From: Burkholderia sp. BCC1644 | Lineage (GTDB): Bacteria; Pseudomonadota; Gammaproteobacteria; Burkholderiales; Burkholderiaceae | Length of the DNA stretch: 64,000 nt | Assembly: GCF_902833225.1 (NCBI RefSeq) | Contig: NZ_CADFEI010000003.1 | Coordinates: forward strand, 186,001-250,000 | Reading direction: 5' to 3' | Part shown: positions 1-64,000 of the stretch, in pieces | How the letters are laid out: every line of letters begins with the position of its first letter | Numbering within the stretch: the first letter of the stretch is position 1 | Notes under the pieces: model-generated | Seen by the model: the letters and a program-made list of their open reading frames with translations, nothing else | The model's database searches: none | Told to the model about the DNA's origin: nothing | Program-made: the position numbers and the translations under genes

Positions 1-2941
1 GGCTGGTCGACAACGAACCGATGCCCGTCGACGTCGCGGTGGACAGCGACGTCAGGTTGCTGTTCGTGCTCGACAGGCCGGTGGACAACGAGCCGACGAT
101 CGTCGAGGTCGACGTCGACAGCGACGAGATCGAGCTCGTGGTCGAGCTGAGGCCGGTGGACAACGAACCGATGCTGGACGACGTGGCGGTGGACAGTGAC
201 GTCACGCTGCTGTTCGTCGTGCTGAGGCCGGTGGACAGCGAACCGATGCCGGTCGACGTGGAGGTCGACAATGACGTGATGGAGCTGTTCGTGTTCGACA
301 GGCCGGTGGACAGCGAGCTGATACCGGTCGATGTCGACGTGGACAACGACGTGATCGAGCTATTCGCCGACGACAACCCGGTCGACGTAGAAGTCGACAA
401 CGAAGTCACCGCACTGTTGGTCGAACTCAGGCCCGTTGACAACGAGGTGATGCCAGTCGACGTCGACGTGGACAGCGACGTGATCGCACTATTGGCCGAC
501 GACAACCCGGTCGACGTAGAAGTCGACAACGAAGTCACCGTGCTGTTAGTCGAACTCAACCCCGTCGACAACGAGCTGATGCCGGTCGATGTCGATGTGG
601 ACAGCGACGTGATCGCGCTATTAGCCGACGACAGCCCGGTCGACGTGGACGTCGACAACGAAGTCACCGAGCTATTGGTCGAACTCAACCCCGTCGACAA
701 AGAGGTGATGCCAGTCGATGTCGACGTGGACAACGACGTGATCGCGCTATTCGCCGACGACAGCCCGGTCGACGTGGACGTCGACAATGACGTTACGGCG
801 CTGTTGGTCGAACTCAGGCCCGTCGACAACGAGGTGATGCCGGTCGATGTCGACGTGGACAACGACGTGATCGAGCTATTCGCCGACGACAGCCCGGTCG
901 ACGTGGACGTCGACAACGAAGTCACCGAGCTGTTAGTCGAACTCAACCCGGTCGACAAAGAGGTGATGCCAGTCGACGTCGACGTGGACAGCGACGTGAT
1001 CGCACTATTGGCCGACGACAACCCGGTCGACGTGGACGTCGACAACGAAGTCACCGAGCTATTGGTCGAACTCAACCCCGTCGACAACGAGCTGATGCCG
1101 GTCGATGTCGACGTGGACAGCGACGTGATCGCACTGTTAGCCGACGACAACCCGGTCGACAACGACGACACCCCCGTCGACAACGAACTGACGCTCGACG
1201 CGGTCGACGTCGACAGCGAATTCACCGCCTGGTTCGTCGCAGCGAGCTGCGACCCGTTGATCGCATCCGTGCTGGCCGAACTGATGCGCCCGGCCGCGAC
1301 GTTGGTGATCTGGCGCTCGGTGCCCGCCGCACCGACGCTGACGACGCTGGTCGGGTTGATGCCGTTGAAGTTGTACGTGACGCCGCCGATCGTCGTGCTG
1401 GCCGTCGGATTCGGCGCGGCCGTCGTCGAACCCGAGCCGAGCGCAACGTCGTTTGCATTGTTCGCCACGGCCGACGCGCCGAACGCCACCGCACCGGCCG
1501 CCGCGGCCGTCGACGTATTGCCGAGCGCGAGCGAGCCCGTGCCCTGCGCGATGTTCGAATTGCCGATCGCGACCGCACCGTTGCCGTTCGCGGTGTTGTT
1601 CGACCCCATCGTGACCGCGCCGGTGCCGATCGCGGTGCTCGGATCGCCGATCGCCACCGCGCCGTTGCCGCTGACCGTCTGACCCAGGCCGAGCGCGACG
1701 GCGCCGAGACCGCTCAGCACCTTCGAGCTGTTGCCGCCGGCGATCGAGCCCGCACCCGCGGCCGCTGCGACCGAGTTGCTGTCGCCGATCGCGATGGTGG
1801 AACCCGCCGCCGCGACGCTGTTGATGCCGATCGCCGTCGCATTCGTGGCCGACGCCGTCGCACCGGGGCCCAAGGCCGTCGCCGATACGCCGCTCCCGAG
1901 CGCGAGATTGCCGAGCGCGACCGCGAACTGCTGCGTCGCGGTCGCCTGCACGCCTGCTGCGATCGAACTGACGCCCGATGCATTCGCGCTCAGGCCGAGC
2001 GCCATCGCCTGATTGGCACCGGCCGTCGTGGACGAGCCCAGCGCGATCGAACTGGTGCCGAGCGACTGCGTGCCCGAGCCCGGTACACCGGCCGTGCCGC
2101 CCCAGCCGATCGCGATCGACGTGCCGCCCTTTGCACCGCTGTTGACGCCCATCGCGACGGCCGAATTGCCGGACGCCAGCGCGCCGCTGCCCACCGCCAC
2201 GCCGGCTGCGCCCGAACTCGTCGACTGGTTGCCGATCGATACCGTTCCCGTATCGGTGGCATGCGACGCGTAGCCGAGCGCGATACTCTGGACCCCGACC
2301 GCGCTCGCCCCGAGACCGAGCGCGGCCGCATACTGGCCGGACGCCAGCGCATTGTTGCCGAGCCCGACGGCCGACACGCCGGTCGCTGCCGCGCCACTGC
2401 CCATCGCTACCGCGCCGCTTTGGGTCGCGCTCGACAGATTGCCGATCGCCACCGAATAATCGCCGCTGCCGATCGCCTGCACGCCGAGCGCCGAGCTGTT
2501 GACGCCGGTTGCCTGCGCGTTGATGCCGACGGCCGTCGATGCATCACCCATCGCATGAGCGCCCGGGCCGAGCGCCGTGGCCGACAAACCCTGCGCCGTC
2601 GCCAGGTTGCCCAACGCGGTGGAATTCTGTTGCGCGGCACTCGAACCGACACCGATCGCGATCGAACTGATGCCGCCGGTTGCCGACCCGCCATCCTGAG
2701 CATATTGCGCATACGCGGCAGCATGGAACAAGCCGAGATACGCCGATGCCATCAGCACGGCCAGCCGCCGTAGCGACGGGGTGGAAGGCATTCCCGCGTG
2801 TGTCGGTGCGCCCCCGAGCGCGGCGCGTTCCGCCGTGCCGCTTGCCGACGCAACACGCTTGCCGCGCGCACGGTCAAGCTCGGAAGCCGCGACCCAGGCT
2901 CCCAGTGCTTCATTCCAGATCGACTTGAACGACTTGTTCAT
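1..2941 (-). CDS. Trimeric autotransporter adhesin (YadA/Hia type), N-terminal part; 3' end off window
   Basis: Surface adhesin of the type V secretion class; about 980 codons are visible and the membrane anchor lies beyond position 1. The start at 2941 follows a GAGGGA ribosome site and opens an extended signal peptide region (MNKSFKSIWNEALGAWVAAS), whose hydrophobic core ends near AYAQ at about residue 80. Residues about 90-460 are YadA-like head repeats of roughly 14 residues (AIG/ALG with alternating small residues). A linker with a GVTYNFNGINPTSVVSVG stretch follows, then INGSQLAATNQAVNSL, typical of a neck/stalk entry. The last 380 residues are a Ser/Thr-rich stalk built on SLSTS motifs. 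No competing gene on the other strand is credible: the long open plus-strand frame is a by-product of the repeats. Confidence 0.93.
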   Translation of the reverse strand, partial: MNKSFKSIWNEALGAWVAASELDRARGKRVASASGTAERAALGGAPTHAGMPSTPSLRRLAVLMASAYLGLFHAAAYAQYAQDGGSATGGISSIAIGVGSSAAQQNSTALGNLATAQGLSATALGPGAHAMGDASTAVGINAQATGVNSSALGVQAIGSGDYSVAIGNLSSATQSGAVAMGSGAAATGVSAVGLGNNALASGQYAAALGLGASAVGVQSIALGYASHATDTGTVSIGNQSTSSGAAGVAVGSGALASGNSAVAMGVNSGAKGGTSIAIGWGGTAGVPGSGTQSLGTSSIALGSSTTAGANQAMALGLSANASGVSSIAAGVQATATQQFAVALGNLALGSGVSATALGPGATASATNATAIGINSVAAAGSTIAIGDSNSVAAAAGAGSIAGGNSSKVLSGLGAVALGLGQTVSGNGAVAIGDPSTAIGTGAVTMGSNNTANGNGAVAIGNSNIAQGTGSLALGNTSTAAAAGAVAFGASAVANNANDVALGSGSTTAAPNPTASTTIGGVTYNFNGINPTSVVSVGAAGTERQITNVAAGRISSASTDAINGSQLAATNQAVNSLSTSTASSVSSLSTGVSSLSTGLSSANSAITSLSTSTSTGISSLSTGLSSTNSSVTSLSTSTSTGLSSANSAITSLSTSTSTGITSLSTGLSSTNSSVTSLSTSTSTGLSSANSSITSLSTSTSTGITSLSTGLSSTNSAVTSLSTSTSTGLSSANSAITSLSTSTSTGITSLSTGLSSTNSSVTSLSTSTSTGLSSANSAITSLSTSTSTGISSLSTGLSSTNSTVTSLSTSTSTGLSSANSAITSLSTSTSTGITSLSTGLSSTNSAVTSLSTSTSTGLSSANSSITSLSTSTSTGISSLSTGLSNTNSSITSLSTSTSTGIGSLSTGLSTTNSSVTSLSTATSSSIGSLSTGLSSTTSSISSLSTSTSTIVGSLSTGLSSTNSNLTSLSTATSTGIGSLSTS
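321..1160. repeat. 129-bp tandem repeat encoding adhesin stalk
   Basis: An identical landmark triplet recurs at 321, 450, 579, 708, 837, 966 and 1095, exactly 129 bp apart, giving about 6.5 near-identical copies. One unit is 43 codons, so gain or loss of a unit keeps the reading frame. On the minus strand each unit reads as Ser/Thr-rich stalk with two SLSTSTSTG-like blocks and an SSTNS or SSANS block. More diverged copies fill 1-320. Confidence 0.95.
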
Positions 2942-4379
2942 CTTGTGTTCCCTCGGTTCTCATGTGCTGGATAACGCGGCAGCGAACACGACGGCAGGCG
3001 ATGACGCATCCGTCTGCTTCTTCGCCCGTACCGCGACGCTTCGCGCTTCACTTTGGATGACTAACTAAACGATCGAACAACGCTGCTCGGCACTCGCGAT
3101 CGCCAGGACGATCGCGCGAATGCACGCCGCACGTGTGCATCGGCACGCCGTGCGACGACACTCGCCGGTTATCGGATTACGGAAGCCGATGGCGCAGGAA
3201 AGACGGCGGCATGCTGCCCCGCGCATCGCGAATCCGCGTGCGCGCGCCGTCGCGCCGAGCCGGCGGCGACCTTGAATGGCATGGGAAGGCGTCGTTCAGA
3301 CGCCGGATGGACGGCTGCCGGCCCGTGCCCCGGGCCAGCCCGTCACGATTCATTCAGGAGGAGGATGACGCCGAGTAGTCCCCGGGTATGAAGCATGCGC
3401 ATCCGGTTCGCTCGAACCGGTGCGTTGACCTGCCATGCCTGTTGTATTCATGTTTTTCGTGCCCGCCTGATTCGAGAACGCGCCGCGCGATCGCGCCCGG
3501 ACGGATCAGACCGCCGGGCTGCACGCGCAGCCGCTCACCCTCTCCGCCGACAGTCAAACGCCTTTCCGGATTTCCGGAAATAGCGCTTGACTTGCCGAAC
3601 GACCCCCGCATCGAATTGATCGGTCGAATTTTCTTGACGATTTTTCCAGTCGATGCGTCACACCCTGACCAACCTCACAATTTTTCCGCTTATCTTGTAT
3701 ACGAACACATTCGGAAAATTATGAAATTTGTATTACCCTCGTGCCAATTTTCTTGTCCGCCATCGCATTCCCATATCCTGAGAATTGCCATCATTCGATG
3801 TCACATTGAATATCGCGTCATCCGAATATGGCAGCGGCAGGGAATCCACGCAAAACCGTTCCCCTCGAAGAACCGATTCCAGCCGCTCCGGGTCTAGTGT
3901 GCAGGTATCCGTTCAAACAAACCTTTTCCAGAACGGAAAAAAGCTTTTCCCGAGCGGACGATATTTACATTCATACGCTCCGGTTAGAAATCCGGTTTTT
4001 ACGGGAATAACGCTTGACCAACAAAACAAAAGGCATTCACCGAATCAGGGCTGACTCGACCCATCCATTTCACATTGAAAGGCATCGTCTCTCGACACAA
4101 TCAACCCGAACTTATCCTTCGGGCCAATTCAATTTTTCAATCGATAAAATCCGGAAATAAAGACCGATATTAAAATTCAATTCGGCATGTTTTTCCACTC
4201 TCATTTCGTTCGGCCGAACATCGGTGCCGAAACCGCGCAGCGACCTGCCGGATATGCCCACACAGGCCGCACGGAATCCTCACAATCGGTACTGTTGTCG
4301 ACATATAATTTTTCGCAACAATTGAGCAGAAAGCGATGCTTTCAATCCGACCGACCACCCTTCCACCGCGTCCGCCACC
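2942..4379. other. Long non-coding, AT-enriched intergenic region
   Basis: No convincing gene lies in these 1.4 kb; the short open frames have no family resemblance or good ribosome sites. From about 3560 to 4370 the base composition is clearly richer in A+T than the surrounding genes. Visible structure: a TTTTCC box at 3924-3929, GGAAAA at 3935-3940 and TTTTCC at 3945-3950 (two overlapping inverted repeats), and an imperfect 16-bp direct repeat at 3576-3591 and 4003-4018 sharing CGCTTGAC. It separates the divergently transcribed adhesin and receiver-AraC gene, so it should hold both promoters. Confidence 0.7.
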
Positions 4380-5213
4380 ATGTCATCCCGCTCGTCCAGT
4401 TCGGCGCCGCCACGCACCACGCCGGATCTCGGAGACGCACATATTCTCGTCGTCGACGATCGCCCGAACGACCTGCGGCTCCTGACCGAAATCCTGCGTG
4501 CCGCGCGATGCCGGATCAGCGTCGCGTTCGACGGGCTGCAGGCGTATCACCGCGCCCAGGCGATCGCGCCCGACCTGATCCTGATGGATGTCCGCATGCC
4601 GCGCATGGACGGCTTCGCTGCCTGCCGGCTGCTGGCGTCGACGCCGTCCACGCAATCCATCCCGGTCATCATCCTGACGGCCGCGGGCGATCTCGAGGAT
4701 CGCATCGCGGGGCTCGAAACCGGCGCGATCGACTACATCGTCAAGCCGTTCGAGCCGACCGAAGTGCTGGCCCGGATCCGCAACCACCTGAAGCGCGCGC
4801 GGCGCAACCAGCCGTTCGCGCACCTGCCCGAGATGCCCGACAACGCGGATGCGGCCCTCGTGCGCGCGGCGGCCGAGGTCCTGCTGCGCGACCTGCGCCA
4901 TCCGCCGGCGCTCGAGGATCTGGCCCGGCAGGTCGGCACGCACGAAAAGCGGCTGTCGCGCGTGTTCCGCGACCAGCTCGGCCAGACCGTGTTCGAGTAC
5001 CTGCGCGACACGCGCCTGCGCGCCGCGATGCATTTCCTAGCGGAGACGTCGATGGGGATCGGCGACATCGCCGAGGAAATCGGCTTCTCCACGCCCGGCA
5101 ATTTCGCGACGGCGTTCCGCGAGCGCTTCAGCATCACGCCGTCCGACTGGCGGCGCCAGCGCCATGCGGTCGACGCGCCGCCCACACCCGGCGGGCATCA
5201 TCCCGATGCGTAG
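4380..5213 (+). CDS. Response regulator, receiver domain fused to AraC-type DNA-binding domain
   Basis: 277 residues. The receiver occupies about residues 20-138 with acidic pair D26/D27, phospho-acceptor D70 in LILMDVRMPRMDG, T100 and K122 in IVKPFEP, so it looks phosphorylatable. Residues about 158-262 form two helix-turn-helix units of the AraC/XylS kind (LEDLARQVGTHEKRLSRVFR, then IGDIAEEIGFSTPGNFATAF and SITPSDWRR). It is a cytoplasmic transcription regulator. The 3' end overlaps the following histidine kinase by 8 bp, which makes that kinase its likely partner. Its position beside the adhesin suggests, but does not show, that it controls adhesion genes. Confidence 0.92.
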   Translation: MSSRSSSSAPPRTTPDLGDAHILVVDDRPNDLRLLTEILRAARCRISVAFDGLQAYHRAQAIAPDLILMDVRMPRMDGFAACRLLASTPSTQSIPVIILTAAGDLEDRIAGLETGAIDYIVKPFEPTEVLARIRNHLKRARRNQPFAHLPEMPDNADAALVRAAAEVLLRDLRHPPALEDLARQVGTHEKRLSRVFRDQLGQTVFEYLRDTRLRAAMHFLAETSMGIGDIAEEIGFSTPGNFATAFRERFSITPSDWRRQRHAVDAPPTPGGHHPDA

Positions 5214-7554
5214 GCGCGACGCGGCGCGGGCAGCCGGGTGGCGCGCGGTGCTGCTGCTTCTGATGGCACTGGCCGTCACCTGCGCGACGGCCCGCGCGGC
5301 ATCGACGCCGAACCCCGCGCAACTGGAAGCCGTGTCGGTGTTCGAGGACGCGAGCGCGACGATGACCGCCGAACAGGTCGCCGCGCGCATCGCCGAGCCG
5401 GTTCAACGCGCGGCCGCGGCAGGCGCATCGACGTTCAACATCGAGTTCTCGCGGTCGGCATGGTGGGTCCGCGCGACGCTGGTCAACCGTGACAGCGCCG
5501 ACCGCCCGCTGGTGCTGGTAATTCGTGACGCGCGCGTCGACCATGCCGACTTCTATGTCGACCAGAACGGCCGGTGGGCGCTCGCCAGCCGTTTCCCGGC
5601 CGCCGACTCCGGCGGCGATGCAGCCGGGCAGCCCTCGCGCTACCCCGCACTCGACGTCACGCTGCCCGCCGGCGAAAGCCTCCCCGTGCTGATCCGCGTC
5701 ACGTCACGCAAGGAAATGCGGCTCGCGCCGGCGGCATTCACACGTGCGGCATGGGATGCGCTGGAACGGCGCGCGACGATGTGGGACTTCGGTTTCTTCG
5801 GCGGGCTGCTCGCGCTCGTGTGGTGCGCGCTGCTGATCGGATTCTTTTCGCGCAGCGGCGTGTTCTACGTGCTGGCCGCGCTTGCGCTGGGCACGACGCT
5901 GTTCGAAGCGGCGTACCGCGGCTATACGGCAATGGCGTTGCCGCCCGCGCTGCGTGAATGGTCCGCGCGCGGTGAGGTGATCTTCGCGTACGTGGCGGTC
6001 GCGTGCTTCATCGCCTTCATCCTGATGGTCGCCCGGCGCGAGCAGGCCAGGCTGCCGATGCGCGCGGTCTACATGGCATTCCTCGCGCTCGAATGCATCG
6101 GCATGGCCGGCGCCGCATGCGGCGACCTGCTGACCTTCACGTGGTTCTGCCTGCGGCTGAACGCGGTGCTGGGGATCGTCAACATCAGCCTCGCGCTGTT
6201 GCTCGCGATCCGCCGGACGCCGACCGGCCGCGTGATGCTGATCGCGATTGCGATTGCCACCTTCAACATGCTGATCCGCGTACTCGACGGCATGAACGCG
6301 CTGCCGCCCGTGCTGTCCTGGCTGAAGTCCGACATCTATCCGAACCCCGTCATCGCGATCGTCGGGCTTGCCACGCACCTGCTGGTGCTGGCCGCGTGGA
6401 TCCACCACGTGGGCCGTCAGCGCACCGAGGCGCGCAAGCGGCTCGAACACTGGCAGCTCACCGAACAGGATCGCCTGCGCGACGAAGTCGCCAGACGCAC
6501 GGTCGCGCTCAACGACGCGCTGCAGCAGGTCACCACCCACATGCAGCAGAAGATCGAGACGCTCGGCTATGTCAGCCACGACCTGCGTGCGCCGCTGTCC
6601 ACGATCAACGGTTACGCGAAACTGCTGCTGCAAGGCGCGACGCTCGGCCAGGCGCGGCTGATTCGCTCGATCGACCGGAGCATCCGCTACCAGCTCACGC
6701 TGATCGACGAACTGCTCGCGTTCACGAAGGCCGAACTGCAGCCGCTCGGCGTGTCGCCCGACGCGACCGACCTGCCCGGCCTGCTCGACGACATCGCCCA
6801 CTATGCACTCGCGCTGTGCGCGCAGCAGGACAACCGGTTCGTGTACCGTCCGGCCACGCCGCTGCCGCGCACGATGTCGATCGACGGGATGCGGCTGCAG
6901 CAGGTGCTGCTGAACCTGCTGTCGAACGCATCGAAGTTCACGCGCGACGGCACGGTCACGCTGTCGGTGCATGCGTCGCGCGAAGGCGACGCATGGCGTC
7001 TGCTGTTCGAGGTCGCCGATACGGGCATCGGCATCGACATCAGCGGCACCCGCGGCATCTTTCGCGCGTACCAGCAGGTGCAGGCCGTCAACGGCGGAAC
7101 CGGGCTCGGCCTGTTCATCGCGCAGCGCATCGTCGGCGCGATGGGCGGCGAACTGGCCGTCGCGAGCCAGCCGGGCGTCGGCACGGCGTTCTCGTTCGCG
7201 ATCGTCGCACCGGCCGTCGGGCATGCGCTCGTGCCGGCGTCGGAACTCGTGCGGCGGTTTCATCCGGGCGACGAAGCCGGGCCGGAACGTGTCGCGCCCG
7301 CGATGGATGGCCCGCCCGACGATGCGCTCGACGAACTGATCCTGCTCGCCCGCGACGGGCGGCTCACCGATATCGAGGAATGGCTCGGTCAGGTTGCGGA
7401 TGCGCCGGATTACGAGGCCTTCGTGCAGCACGTGCGCGAGCATCTCGATACGCTGGACTTGCACGCGATCGAGAAGCTGGCCGGCTCGCTCAAACGTGCG
7501 CGTGTCGCGGATGCTTCGTTCGACAACGAGGCGGACGCGGCCGGGCCTGCTTGA
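5206..7554 (+). CDS. Sensor histidine kinase with 7TMR-DISM sensor region
   Basis: 782 residues from the ATG at 5206, preferred over an in-frame ATG at 5164 because it begins directly with a basic N-terminus and signal sequence (MRRRDAARAAG, then LLLLMALAVTCATARAA). An extracytoplasmic 7TMR-DISM extracellular domain (about residues 45-180) precedes seven membrane segments (about 195-405), a coiled linker, the HisKA domain with phospho-acceptor H458 in YVSHDLRAPL, and the ATPase domain (QQVLLNLLSNASKF, DTGIGI, GTGLGLFIAQRI). About 100 residues follow the ATPase domain without a receiver. It overlaps the upstream regulator and should phosphorylate it. The ligand is unknown; DISM sensors often bind carbohydrates or small extracellular molecules. 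Confidence 0.92.
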   Translation: MRRRDAARAAGWRAVLLLLMALAVTCATARAASTPNPAQLEAVSVFEDASATMTAEQVAARIAEPVQRAAAAGASTFNIEFSRSAWWVRATLVNRDSADRPLVLVIRDARVDHADFYVDQNGRWALASRFPAADSGGDAAGQPSRYPALDVTLPAGESLPVLIRVTSRKEMRLAPAAFTRAAWDALERRATMWDFGFFGGLLALVWCALLIGFFSRSGVFYVLAALALGTTLFEAAYRGYTAMALPPALREWSARGEVIFAYVAVACFIAFILMVARREQARLPMRAVYMAFLALECIGMAGAACGDLLTFTWFCLRLNAVLGIVNISLALLLAIRRTPTGRVMLIAIAIATFNMLIRVLDGMNALPPVLSWLKSDIYPNPVIAIVGLATHLLVLAAWIHHVGRQRTEARKRLEHWQLTEQDRLRDEVARRTVALNDALQQVTTHMQQKIETLGYVSHDLRAPLSTINGYAKLLLQGATLGQARLIRSIDRSIRYQLTLIDELLAFTKAELQPLGVSPDATDLPGLLDDIAHYALALCAQQDNRFVYRPATPLPRTMSIDGMRLQQVLLNLLSNASKFTRDGTVTLSVHASREGDAWRLLFEVADTGIGIDISGTRGIFRAYQQVQAVNGGTGLGLFIAQRIVGAMGGELAVASQPGVGTAFSFAIVAPAVGHALVPASELVRRFHPGDEAGPERVAPAMDGPPDDALDELILLARDGRLTDIEEWLGQVADAPDYEAFVQHVREHLDTLDLHAIEKLAGSLKRARVADASFDNEADAAGPA

Positions 7555-7614
7555 TCGCGTGTGGCGCGAGCACCGGTCGCGCGGCGCCGGGCCGTGCGGC
7601 ATGATGCCGTCTGC

Positions 7615-7893
7615 TCAAACGCACTGCGGCAGCGCCCTCGCAAAGCACTCCGTCACGCGGCGCACCCGCGCCGGAACGAATCGGCGCTTCGGCCAGACGA
7701 CGCACTCGTGAACAACGCCGGCAATGGCCATATCGGCGTAATCGAAGAAGGCCAGGATGCCGAGCATCGCGCGCAAACCGCTGGCGACCATGACCCGGGA
7801 TCTGGATACGCGGAGGCGCAGACGCGGAGCACCGCCTTCGCCGAGTCGCCGTAGACTCAGACCGCCGCTATTGCGGCGCCACCGTATATCCAC
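7615..7893 (-). pseudogene. Possible remnant of a LysR-type regulator C-terminus
   Basis: The last 40-60 residues of this 92-residue frame (ending near VVWPKRRFVPARVRRVTECFARAL) resemble the end of the LysR substrate-binding domain, where a V(Y/W)P-R--P--VR-F-(D/E) pattern is usual. No DNA-binding domain is present and the upstream part of the frame is unlike any protein. The 434-bp gap between 7554 and 7989 holds nothing else I can support. Similarity is judged by eye and is weak. Confidence 0.3.
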
Positions 7894-7988
7894 CGGTCTC
7901 GGCCGCGGGCCGCCTCATGCGGGCCGCCCCATGCGGGACGGCAAGGGACAAGCCCCCGCCGCCACACGGCGACATCGCCGACACCGCA

Positions 7989-9149
7989 TCAGGCCCGCGT
8001 TCCCGATTCCGCCGCATCAACCGTCCAGCCCGCGACGCGATCGCTGAGCGTCAGGCCCAGCCCCGGGCGCGTCGGGACGATCATCCGGCCGTCGCGGGTT
8101 TCGAGTCGTTCATTGAACAGCGGTTCGAGCCATTCGAAATGCTCGACCCACGGTTCGCGCGCATAACACGCGGCCAGATGCACGTGCAGTTCCATCGCGA
8201 AGTGCGGGGCCAGCATCAGACCTGCGTGATCCGCCAGCGCCGCCACTTTCAGAAACGGCGTGATGCCGCCGACGCGCGGCGCGTCCGGCATCAGGTAGTC
8301 GGCCGCGCGTAGCCGGATGAATTCCCAGTGCTCGGACACGCTGGTCAGCATCTCGCCGGTCGCGATCGGCGTGTCGAATTGCGCGGCCAGTGCCGCATGG
8401 CCTTCCGCGTCGTAGCAGTCGAGCGGCTCCTCGATCCAGACCAGCCCGAACTGCTCGAACGTGCGGCACATGCGTTGTGCGGTGGGCCGGTCCCACTGCT
8501 GATTCGCATCGACCATCAACGGAAACGCATCGCCCAGATGCCGGCGCACGGTTTGCACGCGATGGATATCGAGCGCGCAATCCGGCTGCCCGACCTTGAG
8601 CTTGATGCCGCCGATACCTTTCTCGCGCGACGCATCCGTGTTGACCAGCAACTGATCGAGCGGCGTATGCAGAAACCCGCCGGACGTGTTGTAGCAGCGC
8701 ACCGAATCGCGATGCGCGCCGAGCAACTTGGCCAGCGACAGGTTCGCGCGCTTCGCCTTCAGGTCCCACAGCGCGACGTCGAACGCACCGATCGCCTGTG
8801 CCGCGATGCCGCTGCGGCCGACCGATGCGCCGGCCCACGCGAGCTTGTCCCACAGGCGCGCGATGTCGCTCGGATCCTCGCCGAGCAGCGTCGGCGCAAT
8901 CTCCTTCGCATGGGCAAACTGGCCGGGGCCGCCCGCCCGCTTCGAGTAGCTGAAGCCGAGGCCGCGGTGACCGTCGGCGGTTTCGATCTCGACGAACAGG
9001 ATCGCGATTTCCGTCATCGGCTTCTGCCGGCCGGTCAGCACTTTCGCGTCGCTGATCGGATTGGCCAGCGGCAGCAACGTCGACGCGACACGAATCCATT
9101 TGATCCGGTCGTTCGACGTGCCGGAAACGAGGGAAGACGAGGTATTCAT
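7989..9149 (-). CDS. L-talarate/galactarate dehydratase (enolase superfamily, mandelate racemase group)
   Basis: 386 residues. Removes water from galactarate (mucate) or L-talarate to give 5-keto-4-deoxyglucarate. Mandelate-racemase-group residues are all visible: the K183-L-K185 base motif in GIKLKVGQP, metal ligands D214 (VDANQQWD), E240 (WIEEPLD) and E266 (GEML), and H316 in APHFAMELHVH. Recalled Salmonella talarate/galactarate dehydratase matches along the whole C-terminal half, including EHFEWLNPLFNE-like and DGRM--P-R-GLG segments. The start at ATG 9149 excludes a long spurious upstream extension. It lies 38 bp downstream of a sugar-acid MFS gene, as in an operon. Glucarate specificity cannot be ruled out by eye. 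Confidence 0.88.
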   Translation of the reverse strand: MNTSSSLVSGTSNDRIKWIRVASTLLPLANPISDAKVLTGRQKPMTEIAILFVEIETADGHRGLGFSYSKRAGGPGQFAHAKEIAPTLLGEDPSDIARLWDKLAWAGASVGRSGIAAQAIGAFDVALWDLKAKRANLSLAKLLGAHRDSVRCYNTSGGFLHTPLDQLLVNTDASREKGIGGIKLKVGQPDCALDIHRVQTVRRHLGDAFPLMVDANQQWDRPTAQRMCRTFEQFGLVWIEEPLDCYDAEGHAALAAQFDTPIATGEMLTSVSEHWEFIRLRAADYLMPDAPRVGGITPFLKVAALADHAGLMLAPHFAMELHVHLAACYAREPWVEHFEWLEPLFNERLETRDGRMIVPTRPGLGLTLSDRVAGWTVDAAESGTRA

Positions 9150-9187
9150 GAACAAGACCCTTGCAGAAGAAAAATCGGTACGTGCGT

Positions 9188-10561
9188 TCAGTTGCCGCGC
9201 GTCGGCTTCAGCGCGGCCGGCGCGACCGGCGCAGCGGCGTCCGCGGTCGCCGGATCGGATGCATCGCCTTCGATCCGTTCGAGCTTGCCGACGATGAAGA
9301 GATACGAGAACGCACCGAGCAGGGAAAGCGCCGCGACATACGTGAGCGCGACCTCGAACGTGCCGGTGCGCTCGATCATCCAGCCGATCGCGAGCGGCGT
9401 GACGATGCTCGCGAGGTTGCCGCAGAAATTGAAGATGCCGCCGCTGATGCCCATCGCGTGCTTCGGCGACACGTCGCCGACGATGCACCAGCCCAGATTG
9501 CCGACGCCCTTCGCGAAGAACGCGATGGACATCACCAGAATGACGATCGCGGTCGAATGGACGTAGTTCGCGGCCACGATCGTGCTGGACAGCACGAGGC
9601 CGCTGATGATCGGCGTCTTGCGCGCGACCGTGAGGCTGAAGCCGCGCTTGAGCATCCAGTCGGACCACAGGCCGCCGATCAGGCCGCCGACGCACCCCGC
9701 GATGGCCGGCAGCGACGCGACGAGACCGACCTTGAGGATCGACATGCCCTTCGCTTCGATCAGGTACGTGGGAAACCACGTGAGGAAGAACCACGTGATC
9801 GACGTCAGGCAGAACTGCCCGATGTAGATGCCGATCATCATCCGGTTGGCCGCGATCGCGCCGGCCTCGCGCCACTTGAACGGCCGCGGGCTGTCGCCCA
9901 TCGCCGGCAGCCCGCCGCCGGACGCGATGTAGTCGAGCTCGGCCGCGTTCACGCGATGGTCGCGCCGCGGCTCCCGAACCGCCTTCAGCCACCAGAGCCC
10001 GATCAGCACGCCGACCGCGCCCGTCGTGAAGAACACGTAGTGCCAGCCCCAGCGGCTGACCGTATAGGTCATCACCGGCGTGAACACCGCGAGCGCGAAG
10101 TACTGCGCCAGCTGGAAGATCGACGTGGCGAGCCCCCGCTCCGCGTTCGGAAACCACATCACCGTGAGCCGGCTGTTGCACGGGAACGCCGGCGCCTCCG
10201 CCACCCCCATCAGGAACCGCAACGCGAACAGCGCGGCGAACGCGGACGCGAACAGATGCACGTAGCCCTGCACGAACGTGAGCGCCGACCAGACGATCAG
10301 GCTCACGCCGAGCACGAGCCGCGCGCCGAACCGGTCGAGGACCAGCCCGCCCGGGATCTGCAGCGCCGTATAGGCCCACCCGAACGCCGAGAACGCGATC
10401 CCCATCGTCAGTGCGTCGAAACCGAGGTCGTGGCGCATGCTGGGCGCCGCGATCGACAACGTCGCGCGGTCGACGTAGTTGAACACCGTAACGATGAAGA
10501 TCATCGCGAGGATGAACCATCGGACGTTCGTTCGCCTGCCGGCGCGCGGGTCGGTTGTCAC
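9188..10561 (-). CDS. MFS transporter, anion:cation symporter family (glucarate/galactarate type)
   Basis: 457 residues, about 12 membrane segments, with the family signatures NYVDRATLSIAAPSM near residue 28, GW(A/G)Y--LQ(I/L)PGG--LDRFGAR at about 60-83, and RFLMGVAEAPAFP at about 115. These mark the ACS family that carries hexarates and hexonates (GudP, GarP, DgoT). The start is GTG at 10561 with AAGGAG seven bases upstream; no early ATG exists. It is first in the operon with the galactarate/talarate dehydratase, so galactarate, talarate or a related acid is the likely cargo. The two palindromes at 10613-10656 sit just upstream. Confidence 0.9.
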   Translation of the reverse strand: MTTDPRAGRRTNVRWFILAMIFIVTVFNYVDRATLSIAAPSMRHDLGFDALTMGIAFSAFGWAYTALQIPGGLVLDRFGARLVLGVSLIVWSALTFVQGYVHLFASAFAALFALRFLMGVAEAPAFPCNSRLTVMWFPNAERGLATSIFQLAQYFALAVFTPVMTYTVSRWGWHYVFFTTGAVGVLIGLWWLKAVREPRRDHRVNAAELDYIASGGGLPAMGDSPRPFKWREAGAIAANRMMIGIYIGQFCLTSITWFFLTWFPTYLIEAKGMSILKVGLVASLPAIAGCVGGLIGGLWSDWMLKRGFSLTVARKTPIISGLVLSSTIVAANYVHSTAIVILVMSIAFFAKGVGNLGWCIVGDVSPKHAMGISGGIFNFCGNLASIVTPLAIGWMIERTGTFEVALTYVAALSLLGAFSYLFIVGKLERIEGDASDPATADAAAPVAPAALKPTRGN

Positions 10562-10612
10562 TGTCGTCTCCTTGATGTTCGATGCATCTCGTGTCGGTGA
10601 ACAGGATCATAC

Positions 10613-10656
10613 AATGATTGCGCAATCATTCAACGCAGAAATGATTGCGCAATCAT
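10613..10656. promoter_or_regulatory. Tandem palindromic operator for the LacI-family regulator
   Basis: AATGATTGCGCAATCATT at 10613-10630 is a perfect 18-bp palindrome. Its 16-bp core ATGATTGCGCAATCAT recurs at 10641-10656, centre to centre 27 bp. A 16-bp symmetric site with central CG is the classic shape of LacI/GntR-type operators. Both copies lie 50-95 bp upstream of the MFS start codon and about 180 bp from the divergent LacI-family gene, so one regulator can plausibly control both promoters. Confidence 0.82.
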
Positions 10657-10834
10657 CATCGTTTACACCGATGCCCGGGCGCCGGGCGCTGCCGCCCTGT
10701 TTCCCCGGCGACGCCCGGCTTCGTGCTCTAATGCCGGTCTGGTGCGGACCCCGCCCGTTCCGCCGCACGATGTCGACGAAACCCGGCCCGCCCGCGCAGC
10801 GACGTGAGAACCGACCAACGCAGGACGCATGGAG

Positions 10835-11881
10835 ATGTCAAAAAAGAACGTACGCCGTCCGGCCGACGTGGCCGACGCAACTGGAAGCGTGACGCTGATC
10901 GACGTCGCACGGGTGGCGGGCGTCGCGCCGATGACCGTATCGCGCGCGCTCAATCGTCCGGAACTCGTTCGCAGCGACACGCAGAAGAAGGTGCTCGATG
11001 CCGTGCGCGCGACCGGCTATGTGCCGAACCTGCTCGCCGGCGGCCTGGCAAGCAATCGGAGCCGGCTCGTGGCCATCCTGCTGCCGACGATCGCGAACTC
11101 GATCTTCGCCGACACGGTCCAGGCGATCATGGACGGCCTCGCCGCGTCGGGATACCAGACGTTGCTCGGCCTGACCGCATATTCGAAGGCACGCGAGGAG
11201 GCGCTCGTCGAAGCCATTCTCGGACGCCGGCCCGACGGCATCGTGCTGGCGGGCACGAACCACACGCGGGCCACGATCAAGCGGTTGTCGAAAGCGAATA
11301 TTCCGGTCGTCGAAATCTGGGACCTCACCGACAAGCCGATCGACATGATGATCGGGTTCTCGCACGAACAGGTCGGCACCGACGTGACGCGCCATCTGGT
11401 CGGCAAAGGATACAAGCGCTTCGGCATCGTGTCGGTCGACGATCCGCGCGGCTTGCGCCGGTGCGAAAGCGTGAAGCTGGAGCTGGCCCGGCAAGGCCTC
11501 GCGCCGCCCGCATTCGAAGTCCTGCCCGCGCCGGCGACATTGCAGGCCGGCCGCGAGGGACTCCGCCGGATGCTGGCGACAGCGGCGCCGGACGTCGTCG
11601 TCTGCAGCTCGGATACGCTCGCGCAAGGGGTGCTGGCCGAGGCCGCCAGCCGAGGGCTCGACGTACCGCGCGATCTTGCCGTGATGGGCTTCGGCGATCT
11701 CTCCACCGCTGCACATGTCCATCCTTCGTTGTCGACGGTACGCATCGACGGCACGACGATCGGCGCGAAGACAGCCGAGGCGCTGCTCGCGCGCCTTGCG
11801 GTCGACGCGCAGCCCGGCGCGCCCGCGAACAAGGTGCGCATCGATACGGGCTTCACGATCGTCGATCGGCAAAGCGCCTGA
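10835..11881 (+). CDS. LacI-family transcriptional regulator, GntR-like subgroup
   Basis: 348 residues from ATG 10835; an ATG at 10829 is in frame but sits too close to the AGGA at 10822-10825. The N-terminal helix-turn-helix (TLIDVARVAGVAPMTVSRAL) and hinge (GYVPNLLAGGLASNRS) are textbook LacI. The rest is a periplasmic-binding-protein-like sensor ending in a GFGDLS...HPSLSTVRIDG pattern close to gluconate repressor homologues. Divergent from the MFS-dehydratase operon and facing two palindromes, it is probably a repressor relieved by galactarate, talarate or a catabolite. The effector is inferred from context only. Confidence 0.92.
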   Translation: MSKKNVRRPADVADATGSVTLIDVARVAGVAPMTVSRALNRPELVRSDTQKKVLDAVRATGYVPNLLAGGLASNRSRLVAILLPTIANSIFADTVQAIMDGLAASGYQTLLGLTAYSKAREEALVEAILGRRPDGIVLAGTNHTRATIKRLSKANIPVVEIWDLTDKPIDMMIGFSHEQVGTDVTRHLVGKGYKRFGIVSVDDPRGLRRCESVKLELARQGLAPPAFEVLPAPATLQAGREGLRRMLATAAPDVVVCSSDTLAQGVLAEAASRGLDVPRDLAVMGFGDLSTAAHVHPSLSTVRIDGTTIGAKTAEALLARLAVDAQPGAPANKVRIDTGFTIVDRQSA

Positions 11882-12144
11882 GGGCGGCGGATCGTCGACG
11901 GGCAGGCGCGCGCGGCACTCGTCGCGCATTTTCCCGCTCCCGGTTTCGCCGCCGGCGCAATCTGCTCGCCGGCTCGCGCTTTCCGCTACGCGCCCTGTCG
12001 AGCGATGTCGGACGCACACGTTTGCGTGCCGCCCCCGCCCAATTGCGTTGCATGCGAGCCTCGATTTCGCGGATGACCTGCCGTTAACCCGGATTTCAGC
12101 GCAGCCCGGTTCATCGCGCCGGGCCTCCCCGTACGAGCGCCAGC

Positions 12145-13665
12145 ATGTCCGCATCCACCTCCATCGAGAAAATCGCCGACTGGGCGGGACGAAACCATCT
12201 TGCCGTCGGCGCGCTGGGCACGCTGATGTCGCTCGCGGCGATCGGCATCAGCGCGGTCACGCTCTGGGCCACGAGAAGCGAGGTCGTCGAGCACGCGCAC
12301 GAAACCTCGCGCAATGTCGCCGCCGTGCTGGTCAGCGAGATCGCGCGAACCGTCGAAACGTCCAACAACGCGCTGATCGCACTCTCAGCCGATCTCGGCA
12401 AGCCGGCGGTGCGGCGCATGGACGCCGGGCTGCGGCACGACCTGCTGTTCCAGCGCGCGGCCGCGCAATACGTGACGGGGATGGGCGTGACGGACCGCGA
12501 CGGCCAGCTGATCGACGCGTGTTGCGGCCCGTCCCACCACTGGAACTTCGGCGATCGCGACTATTTCAAGGTCCATCGCGATTCGCCTGATGTCGGCCTG
12601 TACGTATCGGAGGCCTATCGTGCGCGCTCGCGCGGCGGCACGGAATCGATCGCGCTTTCCCGGCGCATCGAACGGCCGGATCACACGTTCGGCGGAATTG
12701 CGGTGGTCGCGATCGACCTCGCCTATTTCGATCAGCTGCTGTCCCGGCTGAACGTCGGGCCGCACGGCATCAGCGCGATCCTGCGCGCGGACGGCACCAT
12801 CCTCGCCCGCAATCCGCCGGTGAGCGATCACCAGATGATCCGCCTGAGTCGGTCGAACACCTTCGATCGCATGCTGAACCAGGACTCGGGCTTCTACGCG
12901 GCGTATTCGCGCATCGACGGAACGTTGCGGCTCTATACGTTCCAGCGGGTACCCGGCACACCGCTGATCGCGGTCGTCGCTCCGGCCGAAGGCGACGTGC
13001 TGGCCGGCTTCATCCGGATGTCGTGGTCGGTCGGCGTGTCGGCGTCGCTGCTCTGCGCGCTTTTCTGCGCGGTCGTCTGGCTGCTTGCCTTCGCGTTGCG
13101 GGACAACCTTCGCAAGCAGACGCTGCTCACCGGCCTCACACGCACCGATCCGCTGACCGGCCTGCACAACCGCCGTGCGCTCGACGTCGCGCTGGCCGAC
13201 GAATGGGAACGGCTCCAGCGCGGCCACGACGGCAGCCTGTCGGTGCTGTTCATCGATGCCGACCACTTCAAGCAGTACAACGACCGATACGGGCACGCGC
13301 AGGGCGACACAGCGCTGTGCTTTCTCGCCGAATGCATCCGCACGCACACGCAGCGGCGCGGCGACCTCGCCGCGCGTTACGGCGGCGAAGAGTTCGTCGC
13401 GGTGCTGCCCGACACCGACGAACGCGGTGCCGCGAAGGTCGCGGAGGCGATTCGCCGCGAGGTCGAACGCAACCGGCTCGACGGATTCGAGGAAGCCGTT
13501 CCGCCCTTCACCGTCAGCATCGGCTGCGCGACAGGCCATCGCGCACGCCCCGCCTCCGTGCACGCGCTGTCGCATCAGGCGGACATGGCGCTTTATCGTG
13601 CGAAGCGCGAAGGCAGAAACCGGGTATGTTGCGAGGAAACGGAGCCGCTCGTGCGCTCGGCATGA
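12145..13665 (+). CDS. Membrane diguanylate cyclase with extracytoplasmic PDC/Cache sensor
   Basis: 506 residues. A membrane segment at about 20-42 and a second at about 292-317 bracket a roughly 245-residue periplasmic domain with PDC/Cache features (CCGPSHHWNFGDRDYFK, then a SRRIERPD-TFGG stretch). The GGDEF domain starts at DPLTGLHNRR (335-344) and carries an intact GGEEF signature at 413-417. The inhibitory site R404-x-x-D407 lies five residues before it, so the enzyme should make cyclic-di-GMP and feel product inhibition. No EAL or HD-GYP domain is present. Monocistronic; the upstream 260 bp show no clear operator. Confidence 0.94.
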   Translation: MSASTSIEKIADWAGRNHLAVGALGTLMSLAAIGISAVTLWATRSEVVEHAHETSRNVAAVLVSEIARTVETSNNALIALSADLGKPAVRRMDAGLRHDLLFQRAAAQYVTGMGVTDRDGQLIDACCGPSHHWNFGDRDYFKVHRDSPDVGLYVSEAYRARSRGGTESIALSRRIERPDHTFGGIAVVAIDLAYFDQLLSRLNVGPHGISAILRADGTILARNPPVSDHQMIRLSRSNTFDRMLNQDSGFYAAYSRIDGTLRLYTFQRVPGTPLIAVVAPAEGDVLAGFIRMSWSVGVSASLLCALFCAVVWLLAFALRDNLRKQTLLTGLTRTDPLTGLHNRRALDVALADEWERLQRGHDGSLSVLFIDADHFKQYNDRYGHAQGDTALCFLAECIRTHTQRRGDLAARYGGEEFVAVLPDTDERGAAKVAEAIRREVERNRLDGFEEAVPPFTVSIGCATGHRARPASVHALSHQADMALYRAKREGRNRVCCEETEPLVRSA

Positions 13666-14001
13666 CGGCCATGGGTCGAGTCGCGGTTCCGGGCCGCAGG
13701 TTGCACACGAACGATTGCCCTGGGCCGCGGACCTGTCACGTGTCGTTCCGGCAATAGGGATCGCTTTCGATATCGAGGTCGCCCGATTTTCCATCCATGC
13801 GCCTGGCCGGCACATAGCGGCACGCCACCGCATACCCGTCCCAGGCACGTCGAAAATGGCATTCGCCATGTTCAGTAGCAGAAATTAACCAGATAGTGGG
13901 AATTTTCGTGCACCGAGCACGGCGCGCAACAAATCCTTAACGGCTGCGTAACGAATCGTCACCACAATTCGCCATCTTCGACCATCAGGATGGAGTCTTG
14001 C
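13666..14001. other. Intergenic region, no gene seen
   Basis: These 336 bp separate the cyclase from the phosphatase lipoprotein. The second half is richer in A+T and should hold the promoter of the downstream gene. Small inverted repeats occur (ATGGC-attc-GCCAT, GTGC-accga-GCAC), but I cannot assign a regulator and saw no convincing Pho box. Confidence 0.5.
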
Positions 14002-15960
14002 ATGTTTGCGTCACGAAGCCGTTTCCCGCTGCATGTCGCCGCGCTGTCGAGTGCGATCGTTCTCGCCGCGTGCGGCGGTGGCGACGATGTCGCGTCGACC
14101 ACCCCGACCAGTGCGGCCATGCCGGCGCCGCCGGCCGATCCCGGTTTCGTCGACAATGCGCCGGTTCCGAGCGTGCCCGCCTTCGTCGACAACGTCGCGA
14201 CCAACCAGCGCGGCGACGCCCGCTACGCGACGCTGTCGACGAACGCCGCGGTGCGCGTGGTCAGCCGCTTCCTCGACCTGTGGCAGCCGTCGACGATGCT
14301 CGTCGATGCGGGCGTGAGCGCGCCGGCCAACGGCGCGTTTCCGGCCATTTCGCCATCGACCTGCACCGGGCTGCCCGGCAACGGCACGCCGTGCGGCACG
14401 AGCCTGAACGACGCGGTGCTGCAGGCGAACGTGCAATACGTGGTCAACGCGACGACCGCGCGCACGCCGCAGCAAGCCGACGCCGCGTACTACGACGACC
14501 GGCGCGGCAAGGGCTACAGCGTGACCGACGGCATGGGGCCGCTCACCTCCGCGTGGCGCACCGCCGCGCAGCAGACGACCAGCATCACCAGCGTGCCGGC
14601 CGACGCGACGACCGTCCTGTACAACGACTCGGGCAACAACGTGGGTGTGGGCGGCAGCGCGAACGCGAGCTTCGGGAAAGTCGTCGACCTGCTCAACGAG
14701 ATGGGCAACAACGCGTCGACCGAACCCGCGAAGCGCTTCTACAAATATGCGCGGCCGCACCGCTGGAGCACGAGCGTCGTCGTCGATCCCACGCTCGTCC
14801 CCGCGGAAAGCACGACGCCCGCGACCGACGGCGGGTTCATCAGCGGCCACCAGGCCGAAGCGATGCGCGACGCCGTGACGATGGCGTGGCTCGTGCCGGA
14901 GCGCTTCCAGGAAATGGTCAGCCGCGGCCTCGAACTCGGCGAGAACCGCATCCTCGCCGGCATGCACTCGCCGCTCGACGTGATCGGCGGGCGCATGCTC
15001 GCGCTGGCCGTCAGCGCGGCCAATCTCGCGGCGTACGCGAACGACGCGCAGGCTGCCTACGGCCAGGCGCACCAGACGCTGCAGCAGCTCACCGGCACGA
15101 CCGATTCGACATTCCCGGCATTCGCGCGCTCGGGCACGACGGCAACCGACCGCTTCGCCGATTACACGACGAACAAGGCGGCCTTCGCGCGCCGCATGAC
15201 CTACGGCTTCGGCGCGCTCGACGCGACCGGCGCGCCGCCGGTCGTGCCGAAGGGGGCGGAGATCCTGCTGCAGACGCGTTTCCCGTACCTGGGCGCGGAT
15301 CAGCGGCGCGTCGTGCTGAAGACCACCGAACTGCCGTCCGGCTATCCGGTGATGGACGATGCGGAAGGCTGGGGCCGGCTGAACCTGTTCGCGGCCGCCG
15401 ACGGTTACGGCGCATTCAACGGCAACGTGATCGTCGCAATGGATGCGTCGAAGGGCGGCCTCAACGCGGCCGACCTGTGGCGCAACGACATCACAGGCGC
15501 CGGCAAGCTGACGCTGCAAGGCAGCGGCGCGCTGACGCTGGCGGGCAACAACAGCTATACGGGCGGCACGCAGGTCAGCGGCGGCACGCTCGCCGCCGCG
15601 TCCGCGACGGCGTTCGGCAACGGTGACGTGTATGTCGGCGCCGGCGGCGGCGTCAGGATCGCGGCGGGTGCGCCCGTCACGATCGCGACGCGCTATACGC
15701 AGCTCGACGGCACGACGCTCGAACTCGACATCGACGGCAACGGCGGCGGACGGCTGCGCGTGGGCGGCGCGTTCACCATCGCAGGCGGCACGCTGCACGT
15801 GAAGTTCGTCAACGGTTATGCGCCGAAAGCCGGCGACACCATCGCACTGATCGACGCGGCAGCGGGTGCGGCGAAATTCGCGACGGTGACCGTCGACGGT
15901 TTCAAGGCGACGCCGGTTTATACGGCGACGGGGGTGTCGATCGTGCTGTCGGCGGCGTAA
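14002..15960 (+). CDS. PAP2-type acid phosphatase lipoprotein with autotransporter-like beta-strand C-terminus
   Basis: 652 residues from ATG 14002, chosen over ATG 13990 because GGAG at 13992-13995 is correctly spaced. A lipobox (IVLAAC followed by GGGD) predicts a lipoprotein. The central region carries a three-part PAP2 phosphatase signature: KYARPHRW, FISGHQAEA (usual PSGH with I for P) and ENRILAGMHSPLDVIGGR. The last 150 residues (LTLQGSGALTLAGNNSYTGG, then GGTL and repeated short beta units) match autotransporter passenger-associated repeats, yet no beta-barrel follows. It probably hydrolyses phosphate esters outside the cytoplasm. The role of the beta-repeat tail is unknown. Confidence 0.85.
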   Translation: MFASRSRFPLHVAALSSAIVLAACGGGDDVASTTPTSAAMPAPPADPGFVDNAPVPSVPAFVDNVATNQRGDARYATLSTNAAVRVVSRFLDLWQPSTMLVDAGVSAPANGAFPAISPSTCTGLPGNGTPCGTSLNDAVLQANVQYVVNATTARTPQQADAAYYDDRRGKGYSVTDGMGPLTSAWRTAAQQTTSITSVPADATTVLYNDSGNNVGVGGSANASFGKVVDLLNEMGNNASTEPAKRFYKYARPHRWSTSVVVDPTLVPAESTTPATDGGFISGHQAEAMRDAVTMAWLVPERFQEMVSRGLELGENRILAGMHSPLDVIGGRMLALAVSAANLAAYANDAQAAYGQAHQTLQQLTGTTDSTFPAFARSGTTATDRFADYTTNKAAFARRMTYGFGALDATGAPPVVPKGAEILLQTRFPYLGADQRRVVLKTTELPSGYPVMDDAEGWGRLNLFAAADGYGAFNGNVIVAMDASKGGLNAADLWRNDITGAGKLTLQGSGALTLAGNNSYTGGTQVSGGTLAAASATAFGNGDVYVGAGGGVRIAAGAPVTIATRYTQLDGTTLELDIDGNGGGRLRVGGAFTIAGGTLHVKFVNGYAPKAGDTIALIDAAAGAAKFATVTVDGFKATPVYTATGVSIVLSAA

Positions 15961-16135
15961 CCGGCGGCGGTACCGATCCAGCGAAGTCGCCGCCGACCGG
16001 CGGCGGCTTCCATGCGAAACGACCGAGCGCCGCCCTGCCGCCGGTTCACCTCGGCACAGGGTGCCGGCGCACGGGCGCGTGTCTCGGCGAGCATCCGCAG
16101 GGTCTCCTTCGCAGCCGGATCGCGCCCCTCGTGTG

Positions 16136-16465
16136 TCAGCGAGCGCCCGAGGACGCGGCCTCGTTCATCGCGTCGCCGTATCGCTCCGCGCGCTCGACGA
16201 TGCGCGCGATCCGGATGATGTCGGTCAGCGCGAAATCGTTCGCGTCCGGCCTCGGACGATCGTGCTCGTCCGCCACGCGCATCGCGAACGCGAGCGCTTC
16301 CGAGCGCTCGCGCAACAGCGTGCGCAGCGCATCCGCGATGACGCGGCGGTCGCGCGGATCGCCCAAGCCGAGCGCGACGCCGTGGTCGTAGTCGACGACC
16401 GGCGTCGCAAGCGGCGACGCCGGCAGCATGGAGATCCCTGGCATCGGCACCGTGTTCCGTTTCAT
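16136..16465 (-). CDS. Small hypothetical protein downstream of xylH
   Basis: 109 residues. The start at 16465 has a strong GAGGTGG ribosome site, and the gene begins 38 bp after the xylH stop, so it is very probably the last gene of the xylose operon. The product is soluble, without signal peptide, rich in Arg, Asp and Ala, with predicted helices around DRRVIADALRTLLRERSEAL and DIIRIARIVERAERYGDAMN. I do not recognise a family. Position suggests an accessory role in pentose metabolism or transport, but nothing in the sequence shows it. Confidence 0.7.
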   Translation of the reverse strand: MKRNTVPMPGISMLPASPLATPVVDYDHGVALGLGDPRDRRVIADALRTLLRERSEALAFAMRVADEHDRPRPDANDFALTDIIRIARIVERAERYGDAMNEAASSGAR

Positions 16466-16503
16466 GTCCACCTCTCGTTGACGAACGACCGAGGCGCGCC
16501 GCC

Positions 16504-17739
16504 TCATCGCCGGTTCGACCGCGACACCACGTCGATCCACACCGCCAGCACCAGTACCGCACCCTTGACGATCATCTGCCAGTACGCGTCGACGTCGAGC
16601 ATCGACATGCCGTTGTCGAGGCTCGCCATCACGAGCGCGCCGATCAGCGCGCCGTACACGGTGCCCGAGCCGCCGCGCATCGACGTCCCGCCGATGAAGC
16701 ACGCGGCGATCGCGTCGAGTTCGCCCATCGTGCCTGCGGACGGCGAGCCGGCCGCGAGCCGCGCGGTGTTTACGATGCCGGCGAACGCGCACATCAGCCC
16801 CATCAGCGCGAAGATCGCGAGCTTCACGCGGTCGGTATCGACGCCTGACAGCCGTGTCGCCTCGAGATTCGAGCCCACCGCATAGATGCGCCGCCCGAAC
16901 ACGGTCTGCGTCGCGATCCACGAGAAGATGCCGAGCAGCGCGAGCAGCAACAACACCGGCACCGGAATGCCGCCATAGCGATCCAGCGTCGCAACGAACG
17001 CGAACAGCACCGCACCCGCGCCCGCGATCTTGACGACGTCCTGCCACAGCGGCGCGACCGCGAGCCGGTAGCGGCGCCGCGTGCCGCGCTGACGCACGAC
17101 CAGCAGCGCGACGAGCGCGAACAGCAGCAGCGCGAGGCCATCCCCGGCCACGCGCGGCAGGTAGCCCTGCCCGAGGAACACGAAGCCGTCGGACACCGGC
17201 GCGATCGTCGAGCCGCCCGTCACGCCGAGCAAAATCCCGCGAAACGCGAGCATTCCGCCGAGCCCGACGATGAACGAGGGCACGCGCCGGTAGGTCGACC
17301 ACCAGCCGTTGAAGAGCCCGATCAGCACGCCGAGCGCGAGCACCGCCGGCACCGTCGCGGCGACGGGCCAATGACGGTTCACGTCGAGGATCGCCGCGAC
17401 GCCGCCAAGCAGCCCGAGCAGCGAGCCGACCGACAGGTCGATCTCGCCCGCGATGATCACGAACACCATCCCGCATGCGAGCATGCCGGTGATCGACATC
17501 TGCCGCAGCAGGTTCGACACGTTGCGCGGCGTGACGAATGCGCCGTCGGTCAGCACCGAGAAGAACGCCCAGATCGCCGCGACCGCGAGCAGCAGCGCGA
17601 GGATCTTGTAGCGCACGAATATCTGGCGAAGCCGACTGCCGGTTGCGCGACCCGCCGGGCGCCCCGTGTCGTGATCGCTTGAACGGCGCGCATCCGCGTC
17701 CTGCGTCGCCGGGGTAGAAGAAGAAAGTTCGGAATTCAT
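16504..17739 (-). CDS. xylH: Xylose ABC transporter permease
   Basis: 411 residues, membrane permease of the ribose/xylose importer family. A polar N-terminus of about 40 residues precedes roughly ten or more membrane segments. The signatures [17 protein letters not shown] and the [19 protein letters not shown] loop (contact with the ATPase) are clear, and the length suits XylH rather than the shorter RbsC. The start overlaps the xylG stop by 4 bp (ATGA), indicating translational coupling with the ATPase subunit. Confidence 0.92.
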
Positions 17740-19295
17740 GTCGCACTCTCTGCGGTGGGTTCGGTCGGCCGCCGGCCGGATTTGAGCGCGGCGCCGAGGA
17801 TCTGTTCCTGCGTGAGGCCGTCATTGACGAAGTCGCCGCGCAACTCCCCTTCGCCGATCACCAGCACGCGATCGGCGAGCCCGAGCACCTCGGGCATTTC
17901 CGACGACACGACGATCAGCGCGACGCCGCGCTTCGCGAGCGCGAACACGAGCCGGTAAATCTCGGCCTTCGCGCCGACGTCGACGCCGCGCGTCGGCTCG
18001 TCGAGAATCAGCACCTGCGGCTCGGCCAGCAGCATCTTCGCGAGCACGGCCTTCTGCTGGTTGCCGCCGGACAGGCTCGCGATCGGCAGGAACGGATGCG
18101 CGGCGCGCACCGACAGCCGCTGCATCTCTGTGCGGATCGTGTCCAGTTCGGCGGCCGCGTCGATCCGCCCGCGTGCCGCGAAGCGCCGCAGCACCGCCAG
18201 CGTGATGTTGTGGCCGACACCGAGCTGCGGCACGATGCCGTGACGCTTGCGGTCCTCGGGCACCATCGCGATGCCGGCGCGAATCGCATCGGCGGGCGTG
18301 CGGATCGACAGCGGCCGGCCGTTCATCAGCACGGTCGCCGTGCACGCGCCCGGATACGCGCCGAAGATCGCCTGCATCAGCTCCGTACGGCCCGCGCCGA
18401 CGAGCCCCGCGACGCCGAGGATCTCGCCGCGCCGCACGCTGAACGACACGTTGTCCACCCGCTTGCGGTGCGCATTCGTCACGTCGCGACAGGTGACGTT
18501 GCGCGCTTCCAGCACGACGTCGCCGATCTCGTGCGGCTCGCGCGGATACAGGTCGCGGATCTCGCGGCCGACCATCATCGCGATGATCCGGTCGGTCGTC
18601 AGCGCACGCATCGGCGCGGTCGCGACATGGCGGCCGTCGCGGATCACCGTCACCGTATCGCACACCGCCTCGACCTCGTCGAGCTTGTGCGAGATGTATA
18701 CGCACGCGACGCCTCGGCGCTTCAGGTCGCGCACGATGTCGAGCAGGATGCGCGTTTCGGACGCGCTCAGCGACGAAGAAGGCTCGTCGAGGATCAACAG
18801 CTTCGCGCGCTTGTTCAGCGCCTTCGCGATCTCGATCAGCTGCTGGTGGCCGCCGCCGTAGTTCATCACCGGCTGCGCGACGTTGATCGAGTCGATCCGC
18901 AGTTCGTGCAGCAGTGCCTCGGCGCGCTGCACCATCGCCGCATAGTTCATGCGCCCGCCCGGCAGCGTGATCTCGTTGCCGAGAAAGATGTTCTCGGCCA
19001 CCGACAGCTCGGGCACGAGCATCAGTTCCTGGTGGATGATCACGATGCCCGCGCGCTCGGTGTCGCGCACGCCGGACGCGACGAGCGGTGCACCCTCCCA
19101 GCGGATCTCGCCATCCCACGTGCCGTGCGGATACACGCCCGACAGCACCTTCATCAGCGTCGATTTGCCTGCGCCGTTCTCGCCGCACAGCCCCACGCAC
19201 TCGCCCGGCCGCACCATCAGGTCGATGCCGTCCAGCGCCTTCACGCCGTCGAATTCCTTGACGATGCCGCGCATCGTCAGCAAGGGTTCGGTCAT
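17736..19295 (-). CDS. xylG: Xylose ABC transporter ATP-binding protein
   Basis: 519 residues, the duplicated ATPase typical of sugar importers. The N-terminal half has Walker [10 protein letters not shown] at 38-46, a signature region near [14 protein letters not shown], and Walker [11 protein letters not shown]. The C-terminal half has the degenerate Walker A (GLVGAGRTE), an intact [15 protein letters not shown] signature and [15 protein letters not shown]. It couples ATP hydrolysis to import through XylH with XylF as receptor. Gene order xylF-xylG-xylH and a 4-bp overlap with xylH support the assignment. Confidence 0.93.
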
Positions 19296-19355
19296 TCGCT
19301 CATGCCTCGCAGTGTGCGCGCGGACACGCCGGTGGGCCGCCCGCGCGCCGCGCCG

Positions 19356-20384
19356 TTACTGGCTCGCCAGTTGCGCCTGAGTGTAGAAGCCGTCCTTCAC
19401 GACGACGTCGACGTTGCGCTTGGTCAGGAGCGTCGGCTGCAGCAGCACCGTATCGACCTTCTTCTTGCCGTTGTCGTATTGCGCGTTGAACGCGGGCTTC
19501 GTGCCCTTCGCGAGATCCACCGCAAGCTTTGCCGCTTCGCTCGCGATCAGCTTGAGCGGCTTGTAGACGGTCATCGTCTGCGTGCCGGCGATCACGCGCT
19601 TGACCGCGGCGAGATCGGCATCCTGCCCGGACACCGGCACCTTGCCGGCCAGGTGCTGCGCGGCGAGCGCCTGGATCGCGCCGCCCGCGGTGCCGTCGTT
19701 CGACGCGACGATCGCGTCGATCTTGTTGTTGTTCGCGGTCAGCGCATCCTCGACGATCCGCAACGCGGTCGACGCGCTCCACTCCGGCACCCACTGCTGG
19801 CCGACGACCTTGATGTCGCCGCGATCGATCGCCGGCTTCAGCACCTTCAACTGCCCTTCGCGCAGCATCTTCGCGTTGTTGTCGGTCGGCGCGCCGCCGA
19901 GCAGGAAATAGTTGCCTTTCGGCTTCGCGTCGACGACACCCTGCGCCTGCAGTTCGCCGACCTTCTGATTGTCGAACGAGATGTACGCATCGACGTCGGC
20001 GTCGAGGATCAGCCGGTCGTACGACACCACCTTGATGCCGGCCTTGCGCGCTTCGGCGACCACGTTGCCGAGCGTCTTCGAATTGAACGGGACGATCACG
20101 ATCACGTCGACGCCGCGCGAGATCAGGTTCTCGATCTGCGAGATCTGCCGCTCCTCGCTCGCGTCCGCGGACTGCACGGACACTTTCGCGCCGAGCCTGG
20201 TGGCGGCGGCCACGAAGTAGTCGCGGTCGCGCGACCAGCGCTCGACGCGCAGGTCGTCGATGCAGAAGCCGATTTCCGGCTTGTCCTTGCTCGCATGCGC
20301 GAGCGGTGCGCCCAGCGTCAGGATCGTCAGCGCGGCGGCACCGGCAAGCGAGCTCAATACGGTACGACGTTTCACGGATTTCAT
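19356..20384 (-). CDS. xylF: D-xylose-binding periplasmic protein
   Basis: 342 residues. The start at 20384 follows GGAG and begins a signal peptide (MKSVKRRTVLSSLAGAAALT, cleavage near AHA). The mature protein is a type I periplasmic binding protein of the XylF subgroup: IGFCIDDLRVERWSRDRDYF, SADASEERQISQIENLI, VVSYDRLI, YISFDNQKVGELQAQG and SGQDADLAAVKRVIAGTQTM all fit recalled E. coli XylF. It delivers D-xylose to the XylGH membrane complex. It sits 104 bp downstream of xylB. Confidence 0.95.
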   Translation of the reverse strand: MKSVKRRTVLSSLAGAAALTILTLGAPLAHASKDKPEIGFCIDDLRVERWSRDRDYFVAAATRLGAKVSVQSADASEERQISQIENLISRGVDVIVIVPFNSKTLGNVVAEARKAGIKVVSYDRLILDADVDAYISFDNQKVGELQAQGVVDAKPKGNYFLLGGAPTDNNAKMLREGQLKVLKPAIDRGDIKVVGQQWVPEWSASTALRIVEDALTANNNKIDAIVASNDGTAGGAIQALAAQHLAGKVPVSGQDADLAAVKRVIAGTQTMTVYKPLKLIASEAAKLAVDLAKGTKPAFNAQYDNGKKKVDTVLLQPTLLTKRNVDVVVKDGFYTQAQLASQ

Positions 20385-20488
20385 GTCTCCATTCCTCTCT
20401 TTATTGGACCACTCCACGAACGCCGGGCGGCCGCCGAAGCCGGTCGCCCATCGTCTTGCTACCGCGCGGCACGGTTTCGTGCGGCGGG

Positions 20489-21967
20489 TCACGCACCTGC
20501 CGCAAACACCGGTTCGAGCGCCCGATACAGCGCGCGAAACGTCGGCCTGCGCGCGTCGCGATACCACGCGTGGCGCGCCATGTCGGGCTCCCGTACCGCG
20601 ACGACCGGCGGCTGCGGGCACACCGCGTCGAGCGGCGCGTCGGGTTCGAGCGCGAGATGCGCGAGCCGCGCGGCGCCGAGCGCCGGGCCGACTTCGCCGC
20701 CGGCGCGCAAGGTCAGCGCACGGCCACTCAGGTCGGCCAGCATCTGCGTCCAGTACGCGCTGCGCGAGCCGCCGCCGATCACCGTGATGCCGTCGGGCGC
20801 GAGGCCGGCCGCATGCAGCGCGTCGATCCCGTCGAGCAGCGCGAAGCCGACCCCTTCGAGCGTCGCGTTCGCGAGATCCGCACGCTGCGTGTCGGGCGTC
20901 ATCCCGTAGAACACGCCCTTCGCATTCACGTCGTTGTGCGGCGTGCGCTCGCCGCTCAGGTAAGGCAGGAACCACGGCCGGTTCGCGCGCGCGTTCGCTT
21001 CCGCGTCGGCGAGCAGCGCGGCAACGCCGTCGTAGCCGGCCAGTTGCGCGGTGAAATCGACGCAGCCGGCCGCGTTCAGCATCACCGACATCAAGTGCCA
21101 GGTGCGCGGCAATGCATGACAGAAACTGTGAACCGCCGATTCGGGATTCGCGCGAAAACCGTCCGACACCGCGAAATAGACGCCCGACGTGCCGAGCGAC
21201 AGCAGTGCATCGCCAGGCCGCACGATGCCGACGCCCACCGCCCCGGCCGCGTTGTCGCCCCCGCCCGCGACGACGGGGATGTCGCGCAACCCGAGCGCGC
21301 GCGCGACGGCCGGCAGCAGCATGCCGGTGACGCGGTTGCCCTCGAACACGGCGGGCACCTGCGCGCGCGACAGCCCGCATGCGGCGAGCAGCGCGTCGTC
21401 GTAATCGCGCTTCGCGACATCGAGCCACAGCGTGCCCGCCGCATCCGACGGATCGGTCGCGAACGCGCCGGTCAACCGGTAGCGCAGATAATCCTTCGGC
21501 AACAGCACATGGGCGATCCGCGCGAATACGTCCGGCTCATGACGGCGCACCCACAGCAGCTTCGGCGCGGTGAAGCCCGGCATCGCGAGATTCCCGGCGA
21601 CGGCACGCAGCGCGGGCGCGAGCCGCTCGAGTTCCGCGCACTCTGCATCCGCGCGGCCGTCGTTCCACAGGATCGCGGGGCGCAGCACGTCGCCGCGTGC
21701 ATCGAGCAGCGTCGCACCGTGCATCTGGCCGGTCAGGCCGAGCGCCTCGATATCGCGCGGATCGATACCGGCCGCGCGCGCATCGGCGACGAGCGCCGCC
21801 AGCGTGCCGCACGCCGCCTCCCACCAGTCGCGCGGCGCCTGTTCGGACCAGCGCGGCCGCGGCCGGCTTACCGCCAGCGGCCGGCTCGCACTGGCCCGCA
21901 CCGCGCCATCGCGGTCGAGCAGCACGGCCTTCACGCCCGACGTACCGAGGTCGACTCCGATGTACAT
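20489..21967 (-). CDS. xylB: Xylulokinase
   Basis: 492 residues, FGGY carbohydrate kinase that phosphorylates D-xylulose for the pentose phosphate pathway. The N-terminus MYIGVDLGTSGVKAVLLD is the family ATPase fold signature, followed by LTGQMHGATLLD and AILWNDGRA. The catalytic Asp region is GGGDNAAGAVGVG and the C-terminal ATP site TVIGGGSRSAYWTQMLAD. It starts four bases after the xylA stop, so xylA and xylB are co-transcribed and probably translationally coupled. Confidence 0.96.
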   Translation of the reverse strand: MYIGVDLGTSGVKAVLLDRDGAVRASASRPLAVSRPRPRWSEQAPRDWWEAACGTLAALVADARAAGIDPRDIEALGLTGQMHGATLLDARGDVLRPAILWNDGRADAECAELERLAPALRAVAGNLAMPGFTAPKLLWVRRHEPDVFARIAHVLLPKDYLRYRLTGAFATDPSDAAGTLWLDVAKRDYDDALLAACGLSRAQVPAVFEGNRVTGMLLPAVARALGLRDIPVVAGGGDNAAGAVGVGIVRPGDALLSLGTSGVYFAVSDGFRANPESAVHSFCHALPRTWHLMSVMLNAAGCVDFTAQLAGYDGVAALLADAEANARANRPWFLPYLSGERTPHNDVNAKGVFYGMTPDTQRADLANATLEGVGFALLDGIDALHAAGLAPDGITVIGGGSRSAYWTQMLADLSGRALTLRAGGEVGPALGAARLAHLALEPDAPLDAVCPQPPVVAVREPDMARHAWYRDARRPTFRALYRALEPVFAAGA

Positions 21968-21971
21968 GGCG

Positions 21972-23294
21972 TCAGCGCAACCCGTAGATGGCCTGGTTCA
22001 CGATGTTCTCGAGCCGCTCCTGCCCGCCGCTCGCATGCTGCGGGTTCACGCCGCGCGCGAGCGCGTCGGCGGCGAGCGCCTCCAGCGTGTAGCCGCCCGA
22101 CAGGATCTCGCGGCCGAATGCGCTGTCCCACTGCGCGTAGCGCTGCCGGCGCAGCGCGTCGAGCCGGTCGTGCTCGACCAGCACGGCTGCGCGCTCGACG
22201 GCCAGCGCGAGCACGTCGATCGCGCCGACATGGCCATGGAACAGGTCTTCCGGATCGACGCTCTGGCGTCGCACCTTCGCGTCGAAGTTCATGCCGCCGG
22301 TGGTGAAGCCGCCGTGACGCAGGATCTCGTAGAACGCGAGGGTCAGCTCCTCGACGCTGTTCGGGAACTGGTCGGTGTCCCAGCCGTTCTGCGGATCGCC
22401 GCGATTCGCATCGACGCTGCCGAACACGCCGAGTGCGAACGCGTTCGCGATCTCGTGATGGAACGAATGGCCGGCGAGCGTCGCGTGGTTCGCCTCGATG
22501 TTCACGCGGATTTCATTCTGCAATCCGTATTGTGTGAGGAAACCGTGCACGCTCGCGACGTCGTAGTCGTACTGGTGCTTGGTCGGTTCCTGCGGCTTCG
22601 GCTCGATCAGCAGCGCGCCTTTGAACCCGATCCGGTGCTTGTGCTCGACGACCATCGACAGGAAGCGCGCGAACTGCTCGCGTTCGCGCACGAGATCGGT
22701 ATTGAGCAGCGTCTCGTAGCCTTCACGGCCACCCCACAGCACGTAGTTCTCGCCGCCGAGCCGATGCGTCGCGTCGAGTGCGTGGCGCACCTGGGTCGCC
22801 GCCCACGCGAACACGTCGGGATTCGGGTTGGTCGCCGCACCCGCCGCGAAGCGCGGATGCGAGAACAGGTTCGCGGTGCCCCACAGCAGCCGCACGCCCG
22901 TGGCCTGCTGACGCTCGCCCAGATAGTCCGTCATCCGCGCGAAGTTCTCGACGTACTCGCGCAGGCTGTCGCCCTCCGGCGCGACGTCGGTGTCGTGGAA
23001 CGTATAGAACGGCGTGCCGAGCTTCGTGAAGAACTCGAACGCCGCATCCGCCTTCAGTCGTGCGCGCTCGAGCGGGTCGCCCGGCTGCTGCCATGGCCGC
23101 CGGAATGCGCCCTGGCCGAAGATGTCGTGGCCCGGCCACACGAACGTATGCCAGTAGCACACCGCGATGCGCAGGTGCTCCTCGAGCGTCTTGCCGAGCA
23201 CCCGCTTCGTGCGGTCGTAATAACGGTAGGCAAGCGGGTTGTCCGATTGCGGACCTTCATAGCGAATTGCGGGAATCTGTTCGAAATACGACAT
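21972..23294 (-). CDS. xylA: D-xylose isomerase
   Basis: 440 residues, converts D-xylose to D-xylulose. The length fits class II xylose isomerases. Active-site residues are intact: H100 and D103 in [11 protein letters not shown]231 and K233 in [11 protein letters not shown]267 and H270 in [17 protein letters not shown], and D295 in GSVDANRGD. The ATG at 23294 begins MSYFEQIP as in homologues. First gene of the xylAB-xylFGH operon and divergent from xylR. Unlike the oxidative (Weimberg/Dahms) xylose routes, this predicts isomerase-type growth on xylose. Confidence 0.97.
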
Positions 23295-23396
23295 GGCGTC
23301 TCCGTCCGGTTTCTTGTTGCAGTGCGGCGCGCGGCGCGTTGGCGTGCGGGCCGAATTCGATCTGGCTGGATCGTGCCCGCGTGCCCCCGCGCCTGC

Positions 23397-23411
23397 AATT
23401 GCGAAATTGCG
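23397..23411. promoter_or_regulatory. Candidate regulator site between xylA and xylR
   Basis: AATTGCG occurs at 23397-23403 and again at 23405-23411, an 8-bp direct repeat that also contains the symmetric CAATT...AATTG. It lies about 100 bp upstream of xylA and 155 bp upstream of xylR. AraC-type activators such as XylR usually bind direct repeats, but the spacing here is shorter than the E. coli sites, so the assignment is tentative. Confidence 0.35.
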
Positions 23412-23567
23412 CAGGATGCTTAACGTTTCTTGCCAGCACACTGCGCACGGCTTGCGTTCCGTCCTACAATCGCCGGACACCAGACAAACCCGACAACCGC
23501 GCGGCGCCGCCCGCGCCCCCGGAGACAACGGCGCGACGCCCCGCCCGGTGCGCGCCTCGAGACCGAG

Positions 23568-24761
23568 ATGACCCGCGCCCCTTCCAGCCAGACACCGCAC
23601 CGCATCGCGCTGCTGTTCAACGCCAACAAGGTCTACGACCGCGAGATCATCAGCGGCATCGGCCAGTACCTGCGCTCGACGCGCGTGGTGTGGGACCTGT
23701 TCCTCGAAGACGACTTCCGCTGCCGGCTCGCCGGCATCGAGCATTTCGACGGCAACGGCATCATTGCCGACTTCGACGATCCGGCTGTCGCCGACGCGCT
23801 CGCCGGCTCGCCGCTGCCGGTCGTCGCGCTCGGCTCGTCTTACGAGGATCCGGCGCAGTACCCGGATGGTGTGCCGTATATCGCGACCGACAACGCGAAA
23901 CTCGTGTCGCTCGCGTACACGCACCTGATCGGCGCAGGGCTCGCACACTTCGCGATGTACAGCCTGCCCGTCGCGCAGCAGAACCGCTGGGCGCAGCAGC
24001 GCGAGCTGGCGTTCGACCGGTTCGCGCGCGCGGACGGGCTCGACGCGCCGATCTACCGCGGGCTGTCGACGAGCGCATCGGCATGGAACCACGCGATCGA
24101 GCAGCTGATCGACTGGCTGCACGCGCTACCCAAACCCGTCGGCATCATCGCGGTGACCGACGCGCGCGCGCGGCACCTGCTGCAGGCGTGCCTGATCGCT
24201 GGTCTCGCGGTGCCGGAACAGGTCGCGATCATCGGCATCGACAACGATCCGCTCACGCGCACGCTGACGCGCATCCCGCTGTCGTCCGTGATCCAGGGCA
24301 CCGAGGAAATGGGCCGGACCGCCGCGCACCTGCTGCACCAGATGCTGCGCGGCGCGCGCTTTCCCGACCGGCGCATTCTCGTGCCGCCCGTCGGGATCAA
24401 CGTGCTCGAATCGACGCGCCACCAGCCGCTCACGAGCCCGTACGTGATGCGCGCACGTCATTTCATTCGTCAGTACGCGTGCCAGGGCATCAAGACTGAG
24501 CAGGTCGCCGACTACGTCGGCGTGTCGCGTTCGCTGCTCGAGGAACACTTCCGGCGCGAACTGCAGCGCACCGTGCACCAGGAAATCCTGCGCCACAAGC
24601 TCGAAGCGGCGCAGGCGCTGCTCGCCGGCCGGCAGGCGTCGAGCGCCGAAGTCGCGATCCGCTGCGGGTTCACGTCGCTCCAGTACATGTACGCGGTATT
24701 CCGCCGCGAACTGGGGTGCACGCCGCGCGAATACCAGGAACGCACGACCGCCGCGCAGTGA
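23568..24761 (+). CDS. xylR: Xylose operon activator, AraC family
   Basis: 397 residues, matching XylR in length. The N-terminal two thirds is a periplasmic-binding-protein-like sensor ([20 protein letters not shown], then [23 protein letters not shown]). The C-terminal hundred residues are AraC helix-turn-helix units ([25 protein letters not shown], then [25 protein letters not shown] and TPREYQER). This combination is peculiar to XylR, which activates xylA and xylF promoters on binding xylose. It is divergent from xylA with 273 bp between them. The start at 23568 gives the conserved N-terminus. Confidence 0.95.
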
Positions 24762-24788
24762 AGCCGGCCTTACCCATCGAATCCACCC

Positions 24789-25877
24789 ATGCATATCGAT
24801 ACCGACTCTCCCCGCCAGGCGCCCGGCGTCGCACGCGTGCCTTCCGAACCGTGGGGCACACTGCCCGACGGCGACGCGGTGCGACGCTATACGCTGCGTA
24901 ACGCGCACGGGGTGCGCGTGGTCATCAGCGATCTCGGCGCGACCGTCGTGTCGTGGCTCGCGCCCGACCGCGCCGGACGCTTCGCCGATATCGTGCTCGC
25001 ACACGACACACCCGCCGAATACGTCGAGTCGGGCGTCTACCTCGGCGCGACGATCGGCCGGTGGGCGAACCGGATCGCCGGCGCGCGCTTCACGCTCGAC
25101 GGCGTCGACTACCGGCTCGATCGCAACGAGTGCGGCAATCTGCTGCACGGCGGCGCGAACGGCTTTCACCGGCAGCGCTGGGCCGTCGTCGACGATTGCG
25201 GCGGGTTGACGCTGCAGCTCGATTCGCCCGAAGGCGACGCGGGTTTTCCGGGCAACGTGAGCGTGCAGGTTCGTTATGCGCTCGACGACGACGGCGCGCT
25301 GACGATCGACTACACCGCCGTCACCGACGCGCCCACGCCGCTCAACCTGACGAATCACAGCTATTTCAACCTCAGCGGCCGCGCGGGCGGCGACGTGCGC
25401 GGCCACGTGCTGAGCATCGACGCCGACGCGTTCCTCGAAGTCGACGACGCATTGATCCCGACCGGCACCGCCGACGTGACCGGCACGGCGTTCGACTTCC
25501 GGCAGAGCGCGCCGCTCGGCGCACGCCTCGACTGGCCGCACGCGCAACTCGCGCGGGCGCGCGGATTCGACCATTGTTTCGTGCTGCGCGACGGCACGCA
25601 TGCACTCAGGCCGGTCGCGGCCATCTACGATCCGGAAAGCGGCCGCGAGCTGGTCGTGTCGACCGATCAGCGCGGCCTGCAACTCTATACGGGCAACTAC
25701 CTGGACGACGTGCGCGTGAGCGGCGGCACGCGGTGCGCACGCCATGCGGCGCTGTGCGTCGAAGCCGGCGGCTTCCCGGATCAGGTCAACATGGCCGGCC
25801 TGCGCGACGACGTCATCGTTCATCCGGGCACCGTCTATCGACAGACCACGCAGTACCGTGTTGGCGTTCGCGCATGA
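24789..25877 (+). CDS. galM: Aldose 1-epimerase (mutarotase)
   Basis: 362 residues. Interconverts alpha and beta anomers of sugars such as galactose, glucose or xylose. Family landmarks: VYLGATIGRWANRI, LLHGGANGFHRQRW, PLNLTNHSYFNLSG with the catalytic His, DHCFVLRDG and the C-terminal CVEAGGFPDQVN containing the catalytic Glu. No signal peptide, so cytoplasmic. It starts 27 bp after xylR, suggesting co-transcription, and its position between the xylose and galactofuranose gene sets fits a shared anomer-conversion role. Confidence 0.93.
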   Translation: MHIDTDSPRQAPGVARVPSEPWGTLPDGDAVRRYTLRNAHGVRVVISDLGATVVSWLAPDRAGRFADIVLAHDTPAEYVESGVYLGATIGRWANRIAGARFTLDGVDYRLDRNECGNLLHGGANGFHRQRWAVVDDCGGLTLQLDSPEGDAGFPGNVSVQVRYALDDDGALTIDYTAVTDAPTPLNLTNHSYFNLSGRAGGDVRGHVLSIDADAFLEVDDALIPTGTADVTGTAFDFRQSAPLGARLDWPHAQLARARGFDHCFVLRDGTHALRPVAAIYDPESGRELVVSTDQRGLQLYTGNYLDDVRVSGGTRCARHAALCVEAGGFPDQVNMAGLRDDVIVHPGTVYRQTTQYRVGVRA

Positions 25878-25978
25878 CGCGTTGCGCGCCGCCTGCGACA
25901 CGCACCGGCGGTGCGGCGCGACTATGCCGTGCGCCGCTGCCCTGTTGATCCGCAGCACGACACGCGTCGTGCGATCCG

Positions 25979-27067
25979 CTACACGCGCCGCATCGCCGAT
26001 ACGAGCGCCGCGTCCTCGCCCGCTCCGGCCGGCCGTGCCGATGCCGCATCGGCCGGCTGCGGCCGCTCGCCCAGCCCCGTGCCGCCCGTGCGCCGCCGTG
26101 CGGCATGCCGCTCGATCACCCGCTGCAGCACGCAGAACACGCACAGCAGCGCGCCGATCACGATCCGCGTCCACCACGAGCTCAACGTGCCGTCGAACGT
26201 GATCAGCACCTGGATCGTGCCGAGGATGCCGACACCGAACACCGAGCCGACCACGTAGCCCACGCCGCCGGTGAGCAGCGTGCCGCCGATCACGGTCGCG
26301 GCGATCGCGTCGAGTTCCATCCCCTGCGCCTGCAGCCCGTAACCCGACAGCACGTACAGCGTGAACACCACGCCGCCGAGCGCCGAGCACAGCCCGCTGA
26401 GCGCATACACGCCGATCTTCGTGCGCGCGACCGGCAAGCCCATCAGCAGCGCCGAGCGCTCGTTGCCGCCGATCGCATACACGTTGCGGCCGAAACGCGT
26501 GAAATGCGCGACGTAGATCGCGACAGCCAGCGTCGCAAGCGCGATCAGCGCGCCCGCGCTCAGCGTGCCGCCGCCGACCGGCACGCTGATGCCCGCGATC
26601 GCATGGAACACCGGCTCGTTGATCGTGATCGACTGCGTCGTGATCAGGAAGCACGCGCCGCGCGCGAGAAACATCCCGGCCAGCGTGACGATGAACGGCT
26701 GCAAACGGAAGTAATGGATCAGCGCGCCCATCGCCGCGCCGTACAGCGCGCCGAACGCGAGCACGAGCGGCACGATCACCCATACGGGCCAGTGCAGCCG
26801 CTCGGCGCCGACCGCGCAGAATATCGTTGTCAGCGCAACGACCGAGCCGACCGACAGGTCGATGCCGCCCGACACGATCACGAACGTCATCCCGATCGCG
26901 ACGATCAGCAGGAACGCGTTGTCGACGAGCAGCCCCGTCAGCACCTGCATCGAGAAAAATCCCGTGTACATCACGGACCCGAAGCCGAACAGCGCGGCGA
27001 ACAGCACGATCGTCACGGCGATCGGCAGCGTACGCGGGTCGGCGAGCCGTGCGAGGAATCGGTTCAT
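25979..27067 (-). CDS. yjfF: Galactofuranose-type ABC transporter permease
   Basis: 362 residues, second permease of the YtfQRT-YjfF importer. Multiple membrane segments and the IGMTFVIVSGGIDLSVGSVVAL and GMELDAIAATVIGGTLLTGG signatures are present. Its C-terminal 45 residues are polar and rich in Ala and Pro, longer than in E. coli. The start at 27067 overlaps the upstream permease stop by 4 bp. Having two different permeases after one ATPase is diagnostic of this transporter type. Confidence 0.9.
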   Translation of the reverse strand: MNRFLARLADPRTLPIAVTIVLFAALFGFGSVMYTGFFSMQVLTGLLVDNAFLLIVAIGMTFVIVSGGIDLSVGSVVALTTIFCAVGAERLHWPVWVIVPLVLAFGALYGAAMGALIHYFRLQPFIVTLAGMFLARGACFLITTQSITINEPVFHAIAGISVPVGGGTLSAGALIALATLAVAIYVAHFTRFGRNVYAIGGNERSALLMGLPVARTKIGVYALSGLCSALGGVVFTLYVLSGYGLQAQGMELDAIAATVIGGTLLTGGVGYVVGSVFGVGILGTIQVLITFDGTLSSWWTRIVIGALLCVFCVLQRVIERHAARRRTGGTGLGERPQPADAASARPAGAGEDAALVSAMRRV

Positions 27068-28104
27068 CGCGGCGTCACTCCGGTGGTGGTTCGCGAACGC
27101 GCGGCAGGCAGCAGCCGCGACGCGTGCCGGACGAAAAGCGCACGCGCCGCCTCCGACTGGATCAGCGTCACGACGATCACGACAACCGCCTTGACGACGA
27201 GCGTCGCCTCCGGCGGTACGCCGATCGAATAGGTCGTGTAGGTCAGCGTCTGGATGATCAGCGCGCCGAGCACCGAGCCGGCGAGGCTGAAACGGCCGCC
27301 GAGCAGCGACGTGCCGCCGAGCGTCACCGCGAGGATCGCGTCGAGTTCGAGCAGCAGCCCCGCGTTGTTGCCGTCGGCGCTGCGCACGTTCGAGCTCGCG
27401 AGGATGCCGGCCAGCGCCGCCATCACGCCCGAGCACAGATACACGCCGAACACGACCGCGCCCGAGCGCAGCCCGACGAGCCGCGTCGCGACCGGGTTCA
27501 CGCCGATCGCGCGGATGAACAGCCCGAGCGCCGTGCGGTTCACCAGCAGCGCGGTCGCGGCGATCGTCGCGACCGCGATCCACACCGAGCACGGCACCGT
27601 CGCCAGATACCCGCCGCCGAGCGCGAGGTAGCCTGGCGCGCCGATCGGAATGATCTGGCCGCCCGTCAGCAGTTGCGCGACGCCGCGCCCGGCCACCATC
27701 AGGATCAGCGTCGCGATGATCGGCTGCATCCCGACGAACGCGACGAGCAGCCCGTTCCACGCGCCCGCGAGCAGCCCGACGCCGAGTGCGGCCGCGAGCG
27801 CCACGCCGACCCGCGACGGGTCCGCATCGAGCACGATCGCCGCCGCCGCGCCGGCAATCGCGACGATCGCGCCGACCGAGATGTCGATCCCGCGCGTCGC
27901 GATCACGAGCGTCATCCCGAGCGACACGATCACGAGCGGCGCCGCGCGGTTCAGGATGTCGATCGGCGCGCCGAACAGGTGGCCGTCGAGCAGCGCGATC
28001 GACAGGAAGCCCGGACGATGCGCGACGTCGAGCGCGAACAGCAGCGCGAGCGTCAGCGCCGGCCACGCGAGCGGATGACGAAACAGCGTGCGTAGCCACG
28101 TCAT
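27064..28104 (-). CDS. ytfT: Galactofuranose-type ABC transporter permease
   Basis: 346 residues, first permease of the pair. Segment LVIVSLGMTLVIATRGIDIS and the LLLELDAILAVTLGGTSLLGG loop define the sugar-importer family. It overlaps ytfR upstream (ATGA at 28101-28104) and yjfF downstream by 4 bp each, so all subunits are translationally coupled. The correct start at 28104 sits inside a much longer open frame whose upstream portion is only the shadow of ytfR. Confidence 0.9.
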   Translation of the reverse strand: MTWLRTLFRHPLAWPALTLALLFALDVAHRPGFLSIALLDGHLFGAPIDILNRAAPLVIVSLGMTLVIATRGIDISVGAIVAIAGAAAAIVLDADPSRVGVALAAALGVGLLAGAWNGLLVAFVGMQPIIATLILMVAGRGVAQLLTGGQIIPIGAPGYLALGGGYLATVPCSVWIAVATIAATALLVNRTALGLFIRAIGVNPVATRLVGLRSGAVVFGVYLCSGVMAALAGILASSNVRSADGNNAGLLLELDAILAVTLGGTSLLGGRFSLAGSVLGALIIQTLTYTTYSIGVPPEATLVVKAVVVIVVTLIQSEAARALFVRHASRLLPAARSRTTTGVTPR

Positions 28105-29615
28105 GACTGGCCTCCCGCGATCAGCCGGTACACGTGCTCCTCGGATGCGTCGGCGCCGGTCAGTTCGGCGACCTTGCGCCGGTCGCGCAACACCGCGATC
28201 CGGTGGCTCACGCGCACGACCTCGCCGATCTCCGACGAGATGAACAGGATCGCGAGCCCGGTCGCGCACAGCGCGAGCACGCGCTCCATGATGTCGAACT
28301 TCGCGGCGACGTCGATGCCGCGCGTCGGCTCGTCGAGAATCAGCAGCTTCGGGTCCGTCGCGAGCCAGCGCGCGAGCAGCACCTTCTGCTGGTTGCCGCC
28401 CGACAGCAGCCCGATCGGCTGCTCCGCGTCGCGCGCCTTGATGCCGAGCCGGGCGATGTAGGTGTCGGCGATCTCGCGCTGGCGCGCGCGTCCGATCAGC
28501 CGCCACCAGCCGCGTCGCGCCTGCAGCGCGAGGACGATGTTCTCGCGGATCGACAGCGCGGCGACGATGCCCTCCTTCTTGCGATCCTCCGGACAGTACG
28601 CGATGCCGTGCCGGACCGCATCGTGCGGCGACGCGAGCCGCTTGCGCGCGCCGTCGATCTCGATCGCGCCGGTGTCCGCGCGCTCGGCGGCAAACGCGAG
28701 CTGCGCGGTTTCGGTGCGCCCCGAGCCGAGCAGCCCGGCCAGCCCGACGATCTCGCCCGGACGCACGTCGAGATCGAGCGCGCTCATCATCCCACGCCGG
28801 CCGACCTGCCGCATCGACAGGAACGGCGCGGCGTCGCCGGCCGTACGTTCGACCGCCGCCGCACCCGCCTGCAACTTGTCGGACATCCGCTCGCGGCCGG
28901 TCATCTTCGCGACCAACGCGTCGACCGGCAGGTCGCGCGCCAGATACTCGCCTTCGCGCTCGCCGTTGCGCATCACGGTGATCCGGTCGGACACCGCATA
29001 GGTCTGCTCGAGAAAATGCGTGACGAACAGGATCGCGATACCCGACGCCTTCAGCCGGCGCAGCACGTCGAACAGCCGCGCGACCTCGCCGTCGTCGAGG
29101 CTCGACGTCGGTTCGTCGAGGATCAGCACGCGCGCGTCGACGGACACGGCGCGTGCGATCGCGACCATCTGCTGCACGGCGATCGGATACGCATCGAGCG
29201 AGCGCGTGACGTCGAGCGCCAGGTCGAGTTCGGCCAGCGCCGCGCGCGAGCGCGCATGGATCGCGTTCCAGTCGATCGCGCCGCGCCGCATCGGCTGCCG
29301 GCCCGCGAAGATGTTCTCCGCAACCGACAGGTTCGCGCACAGGTTCACTTCCTGGTAGAGCGTCTGGATGCCGGCCGCCTCGGCCTCGCGCGGCGCGGCG
29401 AAGCGCACCGGCCGGCCGCCGACGCGAATCTCGCCCGCGTCGTGTGCATGCACACCGGTGAGCACGTTGATCAGCGTCGACTTGCCCGCGCCGTTCTGGC
29501 CCATCAGCGCGTGGATCTCGCCCGGAAACAGCCGGAAGTTCACGCGCTGCAGCGCGCTCACGCCCGGAAACGACTTGTCGATGCCGATCATCTCGACCAC
29601 CGGCGGACTCTCCAT
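28101..29615 (-). CDS. ytfR: Galactofuranose-type ABC transporter ATP-binding protein
   Basis: 504 residues from ATG 29615, chosen over a start at 29642 because a strong GGGGAGG lies just upstream. Duplicated ATPase: Walker A GQNGAGKST, Walker [13 protein letters not shown] and signature region AVQQMVAIARAV in the first half; [26 protein letters not shown] and [16 protein letters not shown] in the second. Motifs match the sugar class-2 importers and the order ytfQ-R-T-yjfF matches E. coli. Galactofuranose or galactose is the probable cargo by family; arabinose or another hexose is possible. Confidence 0.92.
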   Translation of the reverse strand: MESPPVVEMIGIDKSFPGVSALQRVNFRLFPGEIHALMGQNGAGKSTLINVLTGVHAHDAGEIRVGGRPVRFAAPREAEAAGIQTLYQEVNLCANLSVAENIFAGRQPMRRGAIDWNAIHARSRAALAELDLALDVTRSLDAYPIAVQQMVAIARAVSVDARVLILDEPTSSLDDGEVARLFDVLRRLKASGIAILFVTHFLEQTYAVSDRITVMRNGEREGEYLARDLPVDALVAKMTGRERMSDKLQAGAAAVERTAGDAAPFLSMRQVGRRGMMSALDLDVRPGEIVGLAGLLGSGRTETAQLAFAAERADTGAIEIDGARKRLASPHDAVRHGIAYCPEDRKKEGIVAALSIRENIVLALQARRGWWRLIGRARQREIADTYIARLGIKARDAEQPIGLLSGGNQQKVLLARWLATDPKLLILDEPTRGIDVAAKFDIMERVLALCATGLAILFISSEIGEVVRVSHRIAVLRDRRKVAELTGADASEEHVYRLIAGGQS

Positions 29616-29691
29616 GCAGCCTCCCCTAGAAGCGGTTGCCATCGTCCGGGCGGGCGCGACGCGGCGCCCCGTGACGAACCTGCCGGACCGG

Positions 29692-30654
29692 TCAGTACTT
29701 GCGGGTCGGCATCACCTGCGCCGCGACGTTCATCGGGAACACGGTCTCGTTCGTGACGATGCGCTTGGGCAGCGGCTTGCCGGCGACGACGTCCTTCACC
29801 GCGCTCATCAGTTGCGGGCCGAGCAGCGGGCTGCATTCGACGTCGACGTTGATCTTGCCGGCGACCATCGCCTGAAAGCCGCCCTTCGTCGCGTCGAACG
29901 ACACGACGCTCACGTCCTTGCCGGGCTTGATCCCGGCTTCCTCCATCGCCTGGATCGCGCCGAGCGCCATGTCGTCGTTGTGCGCGTAGACGACGTTGAT
30001 CTGCTTGCCGTAGGTCTTCGCGAACGCTTCCATCACCTGCTTGCCGCCGGCGAGCGTGAAGTCGCCGCTCTGCGACGCGATCACCTTGAATTTCGGATTG
30101 TTCTTGATCACTTCGAGCAGACCCGCGCGACGGTCGTTGGCCGGCGCCGAACCGACCGTGCCCTGCAGCTCGACGATGTTGATCGGGCCCGCGTCGTTCT
30201 TGTAGTGCTCTTCCATCCAGTGGCCGGCGCGCCGCCCTTCCTCGAGGAAATCCGAGCCGATCATCGTCACGTACAGCGACGGATCCTTCACGTCGACCGC
30301 GCGGTCGGTCAGGATCACCGGAATGTGCGCGGCCTTCGCTTCGGTCAACACGGGCTCCCAGCCCGATTCGACGACCGGCGAGAACGCGATCACGTCGACC
30401 TTCTGCGCGATGAACGAGCGAATCGCGCGGATCTGGTTTTCCTGCTTCTGCTGCGCATCGGAGAATTTCAGGTTGATGCCGGCATCCTTCGCCGCGCCCT
30501 TCACCGACACGGTGTTCGCGGTGCGCCATGCGCTTTCCGCGCCGACCTGCGAAAACCCGAGCGTGATCGGCTTCTGCTGCGCGAACGCGCCGGGCGCGAA
30601 CACCGTCGCCGCGGCGACGAGCGCGCCGGCCGCCAGCTTCCTGATGAATGTCAT
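29692..30654 (-). CDS. ytfQ: Galactofuranose-type periplasmic sugar-binding protein
   Basis: 320 residues with signal peptide (MTFIRKLAAGALVAAATVFA, cleavage at AFA). The mature protein tracks recalled YtfQ closely: GFSQVGAESAWR, DAQQKQENQIRAIRSFIAQ, PVVESGWEPVL, VELQGTVGS and YAHNDDMALGAIQAMEEAG. It captures the sugar in the periplasm for the YtfR/YtfT/YjfF complex. First gene of the operon; the start at 30654 corrects a spurious long upstream extension. A nested inverted repeat lies about 140-180 bp upstream. Confidence 0.93.
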   Translation of the reverse strand: MTFIRKLAAGALVAAATVFAPGAFAQQKPITLGFSQVGAESAWRTANTVSVKGAAKDAGINLKFSDAQQKQENQIRAIRSFIAQKVDVIAFSPVVESGWEPVLTEAKAAHIPVILTDRAVDVKDPSLYVTMIGSDFLEEGRRAGHWMEEHYKNDAGPINIVELQGTVGSAPANDRRAGLLEVIKNNPKFKVIASQSGDFTLAGGKQVMEAFAKTYGKQINVVYAHNDDMALGAIQAMEEAGIKPGKDVSVVSFDATKGGFQAMVAGKINVDVECSPLLGPQLMSAVKDVVAGKPLPKRIVTNETVFPMNVAAQVMPTRKY

Positions 30655-30789
30655 GGTCCGTCTCCGATGATGTCGTTGTCTGCCGCGGCGCTGTTCTGGT
30701 TCTGCTTGGCGCTGGCGCGGATCGGGGCTGCGCCGGCCGGCGCGTGCGGCCGGCCCGGTCTGCCTGCCCCGCATCAGTCTAGGAACAAG

Positions 30790-30833
30790 TCCGATAACCT
30801 TCCAATGAAATATTGGATTGAGGCGATATCGGA
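30790..30833. promoter_or_regulatory. Nested inverted repeats upstream of ytfQ
   Basis: TCCAAT (30801-30806) and ATTGGA (30812-30817) form a 6-bp inverted repeat with 5-bp spacer. Outside it, TCCGATA (30790-30796) and TATCGGA (30827-30833) form a second, nearly concentric one. The region is A+T-richer than its surroundings. It is the obvious regulatory spot for the ytfQ operon; no regulator gene is adjacent. The rest of the 332-bp gap (30655-30986) shows no gene. Confidence 0.55.
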
Positions 30834-30986
30834 ATCGGCATACGTATAAACACCTAAACGCGCCGGATAGCGGCTCGGTTGCAGTGCACCGGCCTAGCGG
30901 TGACGAATACGCGAAGGCCGGCGCATGCGTGAAATGCGCCGGCCGGATCGTGATGCCGTCAGGAAAAAGGAAGCTGCGGGCCCGCT

Positions 30987-32438
30987 TCAGATCGACGCGG
31001 CGGACCGCGCATCGCCGGGCGCCGGCGCGGGCATGCGCGCCCGGATGAACGCCCAGGCCAGCAGCGACGCCGCGACCGCCGCGCCGGCGCCCAGCAGGAA
31101 TGCGAGGTGGTAGCCGCGATTGAGCGCGGCAACGGCGTCGGCGCCGGCCGCCACCAGCCCCTCGGTGCGCGCCGCCGCCAGACTCGCGAGGATCGCGAGC
31201 CCGAGTGCGCCGCCCATCATGAACGACGTGTTGACGGCGCCCGATGCAAGCCCCGACTCGTCGGGCGTCACGTCGCTCATCGCGGCCAGCATCACCGGGT
31301 TGAAGACCGCACTGGCCCCAAGGCCCATCAGCAGCATGCCGGGCAGCACGTCCGCGACGAAGCGGCCACCGGCCGGCGCGCGCGCCAGCAGCATCAGCCC
31401 GGACGCCGCGACCAGCAGGCCGGACGACAGCGTCGCGCGAATCCCGAACCGCATCACCAGCTTCGGCGACAAGCCCAGCGAAAAACCCGCCATGACGACG
31501 CTGGCCGGCAGGAACGCGAGCCCGACCTGCATCGCGCCGTAGTGCAGCACGCGCTGCAGGTACAGCGCGGAAATGAACGACCACGCGAACATCGCGGCCG
31601 CCCACAGCACGCCCACCGCGTTGGCAGCGGCCACGTTGCGCCGCGCGAACAGGCGCAACGGCATCAGCGGATGCGGCACACGCGATTCGACGACGACGAA
31701 CGCGATCGCGAGCACGACCGCGACACCGAGCTGCACGAGCGTCTGCGTCGACGTCCAGCCTGCCGCATGGCCATGCACGATCGCATAGACGGCCAGCATC
31801 AGCGACCCGGTGACGGTCACCGCGCCCGCGAGATCCAGCGGTGCGCGTTCGGCCGGCGCTGTGCGCGCCGGCAGCAGCGCCGCGCACGCGGCATACACGG
31901 CCACGCCGATCGGCAGGTTGACGAGAAAGATCCAGTGCCAGCTCAACGCGCTGGTCAGCACGCCGCCGAGCAGCACGCCGAGGCTGCCGCCGCTCGCGGC
32001 GACGAACCCGTACACCCCCATCGCCTTCGCGCGGTCGGCCGGCGACGTGAACAGGTTCATGATGATCGACAGCGACACGGCCGACACCAGCGCACCGCCG
32101 AGCCCCTGCACCGCGCGCGCCGCGATCAGCAGTCCTTGCGTGTTCGCGAGCCCGCACGCGACCGATGCGAGCGTGAACAGCGCGATGCCGCGCAGAAACA
32201 GCCGGCGGTGGCCGTACAGGTCACCGAGCCGCCCGCCGAGCAGCAGGAACCCGCCGAAGGTCAGCAGGTACGCGTTCACCACCCAGACGAGCGACGTCTC
32301 GGCAAAGCGGAGGTCGGCCCGGATGGACGGCAGCGCGACGTTCACGATGGTCGTGTCCAGCACGATCATCAGCATGCCCAGGCAGAGCACGACCAGCGCC
32401 AGCCAGCGCTTGCGTTCGTCGATCCCGTGCGTCGTCAT
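30987..32438 (-). CDS. MFS multidrug transporter, DHA2 (EmrB/QacA) family
   Basis: 483 residues with about 14 membrane segments. Signatures: LDTTIVNVALPSI near residue 30, LLLGGRLGDLYGHRRLFLRG, and the motif C-like GGSLGVLLGGVLTSALSWHWIFLVNLPIG near residue 150. These mark proton-driven drug exporters of the DHA2 family. It is the last gene of a close-packed four-gene run (yceI-azoR-pirin-MFS, gaps of 27, 36 and 18 bp), so it likely exports the electrophile, quinone or dye to which that operon responds. Confidence 0.9.
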   Translation of the reverse strand: MTTHGIDERKRWLALVVLCLGMLMIVLDTTIVNVALPSIRADLRFAETSLVWVVNAYLLTFGGFLLLGGRLGDLYGHRRLFLRGIALFTLASVACGLANTQGLLIAARAVQGLGGALVSAVSLSIIMNLFTSPADRAKAMGVYGFVAASGGSLGVLLGGVLTSALSWHWIFLVNLPIGVAVYAACAALLPARTAPAERAPLDLAGAVTVTGSLMLAVYAIVHGHAAGWTSTQTLVQLGVAVVLAIAFVVVESRVPHPLMPLRLFARRNVAAANAVGVLWAAAMFAWSFISALYLQRVLHYGAMQVGLAFLPASVVMAGFSLGLSPKLVMRFGIRATLSSGLLVAASGLMLLARAPAGGRFVADVLPGMLLMGLGASAVFNPVMLAAMSDVTPDESGLASGAVNTSFMMGGALGLAILASLAAARTEGLVAAGADAVAALNRGYHLAFLLGAGAAVAASLLAWAFIRARMPAPAPGDARSAASI

Positions 32439-32456
32439 GAAACGGCTCCCGTCGAA

Positions 32457-33308
32457 TCAGCGCATCACGCCCGTGGCGCGCAGTTCGTGGCCGATGCGCA
32501 CGATTTCGCGTTCGCCTTCCGCCAGCGCGGCCGCGCTCGTATGCACCGAGTAGTAGCCCAGATGGAGCTCGTGCGGATGCGGGATCGCGGTGCCGACCAC
32601 GAAGCGCGTATCGGCCACGGCCTCGAATTCGATCGCGGCGTCGGACGCGTCGAACACGACCAGTTCACCCTGGCGGACCGCATCCGGCGTACGCAGGCTG
32701 CCGTCCATCACGGCCGTCCAGCCGACCCGGTGGCCCTGCGGCGGCCGGCAGGTCCAGCGCTCGCCGGCCTTCAGCTGCACGACCAGGTAGTTGATGCCCG
32801 CCGGCGCGTCGATCGGGCTGACCGCGTCGCCGTGGCGGCCGAGCAGCACGCGCGCAGGGCCGTCGGTCGGGATGTCGTCGATCGACAGATGCTGGCTGAA
32901 CGCCGGCGCCAGCTCGCGCCCCGGCGGCAGCGCGACCCACAGCTGGAACGCCTTGACGGGCGGCACGACCGAACCCGTATGCCAGACGCCGCGCCCGGCG
33001 CTCATCCATTCGATGTCGCCGGGCGCCATCGTGCCCTCGTGGCCGGTGGATTCGGCGTAGGTGCCGTGTCCGTCGATCGCGAGCGTCAGCGTCGCGATGC
33101 CCGAATGCGGATGCCAGCCGAAGGCCGGCTGCCCGATCGGCGCCTGTGTGTCGATCAGGTCGAGAAAGACGAACGGCTTGATCATCTCGCCGACGTCGGA
33201 CGGGCTCGCCATCCGCACGACCGGGCCATGCGCGTGGCCGTGCGTGCGGAACACGACGTGACGACCGGCGACGGTGGCCTGCGAAACGGGTTCGAGGGCA
33301 TTCAACAT
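32457..33308 (-). CDS. Pirin family protein
   Basis: 283 residues, bicupin fold. The N-terminal cupin has the pirin metal motif FGWHPHSGIATLTLAIDG and a following GDIEWMSAGRGVWHTG, typical of quercetinase-like pirins. The C-terminal cupin carries HPHELHLGYYSVHT. Pirins bind iron or other metals; some act as quercetin dioxygenases or redox sensors. Third gene of the yceI-azoR-pirin-MFS run, supporting a role in handling aromatic or quinone stress. Confidence 0.92.
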   Translation of the reverse strand: MLNALEPVSQATVAGRHVVFRTHGHAHGPVVRMASPSDVGEMIKPFVFLDLIDTQAPIGQPAFGWHPHSGIATLTLAIDGHGTYAESTGHEGTMAPGDIEWMSAGRGVWHTGSVVPPVKAFQLWVALPPGRELAPAFSQHLSIDDIPTDGPARVLLGRHGDAVSPIDAPAGINYLVVQLKAGERWTCRPPQGHRVGWTAVMDGSLRTPDAVRQGELVVFDASDAAIEFEAVADTRFVVGTAIPHPHELHLGYYSVHTSAAALAEGEREIVRIGHELRATGVMR

Positions 33309-33344
33309 GGTGGTTCTCCTGTGGCCGGCTGCCGGCCCGTTGCG

Positions 33345-33950
33345 TCAGGCCGCGAGTGCCGCCGCCGCTTCCTTCGCCGATGCAATGGCGCCGCTGCGCT
33401 TGTCCGGCCCCATCGCGACGCCTTCCGCGCGAATGAAGGTGATGTCCGTGATGCCGAGAAAACCGAACGCGTCGCGCAGATAGGTTTCCTGATGATCGAA
33501 CGACGCGACCGGCGACCCTGCGCTGTACACGCCGCCGCGCGACGATGCGATGACCAGCTTCTTGCCGCCGGACAGCCCCTCCGGCCCGTTCTCGGTATAG
33601 CGGAACGTCTTGCCGGCCACGGAGATGCGGTCAATCCACGCCTTCAGTTGGGACGCGATGCCGAAGTTGTACATCGGCGCGCCGATGACCACGATGTCGG
33701 TTGCGAGGAACGCGTCGAGCGCACGCTGGCCGATTTCGACGTCCGCCTTCAGCGCGTCGTCGACGGGCGCGCCTTGCGCGGCGGCGAGGTGGCCGGCCGT
33801 CAGATGGCCGATCGGCGTGGCGGCGAGGTCGAGGCGCGTCACCGTGAGGCCCGGATCGCGGGCGCGGAAATTGGCGACGATCTCTGCCGACAGTTCGCGG
33901 CTGACCGAGCCCTGGCCGAGGATGCTGGAATCGATGTGCAGCAGTTTCAT
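33345..33950 (-). CDS. azoR: FMN-dependent NADH:quinone/azo oxidoreductase
   Basis: 201 residues, flavodoxin-like fold. The start [20 protein letters not shown] holds the FMN phosphate-binding loop; [19 protein letters not shown] and SSRGGVYS are the other conserved AzoR segments. It reduces quinones and azo compounds with two electrons from NADH. Lying between yceI and pirin genes and under a divergent LysR gene, it is a typical quinone-stress gene. All conserved motifs appear intact. Confidence 0.94.
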
Positions 33951-33977
33951 GAGGATTCTCCGAACGGGATGACGGGG

Positions 33978-34556
33978 TTACTGCTTGAGGGCTTCGGCCG
34001 TGATGAGCAGGCGCGTCTTCATGTTGAAGCCGTATGCCTTGCCGAAATCGACGCCGAACTCGCTGCGGTCGAACTCGCCCACCGCGTCGACGCCGCACAC
34101 TTCGCGCTTGAGCATCGGATGCGGCATGCACTTGAACGAATCGATCTTCAGCGTGAGCGGACGCGTCACGCCGTGCATCGTGAGATTGCCGACCACCGTC
34201 GCCGGCCGGTCGCCGTTGAACGTGATCGCGCCCTTGTAAGTCGCTTCCGGGAACTTCGACGCGTCGAAGAACTGGTTCGACTGCAGGTCCTGGTCGAGCT
34301 TCGTGCTGCCCGTATGAACCGACGCGATCGCGGTCGTCACCTCGACGGTGCCGGTCTTCGCCGTGCGGTCGAGCGTCACGGTGCCGCTCGATTTGTCGAA
34401 CTTGCCGCGCCACACCGACAGGCCGCCGATGTGATCGGCTTCAAAGCTCGGGTACGTGTGGTCCGGATCGAGCTGGTACGTCGATGCGGCGGCGAATGCG
34501 GAAAACGACAGCGATGCGGCGAGTGCGCCGGCCGCGATCGTCAGGGTCTTGTTCAA
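33978..34556 (-). CDS. YceI family periplasmic lipid-binding protein
   Basis: 192 residues with a signal peptide (cleavage near SAFAAA). YceI proteins are lipocalin-like beta-barrels that bind polyprenoids and are induced by stress. Motifs: [19 protein letters not shown] at the mature start, [13 protein letters not shown] and [17 protein letters not shown]. The start appears to be TTG at 34556: no ATG is available, AAGGAG lies six bases upstream, and this start gives the complete signal peptide. First gene of the run that continues with azoR. Confidence 0.92.
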
Positions 34557-34643
34557 TTCAATCTCCTTGAAACATCAGGGGGTTCGTTTGTAGCGTGAGA
34601 CCAGTATGGAGAGTGAATCCGCTTTACACTAGACGGATAAATA

Positions 34644-34658
34644 GGATTTGATTAATCC
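34644..34658. promoter_or_regulatory. LysR-type box between yceI and LysR gene
   Basis: GGATT-TGATT-AATCC at 34644-34658 is a 15-bp inverted repeat with the T-N11-A shape of LysR-type sites. It ends 17 bp before the LysR start codon and about 90 bp from yceI, a usual place for autoregulation and control of the divergent operon. Confidence 0.55.
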
Positions 34659-34675
34659 ATTTTTGGAGGAATCCG

Positions 34676-35599
34676 ATGCTCGATCTGAATGATCTCGCGC
34701 TGTTCGTCCAGGTCGTCCGGGCCGGCAGCTTCTCGGAGGCCGCGCGGCGCCTGCGCATGCCGGCCAATACGCTGAGCCGGCGCATCGACCAGCTCGAAGG
34801 GCAGATCGGCACGCGCCTGCTGCATCGCTCGACCCGCAAGCTCGCGCCGAGCACCGAAGGCCAGGCGCTGTTCGAGCGCTATGCGCCGGCGCTCGACCGG
34901 ATCTTCGAGATCGAGCGGATGCATGCGGACGGGCAGGAACCGTCCGGCACGGTACGCGTGACGGCGATGGCCGGCCTGTTCGAATTCTTCAAGCTGGAAT
35001 GGCTCGCCGAGTTCTACGCGCGCTATCCGCAGATCAGCATCGACTTCCTGCTCGACGACACCCCGTCCGACCTGATCGCGGAGCGCATCGACCTCGCCTT
35101 GCGCATCGGCGTCGAGACGGGCGGCAGCTTCCGCGTGCGCCGGATCGCGCCGGGCACGATGATCCTCGCCGCCAGCCCTGCCTACCTCGAACGGCGCGGC
35201 GCGCCGCGCACGCCGCGCGACCTGGCCGACCACGATTGCCTCACGGTATCGAGCCGCCAGGGGCGCAGCATGTGGCGGCTGCAGGGGCCGCGCGGCACGC
35301 AGGAAATCGCGATCGCCGGCCGCTTTTCGGTCAACGACATGCGCGTGGTCGTGCAGGCCTGCATCGCCGGGCTCGGCATCGCGCTGGTGCCGCAACTGCT
35401 CGTCGCGCCGGCGATCGAGCAAGGCAAACTGGCGCGCGTGCTGCCGTCCTATCGACGCTCGAGCACGGGCCTCGGATTGCAGCTTGTCTATACGAGCCGC
35501 CCGCCCCTGCCGCCCGCTGTCACGCTCGTCGCCGAGTTCCTGCTGGAAAAGCTGGGCCAGGGGATTCCGGGGTACCCGGAGCCCGCGGCCGACCGATAA
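34676..35599 (+). CDS. LysR-family transcriptional regulator
   Basis: 307 residues. N-terminal winged helix (LNDLALFVQVVRAGSFSEAA, then TLSRRIDQLEGQIGTRLLHR) and a LysR substrate-binding domain from about residue 90 (GTVRVTAMAGLFEFF, ERIDLALRIG, GLGIALVPQLL). The TTGGAGGAATCCG upstream gives a strong ribosome site. Divergent from yceI-azoR-pirin-MFS with 119 bp between start codons and a LysR-like box, it is the probable regulator of that operon. Inducer unknown; quinones or related electrophiles are likely by analogy. Confidence 0.93.
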   Translation: MLDLNDLALFVQVVRAGSFSEAARRLRMPANTLSRRIDQLEGQIGTRLLHRSTRKLAPSTEGQALFERYAPALDRIFEIERMHADGQEPSGTVRVTAMAGLFEFFKLEWLAEFYARYPQISIDFLLDDTPSDLIAERIDLALRIGVETGGSFRVRRIAPGTMILAASPAYLERRGAPRTPRDLADHDCLTVSSRQGRSMWRLQGPRGTQEIAIAGRFSVNDMRVVVQACIAGLGIALVPQLLVAPAIEQGKLARVLPSYRRSSTGLGLQLVYTSRPPLPPAVTLVAEFLLEKLGQGIPGYPEPAADR

Positions 35600-35730
35600 G
35601 GTTTCGTTGTCGCGGCGAACGGAATTTCTTGTTGGACGCGGATTTTCGGCGCACGAACACTGCGGGGCATCGCGTCAGGTCGCAACTGACGCCCATGCAA
35701 GGGCCCGGGGCCCCATCGCAGGAGACAGCC

Positions 35731-37119
35731 ATGCCGGTATCAGGAAGCGCCATCAACGTCCGGGAGTTCATCGACGAACGCCCCGTCAGCCCGTTTCAGT
35801 GGCTCGTGGGGCTGCTCACGTTCGTCGTGATCTCGCTGGACGGCTGGGACACCGTCATCATCGGCTTCGTCGTGCCGGAACTCATCAAGGAATGGGGCGT
35901 CACGAAGAGCGCACTGGCGCCGGTGCTCAGCGCCGCGCTGTTCGGTCTGGCGGCCGGCGCGCTGTTGGGCGGGCCGATCGCCGACCGCTTCGGCCGCAAG
36001 CGCGTGCTGGTCGCGAGCGTGCTGATCATCGGCATCGGGACGCTGGCGACCGCGCACGCGACGTCGCTCGCGACGATGCTGCCGATCCGCTTCGTCACCG
36101 GGCTCGGCCTCGGCGCCGTGATGCCGAACGTCGTGACGCTGTGGTCCGAGTACGTGCCGGAACGCCGGCGCTCGTTCCTCGTGACGGTCGTATACAGCGG
36201 GTTCACGGTCGGCGCCGCGCTGTGCGGGTTCATCGCGGCATGGATCATTCCGAGCTACGGCTGGCGCGCGATGCTGACGGTGGGCGGTGCGCTGGCGGTG
36301 GTCTGCGTTCCGGTCCTGATGCGCTGGCTGCCCGAATCGGTCGCATTCCTGACGGTTCAGCACAAGCGCCCCGAACTGATTGCGAAGATCCTTTCCGCGA
36401 TCGGCCGCACGCGCGTGGCGGCTGATACGACTTTCTTCCTGCCCGCGCAACCGAAGGTGAAAGGCGGCGCGATCGGCACGATCCTGTCGACGCGCTATGT
36501 CGCGGGTACGGTCCTGATCTGGCTGTGCTATTTCGTCGGGCTGTTCGTCCTTTACCTGCTGTACAACTGGCTGCCGACGATGGCGAAAGACGCCGGTTAT
36601 ACGAGTGCGCAAGGCGCGATCATGGTCGGTTTCCTGAACTGGGGCGGCACGCTGGGCTCGGTCGCGATCGGCTGGCTGATGGATCGCTTCGACCGCTACC
36701 GCGTGATCGCCGCGAGTTTCTGCCTGGCGGCACTGTCGCTCTGGGCCGTGCATGGAATGCAGTCGACGTTCTGGGTCCTGCAGATTCTCGCCTTTGCGTG
36801 GGGATGGTTCATTCCCGGCACGAATACCGGAATGAACGCGCTGACCGCGCGCTTCTATCCGACCGTCGCGCGCTCGACCGGCTTGAGCTGGATGCACGCG
36901 TTCGGACGGCTGGGCGCGATCGGCAGCGCATTCGCCGGCGCGGCCCTCCTGAGCGCGGGGCTGGGCCTCGGCCAGATTCTCCCGCTGATGGCCGTCGCGC
37001 CGCTGGCCGGCGCGGTGGCCGTGCTCGTGATCGCGGGGCTCGTGAAGCGCCGGGCGCTTACGGATGAGTCGGTGGGGGCGGCCGTGACTTCTGCGGCGGA
37101 GGTTTCCGCGAATACGTAA
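35731..37119 (+). CDS. MFS transporter, aromatic acid:H+ symporter type
   Basis: 462 residues from ATG 35731 with AGGAGA just upstream. Twelve membrane segments; SLDGWDTVIIGFVVPELIKEWG in the first helix and GLAAGALLGGPIADRFGRKR in the following loop are hallmarks of AAHS permeases (benzoate, 4-hydroxybenzoate, protocatechuate). RFVTGLGLGAVMPNVVTLWSEYVPERRR follows. No catabolic gene adjoins it, so the substrate cannot be read from context. It lies 131 bp after the LysR gene on the same strand. Confidence 0.88.
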   Translation: MPVSGSAINVREFIDERPVSPFQWLVGLLTFVVISLDGWDTVIIGFVVPELIKEWGVTKSALAPVLSAALFGLAAGALLGGPIADRFGRKRVLVASVLIIGIGTLATAHATSLATMLPIRFVTGLGLGAVMPNVVTLWSEYVPERRRSFLVTVVYSGFTVGAALCGFIAAWIIPSYGWRAMLTVGGALAVVCVPVLMRWLPESVAFLTVQHKRPELIAKILSAIGRTRVAADTTFFLPAQPKVKGGAIGTILSTRYVAGTVLIWLCYFVGLFVLYLLYNWLPTMAKDAGYTSAQGAIMVGFLNWGGTLGSVAIGWLMDRFDRYRVIAASFCLAALSLWAVHGMQSTFWVLQILAFAWGWFIPGTNTGMNALTARFYPTVARSTGLSWMHAFGRLGAIGSAFAGAALLSAGLGLGQILPLMAVAPLAGAVAVLVIAGLVKRRALTDESVGAAVTSAAEVSANT

Positions 37120-37155
37120 CGACAGGATAGTCGTCGCGACAGCGCTCGGCGTCAC

Positions 37156-37383
37156 TCAGCTCCGGCAAGGCGCCGCCTTCCTGTCGGTCTCACTGCCCTG
37201 ACTCGACACGACGCCGGCCGCGTGCGGCCGCGCGTCGTCGGTCACGCGCGTCGGATTCAGCTCTCGCAGCACGCTCACGCGGCTGCCGTCGTCATTGGGC
37301 AATTGCGGCATCCCGCGTGCAAAGGCGGGCGCGACCGCCGCCGCGAGCAGCGCGGCGATCGCCAGTCGGGAAAGGCTTTTCAT
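37156..37383 (-). CDS. Small exported protein, function unknown
   Basis: 75 residues with a clear signal peptide (MKSLSRLAIAALLAAAVAPA, cleavage at FARG), leaving about 50 polar residues ending in a Cys. No family recognised. It begins 15 bp after the stop of a DUF4148-type gene, so both are probably one transcript. Both small exported proteins precede the divergent RND pump. Confidence 0.65.
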   Translation of the reverse strand: MKSLSRLAIAALLAAAVAPAFARGMPQLPNDDGSRVSVLRELNPTRVTDDARPHAAGVVSSQGSETDRKAAPCRS

Positions 37384-37398
37384 CGCCCGACTCCCCGC

Positions 37399-37677
37399 TT
37401 ACTGCGCGCTGGCGGCCGGCACGGACGCCGACGCCGTTGCCGTGCCCTGTTCGCCATGCGCGATCGCATAGAGTTCGCGATTGCGCGCGATCGTCTGCGT
37501 GCTCGGCGGATAGTCCCAGTTCGACGTCGGCACCGTGCCGACGCGCTGCGCCTGGACGAGATCGGCGATCACGTCGGCGCGGGTCGGACCCGACGACGAC
37601 ATCTGTGCGAAAGCGGCAACCGGCGTGCCGATGGCGAGGGCGAGCAGCGCGGCGGCTGCGATCAGTCTGCGATTCAT
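37399..37677 (-). CDS. DUF4148 small exported protein
   Basis: 92 residues. Signal peptide MNRRLIAAAALLALAIGTPV (cleavage at AFAQ), then the family core TRADVIADLVQAQRVG...NWDYPPS...IARNRELYAIAHG. DUF4148 proteins are abundant small secreted proteins of Burkholderiales without known function, often near two-component systems. The start at 37677 is set by the signal peptide. Divergent from the RND efflux operon by about 270 bp; a paralogue lies at 46488. Confidence 0.85.
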   Translation of the reverse strand: MNRRLIAAAALLALAIGTPVAAFAQMSSSGPTRADVIADLVQAQRVGTVPTSNWDYPPSTQTIARNRELYAIAHGEQGTATASASVPAASAQ

Positions 37678-37949
37678 GATGAAACTCCCCAGAACGGTTC
37701 GATGAGGACGCATCGTCGATGCGCCGCCGGCGGAACCGCGGATGCGATTCGCCGCCTGACACATTCATTCTGGTGATCGCAGCCGGCACGACGCTGACGC
37801 CCGGATGACAATCCTGAAATCTGCCGCATCGCGCGCAGATAACAGCTTCGTAATCTTCGAGTCAGGGCCGGGTCAACGCGCCGCCGTCAGACTTCAGGCT
37901 CGTGTCGCATCGCATGCGGCGCCCCTGCCCTGCTTCGAGGAACAACATC

Positions 37950-40900
37950 ATGTGGATCGTCCGGCTGGCGTTGCGCAGGCCCTATACGTTCGTCGTGCTC
38001 GCGCTGCTGATCTTCATCGCGGGACCGCTCGCGATCCTGCGCACGCCGACCGACATCTTTCCGAACATCGACATCCCCGTCGTCAGCATCGTGTGGTCGT
38101 ACAACGGCTTCTCGGCCGAAGACATGGCCAAGCGGATCACGTCGAACTACGAGCGCGCGCTGACGTCCGACGTCGACGACATCGAGCACATCGAATCGCA
38201 GTCGCTGAACGGCGTGTCGGTCGTGAAGATCTTCTTCCACCCCGGCGCGGACATCAATCGCGCGATCGCCGAAGCCGCGAGCAACTCCGCGTCGATCCTG
38301 CGGATCCTGCCGCCCGGCACGCTGCCGCCGAACATCATCACGTACAACGCGTCGACGGTGCCGATCCTGCAACTCGGGCTGTCGAGCGACACGCTCGCCG
38401 AGCAGCAGCTGTACGACCTCGGCAACAGCTTCATCCGCACGCAGCTCGCGACCGTCCAGGGCGCGGCCGTGCCGCTGCCGTTCGGCGGCAAGATCCGCCA
38501 GATCGTCGTCGATCTCGACACGCGCGCGCTGCAGGCGAAGGGGCTCGCGCCGATCGACGTCGTGAACGCGATCAACGCGCAGAACCTGATCCTGCCGGGC
38601 GGCACCGCGAAGATCGGCACGCGCGAATACAACGTGCAGATGAACGGCAGCACGCAGACGGTCGCCGCGCTGAACAACCTGCCGGTGAAGACGATCGGCG
38701 GCAGCGTGGTGTATGTGCGCGACGTCGCGCACGTTCGCGACGGCTACGCGCCGCAGACCAACATCGTGCGCGCGGACGGCAAGCGCGCGGCGCTGCTGAC
38801 CGTCGAGAAGACCGGCAACGCGTCGACGCTGACGATCATCCAGCAGGTCAAGGCGATGCTGCCGAAGATCGCGGCCGGCCTGCCGAAGGCGCTGCACATT
38901 TCGGCGCTCGGCGATCAATCGGTGTTCGTGAAGGCGGCGATCCAGGGTGTCGTGCGCGAGGCGCTGATCGCCGCGTGCCTCACCGCGCTGATGATCCTGC
39001 TGTTCCTCGGCAGCTGGCGCGCGACGCTGATCATCGCGGTATCGATCCCGCTCGCGGTGCTGACGTCGCTGCTCGCACTCGCCGCGCTCGGCCAGACGAT
39101 CAACATCATGACGCTCGGCGGGCTCGCGCTCGCGGTGGGTATCCTCGTCGACGACGCGACCGTCGCGATCGAGAACATCACGCACCACCTCGAACGCGGC
39201 GCGCCGCTCGAGGACGCGATCCTGACGGGTTCCGGCGAGATCGCGGTGCCGACCTTCGTGTCGACGCTGTCGATCTGCATCGTGTTCGTGCCGATGTTCC
39301 TGCTACAGGGCGTCGCGCGCTACCTGTTCGTGCCGATGGCCGAGGCGGTGATCTTCGCGATGGTCGCGTCGTATTTCTTCTCGCGCACGCTGGTGCCGAC
39401 GCTCGCGATGGTGCTGATGCGCGCGAAGGGGCACGGCCGCCCGCCGCGCGGCATCTTCGCGCGGATCGCGCGTTTCCAGGCCGCGTTCGAACATCGTTTC
39501 GAAGCCGTGCGGCTGCGCTATCGCGCGCTGCTGTCGGCCGCGATCGCGCGCCGCCGCCGTTTCGCGGCCGCGTTCCTGCTCGCGTGCGCCGCATCGACCG
39601 CGCTGTTCGCATTCGCCGGCCAGGACTTCTTCCCGTCGGTCGACACCGGCGAGATCCGCCTGCACCTGCGCGCGCCGACCGGCACGCGGATCGAGGAAAC
39701 CGCGCGCCTGACCGACGAAGTCGAAGCGCGCATCCACGACGTGATTCCCGCGAGCGACATCGCCAGCGTGCTCGACAACATCGGCGTGCCGGTGAGCGGG
39801 ATCAACCTCACGTACGACTCGTCGGACCCGATCGGCACCGAGGATGCGGACGTGATGATCACGCTGAAGCCGAACCACGCGCCGACCGCCGCCTATGTCG
39901 CGAAGCTGCGCAACTTGCTCGCGCAGTCGTTCCCCGGCGTGACGTTCGCGTTCCTGCCGGCCGACATCGTCAGCCAGATCCTCAACTTCGGGTTGCCCGC
40001 GCCGATCGACATCCAGATCGTCGGCAACAAGCTCGACCAGAACCGCGTTGTCGCGAATGCCTTGCTCGCGAAGCTGCGCGGCGTGCGCGGCCTCGTCGAT
40101 GCGCGCATCCAGCAGCCCGGCGATGAACCGGCCATCAACGTGAACGTCGACCGCACGAAGGCGATCCAGGCCGGCCTCGAACAGCGCGACGTCGCGCAGA
40201 ACCTACTGATCGCACTGTCCGGCAGTTCGCAGACGACGCCGAATTTCTGGCTCGACCCGCGCAACGGCGTCAGCTATCCGCTGATGGTGCAGACGCCGCA
40301 GTATTCGGTCGATTCGCTGCAGGCGCTCGCGAACGTGCCGCTGCCGGCCGGCACCGCGCGTTCGCCGCAGACGCCGGCCGGCGGCCCGGCCGCCGGCGCG
40401 CCCGCGCAGAATCTGCTCGGCGCGCTCGGCAGCTTCTCGCGCGCGACGCAGCAGGCGGTCGTGTCGCACTACAACGTGCAGCCCGTGCTCGACATCTTCG
40501 CGTCGGTGCAGGGGCGCGACCTGGGCGGCGTGACGGCCGACGTGACGAAGCTCGTCGACGATGCGCGCGCGCAGTTGCCGCCCGGCTCGTCGATCGTGCT
40601 GCGCGGCCAGGTGCAGGCGATGCACGAATCGTTCGCCGGGCTGCTCGGCGGCCTCGCGCTCGCGATCGCGCTCGTCTACCTGCTGATGGTCGTCAACTTC
40701 CAGTCGTGGCTCGACCCGCTCGTGATCGTCGGCGGCCTGCCCGCGTCGCTTGCCGGCATCGCATGGATGCTGTTCATCACGCGCACCACGCTGTCGGTGC
40801 CCGCGCTCACCGGCACGATCCTGTGCATCGGCATCGCGACCGCGAACAGCATCCTCGTCGTCAACGCGGCGCGCGAGCTGATCGCCGGCGGCGCGCCGCC

Positions 40901-41180
40901 GTGGCAGGCCGCGCTCGATGCCGGTTTCAGCCGCTTCCGCCCGGTCGTGATGACCGCGCTCGCGATGCTGATCGGCATGCTGCCGATGGCGCTGGGCCTC
41001 GGCGACGGCGGCGAGCAGAACGCGCCGCTCGGCCGCGCGGTGATCGGCGGGCTCGCGTTCGGCACGCTGTCGACGCTGCTGTTCGTGCCCGTTCTGTTCG
41101 GCTTCGTTCATGCATGGCTCGAACGACGCCGCGACGCGGCTGCCGCACGCCGTGCGCCGGACACGCCGGCCCTGTCCTGA
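37950..41180 (+). CDS. RND efflux pump inner-membrane transporter (HAE-type)
   Basis: 1076 residues, full length for an RND drug/proton antiporter. First membrane helix at 12-30; PTDIFPNIDIPVVSIVWSYNG is the typical porter-domain start. The proton-relay Asp pair D401/D402 is intact in GILVDDATVAIENITHHLERG, arguing for the hydrophobe/amphiphile exporter class rather than CusA-like metal pumps. A second loop and seven C-terminal helices follow, including GTILCIGIATANSILVVN. Start at ATG 37950 (MWIVRLALRRPY). It is first of a three-gene operon with the adaptor and outer-membrane channel. Confidence 0.93.
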   Translation: MWIVRLALRRPYTFVVLALLIFIAGPLAILRTPTDIFPNIDIPVVSIVWSYNGFSAEDMAKRITSNYERALTSDVDDIEHIESQSLNGVSVVKIFFHPGADINRAIAEAASNSASILRILPPGTLPPNIITYNASTVPILQLGLSSDTLAEQQLYDLGNSFIRTQLATVQGAAVPLPFGGKIRQIVVDLDTRALQAKGLAPIDVVNAINAQNLILPGGTAKIGTREYNVQMNGSTQTVAALNNLPVKTIGGSVVYVRDVAHVRDGYAPQTNIVRADGKRAALLTVEKTGNASTLTIIQQVKAMLPKIAAGLPKALHISALGDQSVFVKAAIQGVVREALIAACLTALMILLFLGSWRATLIIAVSIPLAVLTSLLALAALGQTINIMTLGGLALAVGILVDDATVAIENITHHLERGAPLEDAILTGSGEIAVPTFVSTLSICIVFVPMFLLQGVARYLFVPMAEAVIFAMVASYFFSRTLVPTLAMVLMRAKGHGRPPRGIFARIARFQAAFEHRFEAVRLRYRALLSAAIARRRRFAAAFLLACAASTALFAFAGQDFFPSVDTGEIRLHLRAPTGTRIEETARLTDEVEARIHDVIPASDIASVLDNIGVPVSGINLTYDSSDPIGTEDADVMITLKPNHAPTAAYVAKLRNLLAQSFPGVTFAFLPADIVSQILNFGLPAPIDIQIVGNKLDQNRVVANALLAKLRGVRGLVDARIQQPGDEPAINVNVDRTKAIQAGLEQRDVAQNLLIALSGSSQTTPNFWLDPRNGVSYPLMVQTPQYSVDSLQALANVPLPAGTARSPQTPAGGPAAGAPAQNLLGALGSFSRATQQAVVSHYNVQPVLDIFASVQGRDLGGVTADVTKLVDDARAQLPPGSSIVLRGQVQAMHESFAGLLGGLALAIALVYLLMVVNFQSWLDPLVIVGGLPASLAGIAWMLFITRTTLSVPALTGTILCIGIATANSILVVNAARELIAGGAPPWQAALDAGFSRFRPVVMTALAMLIGMLPMALGLGDGGEQNAPLGRAVIGGLAFGTLSTLLFVPVLFGFVHAWLERRRDAAAARRAPDTPALS

Positions 41181-41228
41181 GCGCGGTTTCACATCGACTC
41201 CCTTCGACTCGCCCGACCCCGAACCATC

Positions 41229-42575
41229 ATGAACGACTCGATCGAACCTCTCGCCCCGCCGCCGGCCGCCGAAGCCGATACTGCGCCGCCCGTCGCACGC
41301 GACACGCCGCCCGCTGCGGCGCCATCCCGGCGGCGCCGCAAGCTGACCGTGCCGCTCGTCGCGATCGCGGCGGCGGCCGCGCTGCTCGCCGCCGGCATCG
41401 TGCCGCGCATCGACGCGCGCGCCGCGCAGCGCGTGCAGGTCGCCGCCCAGCAGGCGCTGCCGGTGTCGGTGATCCTGCCGGGTACCGCGCCCGCCGACCA
41501 GACGCTCACGCTGCCGGGCGCGGTGATGCCGTATGCGGAGGCCTCGATCTACGCACGCACGAGCGGTTATATCGCGCACTGGAGCGCCGACATCGGCGCG
41601 CACGTGAAGGCCGGCGCGACGCTCGCGCAGATCACGGCGCCCGACCTCGACGCGCAGTTGCGGCAGGCGCGCGCCGACGCGGCGACCGCGCAGGCGAACT
41701 ACGACTATGCGAAATCGACCGCGCAGCGCTGGCAGGACATGCTGAAAACGCAATCGGTATCGCAGCAGGACACCGACACGAAGGTCGCCGACATGAACGC
41801 GAAGCGCGCAATGCTCGCATCCGCGCAGGCCAACGTCGCGCACCTGACCGAGCTGGTGTCGTACGAATCGGTCACGGCGCCGTTCGATGGCGTGATCACC
41901 GCGCGCAACGTCGACGTCGGCACGCTCGTCACCGCCGGCGGCACGCCGGGCAGCCCCGGATTGTCCGGCGAACTGTTCCATCTCGAGCAGACCGGCACGC
42001 TCCGCGTGTTCGTCGACGTACCGCAGGACAGCGCGGCCGGCGTGACGACCGGCACGTCGGTGTTCCTCACCACGCAGCAGTATCCGGGCCGGCGCTTCTC
42101 CGCGCGCGTCGCGCGCAGCGCAGGCGCGATCGATCCGGTCACGCGCACGCTGCGCGTCGAAATCGACGTCGACAACGGCGATGGCGCGCTGATGCCCGGC
42201 GCGTATGCGCAGGCGCACCTGCTCGTGCCGAGCGCGGCCCCGGCGTTCGAGCTGCCGGTCAGCGCGCTGCTGTTCCGGCCGAACGGCGTGACGGTCGCGA
42301 CCGTCGCCGCGAACGGCACCACCGTGCTGAAGACCGTACAGATCGGGCGCGATTTCGGCACGCGTGTCGAGATCGTGTCGGGGCTCGCGGCGCGCGATCG
42401 CGTGATCGACAACCCCGGCGATTCGATTGCCGCCGGCGAGGCCGTGAAGATCGCGTCAGCCGCACCGGCGGTGCAGGCGGCCCCGGCAACCGGTGCGACG
42501 GCAGCGTCCGGCGCAGCCGTATCGATGCCGGCCTCGATGCCGGCGGCAGCGACTTCAACGCACGCCCGAGGCTGA
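41229..42575 (+). CDS. RND efflux periplasmic adaptor (membrane fusion protein)
   Basis: 448 residues. An Ala/Pro-rich cytoplasmic tail and membrane anchor (about 38-56) precede lipoyl half-motifs (YARTSGYIAHWSADIGAHVK and VTAPFDGVITARNVDVGTLV), a coiled-coil hairpin (ADAATAQANYDYAKSTAQRW to MLASAQANVAHL) and beta-barrel sections. It bridges the inner-membrane pump and the outer-membrane channel. Encoded 48 bp after the transporter gene. It is anchored by a helix and is not a lipoprotein. Confidence 0.92.
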   Translation: MNDSIEPLAPPPAAEADTAPPVARDTPPAAAPSRRRRKLTVPLVAIAAAAALLAAGIVPRIDARAAQRVQVAAQQALPVSVILPGTAPADQTLTLPGAVMPYAEASIYARTSGYIAHWSADIGAHVKAGATLAQITAPDLDAQLRQARADAATAQANYDYAKSTAQRWQDMLKTQSVSQQDTDTKVADMNAKRAMLASAQANVAHLTELVSYESVTAPFDGVITARNVDVGTLVTAGGTPGSPGLSGELFHLEQTGTLRVFVDVPQDSAAGVTTGTSVFLTTQQYPGRRFSARVARSAGAIDPVTRTLRVEIDVDNGDGALMPGAYAQAHLLVPSAAPAFELPVSALLFRPNGVTVATVAANGTTVLKTVQIGRDFGTRVEIVSGLAARDRVIDNPGDSIAAGEAVKIASAAPAVQAAPATGATAASGAAVSMPASMPAAATSTHARG

Positions 42576-42582
42576 TCCGCCC

Positions 42583-44151
42583 ATGAATACCCGCGAGATA
42601 TCCGCCATGCGCTTCGTTCGCCCACTTCCGTTCGCCCGCCGCGTTGTCGCGCTCGGCGTCGCCGCCGCGTTGGCCGCGTTGTCCGCATGCTCGACGCTGC
42701 CCGCCTATTCGCCGCCCTCTGTCGTGGTGCCTGCGCACTATGCGGGCATACCGGCATCGGGGATACCGGCATCGGGCGTACCGACATCGGGCGCACCCAA
42801 CGCCCAGTCCGGCTGGAATGTCGCGGCACCGGCCGATGCCGCTTCGCGCGGCGCGTGGTGGACCGTCTTCAACGACGACGTGCTGAACACACTGGAAGCG
42901 CGCGTCGACATCTCAAACCAGACCGTGAAGAAAGCCGTCGCCGATCTCCAGCAGGCGCGGGCGATGGTCGACTACCAGCATGCGGGGTTCCTGCCGACCG
43001 TCACGGCTGGCGTCGCGCAGAGCCGCGCGCGCATCTCGCAGAACAAGCTCGGCTCGTCGCTCGCCGGCAAGACGACACCCGACTATCAGGCCGGCGTGGC
43101 CGCCAGCTGGGAGCCCGACCTGTTCGGCCGCGTGCGCGACGCCGTGACGGGCGCGCAGGCGAACGCCGATGCGAGCGCGGCCGACCTGCAGGCCGTGAAG
43201 CTGTCGGTCACGGCCACGCTCGCGACCGACTATTTCGCGCTGCGCTCGCTCGATACGCAGAAGCAGTTGCTCGACGATACGGTGCGTGCGTATGCGGATG
43301 CGCTGAAGCTGCTGAAACAGCAGCTCGCGGCCGGTGCGATCGATGCGTCGGCGGTCGCGCAGGCCGAGACGCAGCTCGAAGCGACGCAGACGCAGGACAC
43401 CGACATCGACGCCTCGCGCGCGCAGCTCCAGCATGCGCTCGCGACGCTCGTCGGCGAAAGCGCGTCGACCTTCACGCTGCCGCCGCGCGTGCAGGCGTTC
43501 GACGTGCCCGCGATCCCGGCCGGCATGCCGTCGCAACTGCTCGAACGGCGGCCCGACATCGCGGCGGCCGAGCGCCGCGTCGCGGCTGCGAATGCGCAGA
43601 TCGGCGAGGCGCGCGCCGCGTTCTTTCCCGATCTCGTGCTGTCGGCGAGCGCGGGGCTCGAAAGCGGCTTCTTCGCGCCGTGGCTCACCGCGCCGAGCCT
43701 GTTCTGGTCACTCGGCTCGCAGCTTGCCGGCACGCTGTTCGACGGCGGACGCCGCAGCGCGTCGCTGCGCGCCGCGCATGCGCAATACGACGGCACGGTC
43801 GCCGATTACAGGCAAACCGTACTCGCCGCGTTCCAGCAGGTCGAGGATCAACTGTCCGCGCTCGATGCGCTCGCGTCGGAAGCCAACAGCCAGCAGCGCG
43901 CGACCGATGCCGCCGACCTGTCGCTGAAACTGACGACCAACCGCTTCAACGCGGGCGCCGTCAGCTACCTCGACGTCGTGACCGCGCAGACGATCGCGCT
44001 GTCGAACCGGCGCCTTGCCGACCAGATCGACGCGCGCCGGATGGAGGCAGCGGTTACGCTGCTGACGGCGCTCGGCGGCGGCTGGAACAAGCAGGTGGAT
44101 GCGGAGGCAACGACTGCCGCGCCCGCGGCCGTTACGCCGTCGGCGTCCTGA
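42583..44151 (+). CDS. RND efflux outer-membrane lipoprotein channel (NodT/OprM family)
   Basis: 522 residues from ATG 42583, seven bases after the adaptor stop. The lipobox LSAC near residue 36 predicts lipidation. Duplicated coiled-coil/beta segments of the TolC fold follow: WWTVFNDDVLNTLEARVDIS, AADLQAVKLSVTATLATDYF, LLERRPDIAAAERRVAAANAQIGEARAAFFPDL and SYLDVVTAQTIAL. The N-terminal linker holds three 15-bp repeats. The stop overlaps the end of the convergent histidine kinase gene by 20 bp. Confidence 0.93.
   Translation: MNTREISAMRFVRPLPFARRVVALGVAAALAALSACSTLPAYSPPSVVVPAHYAGIPASGIPASGVPTSGAPNAQSGWNVAAPADAASRGAWWTVFNDDVLNTLEARVDISNQTVKKAVADLQQARAMVDYQHAGFLPTVTAGVAQSRARISQNKLGSSLAGKTTPDYQAGVAASWEPDLFGRVRDAVTGAQANADASAADLQAVKLSVTATLATDYFALRSLDTQKQLLDDTVRAYADALKLLKQQLAAGAIDASAVAQAETQLEATQTQDTDIDASRAQLQHALATLVGESASTFTLPPRVQAFDVPAIPAGMPSQLLERRPDIAAAERRVAAANAQIGEARAAFFPDLVLSASAGLESGFFAPWLTAPSLFWSLGSQLAGTLFDGGRRSASLRAAHAQYDGTVADYRQTVLAAFQQVEDQLSALDALASEANSQQRATDAADLSLKLTTNRFNAGAVSYLDVVTAQTIALSNRRLADQIDARRMEAAVTLLTALGGGWNKQVDAEATTAAPAAVTPSAS
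42745..42789 (+). repeat. Three 15-bp in-frame repeats in the efflux lipoprotein linker
   Basis: Copies start at 42745, 42760 and 42775 and encode GIPAS, GIPAS and GVPTS, followed by a partial GAP unit. They fall in the flexible stretch after the lipidated Cys. The 15-bp period keeps frame, so copy number could vary between strains without harm. Confidence 0.8.
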
Positions 44152-45613
44152 CGAACGTGAGGATGAACCGCGTGCCGGCCGTGTCGCTTTCGACGCGCGC
44201 GGTGCCGCCGTGGAGTTCCATCACCGAGCGCACGATTGCGAGCCCGAGCCCGGCCGTGCCGCCCGGCACGCCGCCGCTGCGCGCGGGATCGCCGCGCACG
44301 AAGCGATCGAAGATGCGTGGCAGCAACGCGGGATCGATCGGCTCGCCCGGGTTCGCGACGACGACGCGCACCGCGTCCGCCGTTTCGTCGACGCCCAGTG
44401 CGATGACGCCGCCTGCCGGCGTGTAACGCAGCGCGTTCGCGAGCAGGTTGCTGACCGCGCGGCGAAACAGTTCGAGATCGGCGGTCAGCCGGCCATGCCC
44501 GTCGACGCGCAGCGTCGAGCCCGCTTCGTCGGCCAGCCCCTCGAAATAGCCGGCGATGCGTTCCAGCTCCTCATGCACGTCGAACGCGCGCTGCCGCGTG
44601 ACGAAGCCGGGGTGCTCGGCGCGCGCGAGAAACAGCACGTTCTCGATCATCCGCGCGAGACGGTCGTATTCTTCGAGATTCGATTCGAGCAGCGTCTGGT
44701 ATTCGTCGACGGAACGCGGCCGCGCGAGCGCCACCTCGGTCGCGCCGCGCATGTTGTTCAGTGGCGTACGCAAGTCGTGCGCGAGATCCGCGCTGAATTG
44801 CGACAGGTGTCCGAACGCCTGCTGCAGGCGGCCGAGCATCGCGTTCTGCGCGTCGACGAGCGCGGTCAGCTCGCGCGGCGCGCGCGACGCGTCGAGCCGC
44901 GTATCGAGCTTGTCGACGGTGATCCGGCCCGTGTTCGCGACGATCTCGCGCAGCGGCGCGAGCGACTTGCGGATCAGCCAGTAACTGAACAGCATCGCGA
45001 ACAGCGCGCCGAGGCCGCCGGCGATCTTCAGCTTGTCGCGGTAGCCGTCGAGCAGCTCGGCGCGATCGCTCATGTTGCGCGCGATCGCGATCCGGATCGT
45101 CGTATGGTCGCGCAGCACCGCATCGGTGACGACGCCACGCACGGACGTGCCGCCGTCGGCGGTCCACGTCACGATCCGGTCGGCGGTGATCCGTTCGTTC
45201 GCGGGCACGGGCGTCGCGTGCGGCGGCAACAGGTCGGCATCGGGCAATGCGGGCCGCGCGGGCGACGACGTGCCCGGCAGGGCATCCGGCGAATCCTCGA
45301 GTTCGGTGCGCTCGACGTTGTGGCGCGCGAGCACGTTGCCTTGCGCGTCGACGACGGCGATCGACAGCGCCGCGTTGCCGAGCACCTGGCTCGTCAGCCG
45401 GTCCGCATGCGTGCGCACCGCGTCGAGCGAATCGAGTTCGCCCGCGAGCCGCCGGGTATGCCGTGCGGCGAGCACGATGTCGAGGTCGTCCTGCGAGCTG
45501 ACCTGCCGTTCGAGGCCCGTGTATACATACGTGCCGACGAGCGCGAACACGGCGAAGGTGGTCGCGCCGAACGCGAGCGCGAGCGTCGCGCCGAGCGAGC
45601 GGCCGAGCGTCAT
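44132..45613 (-). CDS. Sensor histidine kinase of metal/stress type (CusS/IrlS-like)
   Basis: 493 residues from ATG 45613. A membrane segment at about 12-32, a periplasmic sensor of about 165 residues, a second membrane segment near 197-215, a HAMP linker, HisKA with H279 in [15 protein letters not shown], and HATPase ([38 protein letters not shown]). The arrangement is that of CusS/CopS/IrlS sensors, though no His/Met-rich metal motif is evident in the sensor. It overlaps the regulator gene by 4 bp and converges on the efflux operon it may control. Confidence 0.92.
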
Positions 45614-46287
45614 GCGCCGTCCTTCGGCTCGAGCACATAGCCGACGCCGCGCACCGTATGGATCAGCTTGACCGCGAAATCGTCGTCGATCTTCGCGCGC
45701 AGCCGCCGGATCGCGACTTCGACGACGTTGGTGTCGCTGTCGAAATTCATGTCCCACACGTACGACGCGATCTGCGTGCGGCTCAGCACCTCGCCCTGCC
45801 GGCGCGCGAGCAGCTGCAGCAACGAGAACTCGCGCGGCGTCAGGTCGATCCGCACGGTGCCGCGCTTCACGCGGCGGCGCACGACGTCGATCTCCAGGTC
45901 GCCCACCGCAATGCGCTCCGTCTCGCGCGGCGGCCCGCGGCGCGCGAGCGTGCGGATCCGCGCGAGCAGTTCGACGAACGCGAACGGCTTCACGAGATAG
46001 TCGTCGGCGCCGAGTTCGAGGCCGTGCACGCGGTCCTGAACGTCGTCGCGCGCGGTCAGGAACAGCACGGGCGTCGCATGCGTGTCGCGCAGCCGCTTCA
46101 GCACGCTCCAGCCATCGAGCACCGGCAGCATCACGTCGAGCACGATCACGTCGTAGCTTTCTTCCTGCGCGAGCGTCAGCCCCTCGCCGCCGTCCTTCGC
46201 GAGGTCGACGCTGAAACCGGATTCTTCGAGCCCCTTCTTCAGGTACGCGCCGGTCTTCGGTTCGTCTTCGACTATCAGGATGCGCAT
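45610..46287 (-). CDS. OmpR-family response regulator (CusR/IrlR-like)
   Basis: 225 residues from ATG 46287, preferred over 46317 because GGAG is well placed and the protein then starts [13 protein letters not shown] as in relatives. Receiver with D51 in [15 protein letters not shown]78 and K100; C-terminal winged helix with [22 protein letters not shown] and [15 protein letters not shown]...TVRGVGYVL. Partner of the overlapping histidine kinase. Probable targets are the neighbouring RND pump and the flanking DUF4148 genes, inferred from location. Confidence 0.94.
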
Positions 46288-46487
46288 GATCGGCTCCGTC
46301 GCATTCGGTGATGACATGCGCCGATGTTACCGGGAAACGGGGCGGGCGCGCCGCCCCGCGCCCGCGCGAGACAGCCTGATTACGAAACTGTAATCAGCGG
46401 GTCAGTGTCGTGACTGCTGCGGAAACCAGAATGGGATACGTGGGCCCGCCCCACTTGCCCGTTCGTTCAACCACCCAGGAGTTCGCC

Positions 46488-46745
46488 ATGAAACTCGTCG
46501 CCGCTTTCGTCGTCGCCACCCTGAGCCTGCCGTTCGGCACGCAGGCCTTCGCCCAGTCCTCGCAAGCACCGATCACGCGCGCGGAAGTGCGCCAGCAGCT
46601 GATCGATGCCGAAGCAAACGGTCTGCTGCCGTCGAACCGCAACGACTATCCGCCGTCGCAGTCGCAAATCGCGCGCAACCGCCAGCTTTACGCGCTCGCG
46701 CATCCCGATGCGGCGCCGGTCGCGACGGCTTCGACCGGAAATTGA
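46488..46745 (+). CDS. DUF4148 small exported protein (second copy)
   Basis: 85 residues. The ATG at 46488 follows AGGAG and begins a signal peptide (MKLVAAFVVATLSLPFGTQA, cleavage at AFAQ). The core ITRAEVRQQLIDAEANG...NDYPPSQSQIARNRQLYALAHP is the same family as the protein at 37399. Divergent from the response regulator with 200 bp between, a common arrangement for two-component systems that control a DUF4148 gene. Function unknown. Confidence 0.87.
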   Translation: MKLVAAFVVATLSLPFGTQAFAQSSQAPITRAEVRQQLIDAEANGLLPSNRNDYPPSQSQIARNRQLYALAHPDAAPVATASTGN

Positions 46746-46849
46746 TCTCGGCACATTACCGACAGCCGGCTGACAACCCGATGTCGTGCCCGCCCTGCAT
46801 GTTTCTGCATATTCCGCGGCGCGCGCTGCCGCGCCGGCGGAATCCTTTT

Positions 46850-47134
46850 TCAAGCACGGTCGATTACGACCTCGCCGCGCACCGGCTCGTCAGCGGGCTG
46901 CTCGGGTTTCAATATGCGACCGACTGCTGGGCCGTCAGCTTCGCGCTGCAGAAATACACGAACTACAACGGCACGACGTCGCCGACCACGGGCACGCGCG
47001 TGCTGGTGCAGTTGCAGCTCAACGGGCTGAGCCGCATCGACAACGGGCTGCAGCAGCAATTCCGCGCGAACGTGCCCGGATATTCGACGCCGACGCTGCC
47101 GGCGCCGACGTCGCGGTTCAGTGACTATCCGTAA
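46850..47134 (+). pseudogene. C-terminal remnant of an LPS-assembly protein LptD
   Basis: From about VDYDLAAHRLVSGLLGFQY to the stop at 47134 the frame matches the last 90 residues of betaproteobacterial LptD: TDCWAVSFALQKYTN, TGTRVLVQLQLNGLSRIDNG, FRANVPGY and a terminal SRF-(D/N)Y motif. The other 700 or so residues of the essential outer-membrane protein are absent, and the sequence upstream in this frame is unrelated. It cannot be functional; a complete lptD must lie elsewhere in the genome. Confidence 0.8.
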
Positions 47135-47219
47135 GCTGCTCGCTCAATGCCCACAACCGCTCGGCCGCGCCGGCATCGATCGCCCACGGCAATACGCCGT
47201 CCAGCGGGCGATGCTCGGC

Positions 47220-47459
47220 CGGCACCGCTTGTGCGACGTCGCCGCGCACGCGCTGTCGCACGTGCTGGCGCTGCTGCGGATCGAAACCGGCGCGTCTTCT
47301 CCCGGCACCGATATCGCGAAAACGAGCCTTGCGACGCTCGTGCTCGTGCAGACGCTGCGCGCCGCGATCGCGAGCGGTGCGGTGGCCAACGGCTGGCTCC
47401 AAGCGCTGTCCGATCCGAAGGTCGGCCCGGTGCTGTCGGCGATGCACGGCGCGCCGGCA
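47220..47459 (+). pseudogene. Internal remnant of a cupin-type AraC-family regulator
   Basis: The frame containing [20 protein letters not shown] and then [20 protein letters not shown] resembles the segment of AraC/cupin_6 regulators just before the helix-turn-helix (typically WL-AL-DP-(I/V)G-AL-AMH-AP). The pattern stops abruptly at the following APAW, where the helix-turn-helix should begin, and the next fragment takes over in another frame. The left boundary is uncertain. Confidence 0.6.
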
Positions 47460-47676
47460 TGGCCTCGACCTGGAACGACTGACCGCGCGCGGCATTCTTG
47501 CCGACGGAAAAGGCCCGCGGCGCGTGCTGCTCCAGCGCTTCACGCAGCGTCAGATCGGCCCCGTGTTCTTCGAGATCATCGAGCGGCGCGGCGAGGACGG
47601 ATTCGGCGAAGGCAATTTCAAGGCGCTGTTCGAATCGCAGGAGCAGGATCAGCAGGAACGCGGCGCGCGCCGATGA
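47458..47676 (+). pseudogene. C-terminal remnant of 4-hydroxyphenylpyruvate dioxygenase
   Basis: About 72 residues ([16 protein letters not shown], then [20 protein letters not shown] and [18 protein letters not shown]) match the C-terminus of HPPD, including the metal-ligand Glu of FFEII and the [13 protein letters not shown] signature. The N-terminal 80 per cent is missing and there is no start codon at the junction. It directly abuts the AraC remnant. Confidence 0.85.
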
Positions 47677-47709
47677 AAACGGGCCGCGGAGCGTCGTTCC
47701 GCGGCCCGT
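47675..47709 (-). terminator. Strong hairpin terminator
   Basis: ACGGGCCGCGGA at 47679-47690 pairs with TCCGCGGCCCGT at 47698-47709: a perfect 12-bp stem with a 7-base loop. On the minus strand it is followed by a short T run (GTTTTC), so it should end transcription of the GST/NTF2-like genes. It may be an old HPPD terminator on the plus strand. Confidence 0.75.
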
Positions 47710-47739
47710 GCGTGGCTGTCACGCGTCGAGCGCGTGCGC

Positions 47740-48105
47740 TTACGACGGTTCCGAGTCGAGAAACACATAGAGCGCGGCGATCTTTCCGTCACGCACGATG
47801 ATCACGTCGACGCCCGTATATTCGGGCGCTTCACCGCGCGGGCCGGAACCCCACGACACACGGCCGGCGTTGTGCAGCGCCTGCGGCTGGCCATGCGCGG
47901 TGTAGACGAAATGCGGATGCGTCGCGCGCAAGTCACCGGCAAACCTGTCGAGCGCTTCGTGCCCGACGAACGTGCCGGGCGGCACGTAAAGCACACAGTC
48001 ATCGGTATAAAGCGCTTCGATCGCGGCACGGCGGCGCACCGCGTCGCCTTCGCCGAACACCTCCTGAAGATTGCGTTCGAGCAGTTCATGGATACGGTCA
48101 TTCAT
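47740..48105 (-). CDS. NTF2-like (SnoaL-type) small protein
   Basis: 121 residues. A single alpha+beta cone fold is suggested by an N-terminal helix (IHELLERNLQEVFGEGDA), then ALYTDDCVLYVPPGTFVGHEA, a SnoaL-like core, and YTGVDVIIVRDGKIAALYVFLD. Such proteins include ketosteroid-isomerase-like enzymes and many of unknown activity; no catalytic Asp/His set can be assigned. ATG 48105 or 48108 are both possible behind AGGAGA. It follows the GST gene by 34 bp and probably shares its transcript. Confidence 0.82.
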   Translation of the reverse strand: MNDRIHELLERNLQEVFGEGDAVRRRAAIEALYTDDCVLYVPPGTFVGHEALDRFAGDLRATHPHFVYTAHGQPQALHNAGRVSWGSGPRGEAPEYTGVDVIIVRDGKIAALYVFLDSEPS

Positions 48106-48139
48106 CATCGTTCTCCTGATCAAATAACGTGCGGTTGCA

Positions 48140-48829
48140 TTACTGCGCGAGTGCCAGTGTCTTTTCGACGGCGGTAACGACCGCCGGGCGAGCGGCAACA
48201 TCGTCGTACCAGCGCGTCACGGACGGAAAGCGGTCGAGCGTCGCGCCGATCGCCTGATGGCGCCACAGCCAGCCGAAGTGCGCGATGTCCGCGATGCTGT
48301 ATGCATCGCCCGCCACGTAGCGGCCGCGTTCGAGCACGCGCTCGAGTACGCCCAGCGCGCGGTCCACGTCCGCCATCGCGCGCGCTTTCGCATCGGCTTC
48401 GGGCACCGCCCCGATCGCCACCCGGAACGCCTGCAGGAAGGCCGGACTCAACGCGGACGCGTGAAAGAAAAGTTGCTCGAACACCTTGCCGCGCGGCAAG
48501 CCATCCTTCGGCAGCAATTGCCCGGTCTTCTCGGCCAGGTACACCAGGATCGCGGCCGACTCGCTCAGCACGACGTCGCCCTCGGCGTGCACTGCACGGT
48601 CGACCAGCACCGGCACCTTGCCGTCGGGATTCATGGCCCGGAACGCGTCGGTCTTCTGTTCGCCGCGACGCAGATCGACCGCCACGAGCCGATAGTCGAT
48701 GCCCATCTCTTCCAGCGCGATCGGCACCTTGACGCTGTTGGGCGTCGCGAATGCAAACACGTCCAGCGTGGCCGTACCGGGAAGGCCGCCAGCCGTGACG
48801 GCACCGTTTCCTGCGAATTGGGGTTCCAT
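48140..48829 (-). CDS. Glutathione S-transferase family protein
   Basis: 229 residues. Thioredoxin-like N-terminal domain (TATLDVFAFATPNSVKVPIA, DGKVPVLVD and the glutathione-contacting VVLSESAAILVYLAEK) followed by an all-helical C-terminal domain (DRALGVLERVLERGRYVAG, YSIADIAHFGWLWRHQ). An S/N in the usual activating position of the TPNSVKV stretch fits the beta/Ure2p-like class. It conjugates or reduces electrophiles in the cytoplasm. Divergent from a LysR gene that probably controls it. Confidence 0.92.
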   Translation of the reverse strand: MEPQFAGNGAVTAGGLPGTATLDVFAFATPNSVKVPIALEEMGIDYRLVAVDLRRGEQKTDAFRAMNPDGKVPVLVDRAVHAEGDVVLSESAAILVYLAEKTGQLLPKDGLPRGKVFEQLFFHASALSPAFLQAFRVAIGAVPEADAKARAMADVDRALGVLERVLERGRYVAGDAYSIADIAHFGWLWRHQAIGATLDRFPSVTRWYDDVAARPAVVTAVEKTLALAQ

Positions 48830-48875
48830 GATTCATCTCCGTTGAGGTGAGACAAATGTAGGGCGCCGTGCTATT

Positions 48876-48912
48876 TTTCTAAATAGAAACGATTGCAAAC
48901 CATCATTGCAAA
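48876..48912. promoter_or_regulatory. LysR-type binding region between GST and LysR genes
   Basis: TTTCTA-AA-TAGAAA (48876-48889) is a perfect inverted repeat, and two TTGCAA palindromes at 48893-48898 and 48906-48911 lie 13 bp apart just before the LysR start codon. This A+T-rich 40-bp block is the natural control region of both divergent genes. Confidence 0.5.
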
Positions 48913-48913
48913 A

Positions 48914-49840
48914 ATGTCGCTATCCAGACTGCCTGATTTTGAAGGTTTCGCGATGTTCGCGAAGGTCGCCGAAGAAGGCTCGTTCGCCGCCGCGGCCGCG
49001 GCGACGGGCGTCTCGGTCGCGACGGTGTCGCGCGCCGTGACGCGCCTCGAGGAACGGCTCGGCGGACGCCTGTTCAACCGCACGTCGCGACGGCTCGCGC
49101 TCACCGATTACGGCCATACGCTGATCGAGCGCGCGGCGAAGCTCTATGCCGATGCGGAAGACACCGAGGATTTCGCGCGCGAGACGTCGAGCCGGCCGCG
49201 CGGCCTCGTCAAGCTGGCCGCACCGCTGTCGTTCGGCGCGCGCTGGGTTGCGCCGTTGCTGCCCGAGTTCTTCGATCTCTATCCGGACATCGCGGTCGAT
49301 CTGCACCTGACCGATGCGCAATCCGACCTGATCGGCGACGGCTTCGATGCCGCGCTGCGCATCGCGATCATGGAGGATTCGTCGCTCGTCGCGCGGCTCA
49401 TCGCGCCGGTCCGGCGCTTCGTCGTCGCGTCGCCGGCCTATCTGTCGCGTCACGGGCGGCCGCTTCATCCGCAGGAACTCGGCGCCCATCCGTGCCTGAC
49501 GTACGCAAACCGGAGCCAGCGCGACGTGTGGCGTTTCACCCGTCCGAACGGTGAAACGTGCGCGGTCACGCCCGGCGGGATGTTGCGCGGCACGAGCGTC
49601 GAAGCGTTGTTGCCGACGGTGCTCGCGGGCGTCGCGATCACCGAACTGCCCGAGTTCATCGCGACGCAGTATTTCGCCGACGGGCAGCTCGAACCGGTGC
49701 TGACGGACTGGCGCCTGCCCGAAGGCGGCCTGTACTTCGTCACGCCGTCCGCCCGCGCGCGGCCGGCCAAGGTCAGCGCGCTGGCCGAATTCTTCATCGC
49801 GAAGCTGACCGCGGCCGAGTGGCGTTTGCCGACCGTGTAA
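48914..49840 (+). CDS. LysR-family transcriptional regulator
   Basis: 308 residues from ATG 48914; an in-frame TTG at 48893 falls inside the operator-like repeats and is less likely. Helix-turn-helix FAAAAAATGVSVATVSRAVT with ERLGGRLFNRTSRRLALTDYG, then a CrgA/PcaQ-like effector domain (GLVKLAAPLSFGARWVAPLL, DAALRIAIMEDSSLVARLI, LPTVLAGVAITELPEF). Divergent from the GST gene with 84 bp between starts; expected to regulate it and itself. Confidence 0.93.
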   Translation: MSLSRLPDFEGFAMFAKVAEEGSFAAAAAATGVSVATVSRAVTRLEERLGGRLFNRTSRRLALTDYGHTLIERAAKLYADAEDTEDFARETSSRPRGLVKLAAPLSFGARWVAPLLPEFFDLYPDIAVDLHLTDAQSDLIGDGFDAALRIAIMEDSSLVARLIAPVRRFVVASPAYLSRHGRPLHPQELGAHPCLTYANRSQRDVWRFTRPNGETCAVTPGGMLRGTSVEALLPTVLAGVAITELPEFIATQYFADGQLEPVLTDWRLPEGGLYFVTPSARARPAKVSALAEFFIAKLTAAEWRLPTV

Positions 49841-50192
49841 GCGCGCACGCGCTCTCTCGTGTACTCGCGTCGCGTCAGTCGCGGTCGATGCGTGGCCGCC
49901 GCCATCGCGGGCTGTATCCATGCATGACAAGCCCGCACGTACCCGATTCAGCACGACAGCCGCCGTTCCTTCCATGTCGTTTACAACCGGGTTCCGGGCG
50001 CATGACCGATAGTCGGCCGCGACCGTTTCTCTAAACTGGCTCTCACAACAAACTTGCCCGGTGTCGCCCGCAGCGCGCGTCACTTCACCGACACCGAGGC
50101 CCCCGAGACATCCGCCTTCGCTGACCATCGGCCCGCACGACTCCACTGCATTCCAGCCCGGCCGGCTGCCAAGGCAATTCCAGGAGAGTTCA

Positions 50193-51662
50193 TTGAGCCC
50201 GTCGCAAGCGCACCCCGCGAAAGCCCGGTCTTCGCGCAAGTCCGTCAAGCTGGATGACATCACCATCGTCGACCCTGCCGTCCTCAAGCGCGCGGTCGGC
50301 GCGATGGCGTTCGGCAACGCGATGGAATGGTTCGACTTCGGCGTCTACAGCTACATCGCCGTCACGCTCGGCAAGGTGTTCTTCCCGTCCAGCAGCCCGT
50401 CCGCACAGTTGCTCGCGACCTTCGGCACGTTCGCGGCCGCCTTCCTCGTGCGCCCGCTCGGCGGCATGGTGTTCGGCCCGCTCGGTGACCGCATCGGCCG
50501 CCAGCGCGTGCTCGCCGCGACGATGATCATGATGGCCGTCGGCACCTTCGCGATCGGCCTGATCCCCAGCTACGCGTCGATCGGCATCATGGCGCCCGTG
50601 CTGCTGCTCGTCGCGCGTCTCGTGCAGGGTTTCTCGACCGGCGGCGAATACGGCGGCGCCGCCACCTTCATCGCCGAATTCTCGACCGACAAGCGCCGCG
50701 GCTTCATGGGCAGTTTCCTCGAATTCGGCACGCTGATCGGTTATACGCTCGGCGCGGCCACCGTCGCACTGCTCACGGCGACGCTGTCGCAGGAAGCGCT
50801 GCTGTCGTGGGGCTGGCGCGTGCCGTTCTTCATCGCCGGGCCGCTCGGCCTCGTCGGCCTCTACGTCCGTCTGAAACTCGAGGAAACGCCGGCATTCAAG
50901 AAGGAAGCCGAAGCGCGCGAAGCGGACGAACGCACGCGGCCGAAGCAACGCTTCGCGACGCTGCTCGTCGAGCAATGGAAGCCGCTGCTGCAGTGTGTCG
51001 GCCTCGTGCTGATCTTCAACGTGACCGACTACATGGCGCTGTCGTACCTGCCGAGCTACCTGTCTGCGACGCTGCACTTCCGCGAATCGCACGGCCTGTT
51101 CATGGTGCTGCTCGTGATGGTGCTGATGATGCCGATGACGCTGTACGCCGGGCACCTGTCGGACAAGGTCGGCCGCAAGCCGGTGATGATGGCCGGCTGC
51201 GTGGGCCTGCTGGTGCTGTCGGTGCCGGCGCTGATGCTGATCCGCACCGGCGGCATGCTGCCGGTGTTCGGCGGGATGCTGATCTACGGCATCCTGCTGT
51301 CGACGTTCACGGGCGTGATGCCGTCGGCGCTGCCGGCGCTGTTCCCGACGCGGATCCGCTACGGCGCGCTCGCGATCGGCTTCAACGTGTCGGTGTCGCT
51401 GTTCGGCGGCACGACGCCGCTCGTCACCGCGTGGCTGGTCGATCGCACCGGCGACCTGATGATGCCCGCGTACTACCTGATGGGCGCCTCGTTCATCGGC
51501 ATCGTGTCAGTGCTCGCGCTAAGCGAGACGGCGGGCCAGCCGCTGCCCGGTTCGGGGCCGTGCGTCGCAAGCCGCGCGGAAGCGTTGAGCCTCGTGCGCG
51601 GCGGTACCGACGCAGCCCGTGTACCGGGCCGGAAGTTCACGCCGGTCGGCGAGCGCGCCTGA
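50193..51662 (+). CDS. proP: MHS-family MFS transporter, ProP-like proline/betaine symporter
   Basis: 489 residues if translation begins at TTG 50193, which has AGGAGA five bases upstream; a GTG at 50061 would add 44 residues of non-protein-like sequence. Core: MAFGNAMEWFDFGVYSYIAV, FGPLGDRIGRQRVLAATM, RLVQGFSTGGEYGGAATFIAE, and WGWRVPFFIAGPLGLVGLYV, all strongly ProP-like. Unlike E. coli ProP, the C-terminal tail is not an evident coiled coil. It probably imports compatible solutes (proline, glycine betaine) in response to osmotic stress. Confidence 0.88.
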   Translation: MSPSQAHPAKARSSRKSVKLDDITIVDPAVLKRAVGAMAFGNAMEWFDFGVYSYIAVTLGKVFFPSSSPSAQLLATFGTFAAAFLVRPLGGMVFGPLGDRIGRQRVLAATMIMMAVGTFAIGLIPSYASIGIMAPVLLLVARLVQGFSTGGEYGGAATFIAEFSTDKRRGFMGSFLEFGTLIGYTLGAATVALLTATLSQEALLSWGWRVPFFIAGPLGLVGLYVRLKLEETPAFKKEAEAREADERTRPKQRFATLLVEQWKPLLQCVGLVLIFNVTDYMALSYLPSYLSATLHFRESHGLFMVLLVMVLMMPMTLYAGHLSDKVGRKPVMMAGCVGLLVLSVPALMLIRTGGMLPVFGGMLIYGILLSTFTGVMPSALPALFPTRIRYGALAIGFNVSVSLFGGTTPLVTAWLVDRTGDLMMPAYYLMGASFIGIVSVLALSETAGQPLPGSGPCVASRAEALSLVRGGTDAARVPGRKFTPVGERA

Positions 51663-51722
51663 CGCGATCCGGCATGACGCGACGCCGCGCGGCCCGCGCC
51701 GGCGCCGCCGCCCACGCGTTCG

Positions 51723-52547
51723 TCAGTTCGACGACAGTTGCTGCGCGTCGAACCAGTCGAGCAGCGTCCGCGTGACGAACGCAGGATTTTCCAGATTCGA
51801 GATGTGGCCGGCATCCGGCACCAGCGCATGCGCGCAACCGATCACGCTTGCCATCTTCACGGTTTCCGACGGTGGGCGCGCCATGTCGCCCGCGCCGCAC
51901 ATCAGCAGCGTGCGTTCGGCATCGAGTGCGGCCAATGCCGACAGCGTGTCGGGCCGGCCGAAGATCAGCCGGCCGAGCGGGACGATCGATTGCCGCAGCC
52001 GGTCCGCGGGCAGGCTCGCGAGCGCGGTGCGAAACGCGGTCGGCACCGGGTCCGCCAGATTGACGTCCGGGCGGAAGAACAGCGGCACGATCGCATCGAG
52101 CAGCGGCGGCACGATGCTGCCGGCCGCGGCGATCGCATCGAGCATCCCGAAGTAGCGCAGCCGTGTCGCTTCGGGCTCGGCCTCCAGCGATGCATCCATC
52201 AGCACGAGCGAGCGCACGCGCTGCGGTTCGCGCAACGCGAGCCGCGCGCCCCACATGCCGCCGACGCTGAGCCCGACGACCGCACACTGGTCGATCTCCA
52301 GCGCATCGAGCAGCGCGCTCGCGTGCCCGGCGAGATCGTCGAGCGTCTGCGTGCCGTCGGGCAGCGCACCCGATGCGCCATGCCCCCACAGGTCGGGCAC
52401 GATCACGCGATACCGGCGCGACAGCGCATCGATCTGCGGCGCCCACATCGCCGCGTCCCACAGATAGCTGTGTCCGAGCAGCACCGGAAACCCGGTGCCG
52501 TGATCCTGGTAATGCAGCGTGCTGCCTTGAATGATGTGTGCGGGCAT
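51723..52547 (-). CDS. Alpha/beta hydrolase
   Basis: 274 residues from ATG 52547 (GGAG well placed). The nucleophile elbow GLSVGGMWG, a DLWGHGASG segment after strand 4, and the catalytic His in VPDAGHISNLENP are in the expected order, with an acid likely in LLMCGAGDMARP. The overall look is that of 3-oxoadipate enol-lactonase-like or fluoroacetate-dehalogenase-like hydrolases, but no pathway genes adjoin it, so the substrate stays open. It lies 176 bp after the lactonase gene on the same strand. Confidence 0.87.
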   Translation of the reverse strand: MPAHIIQGSTLHYQDHGTGFPVLLGHSYLWDAAMWAPQIDALSRRYRVIVPDLWGHGASGALPDGTQTLDDLAGHASALLDALEIDQCAVVGLSVGGMWGARLALREPQRVRSLVLMDASLEAEPEATRLRYFGMLDAIAAAGSIVPPLLDAIVPLFFRPDVNLADPVPTAFRTALASLPADRLRQSIVPLGRLIFGRPDTLSALAALDAERTLLMCGAGDMARPPSETVKMASVIGCAHALVPDAGHISNLENPAFVTRTLLDWFDAQQLSSN

Positions 52548-52722
52548 GTCGTCTCCGGGTGTCAGGACTCGGCGGTGACCCGGAACCGGGCGCCGCAGTC
52601 GGCGGCGTTCTGCAACGAACGCGAAGCGGCGCATCATCGCACAGGTCGCGGGTGTCGGGTGTGACGGAGCGCACGTGTTGCATGCCGCCACGCGCAACGG
52701 ATTCCGATCTGCCCGCCGGCGG

Positions 52723-53814
52723 TCAGTTCGTTCCGTCGTACGACACGATCTCGACCCAGTTCGCGCCGTTGCCGACCGGATACTTCCCGATCTCGTCGAG
52801 ATGCCCCGTGTCGCGATCGATCCGGTACACGGCAAGCGTCGGCGACAGTTGCCCGGCCGCGAGCAGATAATTGCCCGACGGATCGATGCCGAAGCCGCGC
52901 GGCTGTTTCTCTGTCGCGAACGTGCCGATCCGCGCGAGCTTGCCCGATGCCGCGTCGACCCGATATGCGGCAAGCGTGCTCGACGTACGCTCCGACGCAT
53001 ATAGGAAGCGCCCGTCGGGCGTCAGGTGCACATCGGCACCCCATGGTTTGTCGCCGTGGAAATCCGGCGGCAAGATCGACACGGCCTGGATCGGCCGTGC
53101 GTCGGTGCCGTCGCGCGACAGCGCGAGCACATGCAGCTTGCCGTCGAGTTCGTCGATCAGGTATGCGACCCGCCCGTTCGACGAAAACACGAAATGACGC
53201 GGGCCCGACTTGTCCGGCAACCGGTACGCAGGCGTCGCGACGTCGGTCAGCGTTCCTGTCGCCGCGTCGAACGGCAAGCGCAGCCATGCATCGGCGCCAA
53301 GTACCGATGCGAACGCATAACGACCGTCCGGCGACTGCCGGATCGCGTGCGCCATCGGGCCCGTCGTCACCGTCTGCTGCACGTCGCCCGCGACGCCATC
53401 GGCACCGATCCGGTTCACTGCGAGCAAGTTGCCGCCATACGACGCCGAGAACAGATGGCGGCCCGAAGCATCGGTCGACACATACGCCATGCTCTCCGCG
53501 AGCGGCGCGCGGCCCAGCTCGATCAGCCGCCCGTCGAGCGGATTGATCGCGAAGCTGACGACGCGATACGGTGTCGAGCGCAGCGCCGCATAGAGGCGAT
53601 GGCGATCGGGCGAGAGCGCCATCGGCATCACGGCGCCGCCGACCGGCACCGTTTCGATCGCCGTCAACGCGCCGTTCGACGTGTCGACGCGGAACACCGA
53701 GATATCGCGGCTGTCGCTGTTCGATACGTATGCATACGTCGCCGCGTGTGCAAGCGACGCGACCATCCCGAAGGCGGCCGCCGCGACGGTGCGCCAGAGT
53801 GTCTTCGTGTTCAC
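52723..53814 (-). CDS. Exported beta-propeller lactonase (6-phosphogluconolactonase-like fold)
   Basis: 363 residues from GTG 53814, chosen because AGGAAA lies six bases upstream and a signal peptide then starts immediately (MNTKTLWRTVAAAAFGMVAS, cleavage at AHA). Repeated blades each contain LSPDRHRLYAAL, QSPDGRYAFASV, FSSNGRVAYLID or LTPDGRFLYASE-type motifs, the seven-bladed lactonase pattern. Export argues against a true phosphogluconolactonase and for hydrolysis of an external aldonolactone or a muconolactone-like ring. It follows dctM by 100 bp, suggesting lactone opening before TRAP uptake of the acid. Confidence 0.85.
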   Translation of the reverse strand: MNTKTLWRTVAAAAFGMVASLAHAATYAYVSNSDSRDISVFRVDTSNGALTAIETVPVGGAVMPMALSPDRHRLYAALRSTPYRVVSFAINPLDGRLIELGRAPLAESMAYVSTDASGRHLFSASYGGNLLAVNRIGADGVAGDVQQTVTTGPMAHAIRQSPDGRYAFASVLGADAWLRLPFDAATGTLTDVATPAYRLPDKSGPRHFVFSSNGRVAYLIDELDGKLHVLALSRDGTDARPIQAVSILPPDFHGDKPWGADVHLTPDGRFLYASERTSSTLAAYRVDAASGKLARIGTFATEKQPRGFGIDPSGNYLLAAGQLSPTLAVYRIDRDTGHLDEIGKYPVGNGANWVEIVSYDGTN

Positions 53815-53914
53815 GGGTTTTCCTGCAACAAAAAAGAGAACCGCAGATGCGACCGCGGCGCCGGACAATCTCGGTCGTCCGGCGCCGCGACGGGAGCAGC
53901 ACGTGATCGTGGAA

Positions 53915-55267
53915 TCAGAACACCGCGTGCCCGCTGATCAGGCTCGGCAGCCAGGTCGAGAAGAACGGCAGGTACGTGACGATGTTGATCGCACTGAAGA
54001 TCGCGAGGTAGTACGGCCACGCCATCTTCGTGGTCTCCCCGATCGACACGTTGCCGATCGCGCAGCCGACGAACTGCACCGATCCGATCGGCGGGTGCAC
54101 GAGGCCGAGCGAGCAGTTCAGCAGCAGCATGATCCCGAACTGCACCGGCCCGACGCCGCACGCCATCGCGATCGGCAGGAACAGCGGCGTCGTGATCAGG
54201 ATATGCGCGGCCATGTCGACGAACGTGCCGAGAAACACCTGGATGATGTTGATGTACAGCAGCATCAGCCACGGCGCGGCGGTCGACTGCTTGAGCAGCC
54301 CTTCGATCGCATCCGGAATCTCCAGGTACGACATCTGGAAGCGCAGCATGTTGGACACCGCGATCAGCAGCAGCACGACGCCCGTCGTGCGCGCCGCATG
54401 CGACAGCGCGCGGCGCAGCTTCTCGGCCGTCAGCGTGCGGTAGACGACCGCGGTCAGCACGAGCGAGTACACGACGGCGATCGCGGCGGCTTCGGTCGCG
54501 GTCGCAATCCCCTTCGCGACGCACACGAGGATGATCGCGATCACCATCAGCCCGGGCACCGCACCGACGAAGCTGCGCAGCACCGCATACCAGCCGGGGA
54601 ACTTGGGCAGCGCGGACGAACCGTCTTCACGGCGCGGATAGCCGTGGCGCACGGCCTGCCAGTACGCGGCGGCGAGCACGAAGCCCATCACCCACAACAC
54701 CGGCAGCAACCCCGAGAACAGCAGGTCGCCGATCGACACGCCGCTCACCGGCTGGCCGTGCAGCATCCCGGTGATGCCCTGCGCGGCGAACGCGTAGATG
54801 ATCATGTTGGTCGACGTCGGCATCAGTGCGCCGGCGAGCGACGCGTGCGTCGTCACGTTGACCGCGTACGCGGCGCTGTAGCCTTCGCGCTTCATCAGCG
54901 GAATCACCACGCCGCCCATCGCGGACGTATCGGCGGTCGGCGAACCCGACACGCCGCCGAACAGCGTACAGGCGACGACGTTCGCCATCCCGAGGCCGCC
55001 GCGAAAGTGGCCGACGGTCGCTTGCGCGAAGCGCAGGATCCGGTCCGCGATGCCGCCGTGCAGCATCAGTTCGCCGGAGAAGATGAAGAACGGCACCGCG
55101 AGGAACGAGAACGCGTTCATTCCCGAGATCATCGCCTGCATCGCGGTCGCGATCGGCAGGCCTTCGACCATGTAGGTCAGCACGCAGGCTATCCCGAGCG
55201 CGAACGACACAGGCACGCCGAGTACGAGAAAAATCAGAAAACTGACGGACAGGATCGCGAGTTCCAT
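53915..55267 (-). CDS. dctM: TRAP transporter large permease (DctM)
   Basis: 450 residues with about 12 membrane segments; segments FFIFSGELMLHGGIADRILRFA, FGGVSGSPTADTSAMGGVVIP and LMPTSTNMIIYAFAAQG are diagnostic for DctM/SiaM. It carries out sodium-coupled import of a carboxylate or sugar acid delivered by the binding protein. The gene begins four bases after the dctQ stop, so all three TRAP parts form one operon (P-Q-M, then the lactonase). Confidence 0.93.
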   Translation of the reverse strand: MELAILSVSFLIFLVLGVPVSFALGIACVLTYMVEGLPIATAMQAMISGMNAFSFLAVPFFIFSGELMLHGGIADRILRFAQATVGHFRGGLGMANVVACTLFGGVSGSPTADTSAMGGVVIPLMKREGYSAAYAVNVTTHASLAGALMPTSTNMIIYAFAAQGITGMLHGQPVSGVSIGDLLFSGLLPVLWVMGFVLAAAYWQAVRHGYPRREDGSSALPKFPGWYAVLRSFVGAVPGLMVIAIILVCVAKGIATATEAAAIAVVYSLVLTAVVYRTLTAEKLRRALSHAARTTGVVLLLIAVSNMLRFQMSYLEIPDAIEGLLKQSTAAPWLMLLYINIIQVFLGTFVDMAAHILITTPLFLPIAMACGVGPVQFGIMLLLNCSLGLVHPPIGSVQFVGCAIGNVSIGETTKMAWPYYLAIFSAINIVTYLPFFSTWLPSLISGHAVF

Positions 55268-55271
55268 GGCG

Positions 55272-56953
<1,682 letters not shown>

Positions 56954-57151
56954 TTAATCGTTTAACTCACTTGGTGCATACCCCTATGACCGCCGTCAAC
57001 AAGGGTTTGGGGCGAAATTTGGGGAATCTCTTTCTCTGTTCAGGTGATTTTCAGCGAAACGTTTTCCGGCGACCGATCCGCTTTCACTCCGGACGGCCGC
57101 GCAGCCGCCTTTCGCGATGCCGGACAGCCGGCTTTCACGTTACTTAATTTC

Positions 57152-57164
57152 GTCATAGGATGAC
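57152..57164. promoter_or_regulatory. Second, weaker copy of the dctP palindrome
   Basis: GTCAT-AGG-ATGAC repeats the outer arms of the site at 56915, some 230 bp further upstream, between dctP and the LuxR gene. The 430-bp gap (56828-57257) has no gene. Two related sites could allow looping, but the match is only five bases per arm. Confidence 0.35.
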
Positions 57165-57257
57165 TGACCACAAATCACCCGTGTCGATGCAATGCCCATG
57201 CGTCGGCCCCGCCAGCGGCCGGCAGGGAATCCGCAGGCTCGAGCGCCTGCCGCGCCG

Positions 57258-58349
57258 TCACGTCTGCATGACCAGCGACGTCAGTTGCGCCGCGCGCGTG
57301 ACGTCGGTCTTCGCGTAGATCGCCTTGATCTGCGTCCGGATCGTGCCGATCGACACGCCGCGCAGCGCAGCGCATTCCTGCGGCGAGCGCCCGTCGCAGC
57401 ACAGCAGCACGGCGAGTTCGGCTTCGGCCGACGACAGGCCGTAGAACACGCGCAGCCGCTGCGCGCGCGCCGCCGGCGAGCACAGGTCGGCGGCCGTCAT
57501 CAAGGCCGTGACGCCGGGCCGTTCGCGCACGAGGCGCGACTGCTCGGGAACCGGCATCAGCGCGAGCGACAGCGGTTCGCCCGTCGCACGCCGCAGCAAC
57601 AAGCCACCGCGCGCGAACGCGTGCCGCCATTGCGCATCGTCGACGCAGCCTTCCGGCGCGAAACGCCCGTTCACGATCCGCAGCGCGGGCTCCGCCGCGA
57701 TCAGTTGATCGGCCGCGCGGTTGGTGTAGCGCAGTTCACGTTGCGCGCCGAGCAGGAACACCGGCACCGGAATCGCATCGAGCGCCGATTCCGCCGCGGC
57801 CACGCGCGCCTCGAGTTCGCCGATGCGCGCCTGGATCCGCAGCGCGCGGCTGATATGCGTGCCCATGATTTCGATGGCGAGGCGCTGCTCGTCGGACAGG
57901 CCTTGCGAGTCGGGGCCGCCCTGGACGCTGAGGAATGCGCCGGTGCCCTCGCCGCGATGGATGTACAGGCCCGAGATGCTGCCGAGCCCGAACGGGCGGA
58001 GGAACTCCTGGTAGAACACGCTGTGTGCGCGCTGGTGCGCGGACAGGTGCTTGACGTCCTCGAACCAGCGGCCCGCCGGCCAGTTGCCGGCGACCGGCAC
58101 GACCGGGTCGTACCGGTAGAACTCGGTGTTGTAGGTGCCGTAGCACTCGGCGACCCAGGATTCGTCGTCGCCCGCCGCCTGCTCGATCGCCGGCAGCCTC
58201 GCCGCTTCGTCGAATGACAGCAGCGTGACCATGCGCACACCGACCGACGATCGCAGCCCGTCCAGCACCGCTTCCCATCGTTGATCGCCCAGTGCCGCAG
58301 CGTAGAGGTCGTCGATCCACGCCGATGGAATCACTCCGTTCAGTTGCAT
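57258..58349 (-). CDS. LuxR-family transcriptional regulator with PAS-like middle domain
   Basis: 363 residues. The C-terminal helix-turn-helix (LSSAEAELAVLLCCDGRSPQ followed by ECAALRGVSIGTIRTQIKAIY) is LuxR/NarL-type. The middle (about 190-230, VPVFLLGAQRELRYTNRAA) looks PAS-like, and the N-terminus is a helical sensor with many aromatic residues (ECYGTYNTEFYRYDPVVPVA). No receiver domain is present. It lies upstream of the dctPQM-lactonase operon on the same strand, so it may control it; the operator-like site there looks GntR-type instead. Confidence 0.9.
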   Translation of the reverse strand: MQLNGVIPSAWIDDLYAAALGDQRWEAVLDGLRSSVGVRMVTLLSFDEAARLPAIEQAAGDDESWVAECYGTYNTEFYRYDPVVPVAGNWPAGRWFEDVKHLSAHQRAHSVFYQEFLRPFGLGSISGLYIHRGEGTGAFLSVQGGPDSQGLSDEQRLAIEIMGTHISRALRIQARIGELEARVAAAESALDAIPVPVFLLGAQRELRYTNRAADQLIAAEPALRIVNGRFAPEGCVDDAQWRHAFARGGLLLRRATGEPLSLALMPVPEQSRLVRERPGVTALMTAADLCSPAARAQRLRVFYGLSSAEAELAVLLCCDGRSPQECAALRGVSIGTIRTQIKAIYAKTDVTRAAQLTSLVMQT

Positions 58350-58576
58350 CTGGCTACCCCGCGCCGTGCGTTTTTTGTCGAACGTCTTCAGCGCATCTTA
58401 CTCAATGAACGAGATCGTTCAAATTCTCCATGTGCGTTTGGTTCGAAATACCACGTTTGTTACCGTTTCTCGTCTGATGTATCGGTCATTCCCGACGTGA
58501 ATGCGCAATCGACGTCGGCACGGATCGTGTCGCGGCCGGCTTTTCATCCGGACCACGGTATGCCATGATGCAGCGC

Positions 58577-58657
58577 ATGACGATCCGAAACGCCACGCCC
58601 TCGCTGCACCATCACCACGGCCGCCCTCCATTGCGCCGTGGTTCGTTTCGTATCTAG
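58577..58657 (+). CDS. Histidine leader peptide of an attenuator (four consecutive His codons)
   Basis: A 26-codon frame from ATG 58577 (in-frame ATGs at 58565 and 58568 would lengthen it to 30 or 29) reads MTIRNATPSL, then four His codons (CAC CAT CAC CAC at 58607-58618), then GRPPLRRGSF and ends with TAG at 58655-58657. Four consecutive His codons in a short frame just before a terminator and a histidine biosynthesis gene is the hallmark of his-type attenuation: ribosome stalling when charged tRNA-His is scarce would favour read-through. The ribosome site is weak, so the exact start is uncertain. Confidence 0.8.
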   Translation: MTIRNATPSLHHHHGRPPLRRGSFRI

Positions 58658-58695
58658 TCATTGCATCGGGCAGCGTCCCGATCAAGACGACAACC

Positions 58696-58718
58696 AAGGC
58701 GCCTCCGGCGCCTTTTTT
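58696..58718 (+). terminator. Intrinsic terminator (attenuator) in the hisC leader
   Basis: AAGGCGCC (58696-58703) and GGCGCCTT (58707-58714) form an 8-bp GC-rich stem with a 3-base loop, directly followed by a run of T (six to 58718, then GTTTT). It lies between the His leader stop and hisC. An earlier stem, ATCGGG (58665-58670) with CCCGAT (58677-58682), could be part of the alternative fold. Confidence 0.85.
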
Positions 58719-58779
58719 GTTTTCTGCCGCCTGAAAAACCTGCTGCGCAGCCCCATCGATCACGTACGGAGTGCTTTCA

Positions 58780-59892
58780 ATGCAACAACCGTGGAAAGAC
58801 ATTGTCCTGTCGGATTTGCCGCTCCGGGAGGACCTCAAGTTGCTGCACGCATACGGGGCGCCGCAGCTCGACGTGCCGGTCCGCCTGAACGTCAACGAGA
58901 ATCCGTATCCGCCGTCGCCGGCGCTCGTCGAGCGCATCGCGGCCGCGGTGGCCGACGCGGCACGCAACGCGAACCGCTATCCCGACCGCGACTTCGCCGA
59001 ATTGCGATCGCATCTCGCCGCCTACCTGACGCACGATACCGGCGTGCCGGTCGACGCGACCAGCGTCTGGGCAGCCAACGGTTCCAACGAGGTGATCCAG
59101 CAGATCCTGCAGGCGTTTGGCGGCCCGGGGCGCTCGGCGCTGGCCTTTACGCCCGCGTATCCCATGTATGACGAATACTGCCGAACGACCTTCACGCACC
59201 TGCATACATTGCCGCGCACCGAGGATTTCGCGCTGGATGTGGATCAGGCACTCGCCAGCATCCGCGAACACCGGCCGAGCGTGATCCTGCTGACGTCACC
59301 GAACAACCCGACGGGAACCGCGCTGCCGGTCGACGACATCCGCGCGATCCTCGACCTCGCACCGGGCGTGGTCGTCGTCGACGAAGCCTATGCGGAATTC
59401 CGGCGTCACGGCGTCCGCAGCGCGGTGACGCTGCTGCCCGACCATCCGCGGCTGATCGTGACGCGCACGTTGAGCAAGGCGTTCAAGTTTGCGGGTGGCC
59501 GCGTCGGGTATTGCGCATGCGCGCCGGCGATCGTGGACGCGCTGAAGCTGGTTCGCCTGCCGTATCACCTGTCCGCGCTGACGCAGGCGGCCGCCTGCGC
59601 GGCGCTGGTCGCGCGTGACGAGATGCTGTCGCAAGTCGACGCGATCAAGGCCGAGCGCGACGCAACCGTTTGCTGGCTGCGCGGCCTGGGCCTCGCGGTG
59701 GCCGATTCGGACGCCAACTTCGTGATGTTCGGCAAGTTTGCGGATCGCCACCGGATCTGGAGCGGACTCCTGCGCCACGGCGTCCTGATTCGCGAGTCCG
59801 GGCCGCCCGAGTACCTTCGCGTATCGATCGGCACCGCGGCGGAGATGGCCGCGTTTCGCGCGGCGCTGCTTGATGTGATGACGCCCGGTTGA
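58780..59892 (+). CDS. hisC: Histidinol-phosphate aminotransferase-like enzyme
   Basis: 370 residues from ATG 58780 (GGAG eight bases before). PLP fold-type I aminotransferase: LNVNENPYPPSPALVERI, GSNEVIQQILQAF, SPNNPTG (173-179), DEAYAEF and the PLP lysine K233 in TLSKAFKFAGGRVGY. HisC transaminates histidinol phosphate in histidine synthesis, with aromatic amino-acid transamination as a possible side role. It stands alone, away from other his genes, behind a His-codon leader and terminator, which ties its expression to histidine supply and supports HisC over other aminotransferases. Confidence 0.93.
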   Translation: MQQPWKDIVLSDLPLREDLKLLHAYGAPQLDVPVRLNVNENPYPPSPALVERIAAAVADAARNANRYPDRDFAELRSHLAAYLTHDTGVPVDATSVWAANGSNEVIQQILQAFGGPGRSALAFTPAYPMYDEYCRTTFTHLHTLPRTEDFALDVDQALASIREHRPSVILLTSPNNPTGTALPVDDIRAILDLAPGVVVVDEAYAEFRRHGVRSAVTLLPDHPRLIVTRTLSKAFKFAGGRVGYCACAPAIVDALKLVRLPYHLSALTQAAACAALVARDEMLSQVDAIKAERDATVCWLRGLGLAVADSDANFVMFGKFADRHRIWSGLLRHGVLIRESGPPEYLRVSIGTAAEMAAFRAALLDVMTPG

Positions 59893-59961
59893 GCAACGGG
59901 CACGATCGAAGCGATCGACGACGCAATGGAATGCGTGTCAACGCAGGATCCGACGGTGTAC

Positions 59962-60213
59962 TTACTTCATCGTCGCGAGTCGCGATTCCAGCTCGTCGAT
60001 CTTCGCGAGCACGGCTTCGCCGAGCTTCCTGACGTGACGCGGCACGTCGGGCGCCGACATCAGTTCCTCGAGGCGCCCGCGCCAGTAACTCGGATGCCTG
60101 ACGCGCCCCGCGCCCGACATCGATACGTCGTCAGCGACCGCGTCGCTGTCCAGGAGAGCCACCATTCTCTGGATATGAGAGAGCTCTCGTTCCACATAGT
60201 CTCTTGCCAGCAT
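59962..60213 (-). CDS. Small hypothetical protein
   Basis: 83 residues from ATG 60213, soluble and mostly helical (LARDYVERELSHIQRMVALL, YWRGRLEELMSAPDVPRHVR, KIDELESRLATMK with a coiled-coil look). A GGGGAA about 11 bases upstream is a mediocre ribosome site. I do not recognise the family. The reading frame extends further upstream, but that part looks non-coding. It is convergent with hisC and isolated. Confidence 0.55.
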   Translation of the reverse strand: MLARDYVERELSHIQRMVALLDSDAVADDVSMSGAGRVRHPSYWRGRLEELMSAPDVPRHVRKLGEAVLAKIDELESRLATMK

Positions 60214-60521
60214 ATTGATTGAAATTCCCCGAAATACGACATCAGGCCTTCCGTCATCAACGCGCCATCGTGTCGCGGCGCCAACGACGCGCCGCTCACG
60301 CTGTGCGTCAGCGTACGCAGCGGCTGTGTCAGTCAAATGCGCGGACGAGCGCGGCAATCGACATTCGACGGCAGGCCTGTTCGTTTGTTTTCGTTCCGCC
60401 CAGTCCCCGGTGCCCTGCTGCCAATCGTAGGCGCACCGGCCCGCGCCGGCATCCCCAAAAGTGGGGATATTGGCCGATATCGTTTGCGCGGTGGTTTCCG
60501 GAAATTACGGAGCATGACGGC
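60214..60521. other. Intergenic region with one hairpin
   Basis: About 300 bp without a supported gene. The one clear structure is ATCCCCA (60451-60457) and TGGGGAT (60462-60468), a 7-bp stem with 4-base loop about 55 bp beyond the ankyrin gene stop. It may be a terminator for that gene, although no T run follows on the minus strand. Confidence 0.4.
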
Positions 60522-61574
60522 CTAGCGCCGATAAGACGGCGGCGCGAGTTCGAGTGGATCGGGGTTCAGGCGCACCCATGCAACGGCCAGGCGACACAGT
60601 TGCGCCGGATCGCCGGCCTGGCGCTTGACGTCGTGTACGACAGCGTCCACGTCCGACAAATCGGCTGCCGGCAGCGACGTGCCGGTGCGCACGATCGACG
60701 CGAACGCATCGGCCATCTTCCGGAAGTCAGCGTCCCAGTTGCCGCCGCCGTTGTGATCGAGCTCATGCGCGATGCGGCCCGCGATCCGGACGAGTTCGCC
60801 CTGCACCGTCGCAGCGTGCCCGGTTCCCGGCACCAGTTGCGTCCACAATGCCTGATGCTGCGCCTGCCACGTGCCGTCCGCGACGACGATCGGCGACCGG
60901 CCGTCATGCAGTTGGCGGCGCGGCACTGGCCGCACGTCGAACAACGCATAGAGCCGCTCCAGCGCAGCACTGGCCGCGTCGACCGTCTCGGGATTGAAAC
61001 GCTCGCGCATGAACTCGAAACGCTCGCCGATCGCCGTGACGCTGGCCTGCATTGACGGTGTCTTCGCCGCGCCGGCGCCGAGCAGCACGTCGGCGAGCGC
61101 CACCATGTGCTCGAGATCCGCATTGCCGCAAGTGCGCAACGCACGCTCGAGCGGCGTATGCCCGTCCCGGTTCAACGCGTCGACGCGCGCGCCGTGCTCC
61201 AGCAGCAGCCGGGCGGACCGCGCATGGCGCGAATCGGCCGCCGCGTGCAGCGCGGTGCCGATCGACGCACCGTCGTCGTGAACGTCCGCACCCAGTTCGA
61301 ACAGCACGTCGAAGCGGCTGCGCCGGCTGCGGGCGCGCGCGTGCAGCGCCGTGTTGCCGTACGCGTCGGCCGCACCGATATCCGCGCCCTGTGCGACAAG
61401 CCAGCGCGCGAGATCGTCGGGACACCGGTCGAACGACAGCGCGGTCCGCTTGCTCGACCCGCCACGCGCATTCACGTCGCAGGTGTCGAACACCGCCTGC
61501 AGTTTCGCAAGGTCGCCCTCGTCGAGCAGTGCGTCGAAGTCCTTCGGCAGCAGTTTCTTTTTTGCTTTCGGCAT
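60522..61574 (-). CDS. Ankyrin repeat protein with conserved C-terminal domain
   Basis: 350 residues, cytoplasmic, with a lysine-rich start (MPKAKKKLLPKDFDALLDEG). Ankyrin repeats cover about residues 20-165 (GADIGAADAYGNTALHARAR, GASIGTALHAAADSRHARSA, GARVDALNRDGHTPLERALR). The second half is a separate domain: VPRRQLHDGRSPIVVADGTW, then ELVRIAGRIAHELDHNGGGN and WDADFRKMADAF. I recall similar ankyrin plus tail proteins in proteobacteria but no assigned activity. Such proteins are frequent as immunity-type partners in toxin loci; here that is inference from the neighbour at 61680. Confidence 0.85.
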   Translation of the reverse strand: MPKAKKKLLPKDFDALLDEGDLAKLQAVFDTCDVNARGGSSKRTALSFDRCPDDLARWLVAQGADIGAADAYGNTALHARARSRRSRFDVLFELGADVHDDGASIGTALHAAADSRHARSARLLLEHGARVDALNRDGHTPLERALRTCGNADLEHMVALADVLLGAGAAKTPSMQASVTAIGERFEFMRERFNPETVDAASAALERLYALFDVRPVPRRQLHDGRSPIVVADGTWQAQHQALWTQLVPGTGHAATVQGELVRIAGRIAHELDHNGGGNWDADFRKMADAFASIVRTGTSLPAADLSDVDAVVHDVKRQAGDPAQLCRLAVAWVRLNPDPLELAPPSYRR

Positions 61575-61679
61575 CGTGGGCCTCCTGCCTTCGAACGCGC
61601 GCGCATCGTCGGCATTTCGTCAATGTGATAAACCGGCCTGGCATCCGCTGCGGGCACGCAGCGCACCCTGGCACGCGCG

Positions 61680-62084
61680 TCAGTCCAGCGGCGCCAGAAG
61701 CGCAAGTCCGTCCGGCCGGCCGGACGCGCCATCCAGCTTCGTGATGTTCCAGCGAGCGGCGTCATCCCAGTCGTAATCCATTCGATAGGAAAACCGGGCA
61801 TTGGCGCGAAACAGCGCGGCGCGGAATTTCCTGCCGTCATTCGCCAGCGCGTCGCGCAGCGGCGGCCCGATGCGCATGATGCCGTCGATGAAGTCGCGAT
61901 GACGCATCGCGGAGATCAACTCGACGCCGGCCGCCGTCGCGCAGGACGCGCGGACGCCGTACTGGACCTCGCTCGGCGCGTTGAAGCGAACGTAGACTTC
62001 GCTCCAGCCGGGAAACGCGGCCTGCATGTAGCCGATGACATGCCGGGCCAGCTCGACCAGCCGTTCTGTTGCGGCGTCGTTCAT
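61680..62084 (-). CDS. Small cytoplasmic protein, possibly immunity-like
   Basis: 134 residues from ATG 62084. N-terminal helix (ERLVELARHVIGYMQAAFPG), beta segment WSEVYVRFNAPSEVQYGVRA, and a C-terminal FRAALFRANARFSYRMDYDW followed by DDAARWNITKLDG. The last part recalls the YezG/DUF600 immunity family, in which an F-(Y/D)-FDY-(D/E)...W pattern is common, but the match is by eye only. It precedes the ankyrin gene by 105 bp on the same strand, and both may form one cassette. Confidence 0.7.
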   Translation of the reverse strand: MNDAATERLVELARHVIGYMQAAFPGWSEVYVRFNAPSEVQYGVRASCATAAGVELISAMRHRDFIDGIMRIGPPLRDALANDGRKFRAALFRANARFSYRMDYDWDDAARWNITKLDGASGRPDGLALLAPLD

Positions 62085-62299
62085 CGATCTTCCTCGGAAT
62101 GGGATCGCGGACGAGCGTAATAGGACGTGGGGCGACGCGTCAATGTCCGTCCCGGAACGTCCGTATCCGGTCACTGTCGCGCGCCTCGGCATGCGAGGCC
62201 GATGTCGCACCTTGCATGTCGATTGGCGCGCTTTGCGAGTGAACTGGCGCGCAAAAGGCGTCATCATGGCGCATCACTTCTGCAACGGAACCCACGCCC

Positions 62300-63358
62300 A
62301 TGAATATCGATACCGACCTCCCTGTCATGGTGACCGGCGCAACCGGATACGTCGCGGGCTGGCTCGTGCAACGACTTCTCGAGGCCGGCCTGACGGTCCA
62401 CGCGGCCGTCCGCGACCCCGACAGCCCGGACAAGCTGAAGCACCTTCAGCGCATCGCGGCCGGCAAGCCCGGCACGATCCGCTTTTTCCGCGCCGACCTG
62501 CTCGAACCCGGCTCATACGCAGACGCGATGGCCGGTTGCGGCACCGTGTTCCACACCGCGTCGCCGTTCACGGTCACGGTTCGCGACCCGCAGAAGGAAC
62601 TCGTCGACCCGGCGCTGCTTGGCACGCGCAACGTGCTCGAAACGGCCAACCGCACGCCATCGGTGCGACGCGTCGTACTGACCAGCAGTTGCGCGGCGAT
62701 CTACGGCGACAATGCCGATCTCGCGGCGACGCCGAACGGTGTGTTCACCGAAGCGATCTGGAACACCAGCTCGTCGCTCGCCCATCAGCCGTATTCGTAT
62801 TCGAAGACCGTTGCGGAACGCGAAGCGTGGAAAATCGCCGCCGCGCAGCAACGCTGGGATCTCGTGACGATCAATCCGACGCTCGTGATCGGTCCCGGCA
62901 TCAATCCGCATGCAACGTCGGAAAGCTTCGAGATCGTGCGGCAGATGGGCAACGGCACGATGAAAATGGGCATACCGGATCTCGGCATGGGCGCGGTCGA
63001 CGTGCGCGACGTGGCCGACGCGCACCTCCGTGCCGCGTTTCTGGCGAGCGCCAAGGGCCGCTACATCGTCTCGGGTCACGACACCAACCTGCCGGCGATG
63101 GCCGCCACGCTGCTCGAACGGTATGGCGCCGACTACCCGATTCCGCGGCGCATCCTGCCCAAATGGCTCGTGTGGCTCGTCGGGCCGCTCGCGAACAAGG
63201 GCGTGACGCGCCGCATGATCGCGCGCAACGTCGGGCTCCCTTGGCGCGGCGACAACAGCCGCAGCCGCAACGAGCTCGGCATCCGTTATCGCCCGCTCGC
63301 CGAGTCGATGAATGATTTCTTTCAGCAACTCGTCGAAACCGGGCAATTGCGGCGATGA
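62300..63358 (+). CDS. NAD(P)-dependent extended SDR, dihydroflavonol-reductase-like
   Basis: 352 residues. Rossmann motif TGATGYVAG at 12-20, the Ser/Thr segment VVLTSSCAAIYG, and the catalytic Y165-x-x-x-K169 in PYSYSKT. INPTLVIGPGINPH and VDVRDVADAHLRAAF are typical of the DFR/cinnamoyl-CoA reductase/aldehyde reductase group. It reduces a carbonyl, perhaps an aldehyde, in the cytoplasm. The stop overlaps the next gene start (ATGA), so the AraC gene downstream is translationally coupled. Confidence 0.9.
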   Translation: MNIDTDLPVMVTGATGYVAGWLVQRLLEAGLTVHAAVRDPDSPDKLKHLQRIAAGKPGTIRFFRADLLEPGSYADAMAGCGTVFHTASPFTVTVRDPQKELVDPALLGTRNVLETANRTPSVRRVVLTSSCAAIYGDNADLAATPNGVFTEAIWNTSSSLAHQPYSYSKTVAEREAWKIAAAQQRWDLVTINPTLVIGPGINPHATSESFEIVRQMGNGTMKMGIPDLGMGAVDVRDVADAHLRAAFLASAKGRYIVSGHDTNLPAMAATLLERYGADYPIPRRILPKWLVWLVGPLANKGVTRRMIARNVGLPWRGDNSRSRNELGIRYRPLAESMNDFFQQLVETGQLRR

Positions 63359-64000
63359 ACCGTTTCGTGATCTCCCCGGGCTGGCAGGTCGTGATGGTCG
63401 ATCTCGGCCTGCGCATCGACGAGCTGCTGCGGCACGCGCAATTGCCCGCCGATCTGTTCAAGCGGCCGGAAAGCGGGCTGACGACCCGCGAATACTTCCG
63501 CATGTGGCGCGCGATGGAGGAGTTGGCCGACGCACCGGCCATCGCGCTGCGCATCCTCGATCTCATGTCGGTCGAGACCTTCGATCCGCCGCTGTTCGCC
63601 GCGCTGTGCAGCCCGAACCTGGACATTGCGATTCGGCGCATCAGCCAGTTCAAGCCGCTGATCGGCCCGATCCGCTTGCGCGTCGCGCACGAGGCCGACA
63701 TGCTGACCCTCGCCATCGACTTCCTGGAACGCGACGTGCCGCCGCCCGGCATGCTGCTCGCGTTCGAACTCGGCTTCTTCGTGAAGCTGGCACGGCTGGC
63801 CACCCGCACCGACTTGCCCGCGCGCGCCGTCACGCTACCGCGCGAAATCAAGCAGCATCCCGGCTATGCGCGGTTTTTCGGCGTGACGCCGCAGTACGGC
63901 GACTCCCCCTCCGTGAGCGTGGCGCTGCAGGATGCCCGACGTCCGTTCGTGACGGCCAACCATGCGATGTGGGCGATCTTCGAACCCGATCTGCGCCGCC
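63355..64000 (+). CDS. AraC-family transcriptional regulator, N-terminal part (runs off window)
   Basis: 215 codons are visible, starting at ATG 63355 within the stop of the SDR gene. The N-terminal domain (WQVVMVDLGLRIDELLRHAQ, LTTREYFRMWRAMEELA, FEPDLRR at the edge) matches the arabinose-binding-like domain of OruR/ArgR-type AraC regulators, which end in the helix-turn-helix located here beyond position 64000. Coupling suggests control of the SDR gene. Confidence 0.85.
   Translation, partial: MNRFVISPGWQVVMVDLGLRIDELLRHAQLPADLFKRPESGLTTREYFRMWRAMEELADAPAIALRILDLMSVETFDPPLFAALCSPNLDIAIRRISQFKPLIGPIRLRVAHEADMLTLAIDFLERDVPPPGMLLAFELGFFVKLARLATRTDLPARAVTLPREIKQHPGYARFFGVTPQYGDSPSVSVALQDARRPFVTANHAMWAIFEPDLRR

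Follow-up and report, generated by a model that had tools for sequence, protein, structure and literature searches.

The closest described counterpart of the locus reported here is the his operon attenuator of Escherichia coli and Salmonella, in which a leader peptide with tandem His codons is accompanied by alternative terminator and antiterminator structures; the E. coli leader carries seven such codons (PMC3896937). Histidine leader peptides are also described before his genes of some Firmicutes (PMC9413887) and, in bacilli, before the hisS paralogues hisZ and hisS* (PMC2965389). Three further pieces of background bear on this locus: in Sinorhizobium meliloti the trpL leader RNA begins directly with the ATG of its leader ORF (PMC7298713); the frameshift site of prfB (RF2) consists of a Shine-Dalgarno-like run, 3 nt, CTTT and a stop (PMC12421855); and a 2016 review states, in the accessible part of its text, that for products of hungry-codon frameshifting 'no examples are known' (PMC5009743).

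The DNA analysed is a 64,000-nucleotide stretch of Burkholderia sp. BCC1644 (the window). Between 58541 and 58718, 5' of a stand-alone hisC (58780-59892), it has the anatomy of a ribosome-mediated His attenuator, with four His codons compared to the seven of E. coli, and very probably this is a transcription attenuator which reads the charging of histidyl-tRNA and controls hisC. His-type attenuation before hisC had been proposed in a sequence-only reading of the window and is supported here, the leader, terminator and antiterminator being conserved and nothing having been found that refutes it. The choice of a stand-alone hisC as the target also stands, and the two best-scoring other HisC homologues of the genome have no such leader; the attenuator is, however, not unique to hisC, as a dispersed family of it also precedes HisRS-like and GNAT genes.

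Layout of the probable attenuator and its promoter-like element

The features are collected in Table 1. The antiterminator borrows the 3' arm of the protector and the 5' arm of the terminator, giving three helices with two arms in common, and in the duplex fold it extends to about 58648 and about 58687. The 5' arm of the protector begins in the last two His codons, and its bulged base, which is variable, falls at the third position of a Gly codon. The His codons, the small stem, the terminator and the hisC ATG are all found where they had been placed from the letters alone, whilst the leader start had to be moved from 58565: the conserved start is the ATG at 58577, and the ATGs at 58565 and 58568 adjoin the -10-like element and are not kept in four orthologous loci (L031-L034). 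The small stem was considered as the antiterminator and rejected, since it lies inside the loop of the actual one, in which 58633-58643 pairs with about 58687-58702.

Table 1. Coordinates of the attenuator, its target and the related loci (positions in the window)
Feature	Position	Strand	Description
Promoter-leader-hisC block	58482-59949	+	Absent from the 1.1-Mb B. cenocepacia replicon (L203), which has about 152 bp instead; one record
Promoter-like element	58541-58569	+	-35 TTTTCA (58541-58546), 17-nt spacer, extended -10 TGcCATGAT (hexamer 58564-58569)
Leader ORF	58577-58657	+	MTIRNATPSLHHHHGRPPLRRGSFRI*, 26 codons, TAG 58655-58657; predicted leaderless, start at or beside +1
Sensor	58607-58618	+	Four tandem His codons CACCATCACCAC, within leader ORF
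Protector hairpin 1:2	58614-58642	+	ACCACGG-n-CGC (58614-58624) : GCG-CCGTGGT (58633-58642)
Antiterminator 2:3	58633-58702	+	GCGCCgUGGUU (58633-58643) : AACCAaGGCGC (58692-58702)
Small hairpin	58665-58682	+	ATCGGG/CCCGAT; in antiterminator loop (MFE fold)
Intrinsic terminator 3:4 and T run	58696-58718	+	8-bp stem 58696-58714, T6 at 58713-58718
hisC Shine-Dalgarno	58768-58771	+	GGAG
hisC	58780-59892	+	ATG 58780, 370 aa; actinobacterial-type histidinol-phosphate transaminase
HisRS-like loci with candidate frameshift site (outside window)			L148-L155, L157-L160, L162-L164, L169-L171, L173, L177, L178, L189-L194, L197

The combination of four CAY codons, an in-frame start and stop, and a downstream perfect hairpin with a T run occurs at one place in the window, the attenuator itself, and in none of 60 whole-window dinucleotide shuffles. 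The terminator by itself is unremarkable, with one found and 0.8 expected from shuffles of 58200-59000; the RNA from 58577 to 58722 folds with a z of -4.48.

The promoter-like geometry was examined in 52 leaders, those of 26 hisC loci and of 26 of the 32 further loci described below (L154, L172, L174, L175, L176 and L178 were left out), a match being accepted when the second base of its -10 hexamer was A and the sixth T. The best -10-like hexamer ends 6-7 nt before the leader ATG in all 52 (7 nt in the window), the matches mostly having a 17-nt spacer and an extended TG, and the score reaches at least 8 of 13 in 46/52 leaders, a level attained by 0.1% of random positions. A single one of the 52 leader ATGs is preceded by an anti-Shine-Dalgarno duplex of -4 kcal/mol or lower, leaving 51 with no Shine-Dalgarno, and so is every one of the 25 hisC ATGs that were located among the 26 loci. 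This spacing and the absent Shine-Dalgarno predict a leaderless leader ORF, probably transcribed from the leader AUG itself. A stricter scan of 58200-59000 called no promoter, the element at 58541-58569 included, and thus none between the terminator and hisC. A start downstream of 58718 had been named as an observation that would speak against attenuation; the promoter-like element lies upstream of the leader, and we infer the start from it.

The hisC product scores 581.5 bits with NF002877 (cut-off 409) and 294.7 bits with TIGR01141 (cut-off 276.55). It is 57-66% identical to at least 76 actinobacterial loci among the matches listed, compared to 37 and 35% for the next two homologues in its own genome, and as judged by its sequence it is an actinobacterial-type enzyme. 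In a tree of 11 attenuator-bearing HisC proteins, 35 of the 76 listed actinobacterial ones and the two from the same genome, the 11 form one clade (100/100), with a root that is unreliable because the outgroup branches are very long; the identities and the clade agree in suggesting an actinobacterial origin, under the same unreliable root. No run of four CAY codons is present within 300 nt upstream of the match at any of the 76 actinobacterial loci among the matches listed. The flanks of the block that is missing from L203 align to that replicon at 86% (57243-58481) and 83% (59950-60509), so that promoter, leader and gene would have been gained or lost there together. A divergent regulator gene (57258-58349, minus strand), annotated as helix-turn-helix in B. 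pyrrocinia, flanks the hisC block in 21 of 22 genus loci.

Conservation, pairing and the proposed switch

Orthologues of this hisC were found in 22 of 65 genomes of the genus, its own included (E up to 1e-100). A sample of 150 genomes from the family, partly the same as those of the genus set, gave 10 genomes with an orthologue (E up to 1e-80). Together these make 28 loci (L001, L009-L035; L036-L039 are taken as duplicates of L010, L018, L021 and L033), of which 26 with an intact upstream region were analysed. The two that were dropped are L035, which stops at its contig end, and L029 (genome G033), where hisC has no N-terminal part and no leader match; the L029 hisC adjoins the conserved downstream gene and is probably decayed.

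A His-rich leader and a terminator are kept in all 26 examinable regions, and the ATG at 58577 is invariant in the 26 aligned rows. At least three consecutive CAY codons are present in 24/26, the exceptions reading HHRH (L014) and HRHH (L031), and the terminator pattern GGCGCC-N3/4-GGCGCC-T6 is found in 26 of the 28 loci, the misses being the two with no intact upstream region. By eye, L031-L034 have a hairpin of another sequence where the small stem lies. Amongst the hisC leaders and the related leaders of other genes, synonymous CAC/CAT changes are seen together with whole-codon changes in the number of His codons (2 to 5); leader codons 2-10 show no third-position bias, and selection on the peptide encoded there was not seen.

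The arms pair as expected in nearly every sequence. Over the 26 sequences, 95.4% of 260 protector cells and 94.6% of 259 antiterminator cells are paired, compared to 20-55% and 26-49%, respectively, in slid controls. The antiterminator duplex has -18.9 kcal/mol and is also the MFE structure of 58632-58703, and with the letters of arm 3 shuffled, in 40 of 42 alignment rows (L170 and L173 dropped), pairing is much worse, at -10.1 compared to -18.4 kcal/mol for the native arm. Covariation was rejected as proof of the helices: in the 26 sequences the protector shows none above shuffles and the antiterminator none that is significant, because the nearly invariant arms hardly vary, with one antiterminator cell and no protector cell changed on both sides. 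One double change was seen by eye in L161, and arm-swapping permutations equalled the native pairing in 465/2000 cases for the antiterminator and 948/2000 for the protector. Aligning the leaders, which had been suggested as a check, thus bore out the conservation of the His codons, terminator and antiterminator potential, but not a significant co-variation of them.

We infer the working of the switch as follows. Transcription would start at about the leader AUG, so that a 70S ribosome could engage the RNA at its 5' end in the manner of leaderless messages. Given ample His-tRNA, the ribosome would clear the four CAY codons and move over arm 2, and once arm 2 is covered arm 3 would pair with arm 4 and RNA polymerase would terminate in the T run. 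When His-tRNA is short the ribosome would stall on the His codons in or beside protector arm 1, freeing arm 2 to pair with arm 3 as soon as the latter is transcribed; the terminator would then come too late and hisC would be made. Were the leader left untranslated, the protector would form and hisC would be off.

Stalling was simulated in the 26 sequences by blocking the RNA as far as the edge that a ribosome was assumed to have. When it sits on His codon 2, 3 or 4 of nascent RNA that ends at arm 3, the antiterminator pairs with a mean probability of 0.70 or more in 25/26, the exception being L030, and on His codon 1 the antiterminator of L018 drops as well (to 0.19). With the ribosome at the stop position of the window leader, the antiterminator does not exceed 0.11 in any of the 26, nor does the terminator fall below 0.96; as the stop is about 12 nt past arm 2, a terminating ribosome would cover that arm only partly. 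When the nascent RNA is left untranslated, the protector outcompetes the antiterminator in 20/26 (0.93 to 0 in the window) and does not win in L016, L017, L019, L024, L026 and L033. The mutually exclusive folds that had been looked for in the leader region therefore exist, in silico and in nascent RNA, and are switched by the position of the ribosome.

At full-length equilibrium the picture is different. The terminator exceeds 0.5 in 16, 19, 21 and 25 of the 26 with a stall on His codon 1, 2, 3 and 4, respectively, and in the window sequence it stays at 0.71-0.95 despite the stalled ribosome. Since equilibrium favours the terminator even then, read-through would have to be kinetic. The same folds could be taken to mean that the premature terminator is constitutive or vestigial, the His codons and hairpin being conserved by descent after switching was lost. 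The family does contain degenerate leaders (L172, L174, L176), and L030 (genome G105) has lost most of its antiterminator pairing (-10.5 kcal/mol), which is thus predicted to be weak. We nevertheless regard a vestigial terminator as improbable, as most of the 26 sequences, and most leaders of other genes, retain the His codons along with arms 1, 2 and 3, whilst the bulged base of the Gly codon varies. As a further observation on L030, its leader is kept but arm 3 has no AACC, and an A6 precedes its hairpin, which is readable on both strands.

Action of the leader at translation, through hisC initiation or RNA stability instead of termination, appears more improbable still: with its end 122 nt before hisC, the leader ORF could share the hisC transcript, and a trans-acting role is described for peTrpL, the leader peptide of S. 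meliloti (PMC7298713), but it is a terminator with T6 that closes the conserved structures, and the hisC Shine-Dalgarno lies outside them. A non-translated element such as a T-box or ligand-binding RNA, although a His-responsive RNA before a his gene is possible in principle, can be practically dismissed, since no Rfam family reached its cut-off in 57000-60500, where the three matches at E up to 5 include neither the T-box nor His_leader (which we take to be the family name for the enterobacterial attenuator of the E. coli/Salmonella his operon), and since in-frame His runs that vary by whole codons point to a translated leader.

A dispersed family and a candidate frameshift site

A covariance model built from the 26 hisC leaders (R1) was run on 398 genomes of the family and 65 of the genus, and 32 places beyond the first 26 were taken at E below 1e-8. 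A HisRS-like gene follows 22 of these, a GNAT acetyltransferase gene six and hisC one, 29 in all, and at the remaining three (L156, L172, L174) none of these genes is downstream. The HisRS-like gene is in two pieces at L155 and L178, and amongst the GNAT cases L167 is a partial match and L161 has an inside stop. The GNAT loci behind the attenuator (L161, L165-L168, L176) have no obvious link to histidine; the His leader is absent before the Rahnella GNAT relatives L196 and L202. Finding the same leader before three unrelated types of gene suggests that an attenuator can serve as a portable regulatory module. Swapping of leaders between genes was considered, as L032 and L034 group with the HisRS-type leaders, and was not retained as the well-supported branches do not force it. 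Recurrent weak R1 matches of 25-31 bits (L182-L184) lack a His run and were discarded as likely terminators; one further weak match (L180 in G379, 31.9 bits) has CAY runs nearby in a different frame from the translated one.

Two separate stretches of the HisRS-like protein match the hisS model; compared to a solved HisRS, the protein is missing about 76 residues between them as well as the C-terminal part. It was found in 8 of the 65 genus genomes, with an R1 match before it in 8/8, and G008 is the only one of these genomes to have both it and hisC; in a set of 300 genomes of the order it was found in five (E up to 1e-35), with a leader of His codons and a terminator upstream in 5/5. A second model, R2, found three places outside the family in 399 genomes (E up to 1e-6). 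On plasmid pPL1 of Pseudomonas silesiensis (L195) the HisRS-like gene has its own His leader, LHHHQSHCR, and, by eye, a different terminator; a class-wide search for the Pseudomonas-type protein gave 0/229, a count which is uninformative as to absence.

In 28 of 29 Burkholderiales HisRS-like loci (Table 1), the conserved ATG frame runs as far as GGAGC-NNN-CTT-CAY-stop, early in this stand-alone gene, the remainder of which is in the +1 frame; the site is absent from the rearranged L175. The search for the site required CTTCAY near a GAG run, and none of the 28 loci failed it. The stop follows CAY directly in 27/28 (TGA in 19, TAA in 8), L171 having CGA, and the six Shine-Dalgarno-like bases are CGGAGC in 23/28. 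Of the 495 Leu codons in the +1 portions of these genes, 66 are CTT. Before the site, in frame 0, the three codon positions diverge by 18, 14 and 49%; past it, in the +1 frame, the values are 13, 9 and 49.5%, so that both parts look translated, with the frame changing at the site. The read-through product of P. sprentiae L197 matches the hisS model unbroken across the junction (model 3-128), and in Pseudomonas L195 the HisRS-like protein is encoded in one frame. This arrangement is a putative prfB-like +1 frameshift site and a candidate for hungry-codon programmed frameshifting. Slippage at CTT whilst CAY awaits His-tRNA would couple the gene to histidine shortage, an alternative being slippage at CAY-stop; with a His attenuator in front and a His codon after the slippery CTT, histidine shortage may gate the HisRS-like gene twice.

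Comparison with described systems

The HisRS-like site resembles that of prfB in its Shine-Dalgarno-like purine run, 3-nt spacer, CTT with a fourth pyrimidine and nearby stop, and differs from it in having CAY between CTT and the stop and, in 8/28, a TAA stop. If the interpretation is true, the HisRS-like product would be a natural hungry-codon frameshift product, the kind for which the accessible text of the 2016 review gives 'no examples' (PMC5009743), and the gene offers a direct test of whether hungry-codon frameshifting serves cells in producing a protein specific to starvation. Taking these loci together, we lean slightly beyond an even chance towards a histidine-starvation regulon in the Burkholderiales, in which a dispersed His attenuator with a leaderless leader precedes a horizontally acquired hisC, a GNAT gene and a minimal HisRS-like gene, the last with a hungry-codon +1 gate. 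The accessible text of PMC2965389 and PMC9413887 contains no Burkholderiales hisC, HisRS-like or GNAT case, and neither a Burkholderia hisC attenuator nor a His-gated frameshift was found in the literature searched, which was largely that available without subscription.

The leaders of bacilli before hisZ and hisS* are similar in that a His leader peptide precedes paralogues of the HisRS family, although in another phylum, and trpL of S. meliloti is similar in that the ATG of the leader ORF is at the RNA 5' end, as predicted here, whilst differing in being Trp-sensing and alphaproteobacterial. Unlike the his operon of E. coli and Salmonella, the target here is a single stand-alone gene of actinobacterial type, the leader is probably leaderless and copies of it stand before unrelated genes. 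It is in these respects (the leader, the kind of target and the sharing of one module by unrelated genes) that the locus is new compared to known His attenuation, and his-type attenuation is thereby placed outside the canonical his operons.
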